Assembly: GCA_016868785.1 (NCBI GenBank)
Contig: VGFS01000022.1
Span: 1 to 36,636, forward strand
DNA: 36,636 nt
Direction of reading: 5' to 3'
Source: Bacteroidota bacterium
Lineage (GTDB): Bacteria > Bacteroidota > Bacteroidia > NS11-12g > UBA955
A program made the position numbers and the translations under genes. The notes beneath the pieces are model-generated. The model ran no database searches, was not told where the DNA came from, and was given only the letters and a program-made list of their open reading frames with translations. Shown here in pieces: positions 1 to 36,636 of this stretch (positions are counted from its first letter, which is position 1; each line of letters starts with the position of its first letter).

Positions 1-29
1 GTTTGCGTTGTTTCTTTGCGATTGAAATT

Positions 30-2561
30 ATGCACAAAGCGCGTTTGATTTTATTGTTGGGATGGTTTTTGGCTGGTGTTACCTCTTTGTTTGCACAAGG
101 GGTTGGCGGGAATTCTGGACAAAGGCCGAGTGATGCCACTTTGGCGATGCCTGTTGTGATGGGGAAAGTGGTGGATTCTGCCTCGAATAAAGCATTGAAT
201 TTGGTGGTGGTAGATTTGGTGAAGTTGGATGAAAAGGGGGCTGTAGAGGGCGGACTTACAGATACTTTGGGAAACTTTAAATTGGCACTGAAGTCGGGGT
301 TTGGTCGGTATGTGTTGAAGTTGACGGCTTTGGGATATCCGGTTTTAGAGATTGCAGATACTTTGCTTTTGACGCCAGAAAAATGGCGATTTGATTGCGG
401 GGTCATTGGCATGACTCGATTGGAAGGAGAAGTTGAAAAAATGCAGGGCGCGGAAATTCGCGTTTCTGGGCCTGTTATTGAGAATAAAATTGATCGGTTG
501 GTATATAATGCGGGACAAGATATCACAGCGAAGGGCGGGTCGGCATCTGATTTGTTGGCGAAAGTGCCCATGGTTGAGGTAGATATGGATGGCAATGTAT
601 CGATTCGTGGCAGCCGCAACTTGCGTGTGTTGATCAATGGACGGCCTTCTGGCATGATGGCAGGCAGTGTGTCTGATGCATTGCGTTCATTGCCCGCCGA
701 TGGCATTGATAAAATTGAGGTGATTACCAACCCGAGTGCAAAATACGATGCGGAAGGCACGGCGGGGATCATCAATATCATATTAAAGCAAGTGAAGTTG
801 AAAGGGAAAACCGGCAATGTTTCGAGCGGTTTGGGTACGCGGAGTGCGAACCTAAGCAGTGATGTTTCCATTCAAAACGGGACAACCAATTTCACGGTGC
901 GATTGGGTGGGCATTTTTGGCGCTCATGGGGCGGTGGATGGACCAATAGAACCAACACCATCAATGGTGTGGGGTACGCCTTGAGGCAAGAAAATGATGT
1001 AAAAAACTGGGGTGGTGGACCGCGGTTAACCTTGAGTTCTGATTTTCAGTTGAGCAAGACGAGTGCACTTTCGGTGAGTACTACTTTTAGTACAAGGATG
1101 AGAAACTCCGACAATGAGGTGAGCACCGCTACAGGGTTTGATCATCAGCCCTTAGATTTTTTGTGGAAACAGGCCACCGATAATTTTACTTATACTCTGG
1201 GTTTGGATGCCAACATCGATTACCGGAAGAGTTTTAAAAAGGTGGGTAGGGAATTGGGTATTTCGTTGCAATACAGCGGAAGTCAAGACAATACGGATTA
1301 TTCGTTTTTACGCTACAATCAATTGGGTGCAGAAACCCGGAAAGAAAAGAGCTTGAACAACGGTAAAAACAATGAAATCACCTCTCAAATAGATTATACA
1401 GAGCCCTTGCATGATAAGCTTACTTGGGAAGTTGGACTTAAAACGACCCTGAGGTCGGTGAAAAGTGACTATCATTTCGATAGTTTCAATTATGCGGATG
1501 CGGTGTATTCCTCGATCAATGATCGCAACAATCAGTTCGATTACTATCAAAATGTTTTTGGTGGATATTCTCAGTTTACGTACAACGCCAGTCAGAAATA
1601 TTCTTTCAAACTGGGCGGCAGATACGAAGCCACAGAGTTTGGCGGCGTGTTGTATCAACCCATAAAGGAAAGTTATCAGGGGTTGTCGTATCAGAACTTT
1701 ATACCATACCTCAACGTGAATCGGAAATTGGGCAAAGGGGGGTATTTACGTGGTACCTATACGCAGCGCATACAGCGGCCTAGCTTATTTTATCTGAATC
1801 CGTACACCAACTTTTCAGACCCTTTGAATATCACAACGGGAAACCCTCGTTTGAGTGCAGAGGTATCGAACAATTTTGAACTGTCTACGGGCAATTATGG
1901 TGCAAAAGGGGGTTGGGGAGTCAATGTATTTCATCGTAGAATAGGCAATGCCATCGAGACCATTCGCAGTGTAGGACAGGATAGGGTTTACCGCACCACC
2001 TACGGAAATATTGGGTTGAACTACACCACTGGATTTGATGTAAATGCCAACTTAAAAGGCAAGTGGAAGGGGCGTGATTGGACCTTGAATTTTAACGGAG
2101 GATTGGGTTGGGTAGATATTCGTAGCGGGCAGGATACTGGTTTGCTGAAAGGTGCGAGAAATCAAGGATTAACGTACAATGCAGGCCTGCGATCTAGCTT
2201 GAAATTGAATAAAAACTGGCAAATGGAATTGTGGGGCAGATTCAATGCGCCCACGTTCTCGTTGCAAGGAACGGCCACAAACTGGTTTTTTCACATGATT
2301 GGCGTTAAACGTCGGTTCAGCAACGACAAAGGAGGATTTGGATTTGGGTTGGATAACCCCTTTATACCCCGCACCGATTTTATTACCAAGGCCAGCGGAC
2401 AGGATTTCAATTATTACAGTTTGCAAAGGATAAACATGTGGGGGGTGAGGGTGAATTTCGATTATAAGTTTGGCGCGATGACCATTGAGAAGCCAAAGCC
2501 CGTATTAAGGAAATTACTGAATGATGATTTAAAGCCTTCAGGTGGACAAGAAGGCATGTAA
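30..2561 (+). CDS. TonB-dependent-receptor-like outer membrane beta-barrel protein
   Basis: This 843-residue protein is probably an outer-membrane transporter or receptor of the 'outer membrane beta-barrel family' (OMP_b-brl_3) of Bacteroidota. I see a signal peptide (MHKARLILLLGWFLAG, ending near FAQG), a carboxypeptidase-regulatory-like beta-sandwich around residues 40-120, a TonB plug-like region around 170-260 (LLAKVPMVEVDMDG, then GTAGIINIILK) and a long aromatic-rich barrel to the end. The reading frame is open upstream to base 3, but the ATG at 30 directly precedes the signal peptide and is the better start. No SusD-like gene follows, so this is not a SusCD pair. The substrate is unknown. 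The promoter must lie before the window. Confidence 0.85.
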   Translation: MHKARLILLLGWFLAGVTSLFAQGVGGNSGQRPSDATLAMPVVMGKVVDSASNKALNLVVVDLVKLDEKGAVEGGLTDTLGNFKLALKSGFGRYVLKLTALGYPVLEIADTLLLTPEKWRFDCGVIGMTRLEGEVEKMQGAEIRVSGPVIENKIDRLVYNAGQDITAKGGSASDLLAKVPMVEVDMDGNVSIRGSRNLRVLINGRPSGMMAGSVSDALRSLPADGIDKIEVITNPSAKYDAEGTAGIINIILKQVKLKGKTGNVSSGLGTRSANLSSDVSIQNGTTNFTVRLGGHFWRSWGGGWTNRTNTINGVGYALRQENDVKNWGGGPRLTLSSDFQLSKTSALSVSTTFSTRMRNSDNEVSTATGFDHQPLDFLWKQATDNFTYTLGLDANIDYRKSFKKVGRELGISLQYSGSQDNTDYSFLRYNQLGAETRKEKSLNNGKNNEITSQIDYTEPLHDKLTWEVGLKTTLRSVKSDYHFDSFNYADAVYSSINDRNNQFDYYQNVFGGYSQFTYNASQKYSFKLGGRYEATEFGGVLYQPIKESYQGLSYQNFIPYLNVNRKLGKGGYLRGTYTQRIQRPSLFYLNPYTNFSDPLNITTGNPRLSAEVSNNFELSTGNYGAKGGWGVNVFHRRIGNAIETIRSVGQDRVYRTTYGNIGLNYTTGFDVNANLKGKWKGRDWTLNFNGGLGWVDIRSGQDTGLLKGARNQGLTYNAGLRSSLKLNKNWQMELWGRFNAPTFSLQGTATNWFFHMIGVKRRFSNDKGGFGFGLDNPFIPRTDFITKASGQDFNYYSLQRINMWGVRVNFDYKFGAMTIEKPKPVLRKLLNDDLKPSGGQEGM

Positions 2562-2585
2562 CTGTGGATTAGTTCATCGAGGATG

Positions 2586-2618
2586 TTGGATAATTTAATA
2601 AACTAAAAAATAGATTTG
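2586..2618 (+). promoter_or_regulatory. Putative promoter of the DUF3127 gene
   Basis: A TTG at 2586-2588 and TAGATTTG at 2611-2618 match the Bacteroidota -33 (TTG) and -7 (TAnnTTTG) elements, with a slightly long spacer of 22. The ATG begins only 5 bases after the last G, so transcription should start at or next to the start codon. Confidence 0.5.
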
Positions 2619-2622
2619 TGAT

Positions 2623-3009
2623 ATGGAAATTACAGGAAAAATTGTACAGACATTGCCCAAACAGACGGGAAATGCAAGAAACGGGAGCACTTGGGAAAAG
2701 CAGGAGTATATCATTGAAGTTCCTGGTCAATATCCCAAGAAAGTGTGTTTCAACCTGTGGGGAGATAAAATTGGGAAGTTCAACATTCAAAATGGCGATG
2801 ATGTAACCATTGCTGTGGATGTAGAAAGCCGCGAATATAATGGTCGTTGGTACACAGACATCCGTGCTTGGAATGTGACCAAACAGGGTGCATCACCTGC
2901 CGTTGGGGGCAACAATTCGGTACCGAATTTTGAGTCAATGCCAACGGGCGATTCATCGGCATCTAGCAATGCAGCGAGTCCTTTTGAGGACGATGATTTG
3001 CCATTCTAG
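2623..3009 (+). CDS. DUF3127 family protein with SSB-like acidic C-terminal tail
   Basis: This small protein of 128 residues belongs to the DUF3127 family (a family of unknown function that is common in Bacteroidota). Residues 1-88 form the conserved domain, with the motifs PKKVCFNLWGDK and ESREYNGRWYTDIRAW; their spacing suggests an OB-like beta barrel (inference). Residues 89-120 are a Ser/Ala/Gly/Asn-rich linker, and the protein ends in EDDDLPF, nearly the same as the DDDIPF tip of bacterial single-stranded DNA-binding protein. The ATG at 2623 sits just behind a good -7 element. It has no signal peptide and should be cytoplasmic. A role on nucleic acid or in SSB-partner binding is an inference, not shown. 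Confidence 0.85.
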   Translation: MEITGKIVQTLPKQTGNARNGSTWEKQEYIIEVPGQYPKKVCFNLWGDKIGKFNIQNGDDVTIAVDVESREYNGRWYTDIRAWNVTKQGASPAVGGNNSVPNFESMPTGDSSASSNAASPFEDDDLPF

Positions 3010-3086
3010 GTCTAGTTTAATTGTAATAATAACTTCATGCGTGTTTTTGTGGGAAACGAAAACGCCCAAAAGTGTGTCTAATCCAC

Positions 3087-3094
3087 TAAATTTG
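3087..3094 (+). promoter_or_regulatory. Putative -7 element before the PKD giant
   Basis: TAAATTTG is a perfect match to the Bacteroidota -7 consensus, 17 bases before the ATG at 3112. I see no TTG at the expected 19-21 base distance upstream, so the promoter may be weak or activator-dependent. Confidence 0.4.
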
Positions 3095-3111
3095 TATTAT
3101 TCTAAACGTTT

Positions 3112-6100
3112 ATGAAGCTTTTTATTACTCGAATAGGAAAGAAGTCAGCTTGGTTTTTGTTGATTTTTTTGGTGGCGCTGGCTCCGGCATTGAAAGCAAC
3201 CGACTATTACGTTTCCAAGTCAGGAAATGATGCCAACAGTGGTCTTTCGGTTGCTTTGGCAAAGCTGACGATTACGGCGGCTGCCAATACGGCTGCGGCG
3301 GGGGATGTGATTTACATTGCCACGGGGTATTACGCGGAAGTTGTAAGTCCTGGAAAGTCTCTGAAGTTTTTGGTCGACAGTGTACAGGTGAATGAATTGA
3401 CGATGAACGTTGCTGGAATCACGTTGGACATCGACGGGAACGCCAACGAGAAAACGTTCAACATCAAAACCAAGTTAACGCTGACTGATGGGATTGTAAA
3501 ACTGGGTACCTCTTTGGCGGCATTTCGCGCTTTGGATGGTTGTACCGTAGGTGCGGGCACCAAAACGAGTTATGTAGATGGTGCGGTTCATATTGGTTTA
3601 ACCAACGGATCTACCAGCATGACATTCCCCGTAGGTGCTGGTACAGATTACCGTCCGGTGTCTATCTCATTCAGTAAATCCAATGCAAACTTGACCTATT
3701 TTTGGTTTCAAGCCAAAGCAGGTGCGGCGGCAGGTAATGGTTCGTTGCCATCGGGAATTCGCAATTATTCAAAAATCAATCACTTTGTGGGTGGCACAGT
3801 GCCCGCTTTGGCGAGCAATGCCTCGAATTTTACGGTTACGTTGCGTTATGATTCAGTGACCACCGATGATGGGGTCTATGAAACATCCACATTGCGTGTT
3901 TTGGGCTATACGGCCTCATCTACTTGGGCCAATTTGAGTGGTACGGGTAGTGCCACCCGCAAGGGACAGATTCAATCGAGTAGTATGTCGACCTTGGGCG
4001 GTACTTTTGCCTTGGCCTGTGCTTTCAAAACACTGACTGCCACCGAGCGCATGACAGGATTGAATTTGCTCGGGGATTTGGAGCCCCACGCGGCGTTCAA
4101 ATTGACCGGACGTTGTTCTGCAGATTCATTTAAATTCACTGATTTAACCCGCAGTAAAACGGCAATCATCTCTTATAAGTGGAATTTTGGTGAGGCTGGT
4201 GCTGCAACCAACAGTCAAACTACCCGCAACGCGGTACACAAATATGCTACTTCTGGAACTTACCGGGTGAGCTTCGTAACATTGAATGCGGATAACTTTT
4301 TGGACTCTTGGGTACAGATGGTAACGGTTTTTGCGACGCCTTTCATTTTGAAGACGGTAAACAATGTTTGTATTGGAGAACAAACGACCATGACAGATTT
4401 TTCGCAGGCCAACGGAGAGACAATCTCTGGTTGGAACTGGAATTTGGGCGATGGTCCTCCGGCAACCATCAAAACGTCAAAAACCATTACCCATACCTAT
4501 GCAAATCCTGGCGCCTATAAGGTTTTGCTTCGTGTAACAACCGTCAATGCGTGTATTTCGATAGATACATTTGATTATATCGTACACGATAAACCCGCTC
4601 CAGCGTTTGATCCCAAAGATGTTTGTTTCGGTCAATCAACTTTGTTTGATGATCAAAGTACGGTGGCGGCACCTGATTTGATTGGGTCACGCAAATGGGA
4701 TTTTGGAGATGGTTTTACCAGCACGAATAAAACGATTAGTCGTAAATACGCCGCTCCAGGTTTGTACAATGTGAAGTTGATTTCCTATTCGAATTACCAA
4801 GGTCAAAAAGGTGCGTGTAGGGATTCAATTACCAAACCTGTGCGTGTGTTTGCATTGCCTGATGTGAGTTATTCTCAATCGCATACTTGTTTTGAAGAGG
4901 AGACGGTATTTACCGACAATACCAACATCATCAATCCTGATTACGCAGCTACTTACACTTGGCAGTTTGGTGACGGCGTTACCGATACGACCATGTATGG
5001 TGCTCGCTACACCTATACCGCCGCAGGTGCTTATAAAACCCGTTTGACCGTTGTGTCGAATGCGGGATGTGTGGGCACCGACACCCTAACTGTATATGTC
5101 CATCCCAAGCCGGTGGCAGGTTACACCGTGAAAGAAGTTTGCTTTGGAGATTCAACAGCGTTTACCCGTAAAGGGCAAATGAATCCCAATTTGGAAGCGA
5201 AGTTGGCCTACAGTTGGTTGTTTGATGGAAGCATCGCTTACTTTACCAAAACGCCAAAAATTAAGTTTGCGGCACCCGGTACTCATACAGTTGTATTATT
5301 GGCCAAAACCAACGAAGGTTGTATGGACTCGGCGGTTGGGAATGTTCGCTCATTTTTCATGCCCAATCCACAGTTCACTTTGGATAATACTATTACACCC
5401 AATGACTCTATACAGTGTTTCAAAAACAACCTGTTTACATTCAATTTTTCTGTGAGCATTGATCCAGCCGATACCCTATTGAATTCGGCTTGGAGTTGGG
5501 GCGATAAGCAGACCGAAATGCCGGCGAGCAATACAACCCACAGCTATGCAGACACAGGTGTGTATACTGTGAAGTTGTATGGTTGGACGATCAATGGATG
5601 TGCCGATAGTATGGTGAAGCAATACGTGGTAAATCCATCGCCCAACGCGAAGTTCTATCAAGAGGGTACTTGTGTTCCCGATACCATTCGATTCTACGAT
5701 ACCGCCTCTACTTCGACCAGGCCCATTGCCATTCGCAAATGGAAGTTTGGCACCGGAACTGTTTTTGGGGCAGCACCGAAATCGAATTTCTACACCACTT
5801 CAGGTCCGCACGATGTTACATACATCATCGAAAACGATTTAGGGTGTGCGGATTCGTTGACGCAGACCTTCAACTTCATTGTGAAACCTACCATCGCATT
5901 CAATTACTCTGGAAGTATGCCATTGTGTAAAGGGGATAGCATCGACATAACTGCGGGTGGTGCAGACAGTATCAAATGGTTGTGGAATGGAGATACAACA
6001 CGCACACAGAAGTTGTTCGGAAAAGGTTGGTACAAGGTGAAAGGAACAACGGGTATTTGTACTACGATAGATTCAGTGCAGGTGTTGGCATTCCCCACAG

Positions 6101-6597
6101 CAAACATTGTTATTTACAGCGACACCACCATTTATCGCGGTAAAAAAGTAAACTTGTGGGCAACTGGGGCCGATAATTATTGGTGGACCGATAGTTCAAC
6201 CCTAAACAAAGGAACAGGAGATTCGGTGATCGCACGTCCGCTCGTAACCAGAATGTACTATGTATCTGGTACAGATTCCAATGGCTGTAACGACCTGGAT
6301 TCCGTGCTTGTTACTGTGGTAGATCCTCCGTTGGTGAAAATTCCCAACTTGATTACACCAAATGGTGACAATGAAAATGATTTCTGGGATTTGACGGAGT
6401 TGGCAGATATTTTCTTGTTCGATATTCGCATCAGTGACCGTCAAGGAAAATTGGTATACAATACAGCAAACTATCAAAACGACTGGAATGCTGTAGACAA
6501 TCAAGGAACAGATTTGCCGCCGGGAATCTATTTCTATTACATGAAAAACCGGTTTAACAACGAAGAATTCAGAGGTTACATTCAAGTAATTCGATAA
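3112..6597 (+). CDS. Secreted PKD-repeat protein with type-B T9SS sorting domain
   Basis: This 1161-residue protein is a predicted type IX secretion substrate. It has a signal peptide of about 28 residues (ending near LKATDYY), then a stretch starting YYVSKSGNDANSG that resembles the opening of right-handed beta-helix (DUF1565/pectin-lyase-like) proteins, up to about residue 190. A beta-rich region follows. About seven PKD domains lie between residues 324 and 925, each with a WxFG-DG-like strand and paired cysteines. Next come Ig-like segments (926-1070) and a gliding-motility-type C-terminal domain (1073-1161; ITPNGDNENDFW ... LPPGIYFYY). Type-B domains of this kind direct export through T9SS and surface attachment. 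The PorP/SprF gene begins 6 bases downstream, the usual arrangement for a cargo and its dedicated outer-membrane partner. The role of the exposed part (adhesin or matrix protein) is inferred. Confidence 0.9.
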   Translation: MKLFITRIGKKSAWFLLIFLVALAPALKATDYYVSKSGNDANSGLSVALAKLTITAAANTAAAGDVIYIATGYYAEVVSPGKSLKFLVDSVQVNELTMNVAGITLDIDGNANEKTFNIKTKLTLTDGIVKLGTSLAAFRALDGCTVGAGTKTSYVDGAVHIGLTNGSTSMTFPVGAGTDYRPVSISFSKSNANLTYFWFQAKAGAAAGNGSLPSGIRNYSKINHFVGGTVPALASNASNFTVTLRYDSVTTDDGVYETSTLRVLGYTASSTWANLSGTGSATRKGQIQSSSMSTLGGTFALACAFKTLTATERMTGLNLLGDLEPHAAFKLTGRCSADSFKFTDLTRSKTAIISYKWNFGEAGAATNSQTTRNAVHKYATSGTYRVSFVTLNADNFLDSWVQMVTVFATPFILKTVNNVCIGEQTTMTDFSQANGETISGWNWNLGDGPPATIKTSKTITHTYANPGAYKVLLRVTTVNACISIDTFDYIVHDKPAPAFDPKDVCFGQSTLFDDQSTVAAPDLIGSRKWDFGDGFTSTNKTISRKYAAPGLYNVKLISYSNYQGQKGACRDSITKPVRVFALPDVSYSQSHTCFEEETVFTDNTNIINPDYAATYTWQFGDGVTDTTMYGARYTYTAAGAYKTRLTVVSNAGCVGTDTLTVYVHPKPVAGYTVKEVCFGDSTAFTRKGQMNPNLEAKLAYSWLFDGSIAYFTKTPKIKFAAPGTHTVVLLAKTNEGCMDSAVGNVRSFFMPNPQFTLDNTITPNDSIQCFKNNLFTFNFSVSIDPADTLLNSAWSWGDKQTEMPASNTTHSYADTGVYTVKLYGWTINGCADSMVKQYVVNPSPNAKFYQEGTCVPDTIRFYDTASTSTRPIAIRKWKFGTGTVFGAAPKSNFYTTSGPHDVTYIIENDLGCADSLTQTFNFIVKPTIAFNYSGSMPLCKGDSIDITAGGADSIKWLWNGDTTRTQKLFGKGWYKVKGTTGICTTIDSVQVLAFPTANIVIYSDTTIYRGKKVNLWATGADNYWWTDSSTLNKGTGDSVIARPLVTRMYYVSGTDSNGCNDLDSVLVTVVDPPLVKIPNLITPNGDNENDFWDLTELADIFLFDIRISDRQGKLVYNTANYQNDWNAVDNQGTDLPPGIYFYYMKNRFNNEEFRGYIQVIR

Positions 6598-6603
6598 ACA
6601 GAG

Positions 6604-7941
6604 ATGAAAAAAATCACAATCGTTTCAACATTGTTGCTTTCCATTGGCGGTCTGTCGGCCCAAATGGGTGCGAAAATTGATCAGTTCTACATGGATTATT
6701 CGCTGATCAATCCAGCGGCCATGAATACCCATGACCAAGGTCATGTGACATTGTTGTATAACAAAATGTTCTCCGCAGTGCCAGGGTCGCCCCAGACCAC
6801 GGTGTTGAATGTAGTGATGCCAGTACCTTCAAAAAACACAGGATACGGATTGTATTACATGCGAGAGCGCGTAGGGTTTTCAGAAATGCACAATGCTTAT
6901 GCTTCTTACGCATACTCATTCCCAATTGCGGGCAGCACCAATTTGAATTTGGGGATGAGCGTAGGGGCTTTGTCGCAGAATTTCGATATGTCGAAAGCCA
7001 TCTACATTAGCAGCAATGACCCAATCATCAAATCTTTGACGCTTACGCCCCCCGTTACCCGGGCTGATTTGCGCGCTTCTGCGTTTATCAATGGAGAGAA
7101 GTGGTTCGCAGGATTTGCGATTTCTCGATTGAGTAAGCCTCGTTTCGATTATGTTTACTACAACTACACCGCTGCTTATCAACTGCAGTCGCAAGGTAGT
7201 TTGATGTTCGGTTATAACATCGATTTGGGCGACGACGTGATCTTGAAGCCTGCACTATATGCCTCGGCTTACGACTTTAATTATTTCCGCTTGCAGTATA
7301 ACGTATCGATGTGGTACCAAGACAAATTTTGGATTGGTGTTGGCGGTAATGATATCGGACAGATTGGTGGGAACATCGGTTTCTCGCCTCAGGATGATAT
7401 CAAAGTTTCATATTCTTACAACACGCCTACGGGTGGACAAAGGATTGCCTTAGGGAATTCCCATGAATTTCATACGTTCGTTGGTTTTGCAGCTTTGGGT
7501 GGCGGTGCGCGGTCTGGATCTGTTAGAGACGATGATGGTGCTGATTTGAATAGTGCCAATGGCGGTGAGGGAGACGATGGTGAAGGCGATGGCAATGGAG
7601 GGTTTGGGATGAGTAAAGAAGTTACCATTACCAGTTTGGAGGATATGAAGAGCATGGGTACGGGCAATGATACTTCGAAAATCAAATTGCCAGCCATTGA
7701 AAAGGTAAAGCCAGGGCCAGGATTTTACCTGGTAGCGGGTTTGCATAGTTCTGAAGCAAAAGCCAACAAACAGATCAAGGATTTGTATAAGAAGGGTGTG
7801 TTGTCGTACAAGATTTACGACCCTAGCAATAAGAGTTACTATGTGTATTTGAAGGATTTCGCTTCTGAAAAAGATGCGAACCGTGGAATATTTTATTATG
7901 AAGCGTCTGTTCCACAGGTGTGGATTAGGGAAGTGAAATAG
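6604..7941 (+). CDS. PorP/SprF-family outer membrane protein with SPOR-like C-terminus
   Basis: This 445-residue protein has a signal peptide (ending LSAQ near residue 20) and a PorP/SprF barrel to about residue 296, with the family's N-terminal pattern (DQFYMDYSLINPAAM). In known systems such proteins are needed for secretion or surface anchoring of the neighbouring CHU_C-domain protein. Residues 297-368 are a Gly/Asp/Glu-rich linker and a charged segment. Residues 369-445 (GFYLVAGLHSSEAKAN ... YYVYLKDFASEKDANRGIF) have the two-repeat layout of a SPOR peptidoglycan-binding domain. Plain PorP/SprF proteins are usually around 300-350 residues, so the C-terminal addition is notable. It is co-transcribed with the PKD gene and is followed by a strong bidirectional terminator. 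Confidence 0.85.
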   Translation: MKKITIVSTLLLSIGGLSAQMGAKIDQFYMDYSLINPAAMNTHDQGHVTLLYNKMFSAVPGSPQTTVLNVVMPVPSKNTGYGLYYMRERVGFSEMHNAYASYAYSFPIAGSTNLNLGMSVGALSQNFDMSKAIYISSNDPIIKSLTLTPPVTRADLRASAFINGEKWFAGFAISRLSKPRFDYVYYNYTAAYQLQSQGSLMFGYNIDLGDDVILKPALYASAYDFNYFRLQYNVSMWYQDKFWIGVGGNDIGQIGGNIGFSPQDDIKVSYSYNTPTGGQRIALGNSHEFHTFVGFAALGGGARSGSVRDDDGADLNSANGGEGDDGEGDGNGGFGMSKEVTITSLEDMKSMGTGNDTSKIKLPAIEKVKPGPGFYLVAGLHSSEAKANKQIKDLYKKGVLSYKIYDPSNKSYYVYLKDFASEKDANRGIFYYEASVPQVWIREVK

Positions 7942-7954
7942 TAAATCAATCATT

Positions 7955-8008
7955 CCGCTGGAAATAGAAAAGACAACGCCGCGGCGTTGTCTTTTCTATT
8001 TCCAGCGG
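7955..8008. terminator. Perfect 54-bp palindrome, bidirectional terminator
   Basis: Bases 7955-7981 and 7982-8008 are exact reverse complements, with no spacer at the centre. The arms contain AGAAAAGACAACGCCG / CGGCGTTGTCTTTTCT, so on either strand a stem with a run of T on its 3' side forms. It lies between the stop of the PorP/SprF gene at 7941 and the stop of the DUF4159 gene at 8016, which converge. This position fits a shared terminator. Confidence 0.85.
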
Positions 8009-8015
8009 AGGGTTT

Positions 8016-8729
8016 CTATTTTTGGGTAAATGCGTATTGAATTAAATTGGCTCCCATCCGAAGCGCTTGCTGTCGTACCGCCTCTGGGTCTTTATACACT
8101 TCCGGATCTTCCCAGCCATTTCCCAGATCGCATTCGTAGTCGTAAAAGCAAATGAGTTTTCCTTCCCAAAACAACCCGTAGCCGATGGGCGCTTTGCCCT
8201 CATGTTCATGTACTTTAGGCAGTCCGTTGGGGAATTGAAAGGCTCCTTTATAAATGGGGTGTGAAAAGGGAACTACTTGAAAAGATAACTCGGGGAACAC
8301 CTTTTTCATTTCTCGTTTGATGAAAGGGTCCATGCCGAAATTGTCGCAGATATGCAGGAAGCCACCACTGATGAGATAGGTGCGCAGGTTTGCAGCATCG
8401 GTCTCGTTGAACACAACATTTCCGTGGCCTGTCATAAAGATGAACGGATACCGAAAAATATCGGCTGAGCCCACCTCAACCACAGATTCAGTCAACGAAA
8501 ATTGGGTCAATAATTGTTGATTGACAAATTTGGCCAAGTTGGATAGTGCCGTTCTGCTGCTGTACCAATCGCCACCTCCGTTGTATTTTAATCGGGCCAG
8601 GGAGATGGGCTTGGGTGCAAGAACGAGTGCGTCAGGGGCGGTTTGCTGAAGATGCTGATTCCCGCCTGCACAAAGATCAATAGCCGGTAGGGATGTAGCG
8701 ATCAGTAATGCACTAATAACCCGCTTCAT
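8016..8729 (-). CDS. DUF4159 domain-containing protein
   Basis: This 237-residue exported protein has a signal peptide (MKRVISALLIATSLPA) and a single DUF4159 domain from about residue 40 to the end. Typical features are the opening LARLKYNGGGDWY, the strand YPFIFMTGHG, LRTYLISGGFLHICDNFG and HPIYKGAF, which give the domain its glutamine-amidotransferase-like appearance. The function of the family is not established. It is the last gene of the ftsX-DUF3098-uppP operon, starting 2 bases after the uppP stop codon. As I recall it, this operon often continues into truB in related genomes, so its position here may be a local rearrangement. Confidence 0.85.
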   Translation of the reverse strand: MKRVISALLIATSLPAIDLCAGGNQHLQQTAPDALVLAPKPISLARLKYNGGGDWYSSRTALSNLAKFVNQQLLTQFSLTESVVEVGSADIFRYPFIFMTGHGNVVFNETDAANLRTYLISGGFLHICDNFGMDPFIKREMKKVFPELSFQVVPFSHPIYKGAFQFPNGLPKVHEHEGKAPIGYGLFWEGKLICFYDYECDLGNGWEDPEVYKDPEAVRQQALRMGANLIQYAFTQK

Positions 8730-8731
8730 AC

Positions 8732-9502
8732 TTACTTGATGAAAAACCAGTAGATAAGGAAGAGGCTTCCCAATGCGATGCGGTAGTAACCGAAGATGGC
8801 AAACCCTTTCGATTGAATGTATTGAATAAAATATTTAACCGCAAAAAACGCAGTGATAAAGCTGATGATATTGCCCAACAGGATGTCGTTGAATTGAGAG
8901 GCCGTGAGGGTATCCCAATGCTTTAACATTTTGTATCCGCCGGCGGCGGTCAGGGTTGGTAATGCCAATAAAAATGAAAATTCGGTGGCCGCATGTCGAC
9001 TCAGTTTCCCAAACAAGCCGCCGGCAATGGTGGCCGCGGAGCGACTTACCCCGGGTATCATCGCCAAGCACTGGAACAATCCAATTTTTACACTTTCTGC
9101 GAAGGTTAGGTCGTTGATTTCTTTGTTTCCCGGCGGAAACAACGTTTCAATTTTTAGCAATACAAATCCAAAAACAACGAGGGTAATCCCGGGAATCCAA
9201 GGTGCTTTGAGCATTTCTTCCAACAAATCATCGAACAGAAATCCGAAAACGGCAGCAGGAATAAAGCCCATGAGTAAAATGGGGTACAACTTCCAAGCGT
9301 TGGCGCTGAAAAATTTGCGCCAATATAGGGTGAGCACGCTGGCAATGGCGCCAAACTGAATCGCGATGAGATAGGTTTCGTGGTCGCTGGGCGACATCCC
9401 CAAGAGCTCCCGGGTAAGCATCAAATGCCCCGTGCTGCTCACAGGTAGAAACTCCGTGATGCCTTCCACCACGGCGAGAATCAAATTCTCAATCCAGGTC
9501 AT
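8732..9502 (-). CDS. uppP: Undecaprenyl-diphosphate phosphatase
   Basis: UppP (BacA) dephosphorylates undecaprenyl pyrophosphate at the inner membrane and recycles the lipid carrier for peptidoglycan and O-antigen synthesis; overproduction is known to give bacitracin resistance. The protein has 256 residues, close to the usual 260-275, and several hydrophobic segments. Both signature motifs are present: EGITEFLPVSSTGHL at 13-27 with the catalytic glutamate region, and PGVSRSAAT at 150-158 with the essential arginine. It sits 3 bases after the DUF3098 gene and is in the same operon. Confidence 0.97.
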   Translation of the reverse strand: MTWIENLILAVVEGITEFLPVSSTGHLMLTRELLGMSPSDHETYLIAIQFGAIASVLTLYWRKFFSANAWKLYPILLMGFIPAAVFGFLFDDLLEEMLKAPWIPGITLVVFGFVLLKIETLFPPGNKEINDLTFAESVKIGLFQCLAMIPGVSRSAATIAGGLFGKLSRHAATEFSFLLALPTLTAAGGYKMLKHWDTLTASQFNDILLGNIISFITAFFAVKYFIQYIQSKGFAIFGYYRIALGSLFLIYWFFIK

Positions 9503-9505
9503 GGA

Positions 9506-9745
9506 TTAGGCTGTTTTTTTCTTGTAGAAAATGGCAGCAATGCCCAAAATGAATCCTAAAAACACCACGATGGGTGCTACCGTCAATTTGGTGCTGTTGT
9601 AAATGTCTTCTGTGCCCGACATCAGGCTGAAGCCAATAACCAAAACCAAAATGGATACTCCGGTAAGGATATAATTCATGGGACCAAACAACATGGGTTG
9701 GGACTTGGTCTCTTGTTTTGTAGTTTTATTCTTCAACGCACTCAT
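9506..9745 (-). CDS. DUF3098 small membrane protein
   Basis: This protein of 79 residues has a charged N-terminus (about 1-24) and two hydrophobic helices, roughly residues 26-46 and 54-73, ending in a basic tail (FYKKKTA). It matches the DUF3098 family, found between ftsX and uppP in many Bacteroidota. It lies 5 bases after ftsX and 3 bases before uppP. Its function is unknown; the fixed location suggests a link to the division or envelope machinery. Confidence 0.8.
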   Translation of the reverse strand: MSALKNKTTKQETKSQPMLFGPMNYILTGVSILVLVIGFSLMSGTEDIYNSTKLTVAPIVVFLGFILGIAAIFYKKKTA

Positions 9746-9750
9746 GGTTC

Positions 9751-10623
9751 TTAATATAGGTTTTCAATTTTGGTCCTCAGATATCGACGTGTACTCAACC
9801 AGCTTCCGAAGGATGCCAAAATTAATCCAAATATCGATACCGAAAAGCAAATAATCAACAGCTCATTCATCCCAATGTGTTGGGTGAAATCCTGAATGAT
9901 GGCAAAATCCTCAAAAGCACGCGGCAATCCGTAAAATACGGTGAGCAACAATCCCATCGCGATGGGGATGGCAATGAGCGAATGTTTCACGAAATTCAAC
10001 ACATAGGGCTTCACGATAAATGTGTTGGTTGCACCCACCAGCTGCATGCTCTTTATCAAAAAACGGTTGGCAAAAATGCTCAATCTGGTGGCGCTTTGAA
10101 TCAATGCAATGGCGATCAGTATGGCAATTGCAGAAGCGGCTCCGAAAATCAATTGCAATCGTTGCACGTTTGCGGTCATGTTTTCTACCCAATTGCGCTG
10201 ATAAATCACGTCTTCCACTTGGGGTAGGGTGCGCAAATGCTTGGATTCGCGGTCAATGAATTGGATGTTCGCGAATTCTGATTTTGGATAGAGTTCTAGG
10301 CTCAACGGCAAAGCGATATTCTCGGCAAATGAAAGGATTTCACCGTCGTATTTGTCGCCCATCTCTTTCAATCCCTCTTCCGGTGTGATGTATTTTGTGG
10401 TTTTTACCCAGGGCTCCTGCTGCAACTGCTTCTCAATTTGCTTGACTTGACTGGGCGATGTGCCGTCACGGAAGTATAAGTCGATGCTTGAACTTTCCAT
10501 CAAGTGCTTGCTCAAACCTTGAAATCCAACCAATGAAAATCCCAAAAGCCCCAACATGAACATCACGGCAGACAGGGATATGATGGAGGGCCATGCGCTG
10601 GGTTTTCTTCGGGTGTTTGTCAT
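9751..10623 (-). CDS. ftsX: Cell division protein FtsX
   Basis: FtsX is the membrane subunit of the FtsEX complex, which couples ATP hydrolysis by FtsE to activation of peptidoglycan hydrolases at the septum. The 290-residue protein shows the family layout: one N-terminal membrane helix (IISLSAVMFMLGLLGFS), an extracytoplasmic domain of about 100 residues (EPWVKTTKYITPEEG ... LPQVEDVIY) and three C-terminal helices. The frame stays open to base 10782, but the ATG at 10623 is preferred: it gives the normal FtsX N-terminus, and a perfect -7 element (10671-10678) lies within the upstream extension. ftsE is not in the window. Confidence 0.93.
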   Translation of the reverse strand: MTNTRRKPSAWPSIISLSAVMFMLGLLGFSLVGFQGLSKHLMESSSIDLYFRDGTSPSQVKQIEKQLQQEPWVKTTKYITPEEGLKEMGDKYDGEILSFAENIALPLSLELYPKSEFANIQFIDRESKHLRTLPQVEDVIYQRNWVENMTANVQRLQLIFGAASAIAILIAIALIQSATRLSIFANRFLIKSMQLVGATNTFIVKPYVLNFVKHSLIAIPIAMGLLLTVFYGLPRAFEDFAIIQDFTQHIGMNELLIICFSVSIFGLILASFGSWLSTRRYLRTKIENLY

Positions 10624-10670
10624 TTTCTGATCGCTTGCGAAGATGCAACGAAATTCGAATCTTGCCAACG

Positions 10671-10678
10671 CAAAGTTA
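10671..10678 (-). promoter_or_regulatory. Putative -7 element for the ftsX operon
   Basis: On the minus strand this reads TAACTTTG, a perfect TAnnTTTG match, 47 bases before the ftsX ATG. No TTG stands at the optimal distance upstream, so only the -7 half is supported. Confidence 0.4.
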
Positions 10679-10804
10679 TCCGCAGTGGTGGAAATTAGAC
10701 GGTAAAGTGTCTGCGTGATGGTCTTGTTGATGGAAATTCCCGATTCAACAACTTGAATTATGCCAAATGATACGCATTTCAAAACCCAGTTGGCAACATT
10801 TTCG

Positions 10805-10835
10805 TTGTATTACTTGTCTGTTGGTTGTAAATTTG
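10805..10835 (+). promoter_or_regulatory. Promoter of the second PKD/CHU_C gene
   Basis: TTG at 10805-10807, a spacer of exactly 20, and TAAATTTG at 10828-10835 give a full Bacteroidota promoter. The ATG at 10851 is 15 bases beyond the -7 element. This decides the start codon, since the frame is open further upstream through the promoter. Confidence 0.7.
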
Positions 10836-10850
10836 GCAATTAAATTGGAA

Positions 10851-12971
10851 ATGCTCAGAAAACTGCTGCTATTGATGTGTCTGAATGCGTGTGTCGCAGT
10901 GTCTCTCTTCGGAGCCGAGCCCACAACTCCAGCTTCCAACTTGGCCGCCGGTACCATCACCTGTAAGTCCGTTCAGTTAACATGGACGTCAGGAAACGGA
11001 TCATGGCGCCTGGTTTTGATGAAAGAAGCGAGCGCTGTGAATGCGACCCCATCCGATAATTCATCGTATTTGAGTAACAGTGTTTTCGGAACAGGTCAAG
11101 AATTAGGTACGGGCAATTTTGTGGTATTCAATAACATCACCAACAACTGCAACGTAACCGGATTAAAACCCAATACTACTTATTACGTAACGGTTTTTGA
11201 ACACGATGGCATGGGCCCAGACTACCTTACATCGAAGTCGGCCACGGTCAGTTTTAAAACCAACAACTTGAACATGGGTTTTACCTACAAAGGTACCGTG
11301 GACAGCTGTGAGAAGACCAACAAGATTACCTTTACCAACACCAGTATTGCCACTTTCGGTTGGATCAAATACACCTGGATTTTTGGCGATGGCACCCAAG
11401 ACACGGGTGTTAATATCTCCCATGTCTATATCAAGGGTGGTAATTTTACCGTAAACTTGGTTGCGTCACCTGCGCTTGGGTGCGTGGATATCGCTACCTC
11501 TACCAAATCAATTTTCATTGTGCCACGACCTGTGAGCAAACCCTTTGAAAAGAATGCAGATACGGTACAGTGTTTTGAAGGACATATTTTCAAACTCGAC
11601 GACAATACGCAATTGGCAAAAATTCCCAAATGTGCTTACATCCGCACTTGGTACTTTGCCGATGACGACAGTGCTACCATCCCCAACCCCAGTAAATCAT
11701 ACGCAAAACCGGGGAAATATCGCATTCACTACAAAAGCGAAACACTTTACGACAACAAACCCACGGGTTGTACCGATACCGCCAACATGTGGGTGAGGGT
11801 GGTGCCCAGTCCATCTAGTGGGATTTGGATCAACGACAGTATTCAGTGTTTGGCTGGTAACAAGTTTGACTTTGACAACAAATTCCCTGGATTGGTCTCC
11901 TTTCGATGGGATTTGGGTGGAGGAATCACGGGTATAACCAAAACCATCTCTCGTAGTTTTGCGGCTGTGGGTGATTACCCAATTATCCATGAAGCAACGA
12001 GTTCAGACGGTTGTTCCGGTATCGATACCGTTATTGTGAAGGTAAAACCGAATGTGAACCCCTCATTTACCGGTTTGCCAGCAACTGCATGTCAAGGCGG
12101 TCCGTCCATTACATTGACGCCCACAACTGCAGGCGGTACTTTTTACGGACAGTCATTTACGGGCAATTCCTTTTCGCCCACATCAACCGGAATGGTGAAA
12201 ATTAAATACGTTGTGGCTGATCAATATTGTCCCGACAGCTCAACACAAACCATCACCATTCAACCCAAGCCTACCTTGAATTTGGGTAAAGATACCACGT
12301 TGTGCGATGGTGCAAGTACAGATTTGACGATTACAATTCCGGGTACGGTGCTTTGGAACGACGGCACTTCTACGAACGTGAGAACCGTTGCCAGCGCCGG
12401 GACCTATGGTGCTGTTGTGAACAACAACGGGTGCATCGCATCAGATTCAATTAACATCCGCGTGAATTCAACCCCGATGGTAACATTGCCTATGGACACC
12501 ATCCTTTGTCAAGGTTCCATCGTGAAATTGGTGGCTCCTTACATGCCAAACACAAACATATTGTGGAATACGGGCTCTACCGATACTGTGATTTATGTGA
12601 GCGCAGCTGGAACTTATTCGGTAACGGTTACCAATGCTTGTGGCAGTGCCTCTGACGATGTTACTGTGAATTTGATGATGGGAGATTGTGATTTGTTTAT
12701 CCCAACGGCGTTTACGCCCAATGGCGATGGTCGCAACGAATCTTTCAAAATTTTTGGCAGAGGTGCCAACCCAACCCTTTTCCTCATCTATAATCGCTGG
12801 GGTGAGAAAGTATTCGACTCTCAGTCTGCGGGTTCCTACGAATGGGATGGATACTATAAGGGCGCCGTTTGTCTTGAAGGCATCTATTCCTACGTTTATC
12901 GCTATGAATTGAAGACAGGCACGCGTATCAGACGTAAGACCATTAATGGTACCGTGTTGCTGATGCGATAG
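10851..12971 (+). CDS. Secreted FN3/PKD protein with type-B T9SS sorting domain
   Basis: This 706-residue predicted surface or secreted protein has a signal peptide (MLRKLLLLMCLNACVAVSLFG). A fibronectin-III-like module follows (about 25-140; VQLTWTSGNGSW ... LKPNTTYYVTVFEHDG), then at least three PKD-like domains (about 143-435; YTWIFGDGTQDTG in the first, degenerate WYFADDD and RWDLGGG in the next two). Three cysteine-containing Ig-like repeats come next (about 436-625; LGKDTTLCDG, LPMDTILCQG), and last a CHU_C gliding-motility C-terminal domain (about 628-706; PTAFTPNGDGRNESFKIFGRG). The C-terminal domain marks it as T9SS cargo. Unlike the 3112 gene, no PorP/SprF partner follows. It is divergent from ftsX, and the ligand is unknown. 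Confidence 0.88.
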   Translation: MLRKLLLLMCLNACVAVSLFGAEPTTPASNLAAGTITCKSVQLTWTSGNGSWRLVLMKEASAVNATPSDNSSYLSNSVFGTGQELGTGNFVVFNNITNNCNVTGLKPNTTYYVTVFEHDGMGPDYLTSKSATVSFKTNNLNMGFTYKGTVDSCEKTNKITFTNTSIATFGWIKYTWIFGDGTQDTGVNISHVYIKGGNFTVNLVASPALGCVDIATSTKSIFIVPRPVSKPFEKNADTVQCFEGHIFKLDDNTQLAKIPKCAYIRTWYFADDDSATIPNPSKSYAKPGKYRIHYKSETLYDNKPTGCTDTANMWVRVVPSPSSGIWINDSIQCLAGNKFDFDNKFPGLVSFRWDLGGGITGITKTISRSFAAVGDYPIIHEATSSDGCSGIDTVIVKVKPNVNPSFTGLPATACQGGPSITLTPTTAGGTFYGQSFTGNSFSPTSTGMVKIKYVVADQYCPDSSTQTITIQPKPTLNLGKDTTLCDGASTDLTITIPGTVLWNDGTSTNVRTVASAGTYGAVVNNNGCIASDSINIRVNSTPMVTLPMDTILCQGSIVKLVAPYMPNTNILWNTGSTDTVIYVSAAGTYSVTVTNACGSASDDVTVNLMMGDCDLFIPTAFTPNGDGRNESFKIFGRGANPTLFLIYNRWGEKVFDSQSAGSYEWDGYYKGAVCLEGIYSYVYRYELKTGTRIRRKTINGTVLLMR

Positions 12972-13010
12972 AAAGTGGGTAAGTAGTGGTAAAAACAATC
13001 CAAAAGTAAT

Positions 13011-13041
13011 TTTATCCTCCGCGTTGGGTGTTGTAATTTTG
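13011..13041 (+). promoter_or_regulatory. Putative purL promoter
   Basis: TAATTTTG at 13034-13041 is a perfect -7 match. At a spacer of 20 the -33 position holds TTT (13011-13013) instead of TTG. The purL ATG at 13048 lies 6 bases after the last G, so the message should have almost no leader. A small inverted repeat, GTACC-ACAT-GGTAC (13041-13054), spans the start codon. Confidence 0.5.
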
Positions 13042-13047
13042 TACCAC

Positions 13048-15273
13048 ATGGTACATCAACCCGCCACCGTAGAACAAGCCAAACAGTTAGGTCTGTTGGA
13101 AGAAGAGTTTCACAAAATTTGCGACATCCTCGGTCGTCAACCCAACTTTACTGAAATTTCCATTTACTCCGTGATGTGGAGCGAGCACTGTAGTTATAAA
13201 AACTCCATTGTTTGGTTGAAAACATTGCCCAAAAGCGGTTCTAAAATGTTGGCTGAAGCGGGTGAAGAAAATGCGGGTTTGGTGGATATTGGTGATGGGC
13301 TTGCCTGTTGCTTCAAAATTGAAAGCCACAACCACCCCAGTGCCATTGAGCCTTATCAAGGTGCGGCAACCGGTGTTGGTGGGATCAACCGCGATATTTT
13401 CTCCATGGGTGCAAGACCCATCGCCCAGTTAAATTCACTGCGTTTTGGTAACATCGCAACCGATCGTACTCAGTGGTTGGTTAAAGGTGTGGTAAAAGGC
13501 ATCGGCGATTACGGCAATGCGTTCGGTATCCCAACGGTTGGGGGTGAAGTATATTTCGATGACTGCTATGAGCAAAACAACTTGGTGAATGCCATGAGTG
13601 TGGGTATTGTGGGTGTGGGAAAGAGCATTTCTGCTGGGGCAGGTCCTGCCGGAAATCCGGTTTATATTTTCGGTTCTGCCACGGGTAAAGACGGTATTCA
13701 TGGTGCTGCGTTTGCTTCTAAAGACATGAGCGAAGACAGTATTTCTGACTTGCCATCCGTGCAGGTGGGTGATCCTTTCTGGGAAAAGTTGATTTTGGAA
13801 GCCAGCATGGAAATCATCGAAGCCGGCGCTGTGGTAGGTATGCAAGACATGGGTGCTGCGGGTATTACTTGCTCAACCAGTGAAATGAGTGCCAAAACTG
13901 ATGTGGGTATGGATGTGTGGTTGGACAAAGTGCCGATGCGACAGCCCGACATGAAAGGTTGGGAATTGTTGTTGAGTGAGAGTCAAGAGCGTATGTTGGT
14001 GATCATCGAAAAGGGTCGCGAAAAAGAGGTTGAGACCATCTTGGAAAAGTGGGATTTGACGTTTTCGCACATCGGAATGGTGACGGATACTAAGCATGTT
14101 CGTTACTTTATGGGCGATGTTTTGGAGGCTGATATTCCTGCGGAATCATTGGTTTTGGGTGGTGGTGCACCTGTGTATCGCAGAACCTGGAAAGAGCCCG
14201 AATATTTGAAACAGATTGCTGCGTTTGAATTGAATCATATCGCCGACTTGAATTTGGCTGAAGCCAAGCAAGCAGCCATTCAATTGTGCAACGAGCCCAA
14301 CATTGCGAGCAAGCGATGGATTTATGAGCAATACGATTCTATGGTGGGTACCATCAATGAATCCACCAATTTGCCGTCCGATGCAGCTGTAGTGAAAATT
14401 GTGGGTACGGAGCGGAGTTTGGCTTTGACGGTTGATTGCAACAGTCGATATGTATACGCTGATCCCAACAAAGGAACCCAAATCGCTGTGTCTGAGGCAG
14501 CGCGAAATATCCGATGCAGTGGAGGTGTCCCAACGGCCATCACCAACTGTTTGAATTTTGGTAACCCTTACAACGAAGAGGTTTATTATCAATTCAAGAA
14601 CGCCATTGAGGGAATGGGCGAGGCTTGTCGCAAGTTTGATACGCCCGTTACTGGCGGAAACGTGAGTTTTTATAACCAAAGCACCAACGGGCAGGCCGTG
14701 TATCCAACCCCTACCATTGGTATGGTGGGTATCATTGAGAAACCTGAGCACCGCATGAGTGTGCCTTTCAAGGCTGCGGGTGATGCCATTGTTTTACTGG
14801 GAAATACGCGCAATGATTTGGGCAGTTCTCAATATTTGGCCAAAGTAAAAGGGGTGAGCCACAGTCCTTGTCCTTCGTTTGATTTGGACGAGGAATTCGC
14901 ATTGCATCAGTTGCTGGAGACTTTGGCAAAGGAACATGCGGTTGCTTCTGCCCATGATGTGAGTGAAGGTGGTTTGTTTGTGACTTGTTTAGAGTCAGCG
15001 ATGGCTGCTGGATTGGGCTTCGACTTGTGTACTGAGCGCGGTTTGCGTTTGGATGCTGGACTTTTCGGTGAAAGCCAAAGCCGGGTGGTGGTATCGGTTT
15101 CACAAAGTGGATTAGACCATTTGATGACGTTGGCTGCTGCTGCGGGCGTTTCGGCCACACATGTAGGAACCGTTCTTGGCAAAGCCGAAGTGATTGTTAA
15201 TGGGGAATCGTGGGGTGGTATGTCGGCGTTTGCCCAGCCATATGCTTCTGTGATTGCTTCTTACATGAATTGA
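13048..15273 (+). CDS. purL: Phosphoribosylformylglycinamidine synthase subunit PurL
   Basis: PurL makes FGAM from FGAR, ATP and ammonia in step four of purine synthesis. At 741 residues this is the short, Bacillus-type subunit, which works with separate PurQ (glutaminase) and PurS; neither is in the window. Diagnostic motifs are YSVMWSEHCSYKNS near residue 40, including the conserved catalytic histidine, IESHNHPSAIEPYQGAATGVGG, GTPTVGGEV-like FGIPTVGGEVYFD, MQDMGAAGITCSTSEM and the second-half VTGGNVSFYNQS and SAHDVSEGGL. The ATG at 13048 is preferred over the upstream TTG because the -7 element overlaps that longer version. It leads a likely four-gene operon. Confidence 0.96.
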   Translation: MVHQPATVEQAKQLGLLEEEFHKICDILGRQPNFTEISIYSVMWSEHCSYKNSIVWLKTLPKSGSKMLAEAGEENAGLVDIGDGLACCFKIESHNHPSAIEPYQGAATGVGGINRDIFSMGARPIAQLNSLRFGNIATDRTQWLVKGVVKGIGDYGNAFGIPTVGGEVYFDDCYEQNNLVNAMSVGIVGVGKSISAGAGPAGNPVYIFGSATGKDGIHGAAFASKDMSEDSISDLPSVQVGDPFWEKLILEASMEIIEAGAVVGMQDMGAAGITCSTSEMSAKTDVGMDVWLDKVPMRQPDMKGWELLLSESQERMLVIIEKGREKEVETILEKWDLTFSHIGMVTDTKHVRYFMGDVLEADIPAESLVLGGGAPVYRRTWKEPEYLKQIAAFELNHIADLNLAEAKQAAIQLCNEPNIASKRWIYEQYDSMVGTINESTNLPSDAAVVKIVGTERSLALTVDCNSRYVYADPNKGTQIAVSEAARNIRCSGGVPTAITNCLNFGNPYNEEVYYQFKNAIEGMGEACRKFDTPVTGGNVSFYNQSTNGQAVYPTPTIGMVGIIEKPEHRMSVPFKAAGDAIVLLGNTRNDLGSSQYLAKVKGVSHSPCPSFDLDEEFALHQLLETLAKEHAVASAHDVSEGGLFVTCLESAMAAGLGFDLCTERGLRLDAGLFGESQSRVVVSVSQSGLDHLMTLAAAAGVSATHVGTVLGKAEVIVNGESWGGMSAFAQPYASVIASYMN

Positions 15274-15283
15274 TATTTTTCTG

Positions 15284-16420
15284 ATGACAACCTTCAGCTA
15301 TTGGGAGCAACAGGGTTTGCAGGGGGTTGATTGGGTAGTTGTAGGGGCGGGATTGGTTGGGCTGCAATCGGCCCGTTGTCTGAAGTCGGCTTTTCCCGAT
15401 GCAAGGGTGGTGGTTTTGGACGACCATGCGATGAGCAATGCGGCAAGTTTGCGCAATGCTGGGTTTGCCTGTTTTGGAAGCGCGGGGGAATTACTCGATG
15501 AAATTAATAGAACCTCTGAGTCTGAGGCGTTGTCGCTCTATGAAAAGCGCTTTTTGGGGATTCAGCGATTGATGCAGCGATATGGTCCGGACCGTTTGGG
15601 TTTTGAATCTACCGGGGGCATGGAAGTGTTTTCTAAGGCTGAGTCGGGGAATGCGCATCGGATTATCGAGGCGTTGCCATACTTGAATCAATTGTTGTTG
15701 TCGGTGCAGCCGTCGGGGGCATTTCACGTTTGCGACACCCTGCCCACGGGTATGGACGTCTATGAAAAAGGCATCATGGCGCCCGCCGAAGGCGGGATTC
15801 AAACACATTGGCTTTATCGGGCGGTGCGCGAGGATGCCATTGCACAGGGGGTTGAGATTTACGAGGGGATGCGGGTGGTGGAATGGGATGAGTCATCTAC
15901 GGGGGTTGCGGTGATTTTGGAAAATGGCTGGTCGATTTCGGCGCAGCATTTATTGATATGCACCAATGGGTTTACCAAGCAATTGCTGCCTGAGGTGTCT
16001 GTGGCGCCGGCGCGCGGACAAGTATTTGTGACAGCGCCTTTGGAGGATTTGCCGTTTAGGGGGATTTTTCATGCCGATCAGGGATACATTTATTTCCGTT
16101 CGTTAGAAAACCGTTTGCTGATTGGCGGCGCGCGGAATTTGGATTTTGCGGGGGAGGAAACGTTTGATATGTCGGTCACTGCGCAGTTTGAGGACCATCT
16201 GCAAAACTATGTCAATACGGTCGTGTTGCCGGGAAGGTCGGTTGATTTTGAATATCGATGGTCGGGGATTATGGGGATGGACAACAACCGAAATCCCATC
16301 ATTGGCTGGCACAGCAACCGGGTTTGTTTGGCGGTGAGGATGGGTGGAATGGGAGTGGCTTTGAGTTCTTGGGTTGCCGAGGAGGTGGTGAGGGTGGTGC
16401 GGGGCGATGTGGGAATTTAG
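15284..16420 (+). CDS. FAD-dependent oxidoreductase, DAO family
   Basis: This 378-residue protein of the D-amino-acid-oxidase-like (DAO) superfamily has the FAD-binding Rossmann motif VVVGAGLVGLQSARCL at residues 18-33, followed by a VVVLDD strand end that binds the ribose. Central and C-terminal parts fit the fold: GIQTHWLYRAVREDA, HLLICTNGFTKQLLPEV and, near the end, YRWSGIMGMDNNRNPIIG. It probably oxidises an amine or amino acid, but the substrate cannot be read from the sequence. It begins 10 bases after purL and precedes polX by 26 bases, so it is probably co-transcribed; no functional tie to purine synthesis is evident. Confidence 0.87.
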   Translation: MTTFSYWEQQGLQGVDWVVVGAGLVGLQSARCLKSAFPDARVVVLDDHAMSNAASLRNAGFACFGSAGELLDEINRTSESEALSLYEKRFLGIQRLMQRYGPDRLGFESTGGMEVFSKAESGNAHRIIEALPYLNQLLLSVQPSGAFHVCDTLPTGMDVYEKGIMAPAEGGIQTHWLYRAVREDAIAQGVEIYEGMRVVEWDESSTGVAVILENGWSISAQHLLICTNGFTKQLLPEVSVAPARGQVFVTAPLEDLPFRGIFHADQGYIYFRSLENRLLIGGARNLDFAGEETFDMSVTAQFEDHLQNYVNTVVLPGRSVDFEYRWSGIMGMDNNRNPIIGWHSNRVCLAVRMGGMGVALSSWVAEEVVRVVRGDVGI

Positions 16421-16446
16421 GAACTTTGTTGTTGATTTGAAGGAAC

Positions 16447-18123
16447 ATGGCGGTTGATAATCATGAAATTGTAAGGGCTTTGCAGTTGTATGCCAGTCTG
16501 GCGGAATTGCATGAGGAGAACCCATTTAAATACAAGGCCTTTGCATCTGGGGCTTTTAATTTGCGAAAAATCAAAGAGCCGCTTGGGGATTTGCAAGAAT
16601 CGCAATTGTTGCAGATTCCGGGGGTGGGAAAATCTGTGGCCAAGGCCATTGTGGAATATGGTGCTACCCGACAGTTTCCGGCCTTGGACGCGTTGCTTAC
16701 TATAACTCCGGTTGGACTTATTGCAATGTTGGGGGTGAAGGGGTTGGGGCCCAAAAAGGTGCGGTTGATTTGGCAAGATTTGGGGATCGACACGGTGGAG
16801 GAGTTGTTTGATGCTTGCAGACAAAATCGTTTGGTGGAGGTGAGTGGTTTTGGATACAAAACCCAGCAGTCGATTTTGGATGCCATTTCTTTTTCATACG
16901 CGGCGCGCGGTAAATTTCACTTGGCGCGGGTGATGCCCTATGCCGAAGCATTTTTGCAGGGGTTGAATGCGTTGATGGGGGGGGAGAAGCATGGATTTAC
17001 CGGCGATTATTATCGCAAGAGTGATGTGATTGAGTCGTTGACATTGTTGACCAGTGCGATGGAGTTTAGCGGGATGTTGGAGGGGGATTGGCAGGAGGTC
17101 GCCGCTGCAGGCGGCGCCCCTTTTACCGGGTGGAATTTAGACGAACAAACGCAACAATGGCGTCATGAGCAAGGGTTTGTGTTGCATATTCAGGTGGTGG
17201 CATTTGCCGATTTTGACCGCCTTTTGTTTGAACAGGGCGCGGCGGCGAGGCACCTAGCATTGATGGGTTATCAGTCTGCGGATTGGCAGGGCAACGAGCG
17301 AGATACGTATGCCGCCAAACAAATTCCGTTTGTGGTGCCGAGCCGCCGCGAAGGACATCGAGAATTGGATCGACCCGTAAAAGAAGAAGAATTGCTGCAG
17401 TTTTCAGACCTTAAAGGGGTGTTGCACAACCATACTACCTATTCGGATGGACTCAACTCCGTGGAGGAAATGGCCCTCTATGCGATGGAAATGGGGATGG
17501 AATATTTGGGGATTTGCGATCACTCTAAAACGGCGGCCTATGCGCGTGGATTGCAAGTTGAACGGGTATTGCAGCAATTTGAAGAAATCGATGTCCTCAA
17601 TAGCCAATTGTGGCCGTTCAAGATATTTAAAGGCATAGAAAGCGACATCCTAAACAATGGCGAGCTGGATTACGAACCGGAGATTTTGTCTCAGTTCGAC
17701 ATCGTAGTAGCGTCAGTGCACAGCAACCTCGGTATGACCGAAGAAAAGGCGATGCAACGACTGATAACGGCCATTGAAAATTCCTATACCACCATTTTGG
17801 GACATCCCACCGGCAGGTTGCTGCTCATGAGAGAAGGCTATCCGCTAGATCATCACAAAATCATCGATGCGTGCGCGGCCAATGGTGTGGCGATTGAGCT
17901 GAATGCGAATCCGTATCGGTTGGATATCGATTGGCGTTACATCGATTATGCCATGGAGAAAGGGGTGATGGTGTCGGTGAATCCAGATGCCCACGAAAAA
18001 ATGGGGTATTGGGACATGCAATTTGGTGTTTTGAGCGGACAGAAAGGCGGGTTGCTGAAATCCCAAACCCTCAATGCGTTGAATTTGGTGGAGTTTGAAG
18101 CCTATCTTGCAAAGCGGAAATGA
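16447..18123 (+). CDS. PolX-family protein: degenerate polymerase domain plus PHP nuclease domain
   Basis: This 558-residue protein has the PolX architecture. Residues 1-150 hold helix-hairpin-helix motifs (IPGVGKSVAKAI near 57, LGVKGLGPKKVRLI near 98). Residues about 150-310 are the polymerase palm and thumb. Residues about 318-558 are a PHP domain with its metal-binding motifs intact: LHNHTTYSDG (H327, H329), ICDHSK (D358, H359), GIESDI, ASVHSN, GHPTGR and NPDAHE. The polymerase site is not intact. The usual GSxRRG...GDxDLL reads GDYYRKSDVIESLTLL, so both Asp positions become S197 and T199, and the third Asp becomes H247. The protein is therefore probably a 3'-5' exonuclease or phosphoesterase for DNA repair without polymerase activity. 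It is the third gene of the purL operon. Confidence 0.9.
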   Translation: MAVDNHEIVRALQLYASLAELHEENPFKYKAFASGAFNLRKIKEPLGDLQESQLLQIPGVGKSVAKAIVEYGATRQFPALDALLTITPVGLIAMLGVKGLGPKKVRLIWQDLGIDTVEELFDACRQNRLVEVSGFGYKTQQSILDAISFSYAARGKFHLARVMPYAEAFLQGLNALMGGEKHGFTGDYYRKSDVIESLTLLTSAMEFSGMLEGDWQEVAAAGGAPFTGWNLDEQTQQWRHEQGFVLHIQVVAFADFDRLLFEQGAAARHLALMGYQSADWQGNERDTYAAKQIPFVVPSRREGHRELDRPVKEEELLQFSDLKGVLHNHTTYSDGLNSVEEMALYAMEMGMEYLGICDHSKTAAYARGLQVERVLQQFEEIDVLNSQLWPFKIFKGIESDILNNGELDYEPEILSQFDIVVASVHSNLGMTEEKAMQRLITAIENSYTTILGHPTGRLLLMREGYPLDHHKIIDACAANGVAIELNANPYRLDIDWRYIDYAMEKGVMVSVNPDAHEKMGYWDMQFGVLSGQKGGLLKSQTLNALNLVEFEAYLAKRK

Positions 18124-18151
18124 GAAGAAGCTCATACAGACGAATTGCGTC

Positions 18152-19168
18152 ATGAAAAAAATCTTGGTCATCAGGTTAAGTAGCATTGGCGATGTGGTTT
18201 TGACCGCGCCAATTTTACGTGCGATGCGCTTGCAGGCCGGGATGGAGGTGCATTTGCTGACCAAACCCGGAATGGGCGAATTGATGAGGGGCGGGGATGC
18301 GGTTGATAAATTTTACACTTGGGGCGAAACGGGTTTGTGGGGGCAACTGAAGGCCGAAAAGTACGATGGTATTCTGGATTTGCACAAAAATTGGCGGTCG
18401 TTACAAGTGTTGTTGCGATTGTTGTATTTGGATACGGCGCACGCGTTCTCATTGGATTGGCCGGTGGCTACGTACGATAAAAAGCGATTTCAGCGTGCGC
18501 TGTTTGTGAAAACCAAATCGCCCAGGTTTGAAGTATCTCATGTTCAGGAGCGATACTTGTCGGCGGCCAATGCTTTGGTTCAACGATTGACGAATGATCG
18601 CGGTTTTAAACTGTCTGTGGTTGATTTCAGGGGTGGATTGCCTGAGTTTGCGCGGCTGAATGCTACTCAAGAATATGGGGTTGCGATTCTCGGTGGGACC
18701 TATGCAACAAAAAAAATTCCGGTTTCGGTTTGGCAGAATGTATTTCGGTGCGATGCACGCAAGTGGGTGTTGATTGGTGGAAAAAATGAAACCCCTGTGG
18801 CGGAGGCATTGGTGTCGGAGTTTGGCGATCAGTTGCACAATGAAGTTGGTTCATATGGGTTGTTGGATTCGGTGCATTGTATTGCCGGGGCAGCCCTTGT
18901 GGTTGGCGGGGATACGGGGTTTAGCCATGTTGCGGCGGCCTACGGCCGCCCGCTACTCGTGATTTGGGGAAATACCCATCCAGGATTGGGTTTCGCTGCA
19001 GGAAAAAACAACCCAAAAGTGTTGCATTTGCTGCCGCAAAATTTGTCGTGCCACCCCTGTACAAAACTTGGATTTGATGACTGTCCGAAAGGCCATTTAC
19101 GTTGCATGAATGATTATTCTGCCTTGGAAATCAAATTATTGATGCAAAAATTGCAAGCCTTCTCATAG
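18152..19168 (+). CDS. Glycosyltransferase family 9 (heptosyltransferase-like)
   Basis: This 338-residue GT9 enzyme probably transfers a heptose or similar sugar from a nucleotide donor during lipopolysaccharide core synthesis at the inner face of the membrane. The N-terminal RLSSIGDVVLTAPILRAMR motif and the C-terminal donor-site motif VVGGDTGFSHVAAAYGRP are both clear. A four-cysteine segment near the end (CHPCTKLGFDDCPKGHLRC) is seen in many Bacteroidota relatives and could bind metal (inference). The frame is open back to 18095, overlapping polX, but MKKILVIRLSSIGD at 18152 is the natural start, 28 bases after polX. Confidence 0.92.
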   Translation: MKKILVIRLSSIGDVVLTAPILRAMRLQAGMEVHLLTKPGMGELMRGGDAVDKFYTWGETGLWGQLKAEKYDGILDLHKNWRSLQVLLRLLYLDTAHAFSLDWPVATYDKKRFQRALFVKTKSPRFEVSHVQERYLSAANALVQRLTNDRGFKLSVVDFRGGLPEFARLNATQEYGVAILGGTYATKKIPVSVWQNVFRCDARKWVLIGGKNETPVAEALVSEFGDQLHNEVGSYGLLDSVHCIAGAALVVGGDTGFSHVAAAYGRPLLVIWGNTHPGLGFAAGKNNPKVLHLLPQNLSCHPCTKLGFDDCPKGHLRCMNDYSALEIKLLMQKLQAFS

Positions 19169-19235
19169 GAAGGTAGTTAACTGTTATTTTTTCCTTAATT
19201 TCGCGGTTCTTATTTTAGTATAGTAATAGATAGTG

Positions 19236-22200
19236 ATGAAAACCAATAAAACCGTAGTAGGATTTTCGATTGTACTGGCGCTAGCCTGTGTGTTCCAATT
19301 GTCGTTTACTTGGAAAGCCCAAGGATTCGAAAAAGAAGCCAAGGCTTTTGCTGCCAAAGTGGCCGACAAAGGAGGTGACTCTAAAGAGGCTTACCGTCGT
19401 TACATCGACAGTCTCGGAAACGATGAAATTTACAATGTAGGCTTGGCCGGATACACCTATTTTGAGTGTAAGCAACGTGAGGTAAACCTTGGTTTGGACT
19501 TGCGCGGCGGTATGAACGTAATCTTGGAAGTAGACAAAGGTGCGGTAGTTCGTGTTTTGTCGAACGATACCAAAGACAAAGATTTGAATCGTGCCATCAA
19601 CGAAGCCAATGTTGATGTGAGAGATAAAGGTGCAGATTTCGTTGACGCTTTTGTTGCCAATTTCAAAAAGAACAACCCCAGCCGCAATTTGGCGAATTTG
19701 TTCATCAAAGGAAATAAGAGCGTCATTCAATCAAATAGCAATGAAGCCGAAGTGGTGAATTTCTTGAGAACAGAAACCACCAGCGCCATAGATCGCGTAT
19801 ATGAAGTAGTTGAAAAACGTATCAACCAATCAAACGTAACTCAGCCAACCATCCAAAAGATCGACGGTGGTCGTATCAGTGTTGAATTGCCTGGTGTCGA
19901 CAACCCACGTCGTATGGAAGAATTGGTGGAGAAAAGTGCGAAATTGGAATTCTACGAAGTTTATGGGAACGATGGTCAGCGCAGAGATGGTACCCGCATT
20001 TTGAATACTTTGTACAAAGCCAGTAAGTTGGCGCCTGTTGCTTCCAAAGAGGAAACCATCGATACAACTTCTCAAGATTCAGTAGTAGCCTCAACTGTGG
20101 CTGCTGCTACACCTGCGGTTGCACCTGCTGCTGCCCCAGCCGCCGACGGTCCAGTTGCCGTTGATAGCCCAAAAGTTGCATCGAAAGAGAAGAAAGATAA
20201 AAAAGACGAAGCCAATGGCAGTCCTTTGGCTAAAGTATTGCGTTCGTTCGGAAACGACGGTCCAGGTTCAGCGGTGGCCGTAGTGAAAAAGGCGGATCGT
20301 GCCTTGTTGACCAAGATGATGGAAGACGAGCGTTATGCGGCGGTATTGCGTTTGGAGAGCGCCAAGTTGGCATTCAGCGCCAAGCCCCGCGATTACGAAG
20401 CCGATGGCAAAGAAGCTGTTAACTCAGACGAGTATTTTGTGTACTTCTTGAAGTTGGATCGAGAAGGGAATGCTGCCTTGTCAGCGGAAGAAGAAAACAT
20501 CATCTCGGATGCCCGTGTGAATACTTCTCCAACCGGAGAATTGGAAGTGTCTATGGAAATGACTGCCAAGGCTGGAACCCAGTGGGCTCAGGTAACAGGT
20601 CGTAACATTGGAAAATACATCGCAGTTGTGTTGGATGAACGTGTGTATTCAGCGCCTGTGGTGAATCAAAAGATTAGTGGTGGAAACAGCCAAATCACCG
20701 GTAACTTCGATATCCGTGAAGCCAACGACTTGGCCAACGTTTTGAAAGCGGGTAAATTGCCTGCGCCTGCTAAGATTGTTGCGAGTGAGCAAGTGGGTGC
20801 GTCTTTGGGACAAGCATCAATCACCAACGGTCTGAATTCGTTGATGTTTGGTTTCATTGCAACCATCTTGTTCATGATCCTTTATTACAGCCGCGCGGGT
20901 TGGATGGCCATCGTTGCCGTATTGGGTAACGTCGTCTTGATTATGGGTGTGTTGGCGAGCTTGGGTGCTGCCTTGACATTGCCCGGTATGGCTGGTATCA
21001 TCTTAACGGTGGGTATGGCTGTAGATGCGAACGTATTGATTTACGAGCGTATCAAAGACGAATTGGAAAATGGCAAAGGCATGAAGTCTGCCATCGCTGA
21101 TGGTTTCAAACACGCCTTGAGCGCGATCATCGATTCAAATATTACCACCTTGTTGGCTGGTTTCATTTTGACGTTCGCTGGTGCGGGTCCTGCTTACGGA
21201 TTTGCCGTGATCTTGGTAATCGGTATCTTCAGTTCAATGTTTACTGCTTTGTTCATTACGCGTTTGTTGTTAGACCGTCGAGCCGACAAAGGATTGGACA
21301 TCAAATTTGATGCGCCATGGAACAAAGGTTTCATGAAGAATTCAAACATCGACTTCGTGGGTAACCGCAAGAAATATTATATCGCATCGGCATTGATGAT
21401 TGTTGCGGGTATTGCAGCGTTTGTTGCCAAGGGTGGAATCAGTACTGGTATCGATTTCAAGGGCGGTCATGCCTATGTAATCCAATTCGATGCTCAGAAA
21501 AACTATCAATCAGAAGCCATCAAAATGGCTTTGGATAACAATTTGAAAGAGTCTAGCAACGAAGTGAAAACCTTTGGTAGCGCTGGTCAGTTTCGTATTG
21601 TTACTACTTATAAGATTGACGCAGAAGGTCAAGCGGCCAGAGATTCTGTCCGTGCCGATGTTTTGGGCGCCTTGAAAGGGTTCGACATGGTAGGTGAGGA
21701 TCCAGTCATGTCTACTTCAAAAGTGGGTGCCGCCATTGCAACAAGCACTCGTGATAGGAGTGGTTTCTTGGTTATTTTGACCGTAGTGGGAATCTTCTTG
21801 TACATTGTATTCCGATTCCGTAGCGTGGCTTACGGTATGGGTGCCACCATCGCATTGTTGCACGACGTTTTGGTTGTGTTGTCGATGTTCGCCATTTTGG
21901 ATGGTGTTGTGCCTTTCCCTACCGATTTCGATCAACATTTGATTGCCGCTTTGTTGACCTTGTTGGGTTATTCAATCAACGATACGGTAATTGTGTTTGA
22001 CCGTATTCGTGAGTTCTTGACAAACAACAAGGGTGAGCGTTCAGATGCCAAATTGATTAATATGGCTATTAACGGTACATTGTCGCGGACCATTATCACT
22101 GCAGCAACGGTGTTCATGGTTGTGTTGATCTTGTTCTTGTTCGGCGGTGATGCCTTGAAAGGCTTCTCATTGGCCTTGTTGATTGGTGTAATTGTAGGTA

Positions 22201-22268
22201 CTTATTCTTCAATTTGTATTGCAACCCCAATCGTTGTGGACTTCTCAACCAAGAAAAAACAATCGTAA
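19236..22268 (+). CDS. secDF: Protein translocase subunit SecDF (fused)
   Basis: SecDF uses the proton gradient to pull exported proteins through SecYEG at the periplasmic side. This fused form has 1010 residues and 12 predicted membrane helices. The SecD half has VNLGLDLRGGMNV near residue 87, the P1 domain with TGRNIGKYIAVVLDERVYSAP, and helices from about 530. The SecF half has ISTGIDFKGGHAYV near 733. An Ala/Pro-rich then Lys-rich linker (about 276-330) interrupts the SecD periplasmic domain. The ATG at 19236 is chosen over the GTG directly before it. Codon use is strongly biased (TTG, GGT, CGT, AAC), which suggests high expression. It ends in a good terminator. Confidence 0.97.
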   Translation: MKTNKTVVGFSIVLALACVFQLSFTWKAQGFEKEAKAFAAKVADKGGDSKEAYRRYIDSLGNDEIYNVGLAGYTYFECKQREVNLGLDLRGGMNVILEVDKGAVVRVLSNDTKDKDLNRAINEANVDVRDKGADFVDAFVANFKKNNPSRNLANLFIKGNKSVIQSNSNEAEVVNFLRTETTSAIDRVYEVVEKRINQSNVTQPTIQKIDGGRISVELPGVDNPRRMEELVEKSAKLEFYEVYGNDGQRRDGTRILNTLYKASKLAPVASKEETIDTTSQDSVVASTVAAATPAVAPAAAPAADGPVAVDSPKVASKEKKDKKDEANGSPLAKVLRSFGNDGPGSAVAVVKKADRALLTKMMEDERYAAVLRLESAKLAFSAKPRDYEADGKEAVNSDEYFVYFLKLDREGNAALSAEEENIISDARVNTSPTGELEVSMEMTAKAGTQWAQVTGRNIGKYIAVVLDERVYSAPVVNQKISGGNSQITGNFDIREANDLANVLKAGKLPAPAKIVASEQVGASLGQASITNGLNSLMFGFIATILFMILYYSRAGWMAIVAVLGNVVLIMGVLASLGAALTLPGMAGIILTVGMAVDANVLIYERIKDELENGKGMKSAIADGFKHALSAIIDSNITTLLAGFILTFAGAGPAYGFAVILVIGIFSSMFTALFITRLLLDRRADKGLDIKFDAPWNKGFMKNSNIDFVGNRKKYYIASALMIVAGIAAFVAKGGISTGIDFKGGHAYVIQFDAQKNYQSEAIKMALDNNLKESSNEVKTFGSAGQFRIVTTYKIDAEGQAARDSVRADVLGALKGFDMVGEDPVMSTSKVGAAIATSTRDRSGFLVILTVVGIFLYIVFRFRSVAYGMGATIALLHDVLVVLSMFAILDGVVPFPTDFDQHLIAALLTLLGYSINDTVIVFDRIREFLTNNKGERSDAKLINMAINGTLSRTIITAATVFMVVLILFLFGGDALKGFSLALLIGVIVGTYSSICIATPIVVDFSTKKKQS

Positions 22269-22289
22269 TTCAATCACTTCGAACTTTCG

Positions 22290-22322
22290 AAAAGGCGGAG
22301 TGATTTTCACTCCGCCTTTTTT
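22290..22322 (+). terminator. Rho-independent terminator of secDF
   Basis: A 13-bp perfect stem (AAAGGCGGAGTGA, loop TTT, TCACTCCGCCTTT) extends by one more A:T pair and is followed by a run of T. It lies 21 bases after the secDF stop codon. Confidence 0.92.
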
Positions 22323-22351
22323 GTTATCAACTAGTATCGCTCCTATTTTAT
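22321..22351 (+). promoter_or_regulatory. Putative lysA promoter
   Basis: TTG at 22321-22323, a spacer of 20, and TATTTTAT at 22344-22351 approximate the Bacteroidota consensus with two mismatches in the -7 element. The -33 TTG is formed by the end of the secDF terminator's T-run. The ATG is 36 bases further on. Confidence 0.35.
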
Positions 22352-22387
22352 ATACTTAGCAAAATCATTGAAGATCTTTTTTAAATC

Positions 22388-23614
22388 ATGTCAAACCAAT
22401 CCATTCCACAGCCTCTTTTACAGTCTATCGCAGAAACTTATGGTACACCGGTGTATGTCTACCATGCCGAAACCATTCAATCGCAGTATAAACGATTGTT
22501 GCATGCATTTCCCAATACCAAAGTGAAATTGCATTACGCCCTGAAAGCATTGAATAATGTGAACATTTTGCGATTGCTCAAAGCCGAAGGTGCAGGATTG
22601 GATGCCGTTTCTATTCAAGAGGTGCAGCTGGGATTGCGCGCAGGATTTGAACCGCATGAAATCATGTATACCCCTAACTGTGTAGACTTCGCAGAAATAC
22701 AAGAAGCGGTGGATTTGGGAGTGCACATCAACATCGACAACATCGCCATTTTGGAGCATTTTGGTCACGCCTATGGTGCTTCCGTGCCCTGTTGTATCCG
22801 CTTGAATCCGCATATTATGGCGGGTGGACATAGTCATATATCGGTAGGTCACATTGATTCAAAGTTTGGTATATCGATCTATCAATTGCGACATGTTGTA
22901 CGTGTGGTTGAATCCTTAAACATACGTGTGAATGGATTGCACATGCACACGGGTAGCGATATTTTGGATGCAGAGGTCTTTCTGCGCGGCGCGGATTTAT
23001 TGTTTGAGGCCGCAAGGAGTTTTCCCAATCTTGAATTCATGGATTTTGGATCGGGCTTTAAAGTGGGTTATAAAACCGACGACATCGTAACCGACATTGA
23101 GGAAATCGGGACGAAGATTTCACAGGCTTTCGCAGAATTTTGTCAGGAATACGGCCGAGAATTGGAATTGTGGTTTGAGCCCGGAAAGTTTATCGTGTCT
23201 GAATCGGGTTCCTTATTGGTAAAAGCGAACGTGATCAAGCAAACAACATCTACCGTTTTCGTGGGTGTGGATTCTGGACAGAATCATTTGATACGACCCA
23301 TGTTTTACGATGCCTATCACCACATTGAAAACATCTCGAATCCAGAAGGTGCTTCCCGTTTGTATAGCATTGTTGGGTATATCTGCGAGACCGATACATT
23401 GGGATATGACCGCAAATTACAAGAGGTGAGGGAAGGGGATGTGCTGCGTATATACAATGCAGGTGCCTACGGCTTCAGTATGAGCAACAATTACAATGCG
23501 CGTTTACGTCCTGCCGAAGTATTGGTGAAAGATGGAAAGGCCCACCTCATTAGAAAGCGCGAGGTGCTGGATGATATTATTCGCAATGAGGTAGAAATTC
23601 CCGAATTGATATAA
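22388..23614 (+). CDS. lysA: Diaminopimelate decarboxylase
   Basis: LysA decarboxylates meso-diaminopimelate to L-lysine, the last step of lysine synthesis. The 408-residue protein is a fold-type III PLP enzyme. The PLP lysine is K53 in HYALKALNN, followed by GAGLDAVSIQEVQ. HMHTGSDI and DFGSGFKVGY lie in the barrel, EPGKFIVSESGSLL binds phosphate, CETDTLG supplies the active-site Cys, and YNAGAYGFSMSNNYN is the C-terminal signature. The gene stands alone between two terminators. Related decarboxylases act on ornithine or carboxynorspermidine, but the motifs fit LysA best. Confidence 0.94.
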   Translation: MSNQSIPQPLLQSIAETYGTPVYVYHAETIQSQYKRLLHAFPNTKVKLHYALKALNNVNILRLLKAEGAGLDAVSIQEVQLGLRAGFEPHEIMYTPNCVDFAEIQEAVDLGVHINIDNIAILEHFGHAYGASVPCCIRLNPHIMAGGHSHISVGHIDSKFGISIYQLRHVVRVVESLNIRVNGLHMHTGSDILDAEVFLRGADLLFEAARSFPNLEFMDFGSGFKVGYKTDDIVTDIEEIGTKISQAFAEFCQEYGRELELWFEPGKFIVSESGSLLVKANVIKQTTSTVFVGVDSGQNHLIRPMFYDAYHHIENISNPEGASRLYSIVGYICETDTLGYDRKLQEVREGDVLRIYNAGAYGFSMSNNYNARLRPAEVLVKDGKAHLIRKREVLDDIIRNEVEIPELI

Positions 23615-23653
23615 AAAAAGAGGGCGGCGAGATTCTCGCCGCCCTCTTTTTTT
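23613..23653. terminator. Bidirectional terminator between lysA and the susCD operon
   Basis: A 20-bp arm at 23613-23632 (seven A, then GAGGGCGGCGAGA) pairs exactly with 23634-23653 around one central base. A-run and T-run flank the GC stem, so it works on both strands. It begins inside the lysA stop codon (23612-23614) and lies 35 bases beyond the end of the last susCD-operon gene. Confidence 0.92.
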
Positions 23654-23688
23654 AGGCGTAAGGATGTAGCCGTTAGGCGACCATCCTA

Positions 23689-24546
23689 TTATTCGCAATT
23701 TTGGTTGAGGAAATACTCGTAAGTACCGTCAACCGTATCGTTTGAGTTCCGGATCTTACCCCTCACAATTTGGAATTGAACACTGAGGATTTTTTGTCCG
23801 CCTGGATTTACCGAAGCAAAAAACTTATTGGGAATCATGCTCAAGGCAAATTTTCCGTTGCCCATGTTCTTCATGGCCAATTGGGGTGCAGTAGCCACCT
23901 TTGTGATGGGCACTATTTGCAAGAAATCTGAAACCCCAGCACCTACTCTCGCTTTGGCAAAAACATAGAAGTCCTCTTTGTCCTTCAATGTGTCTTTGGT
24001 CTCCAAATTGCGGTCGTATAGAATGGTCAATACGTCGCTGGCGCCAATCGATAAAGTATCTTTCTTTGCCAATCTCGGGAAAGGAGCAACCTTTTGTGGA
24101 CCTGTAACCGGAGGAGCTAAATCAATCTTCATATCCTCGGTTTTGTCTTCACCGGCAGCACCACCTGTACCATCTTTCTTTTTCAACAACAAACTGATGT
24201 CGTTGTTGTACAATTCAGCGGCCGTTACTTCGTAAAACTGGGTGGGAATCATGCGGTAGAAATACAAATCATTTCCTGCAGAACGCATTTGCAAGGCATC
24301 GTTGCTCGCTTGCCAAGTTCCATTGTTTAATGGATGACCTTTTGCATGCTCCTTGGGAGTCCAGGTCCACATGTACAAAGGGTCTGTTGTGCCTGCCAAT
24401 TGCTGACGGTCGCATTTTTTAATATCCACCCAAATGGTGATTGAATCATTGGGATTGATAGGGTCTGGCGTGGCCCAGGCCTTTTGAGCCATTAATTTTC
24501 CCAAGCTCATCAACAAAACGGTCAGTGTAAATAATAACTTTTTCAT
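23689..24546 (-). CDS. Secreted two-module protein of the susCD operon
   Basis: I cannot name a family with certainty. The 285-residue protein has a signal peptide (MKKLLFTLTVLLMSLGKLMA, cleaved near AQ) and appears to be built from two copies of one beta-rich module. Residues 85-104 (LQM...GN......MIP..F) and 223-242 (LAM...GN......MIP..F) share key residues at identical spacing, each near the end of its module. The modules span roughly 20-130 and 145-285. This resembles the tandem Ig or carbohydrate-binding layout of SusE/SusF-like proteins that accompany SusCD, although it has a signal-peptidase-I site, not a lipobox. No enzyme motif is visible. As the last gene of the operon, it probably binds the operon's nutrient (inference). 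Confidence 0.75.
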   Translation of the reverse strand: MKKLLFTLTVLLMSLGKLMAQKAWATPDPINPNDSITIWVDIKKCDRQQLAGTTDPLYMWTWTPKEHAKGHPLNNGTWQASNDALQMRSAGNDLYFYRMIPTQFYEVTAAELYNNDISLLLKKKDGTGGAAGEDKTEDMKIDLAPPVTGPQKVAPFPRLAKKDTLSIGASDVLTILYDRNLETKDTLKDKEDFYVFAKARVGAGVSDFLQIVPITKVATAPQLAMKNMGNGKFALSMIPNKFFASVNPGGQKILSVQFQIVRGKIRNSNDTVDGTYEYFLNQNCE

Positions 24547-24554
24547 GTTGTGGC

Positions 24555-25049
24555 TTATTTGCGGTTAAAGGTTAAGTGATAACTCACGGTGCGTTTTCCA
24601 CCGCAAATTTTGTTGTATTTCAACACGAGTGCATTGTCTTGTGGACGTACAGGTCGCATTAGTTTCATGGCGTTTTCATTGGCACTGGCAGCATCAAAGG
24701 TTATTTTGCTGGGATATTCGTTGTTGTCGAAATTCCAATTGCCTGATGTGTTTTTGAAAAGGTTAGAACCAGCACCGGGAGTGATTGTGTATGCACCGGC
24801 CTTGTCGAAAGAAATCTCCATGGGCGCGCCACTGATATAGGCATCGGTCACGTTCAACAAAGTATCGCTCTCAACAAATGCCAACTGAACGTTTACATCA
24901 ATTTGGTCAACACGGGTAAGGATCCACTGTGTGCTAATACCGTCGAGCTGACTCGCCTTGGGTCCCAAGACTTTCTTCTCTGGACGGCATGAAGATATGC
25001 CCAATACCATCACGATGGCTATTGCGGCAAGGTTAAATATGCGTTTCAT
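24555..25049 (-). CDS. Small lipoprotein of the susCD operon (DUF5004-like)
   Basis: This 164-residue protein has a lipoprotein signal peptide ending in the lipobox ISSC (Cys21). The rest looks like a small beta-barrel or lipocalin-like fold: ISTQWILTRVDQIDVNV, SGNWNFDNNEYPSKITF, and a final strand KRTVSYHLTF. It resembles DUF5004-type lipoproteins that sit beside SusC/SusD genes, but I recognise it by pattern only. The start codon overlaps the susD stop by one base (TAATG), which points to translational coupling. It probably sits on the outer membrane with SusCD. Confidence 0.75.
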   Translation of the reverse strand: MKRIFNLAAIAIVMVLGISSCRPEKKVLGPKASQLDGISTQWILTRVDQIDVNVQLAFVESDTLLNVTDAYISGAPMEISFDKAGAYTITPGAGSNLFKNTSGNWNFDNNEYPSKITFDAASANENAMKLMRPVRPQDNALVLKYNKICGGKRTVSYHLTFNRK

Positions 25050-26434
25050 TAGTTACAACCTCCTGTAGGATTAATTTCAAAGATGGTGGTTTTCTCGGTG
25101 ATAGGGAACTGCAACAAAAATCCTGGGCAGTCCCAACGATGGCCACGTACAAAAATATTCTGACTTTCCACTGCGCCCAAACGTTTGATCTCGGGGGTGC
25201 GGTCACCTTGGAATAACAATTCGATGCGGCGTTGTGCACGGGTTGCATCGATGATTTGCTGCGCTGTGGATCCGCTGGCAACCAACTTGCTGTTGTCAGT
25301 ATAAGCCCGGGTGATGATGGCATTGATGTCGGCCGTTGCTGTGGCTAAGTCACCTCCGCTCTTGGCCAAAGCTTCAGCGCGAATCAAATGCATTTGGGTT
25401 AAATGCAAAACGGGAACGTTGAAGAATGGGGCATTGAACATCTCACTTTTCACAAATTCATTTTGTGCACCGGCATTGACGACCGTTAACAATTTCAAAC
25501 GCTTGTCTATCGCAACGTCAGCGCTCAAATTCGCCCAAAGTTCGCCCGATAATTGACAAGTTGGGTTTCCAGGGGAATAGTTGTCTGAATATCCACCACT
25601 GCGTTTGTCGTTCACCCCTGTGCTGATAATTTTGAAGATGTGCTCGCTTGCTGCATTGGTAGAAAATACATTCACAGTATCGCTCAAAGTGTATTTCTTT
25701 GAATCGATCACAGCGCCTGCGTAACTAGCGGCATCGGTGTATTTCCCCATTTGGAAGTAAACGTGCGCCAACAAGGCTTTCGCACTCATTTTGTCGGCAT
25801 AATCGCCATTTGATTCGGGCAATACCGCTTCGGCATCTTTCAAATCACTCAGAATGGCATCATAAGCCTCCGCAACAGTTAAGCGAGGATTGGGCTTGGT
25901 AGACGCCGCCTTTACGATGGCAATGCCGGGATGGTCGTTCTTCGCAGAATAGCCATAAGGATGGGCAAACATGCGCACCGCGGTAAAGTGACAAAGTCCA
26001 CGAATGAACTTGATTTCTCCGGTCATGCGGTCTTTGTCGGCCTGACTCAAATCAGCCACTTTGTCCAAGTTGTCTTGAACGAAGTTGGCACGGAAAATGG
26101 CGCGATACAAAATGCTGTAATATCCTCCGCAGGTGCTGTTGAAAAACAACACGTTGTGGCTGTGTAATTCACGCAAGTCATTGTTGTTCGGACTTGATAA
26201 ATTGTCTGACTGCATTTCACTCATCATTTGAGAGAAACCGCCGAAGGTGTTGGCCACCTCATTGTAGGAGGCGTTCAGCAGGCGTTGCAAGTCATCGGTG
26301 GTCTTGATGGCGTCATCCACCAACAGTTCGTTGGGTGGTGGCGTTTCAATCATATTGTCGCATGAAACCATCGCCCCGCCAACAATGGCGAAAGATAGAA
26401 ACATCGCGAAGGGTTTAAAAAATGTCGTTTTCAT
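25049..26434 (-). CDS. SusD/RagB-family nutrient-binding outer membrane lipoprotein
   Basis: SusD-family proteins form the lid of the SusC channel and capture substrate at the cell surface. This one has 461 residues, a lipobox with Cys25 (AMVSC), and TPR-like helices. Family hallmarks are DLQRLLNASYNEVANTFGG near the N-terminus, RGLCHFTAVRMFAHPYG (about 145), AYDAILSDLKDAEAVLP (about 190), SAKALLAHVYFQMGKYTDAASYAG (about 213) and RRIELLFQGDRTPEIKRLG near the end. It starts 2 bases after the susC stop. The substrate is unknown. Confidence 0.95.
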   Translation of the reverse strand: MKTTFFKPFAMFLSFAIVGGAMVSCDNMIETPPPNELLVDDAIKTTDDLQRLLNASYNEVANTFGGFSQMMSEMQSDNLSSPNNNDLRELHSHNVLFFNSTCGGYYSILYRAIFRANFVQDNLDKVADLSQADKDRMTGEIKFIRGLCHFTAVRMFAHPYGYSAKNDHPGIAIVKAASTKPNPRLTVAEAYDAILSDLKDAEAVLPESNGDYADKMSAKALLAHVYFQMGKYTDAASYAGAVIDSKKYTLSDTVNVFSTNAASEHIFKIISTGVNDKRSGGYSDNYSPGNPTCQLSGELWANLSADVAIDKRLKLLTVVNAGAQNEFVKSEMFNAPFFNVPVLHLTQMHLIRAEALAKSGGDLATATADINAIITRAYTDNSKLVASGSTAQQIIDATRAQRRIELLFQGDRTPEIKRLGAVESQNIFVRGHRWDCPGFLLQFPITEKTTIFEINPTGGCN

Positions 26435-26436
26435 GA

Positions 26437-29400
26437 TTAGAAGCTGAAATTAAGGGCCACACTCACACTCTTTTCTTGGGGTGTGGTGAGGTAGGTGATA
26501 CTGCCAGACATGTTACGGTCGGTTGGGTTTTCGAAATCACGTGCGATTTCAGGATCGATACCGGTGTAGCGGGTCCATGTCAACAAGTTGGTACCTACCA
26601 ACATGACGCGAGCGGCATCAAACTTGGATTTTTTCAACCAAGCAGCAGGCAATTTATAGCTGATGTTCACACTGCGCAAACGGATATATGAACCATCTTG
26701 CAACCACAAGTCGGTGTTGACCCAAGGTGTGGTAGAGCCGTGATTGAACGTGCTCAACGTCATTTTGGGATACAATGCATCGTCGCCAGGATTTTGCCAA
26801 CGATCTAAAACACGACGGTCCATGTTCCAATCGGTCATCAAACTCAACTGACGTTTCACAGAGCTTTCGAAAATGCTTCCACCCCAGTTGAAGTAAATGT
26901 TGGCATTCAATTCCCAATTCTTGTAAGAGATGGTGTTTGCCAGGTTACCAAACGCCTTGGGCAATACGTTTCCAACAGCGACACGATTGGCAGGATCCCA
27001 TTTCTTGGTTTCGTTGCCATTGAGGTCGAAATACACGGGTGCGCCGGTGGCGGGATCCACATGAGAGAAACGCACCAAGAAGTTGGTACCTACGGGTTGA
27101 TTCAATACTACGCGGGTATCGTTGGTTCCACCGCTGATTGCGTCTGGCGTGTAAACGCCGATGCTGGTAATTTCGTTTACGTTCTTTGCGATGCTGAAAT
27201 TGGTTGTCCAGTTGGTGAGCTTGGTGCGAACGTTCACCGTTTTCAAGCTAAATTCTACCCCGCGGTTGGTGATGCCTCCCACGTTGTCGTAGAAGTTACC
27301 AAATCCTGTAGATACTGGAATAGAAACGTTCATGATAACATCGCTGGTAACTTTATTGTAATAGGTTACCTCGGTGCTGATTCTGCCTTTGGCAAAAGCC
27401 ATTTCCAAGCCCGCATCAAAGTTTACGGTACTTTCCCAACGCAAGTTGGGGTTTTCCAATCGCGAAGGCGCCAATTGGGGTTGACCATTGTATTTTGGCA
27501 AGTTGCTGCTTGGAGTAATCGTACCCCAACGCGCATAGTTATCAAAATTGGCGTTTCCAGATTTGCCCATACCCACACGAACTTTCATGAAGTTGATCCA
27601 TTTGTATTTTTTCATGAATTGCTCTTCACTTACGATGTAACCCACCGCAGCTGCAGGGAAGAATCCGTAACGGTTGTTGCGACCGAAACGCGAACTTCCG
27701 TCCCAACGACTGGTGATTTGGAAGTTCAATTTGTTTTTGTAACTGTAGTTGAATCGACCGAAATAACTAATGAAGGCCCATTCGTAAGGTGTGCGACTGA
27801 AGGCTTGCAGAGCAGTATCTGGGATAGATACTTGGTCGATCGGACCTGTAGCATCAAAATTCTCTACGTATTTGCTTTTGGTGATGCTATGCTGTGATTC
27901 TGTACCTGCCATGGCGCTTACAGTGTGGTTATTACTCAATTCTTTGTTCCATTGAGCGGTCAAGAATTGGTTGCGGTTCATGGTCCAGCTGGGGAACCAT
28001 TTCGCATTACCATTCTGTTGATAGTTGCTGTTGTACATGCGAATCAACGCAGCGGGTTCGTACAAGTACTCGTTGTAGTCCATGTAATCGATGCTGGTGC
28101 TGTAATTTACAGTCAAGTTCTTGTTGATTTCATAGCTCACATTGGCGTTGTTGATAGAGCGCATTTCAATGGTACGCCAGTTCTTAAGATCGCGAATGGT
28201 TTGCAATCCAACAGGGGTGATATAGGATTTGCTGGCACTGTCGTACAATGGGGTGATTGGGTAAATGGGGAGCATGGTACTCATGGCAGAACCCAAACCA
28301 CCGGCCCAAGAGGCATCAACACGAGAGTTGGTACCACGACTCAACGACTGCGACAATTGAATGTTCAGGCCTTTGATTGGACGGTAATCCAAGTTGATAC
28401 GCTCAGAAACACGGTTGTATTTGTTGCCAATGATGAAGCTACCGTTGTCATCCATCGACAAGATGCCTTTCACCGCAAAATTCTTACCCATGTAATTGGT
28501 AGATAAGTTGTAGTTCTGTTTGAAACCATGGCCAATCACTTGGTCGATCCAATTGGTGTGATTTTTTGGGTCATTGGCTTGAGCCCAACTCATGCGAACG
28601 CCATTCAAAGACAATTCAGGCGTACCTGTTCTGCCATCGTTATACCAGGCCTCTTCGTAGAGTTGTAACCACTCAGGGGCTGAAAGCATGTCGGGCTTGC
28701 GAGTAGGACTCGAACTGCCCCAACGAGCGCTTACATCAAATTTCAAACCTTGTTTGCGCGCACGCTTGGTGGTAATCAAAATTACACCATTGGCGCCCCG
28801 TGAACCGTAAATACTGGTAGCTGCGGCATCTTTTAAGATTTCAATGTTTTCAATATCGTCTGGGTTGATGCTGGCCAAGGGGTTGTTGTTGAATCCGCCG
28901 CCCCAGTTAGAACCGTTGGTTCGGTTCATGAAATAATCTTGAGACACTGGAATACCATCGACTACGTACAAAGGATCGCCTGCAGCAGAAATGGATGAGG
29001 CTCCTCGAACACGTATCAACGAGGCAGATCCAGCCATACCACTACCTACAATCACCTGAACACCCGCGGCTTTACCCTGAAGGGCAGCTTCAAAGGATGG
29101 TGCCGGCATGTCGGTGATTTCCTTGCCTGAAACGGTAGCGATTGAGCCCACTACATTGCGGCGGCTCTGACGACCGTAACCCACAATCACCACATCGCCC
29201 ATGTTGGAAACCGAAGATTTCATTGCAGCGTTGAAGTTGGTGGTTTCATTCAATTTAATTTCCACTTTAACCAACACATCCTCCATTTGGTCTTTGGAGA
29301 AAATGATGTTGTAAGTGCCGGGAGCAATACCGCTGATGCTGTATGAACCGTTGGCCGAAGATTTGGCCGTGAATTCGGTTTTGTACACTTCAATGGTAAC

Positions 29401-29538
29401 CCCCTCGATGGGCTTTTTGGTTGACTCATCGGTCACCAAACCTGCCAAGGATCCTGTTTGCGCAAATGCCGAAACCGCACCAAAGAGAGCAATGGCAGCA
29501 GTTGTTAGGGCCTTACGCGTGGGTATCAATGTAAACAT
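26437..29538 (-). CDS. SusC/RagA-family TonB-linked outer membrane transporter
   Basis: This 1033-residue TonB-dependent channel imports oligosaccharides or peptides delivered by SusD. The order is: signal peptide (to AFAQ, about residue 27), carboxypeptidase-regulatory-like domain (about 28-110; GLVTDESTKKPIEGVTIEVY), plug (about 115-235; VVIVGYGRQSRRNVVGS and SIYGSRGANGVILITTK), then a beta-barrel ending in an aromatic residue (SVALNFSF). There is no STN domain, so signalling to an anti-sigma factor is unlikely. It is the first gene of the operon and has two tandem repeats in its upstream region. No glycosidase, protease or regulator gene is nearby to reveal the substrate. Confidence 0.95.
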   Translation of the reverse strand: MFTLIPTRKALTTAAIALFGAVSAFAQTGSLAGLVTDESTKKPIEGVTIEVYKTEFTAKSSANGSYSISGIAPGTYNIIFSKDQMEDVLVKVEIKLNETTNFNAAMKSSVSNMGDVVIVGYGRQSRRNVVGSIATVSGKEITDMPAPSFEAALQGKAAGVQVIVGSGMAGSASLIRVRGASSISAAGDPLYVVDGIPVSQDYFMNRTNGSNWGGGFNNNPLASINPDDIENIEILKDAAATSIYGSRGANGVILITTKRARKQGLKFDVSARWGSSSPTRKPDMLSAPEWLQLYEEAWYNDGRTGTPELSLNGVRMSWAQANDPKNHTNWIDQVIGHGFKQNYNLSTNYMGKNFAVKGILSMDDNGSFIIGNKYNRVSERINLDYRPIKGLNIQLSQSLSRGTNSRVDASWAGGLGSAMSTMLPIYPITPLYDSASKSYITPVGLQTIRDLKNWRTIEMRSINNANVSYEINKNLTVNYSTSIDYMDYNEYLYEPAALIRMYNSNYQQNGNAKWFPSWTMNRNQFLTAQWNKELSNNHTVSAMAGTESQHSITKSKYVENFDATGPIDQVSIPDTALQAFSRTPYEWAFISYFGRFNYSYKNKLNFQITSRWDGSSRFGRNNRYGFFPAAAVGYIVSEEQFMKKYKWINFMKVRVGMGKSGNANFDNYARWGTITPSSNLPKYNGQPQLAPSRLENPNLRWESTVNFDAGLEMAFAKGRISTEVTYYNKVTSDVIMNVSIPVSTGFGNFYDNVGGITNRGVEFSLKTVNVRTKLTNWTTNFSIAKNVNEITSIGVYTPDAISGGTNDTRVVLNQPVGTNFLVRFSHVDPATGAPVYFDLNGNETKKWDPANRVAVGNVLPKAFGNLANTISYKNWELNANIYFNWGGSIFESSVKRQLSLMTDWNMDRRVLDRWQNPGDDALYPKMTLSTFNHGSTTPWVNTDLWLQDGSYIRLRSVNISYKLPAAWLKKSKFDAARVMLVGTNLLTWTRYTGIDPEIARDFENPTDRNMSGSITYLTTPQEKSVSVALNFSF

Positions 29539-29555
29539 AGGCTTAATTTAGGGTA

Positions 29556-29586
29556 GCAATATAAAGAAAATTTAAATAAGTGTCAA
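29556..29586 (-). promoter_or_regulatory. Putative susC operon promoter
   Basis: On the minus strand a TTG (complement of 29584-29586) is followed after 20 bases by TATATTGC (complement of 29556-29563), an imperfect -7 element. The susC ATG starts 17 bases further. The -33 TTG lies inside the proximal copy of a 10-bp direct repeat. Confidence 0.45.
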
Positions 29587-29611
29587 TTATACAATTACAA
29601 AAAGTGTCAAT
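29578..29611. repeat. Tandem 10-bp direct repeats upstream of susC
   Basis: AAGTGTCAAT occurs at 29578-29587 and again at 29602-29611 (ATTGACACTT on the susC strand), 24 bases apart from start to start. The proximal copy contains the putative -33 element, so the pair could be an operator or activator site. Confidence 0.55.
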
Positions 29612-29649
29612 ATGACGATTCGGCGTTTCTCATACCGAAGAAAAGGGCA

Positions 29650-30897
29650 TTACGGGCGGGTTTGGGTATCTGATTTAGGATAAAAGTGCAGAACCGTTCG
29701 AAAACCCACATGGTTGTTTCGGTGGTTGCTTTGCATGAAGAAAATAGCCATCGGATCGAGGTAGTAAAAATCCTTAGCCCAAGCGCCTCCTTTGATCGCG
29801 TAATGGTGTTTTAGCGATTCCGCATCAACCAAATATCCCGTAAAATCGAACACATTGACCTGCTGGTAAGCGTTTTCGATCAACTGTCCGTTGGTATTTA
29901 AAATCGTTGTTTTGTTGTTGTACAAATGTCCGTAAGCGGGTGTGGAGGTCCATTCAGCAACATTGCCAACCAAGTGTGACAGGTTGGGGTAGGGTTTGGC
30001 GGGGTTTTGCTCCACAGGCAAAGGTTTAAGGAGCGACTCTGACATTTCGTTTTGGATATTCAAACCTCGACTCGTGCGCATCCCTGCATAGGCAACAAAA
30101 ACGCCCTGTGTTTCTTGGTGTTGTAAAAAGGCGAAAAGACCTCCACCCATTTTCTGGTTATTTCTAAAGTAATTTCCTGCAATTTTTTTATTGACCACCC
30201 CGTCCCTAGTGGGTTGTTGAATGGTCATGTCATACAAACACATCCATTCGGCAACTGTGGGCAATTCGGCAACCAATGTGAGATTGGATTTGTTCAAAGC
30301 TGCCTGCAGCGATGCATATTCGGGGGCTGTGTTGAGTACGTGGGTTAGCCATTGACAATAAGCTGAGGCTTGGATTTGACTTACGCCCACAACGGGGTAG
30401 TTGTTGTAGGTGTTTGCCTGGAAATACAGCCAGGTGTAAGGGTTGATCACCGCGGCCCGCTCTGCAGTAGCGCCAAATGGCGACCATACACTAGTGTCAG
30501 GTTTTAATTGCGCCACCGTGAATCCCAAATTGCTTTTTATCCAATCGCTATCCTTCAAAAAGGCTTTGTATTCTGCGTTGGTGATTTCTGTGCGATGGGC
30601 CAAAAACGGTCCGCAAGAAATCATCTCGTCGATGGATAATATAGTGTCGAAGCCCGTTTGGCTTTGTGATGGAAACTGATTAAAACGCAATCCCTCTGGC
30701 TGAAAACATGGATAATAACTGGCCAGGTTGTTTTGACTTTTGTTAACCAGAGATGCTGGCGGCACAACCGATTGTTTGGCCCCCTCTGCCGCGGTGAAAT
30801 AGTATTTCATCAAGTACTCCGGGTGGGGTGTTTTTTGCGCGCGCAACCCCAGGGTAGAAAAAATACCCATCAAACAGAAAAGAATGCACTTGCGCAT
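29650..30897 (-). CDS. SUMF1/FGE-fold protein, GldJ/GldK-like, lacking catalytic cysteines
   Basis: This 415-residue exported protein has a signal peptide (to LGLRAQ, about residue 21) and a formylglycine-generating-enzyme-like (SUMF1) domain over about residues 75-405. Typical segments are HRTEITNAEYKAFL, YPVVGVSQIQASAYCQWL, AELPTVAEWMCL, VGNVAEWTS and the C-terminal GGAWAKDFYYLDP ... HVGFRTV. In true sulfatase-activating FGE that last stretch carries two catalytic cysteines; none is present here, as in the gliding and T9SS proteins GldJ and GldK. It is therefore more likely a structural or secretion-related protein than an enzyme. It lacks a lipobox, unlike GldJ/GldK, so I do not assign either name. 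Confidence 0.82.
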   Translation of the reverse strand: MRKCILFCLMGIFSTLGLRAQKTPHPEYLMKYYFTAAEGAKQSVVPPASLVNKSQNNLASYYPCFQPEGLRFNQFPSQSQTGFDTILSIDEMISCGPFLAHRTEITNAEYKAFLKDSDWIKSNLGFTVAQLKPDTSVWSPFGATAERAAVINPYTWLYFQANTYNNYPVVGVSQIQASAYCQWLTHVLNTAPEYASLQAALNKSNLTLVAELPTVAEWMCLYDMTIQQPTRDGVVNKKIAGNYFRNNQKMGGGLFAFLQHQETQGVFVAYAGMRTSRGLNIQNEMSESLLKPLPVEQNPAKPYPNLSHLVGNVAEWTSTPAYGHLYNNKTTILNTNGQLIENAYQQVNVFDFTGYLVDAESLKHHYAIKGGAWAKDFYYLDPMAIFFMQSNHRNNHVGFRTVLHFYPKSDTQTRP

Positions 30898-30901
30898 CCT
30901 T

Positions 30902-30932
30902 CAAAAATACGGGTTTAGTTCAAGGTCGACAA
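30902..30932 (-). promoter_or_regulatory. Consensus promoter of the SUMF1-fold gene
   Basis: On the minus strand TTG (complement of 30930-30932), a spacer of exactly 20, and TATTTTTG (complement of 30902-30909) give a full consensus promoter. The ATG follows after only 4 bases (AAGG). The -33 element lies inside the 3' end of the peroxiredoxin gene. Confidence 0.75.
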
Positions 30933-31385
30933 CACAGCCTTGATTTCGTCCAAATTGGGCATCTCACCCGCATTGTCTAGAATCTCTGCATGGCGCACAA
31001 TTCCTTCGCCATCAACCACGAAAGCAGAACGTTTAGAAACCCCTTTCATGCCAAAAGCAAAAGTTTCATAAATGCTGTCGTAAGCAGTGCTCACCTCTTT
31101 GTTGAAATCGCTCAACATGTGAAAGTTGTAACCTTGTTGGGTCTTCCAATTGTCTAATGTGAAAACAGAATCAACAGAAATGGCCAAAACCTCAGCATTC
31201 AATGCTTCGTAGTCTTTTAAATTGTCGCGCATGGAGCACAATTCTACGGTGCAAACGCTGGTAAACGCTTGGGGGTAGAACAAGATGACAACATTTTTGC
31301 CGGCAAACTGCGACAGACTGATTTCTTGTTTTTCGCTGTTAAACAATGTGAATTGAGGGGCGGGAGATCCAACTTGTATGCTCAT
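30915..31385 (-). CDS. Thiol peroxidase, PrxQ/Bcp-type peroxiredoxin
   Basis: This 156-residue AhpC/TSA-family protein reduces peroxides. The peroxidatic cysteine is C45 in FYPQAFTSVC, and a second cysteine at C50 gives the C-x4-C spacing of Bcp/PrxQ enzymes, in which C50 resolves the disulfide. The catalytic Thr (T42) and the Arg in SKRSAFVVD are present. The frame extends 7 codons upstream, but MSIQVGSPAPQF at 31385 is the natural start. It has no signal peptide and is probably cytoplasmic. An AhpE-like one-Cys enzyme is the main alternative. Confidence 0.9.
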   Translation of the reverse strand: MSIQVGSPAPQFTLFNSEKQEISLSQFAGKNVVILFYPQAFTSVCTVELCSMRDNLKDYEALNAEVLAISVDSVFTLDNWKTQQGYNFHMLSDFNKEVSTAYDSIYETFAFGMKGVSKRSAFVVDGEGIVRHAEILDNAGEMPNLDEIKAVLSTLN

Positions 31386-31403
31386 AATGGTTTTATCAAT
31401 TAA

Positions 31404-31411
31404 CAAAGGTA
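31404..31411 (-). promoter_or_regulatory. Putative -7 element for the peroxiredoxin gene
   Basis: On the minus strand this reads TACCTTTG, a perfect TAnnTTTG, 18 bases before the ATG at 31385. I see no TTG at the expected -33 distance. Confidence 0.4.
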
Positions 31412-31472
31412 GGCCAAAATGGTTGGGTCGTTTCCATAAGAAAGGGCTTTGATTTTCTCTCTACTGACCCAA

Positions 31473-34073
31473 TTAGAACAATGCGGGGTTGCTATATACC
31501 CGTTTGTTGAGCTTGAGGTCTTGGAGCAATGCACTTTTGGGGCGGAGCGTGAATAACCACTGCTTACCATAGCCGCTAGGAACCCACATAAACTCCAATT
31601 GCCAGCAGTGGAGATTGCGCACCAGGGAGAATTCGCTGGCGTTGAGTGACCGTTTTTTGAAGTCGTAACCCGAATTGTAAGAGATCTTCCATTCCGGTGT
31701 GATGCTGATATCGCCCCGCACAGTGAGTGCATTTCTGCTGAGTCGTTGCAAGGGGTTTGCGATTTCTGCGTTGTAACCCACGGCGTAGGTGACGTTGAGC
31801 GACCATGGAATGGAGAAATCGAAATAATTCCACGGCTGAGTTTGGATTTGCTTGAGTTCCATTTCGTCGGTGGCCAAGGGATTGGTGATGCGTGTTGGCA
31901 TCGATTCTTTTGATTTTTTGCCGCCAAACATCTCCGGTTTGATGCGTGAGTTGATGTTGAAATCGATGTTTCGGAATCGCAGCGGACTTCGGTTGTTTTG
32001 GAAATAGAAACTAGAGACTCTTCTACCGTTTTTATAATCGTAAGGACTGTATCCGGCGTTCAAGCCAATCCGAATTTCTCTCGCCAATACCGTATTGAAG
32101 CCCATGTTGATGTCTGACCATTGAAAACTATCTACCGAAAGATCGTAACTGCCATTCATCGAAAGCTGGTCGATGAGGTTGAACTTTTCCGTTTTTTCTT
32201 TGCCAAGACTGTCTACGCTAACCACTTTTTTGCCTTGAAGGTTGTTGCCGAGCGAAAAGCCAACCGACCCTGATTTGCGTTGTCCAAATTCAGAACCGCC
32301 GCTTTTTTCGAATAGGCTATAGGTAATGGTTTTGTTTTGCGAATCGATATAACTTCTGTTCCAGCCTTTGCGCAACCCGTCTATTTCTGGACGATATCCC
32401 ATAGCGATACTGGGGGTGATGGTGTGTCTAATGGCCCTCAATTTGCCCACTTTGATTCCCGTGAATGTTCCGTAGATATTGGTGGTTAAACCGGCTGATA
32501 TATTATAGGAATTTAATCTAAAAAAACCCGTTGTATCTTTTATTGTAACAGATTTGCTACTTGCATCGTAATTTTTAATTTGTCCACGGAATAACCACTT
32601 TTCTTGATAACCCGCAGATGGGGTCAGGTTTAAGGCCCCCTTGAACAGCTTAATGTTTGTGCTGATGGGTATGGAATGACGAACACCCGATTGGATGGTC
32701 GATAACACATCTTTGTACTTGTCGCTAAATATTAATGTATCTTTTGTGCTTAGAGTATTGGCAAAATTCATGTTGTACGAAAATCTAATTTGTTCGTACC
32801 AAGCGGTATTATTTCCATTCTTTTTGGCAAAAGGTGTCAAGCTGGAAATACCCACATTGACGTTCGGTAACTCCAATCGAAAATCATGGGTTTGAACGTT
32901 CTGGGTGTGTCGGGCAGAGGCCGATAAGTTCACTTTGTTGCTGAAGAAGGTGCGACCATAATTCACGCTCGATTGAAATTCGTTCCTCGACAGGGTTTGG
33001 ATGTTCCTGGAGTTGCGTTTGTTGAAGTCGCCAGAAACGATGTTGATGTTTCCGTTGAGGGTAGTGCCGGGTAAGAATTTGTTGTCGAAGCCGAAACGCG
33101 ACACGATGCTAAAATCGTTGGTTTTGGCAAATTCTGGATTGGCTCTATCAAGTCCGTTGCCGAAGCGACTCATGTTCAGGCTCAATTCGCTGTTGAATTT
33201 GTATCGCTTGATGTAGCGAGTGGTTAATCCCACCCTGAAATCGCCATTGAAGTAGAGGTCGGTTCCCAGTTGTGCATCGGCATTTTTACCCAGGCCTTGG
33301 TAATAGCCCAAATTGGACAGGTAAAAACTGTTGTTGGCCCCGTTGAAGCCGGGGTTGGGTACGATCAGTCCATTTCTCCGGCCTTTTTGCAGCGGGGCGA
33401 TGCCGAAGGGCAGTGCCAGTGGGGTGGGGATATCGGCAAAAACCAAATTGGCGGCTCCAAATAGCACTTTTTGGTTGGGGATGACTTTGATTTTGCTGGT
33501 ATTTAAGTAGAAATGGGGATGGGGGTCGGCACAGGTGCTTAGTTTTCCGCTTTGGCCCATAAAACTCCCATCGGGTTGTTTTACCACTTGTTTGAGTTGG
33601 ATGTGTGCTTCGTCTTCCGACAGGGAAAGGCCATACACTTTGCCCTTTTTTGTGCCTGAGTTATACATCAGACTGTCCGATTCATACTGGTCTGCACCAT
33701 CTTTAAATAGAGGGAGGTCGCTGTACTTGCCCGAAGAATCAGGTCCGCCTTTGGCAAACAGCAATTTGTTGTTTAGGCCTACTTCGATGTATCGGGCTTT
33801 GAGTTCCATGTTGTCGGTATTCACCGTCGCTTGTTTGAACAAGTTGGCTTTGCCCGATTTCATTTCTAATACGATGGAGTCTTTTGCTTCGTATCGGATG
33901 GGGGATTGAAAGGGTTTGTTGCTGCTGGCGACTGTCTTTGAGCTGTCTGTTTTAGTGGACGATGAGTCGATGCCTTGTGCCAGTGCGGGGCGGGTGGCTG
34001 CGCATAAATGAATAAGGGCCACTGTAAACAGGGCTTGTATGTATGTTTTTTTATGATTTTTATGCGTGAACAA
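31473..34073 (-). CDS. lptD: LPS-assembly protein LptD (Bacteroidota type)
   Basis: LptD is the outer-membrane barrel that inserts lipopolysaccharide in the outer leaflet. The product (about 866 residues from the TTG at 34073) has a signal peptide (YIQALFTVALIHLCAATRPALAQG), an OstA/LptA-like periplasmic domain (about residues 50-190; ELKARYIEVGLNNKLLFAKG, KLSTCADPHPHFYL) and a long barrel ending in the beta-signal-like VYSNPALF. The motif FADIPTPLALPFGIAPL is typical of this family. The start is uncertain: the frame is open to an ATG at 34256, but that would run deep into the divergent amidase gene and put the signal peptide about 75 residues in. TTG 34073 gives a normal signal peptide. Confidence 0.88.
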   Translation of the reverse strand: MFTHKNHKKTYIQALFTVALIHLCAATRPALAQGIDSSSTKTDSSKTVASSNKPFQSPIRYEAKDSIVLEMKSGKANLFKQATVNTDNMELKARYIEVGLNNKLLFAKGGPDSSGKYSDLPLFKDGADQYESDSLMYNSGTKKGKVYGLSLSEDEAHIQLKQVVKQPDGSFMGQSGKLSTCADPHPHFYLNTSKIKVIPNQKVLFGAANLVFADIPTPLALPFGIAPLQKGRRNGLIVPNPGFNGANNSFYLSNLGYYQGLGKNADAQLGTDLYFNGDFRVGLTTRYIKRYKFNSELSLNMSRFGNGLDRANPEFAKTNDFSIVSRFGFDNKFLPGTTLNGNINIVSGDFNKRNSRNIQTLSRNEFQSSVNYGRTFFSNKVNLSASARHTQNVQTHDFRLELPNVNVGISSLTPFAKKNGNNTAWYEQIRFSYNMNFANTLSTKDTLIFSDKYKDVLSTIQSGVRHSIPISTNIKLFKGALNLTPSAGYQEKWLFRGQIKNYDASSKSVTIKDTTGFFRLNSYNISAGLTTNIYGTFTGIKVGKLRAIRHTITPSIAMGYRPEIDGLRKGWNRSYIDSQNKTITYSLFEKSGGSEFGQRKSGSVGFSLGNNLQGKKVVSVDSLGKEKTEKFNLIDQLSMNGSYDLSVDSFQWSDINMGFNTVLAREIRIGLNAGYSPYDYKNGRRVSSFYFQNNRSPLRFRNIDFNINSRIKPEMFGGKKSKESMPTRITNPLATDEMELKQIQTQPWNYFDFSIPWSLNVTYAVGYNAEIANPLQRLSRNALTVRGDISITPEWKISYNSGYDFKKRSLNASEFSLVRNLHCWQLEFMWVPSGYGKQWLFTLRPKSALLQDLKLNKRVYSNPALF

Positions 34074-34116
34074 GATGTTTGGCGAATTTCGGCAAAAAGT
34101 TTGCCATGATTGCCAT

Positions 34117-34977
34117 ATGACAGCAGAAAGAAACGCATTTATCTCAAATAGTGTCGCCAAATATGGTCGGTTCGTGATTGTGGCATCGATGTCGATTGTG
34201 TTGATGTTGGGTCTGCCTGCTGTCAAGTCGGTTCGGGTTTCTACGGGATTGAACACATTGGTGATTGATGCAGGTCACGGTGGGTTGGATCCGGGTTGCA
34301 ATGGGAACAACGAAATTTTTGAGAAGGATGTTACGTTGGGGGTGGCGTTGAAGTTGGGTAAGATATTAAAAGACAGTTTGCCTGGACTCAAGGTATTGTT
34401 CACCCGCACGACGGATAAAACATTGAAGTTGTGGGAGCGGCCGAATTTGGCGAACGACAATCGGGCTGATTTGTTTATATCGATACATTGTAATGCGAAT
34501 AATAATAGGACGGCGGCAGGCAGTGAAACTTATTTTATGGGTCTTCACAAGACGGAGGGGAATTTGGATGTAGCCAAGCGGGAGAATTCGGCCATTACTT
34601 ACGAGTCTGATTATCGTGAAAATTCTAGGTATGGTGGGTTTGACCCGGAGTCGGCCGAAGGACATATTATCTTCAGTTTGGTGCAGAATGCTTACATGAA
34701 GCAGAGTTTGAAGTTGGCTACTGGAATTGAGGCCCATACAAATAAAATCAGTGCCATTAAGAGTAGGGGCGTGAAGCAGGCGGGGTTTTTGGTATTGTGG
34801 CAGACTTCCATGCCCAGTGTTTTGGTAGAGACAGGGTTTTTAACCAATCCCACTGATCGCAGTTATTTGCGTACTACGGAAGGGCAGCAAAAGATCGCTT
34901 TGGGGGTCTACAGGGCAGTGAGGGATTACAAACGCTACATGGAAAGTGTGGGTGGGGGAACTGGAAGCTCTCGGTAG
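34117..34977 (+). CDS. N-acetylmuramoyl-L-alanine amidase (Amidase_3)
   Basis: This 286-residue zinc amidase cleaves between N-acetylmuramic acid and the stem peptide during cell separation or wall remodelling. The N-terminal hydrophobic segment (FVIVASMSIVLMLGLPAV, residues 19-36) is a signal or anchor. The catalytic domain follows at once: VIDAGHGGLDPG (H54), the EKD glutamate (E69), SIHCNAN (H124) and SVLVETGFLTNP (E238), giving the full set of zinc ligands and catalytic Glu. Earlier in-frame starts exist (GTG 34066, ATG 34075), but ATG 34117 gives the best signal sequence and avoids overlap with lptD. FtsX, in another operon here, controls such hydrolases in known systems. Confidence 0.93.
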   Translation: MTAERNAFISNSVAKYGRFVIVASMSIVLMLGLPAVKSVRVSTGLNTLVIDAGHGGLDPGCNGNNEIFEKDVTLGVALKLGKILKDSLPGLKVLFTRTTDKTLKLWERPNLANDNRADLFISIHCNANNNRTAAGSETYFMGLHKTEGNLDVAKRENSAITYESDYRENSRYGGFDPESAEGHIIFSLVQNAYMKQSLKLATGIEAHTNKISAIKSRGVKQAGFLVLWQTSMPSVLVETGFLTNPTDRSYLRTTEGQQKIALGVYRAVRDYKRYMESVGGGTGSSR

Positions 34978-35030
34978 AAATTTATCAATTCTTTGGTGTG
35001 TTTGCGGTTCGGTTTCGGTGTCGGGCTTGA

Positions 35031-35057
35031 TTTTTTTAATTTTTTTTTTAATTTTTT
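35031..35057 (+). other. Phased T-tracts upstream of the last promoter
   Basis: Three T runs (7 at 35031-35037, 10 at 35040-35049 and 6 at 35052-35057) are separated by AA. Their centres are about 10 bases apart, close to one helical turn, and they end 10 bases before the -33 element. Phased tracts of this kind bend DNA and can act like an UP element (inference). No GC stem precedes them, so they do not form a standard terminator for the amidase gene. Confidence 0.5.
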
Positions 35058-35067
35058 CCATAATTCC

Positions 35068-35098
35068 TTGCAACCTTATGCATTTATCGCGTCATTTG
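35068..35098 (+). promoter_or_regulatory. Putative promoter of the GEVED/PKD/CUB gene
   Basis: TTG at 35068-35070 and, after exactly 20 bases, GTCATTTG at 35091-35098 match the -33 element and the TTTG half of the -7 element. The first two -7 bases are non-consensus. The ATG at 35123 follows a 24-base A-rich leader. Confidence 0.45.
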
Positions 35099-35122
35099 TG
35101 AAAATAACTTTAAAATAAAACT

Positions 35123-36636
35123 ATGAAATCAACTATTACACAACTCAAAAAGCTTGCGTTTTTGGGGGTTCTGGTAGGGGGATTATTCTCTGCTGGATCA
35201 CTGAAGGCGCAAACCCCATGCTCTGGTGCGAATTCCTGGGGATGTGGTGGTGCTTTGGTAGGTTCGGGAACGGACTATCCGGGTGACATTCTTGACGTAA
35301 CTGTCAATGACAAAAAGGGTAACTCTTTGGCGTCTTACAGTGGTTTGGAATGTAGGGCAAGTGCTTCAGCGAGCACTTACAAAGGAATTTTGAATTCTGG
35401 TAAGGGTTTTGATTTGACTGCCAGTGAAGAAATTTCAGTGACTGTTAACGGTGGTACTTGGGCAACCCAATCTTGGGGAACTCGTGTAGGTATCTGGATT
35501 GATGCCAACCGTGATGGTCAGTTTGGTGCATCTGAGTGCTTGGTAGATCCTTCTTCTAACATTGCTTCAGGTAAGACTACCTACAGCTTAAAAATGCCTT
35601 GCTGGTCTACAACAGGTTTGAGCCACATGCGTATTCGCGGTGGTGCATCTGTTTACACTTTGAGCAGCAGCAATGGTTGTGGTACTGCCAACACCTACGG
35701 AAACTTGTTTGATTTAGAAGTGAATTTGAAGTTGGGCGCAAGTCCAACAGCCAACTTTATTGTTCCATCATCAACCAACTACGTAAAAACAAACATCAAG
35801 TTTAACGCTATTAACCCAAGTAGTGGGTACTCTTACAAATGGACGTTCGACCAAGCGGAAGCGCCTCCATACGCGGGTTACTCAAACAACTCTGAGAAAG
35901 GGGTTGCTAAATGGGCTTCTGCAGGTAAATACGATGTGAAAATGTTGGTAAACTATTGTGGATTGGCAGATTCAATTACCAAACAGGTAACCATTTCTGC
36001 ACCTACAGCAGCACCAGTGGCTGATTTTGTTGCTTCTTCAAACGAAACAGAAATTTACTACGATGTGACTTTGTACGACTTGAGCAACAATGGTGCTTAC
36101 ATTTGGTCTTGGGAGTTGTTGTCTCCAACAGGTTTGGATGATCAGACTGCAACGGTTCAGAATCCTAGTTTGACTTTGAGTGAAACTGGTTGGTACAAAG
36201 TGTGCTTGACCTCTTCTAACGATATAGGTCCTTCTACTCGCGTATGTAAAGATCGTTATATTGAGTGTATCGCTCCTACAGAATACTACATGGGTCCTTC
36301 TAAAGAGGGTACTTCTAAGAATGGTAAATTGTTCGACAACGGTGGTCCAAATGCCAACTATGGAAATAGTCGTAAAACATCAATCGACTACTTTAAGATT
36401 TTGCCCTGCGGTGCTGAGAAAATCACTTTGTCTTTCTCTCAGTTGATTTTGAATGACAAAAATGACAAATTGCGCATTTACGACGCTAAAGAGGCAACGG
36501 CAAACAAATTGGTTGCAACCATTACAGGTGACAACTACAAAACTTACGATACTTCTAAAATTGTTTGTACCAGCGGAGCTGTATACATTACATTCGAATC
36601 AGACGCATCTGGAAACACAGCGGGTTTTATCATCAA
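35123..36636 (+). CDS. Secreted GEVED/PKD/CUB protein, 3' end beyond the window
   Basis: The reading frame from ATG 35123 is open to the last base (504 codons so far), so the gene is cut by the window edge. It has a signal peptide (MKSTITQLKKLAFLGVLVGG, cleaved near KAQ, residue 30). A GEVED-like domain lies at about 50-200, with the calcium-loop-like GIWIDANRDGQFGASECLVD. Two PKD-like domains follow at about 208-290 (YSYKWTFDQAEAPP) and 297-380 (GAYIWSWELLSPTG). A CUB-like domain covers about 398 to the end (GKLFDNGGPNANYGN; ITLSFSQLIL; VYITFESD). A T9SS sorting domain is expected but lies outside. Codon use is strikingly uniform (TCT, ACT, GGT, AAC, TTG), which suggests an abundant surface or matrix protein. 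Confidence 0.85.
   Translation, partial: MKSTITQLKKLAFLGVLVGGLFSAGSLKAQTPCSGANSWGCGGALVGSGTDYPGDILDVTVNDKKGNSLASYSGLECRASASASTYKGILNSGKGFDLTASEEISVTVNGGTWATQSWGTRVGIWIDANRDGQFGASECLVDPSSNIASGKTTYSLKMPCWSTTGLSHMRIRGGASVYTLSSSNGCGTANTYGNLFDLEVNLKLGASPTANFIVPSSTNYVKTNIKFNAINPSSGYSYKWTFDQAEAPPYAGYSNNSEKGVAKWASAGKYDVKMLVNYCGLADSITKQVTISAPTAAPVADFVASSNETEIYYDVTLYDLSNNGAYIWSWELLSPTGLDDQTATVQNPSLTLSETGWYKVCLTSSNDIGPSTRVCKDRYIECIAPTEYYMGPSKEGTSKNGKLFDNGGPNANYGNSRKTSIDYFKILPCGAEKITLSFSQLILNDKNDKLRIYDAKEATANKLVATITGDNYKTYDTSKIVCTSGAVYITFESDASGNTAGFII

Follow-up and report, generated by a model that had tools for sequence, protein, structure and literature searches.

A noncanonical PolX of a Bacteroidota bacterium with an altered polymerase site and an intact PHP nuclease site

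The 36,636-nucleotide stretch of a Bacteroidota bacterium analysed here (from contig VGFS01000022.1, hereafter the window) encodes a PolX protein that is very probably a noncanonical, polymerase-dead PolX, in which the PHP nuclease is kept and the palm and fingers serve as a structural linker (Table 1). It adds one more ordinary example to a published class that is common in Bacteroidota and is not new; the novelty implied by an earlier reading of this DNA, made without database searches (the sequence-only reading), was misplaced, most Bacteroidetes PolXs being noncanonical in the same way (PMC9226535). The class was defined by Prostova et al. (2022) by an altered catalytic triad, an altered dNTP-binding motif and an intact PHP domain, with one to three of the catalytic acidic residues substituted and with short fingers and/or palm as frequent, not obligatory, features (PMC9226535). 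It makes up 27.5% of prokaryotic PolXs, includes 302 triad variants and has its main cluster in Bacteroidetes and Deinococcus-Thermus (PMC9226535).

Table 1. Features of the PolX gene, in coordinates of the window.
Feature	Position	Strand	Evidence
Noncanonical PolX-PHP protein, 558 aa	16447..18123	+	ORF; Pfam; NCBIfam; PDB matches
8-kDa and thumb (HhH) region, residues 1-150	16447..16896	+	HHH_8, HHH_5; dN/dS
Degenerate palm, residues 151-251	16897..17199	+	Low identity; palm strands and helices still present in the model
S197 and T199 codons, positions of catalytic Asp 1 and 2	17035..17043	+	Alignment
H247 codon, position of catalytic Asp 3	17185..17187	+	Alignment
Shortened fingers with decayed dNTP-binding motif	17200..17349	+	Span of 50 residues; EQGAAARHL
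PHP nuclease domain, residues 320-556, nine metal ligands intact	17404..18114	+	Pfam; alignment

The protein has Pfam matches to HHH_8 (residues 4-74), HHH_5 (94-147) and PHP (326-486), and none to a polymerase palm or fingers domain. The top full-length NCBIfam model is that of PolX (NF006375), whose score of 374 bits lies under the cut-off of 426 bits, and the full-length PDB matches all correspond to PolX proteins, among them those of Deinococcus radiodurans (2W9M) and Thermus thermophilus (3AU2).

The motif GDYYRKSDVIESLTLL begins at residue 186 (window position 17002) and LHIQVV at residue 246. In a MAFFT alignment, S197, T199 and H247 (window positions 17035, 17041 and 17185) share their columns with the three Asp of the DDD triad in T. 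thermophilus PolX. A second MAFFT alignment, to which 26 canonical full-length PolXs with DDD from other families within the phylum had been added, left this column assignment unchanged. The three acidic palm residues that characterize a canonical PolX are thus absent and replaced by STH, at the very residues to which the sequence-only reading had assigned the lost aspartates (S197, T199 and the His of LHIQVV). The first motif reads GDYYR vs GSARR. That reading had overlooked two additional signs of decay, in the dNTP-binding motif and in the length of the fingers, which are shortened. The finger motif is EQGAAARHL, compared with YLTGSKAHS in Thermus: AA replaces GS, A replaces K, and L stands at the final position, where Pol beta has Asn and Thermus has Ser; changes of GS to AA and of K to A and a hydrophobic final residue are substitutions reported for noncanonical PolXs (PMC9226535). 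The fingers span 50 residues vs 75-76 in the canonical PolXs of the phylum, and the palm core, with 66 residues vs 63, is not shortened. Since the same triad loss is found in 66 related genes, it is not an effect of chance or of sequencing, and the replacement of the catalytic triad is confirmed as real.

All nine metal ligands of the PHP site (HHHEHHEDH) are present, namely H327, H329, H359, E398, H425, H453, E484, D514 and H516; they are constant in all 69 aligned rows, except that Thermus, alone among them, has Gln for the first His. The HhH regions are likewise intact in the alignment, and the earlier statement that these motifs and every PHP metal motif are kept was correct. That the protein would be unable to add nucleotides and would have an active nuclease is well supported by homology with published proteins: the PolXs of D. 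radiodurans (triad AEE) and Deinococcus gobiensis (ARE) are polymerase-dead and are strong Mn2+-dependent 3'-5' exonucleases, and a polymerase activity once reported for the former was later ascribed to possible contamination (PMC9226535). By analogy, the HhH domains of the 8-kDa and thumb region would bind nicked, gapped or broken DNA, and the PHP domain would then trim or clean 3' ends as a Mn2+ 3'-5' exonuclease, possibly with 3'-phosphodiesterase and AP endonuclease activities as well; the palm and fingers, with catalytic metal and dNTP binding gone, would survive as a structural linker. The sequence-only reading had proposed a DNA-guided nuclease or phosphoesterase that is dead as a polymerase; the dead polymerase and the retained nuclease match both the sequence and the published Deinococcus biochemistry, and the term "DNA-guided" is unsupported. 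We rejected a guided nuclease: neither a module for guide loading nor a linked source of guides was found, and what is known of the activity fits an ordinary Mn2+-dependent 3'-5' exonuclease.

A more specific role, in which the window PolX would be the sole AP endonuclease encoded in the genome, is suggested by the fact that neither XthA above cut-off nor Nfo was found there. However, xth is present above cut-off in 45 of 58 relatives. In relatives it sits a short way past a conserved gene (L085 and L087 for comparison), and contig C37 of the present genome ends at base 19464, within that same conserved gene (L093). Because this contig end falls inside the gene neighbouring the usual location of xth, the gene most likely lies in the gap, and its absence from the genome is probably due to the assembly; we therefore dropped the idea of a sole AP endonuclease as very unlikely.

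PolX has been linked to non-homologous end joining (NHEJ), which is encoded by about 49% of PolX-bearing Bacteroidetes genomes (PMC9226535). Ku was not found in the present genome, which rules out a role of the window PolX as an NHEJ partner, nor was it found in 57 of the 58 genomes of the relatives search, a count that includes this genome and in which some genomes are incomplete. PolX is encoded by 33 of the 58, and in 32 of these 33 Ku was not found; NHEJ therefore cannot explain the retention of PolX in this clade. Because the family keeps PolX although Ku is absent, we put at about even the chances that its polymerase-dead PolX works in NHEJ-independent repair, in general 3'-end or AP-site processing. 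The retention of PolX by a Ku-less family is a small new point and speaks for a benefit of the nuclease beyond NHEJ. No repair gene occurs in the PolX neighbourhood, which consists instead of purine, lysine, secretion and glycosyltransferase genes in the order PurL, DAO-type oxidoreductase, PolX, heptosyltransferase-like GT9, SecDF and LysA (window 13024-23614); this order is common to much of the family and was not found around more distant Bacteroidota PolX homologues. Elsewhere in the window (3112-7941 and 10767-12971) are genes for PKD-rich proteins that bear type IX secretion sorting domains; one of these proteins adjoins a PorP/SprF protein.

The sequence-only reading had proposed an alignment of Bacteroidota homologues at the three triad positions as a check: among 67 proteins (66 homologues and the window PolX), a set chosen by similarity to the window PolX and hence a biased sample of the phylum, none has three acidic residues at these positions, 14 have two, 47 have one and six have none. 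These 67 proteins carry 44 different triads with constant PHP ligands, and the number of triad variants indicates that the polymerase site is drifting. Even a neighbour 91% identical to the window PolX has TVD vs STH, and the triads within the genus comprise STH, TVD, RSD, HVE and NVG. In some PolXs of the same genus (L025, L027, L036 and L038-L040), about 21 to 45 extra residues are inserted in the decayed palm; the window PolX lacks these insertions. A residual polymerase, whose metal site would be rebuilt by other acidic residues (D193, E196 or elsewhere in the palm), could be envisaged from the acidic residues close to the motif (SDVIESLTLL) and from the one or two acidic residues still found at triad positions in 61 of the 67 proteins; yet the triad varies even within the genus, the dNTP-binding motif and the fingers are degraded too, and the AEE homologue is inactive (PMC9226535), so that we regard such an activity as extremely improbable. 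In a tree based on the HhH and PHP regions, in which long branches make the placements of Thermus and Deinococcus uncertain, the window PolX falls within a supported clade (100/98) of altered Bacteroidota proteins, to which the phylum's canonical PolXs do not belong.

The AlphaFold model of the window PolX (mean pLDDT 90.5, pTM 0.79) places S197 and T199 at the start of a strand (198-202) and H247 in another (245-250), as expected for the palm sheet, and its best Foldseek matches are all PolX proteins (TM 0.79 to 3AU6); the placement of the triad is based on the alignment, the secondary structure of this model and Foldseek together. The palm shares 20% of its residues with that of Thermus PolX and 66% with those of the genus, where the PHP domain reaches 91%. 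Pairwise dN/dS within the genus, to be used for ranking and not as precise values because dS is high in several pairs, is about 0.02-0.06 for the PHP domain, mostly 0.02-0.1 for the 8-kDa and thumb region, about 0.09-0.16 for the palm and 0.12-0.36 for the fingers. The palm thus appears to be relaxed yet still under purifying selection, much looser than that on the PHP domain, which is consistent with a structural role. The earlier proposal that the polymerase fold persists only as a scaffold is plausible on account of this looser selection, with the qualification that the palm continues to be constrained. That the old active site has acquired a new role in catalysis or ligand binding, as this purifying selection might suggest, is scarcely credible, since there is no conserved replacement residue at the three positions, the palm insertions of same-genus relatives lie in the same region and fold constraint alone explains the selection.

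The window PolX resembles the noncanonical class in its domain order, altered triad, decayed dNTP-binding motif, short fingers and HHHEHHEDH site, and differs in its STH triad from the AEE type of D. radiodurans (PDB 2W9M) and the ARE type of D. gobiensis. Much of the main cluster of this class consists of Bacteroidetes proteins; the clade that hosts the window PolX is nearly devoid of Ku. With the canonical PolXs of T. thermophilus and Bacillus subtilis it has in common the overall architecture and the PHP domain, together with the structural similarity to 3AU6, whereas their polymerase triad and dNTP-binding motif are both lost. The documented trend that the nuclease of bacterial PolX outlasts the polymerase is thereby confirmed, in agreement with a 2026 survey in which the PHP domain was better conserved than the polymerase site (PMC12926913). 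The actinobacterial "PolX-like" proteins (PMC12926913) similarly combine a PHP domain with the lack of a working polymerase, but their polymerase region has been wholly lost, whereas the window PolX keeps its palm and fingers.
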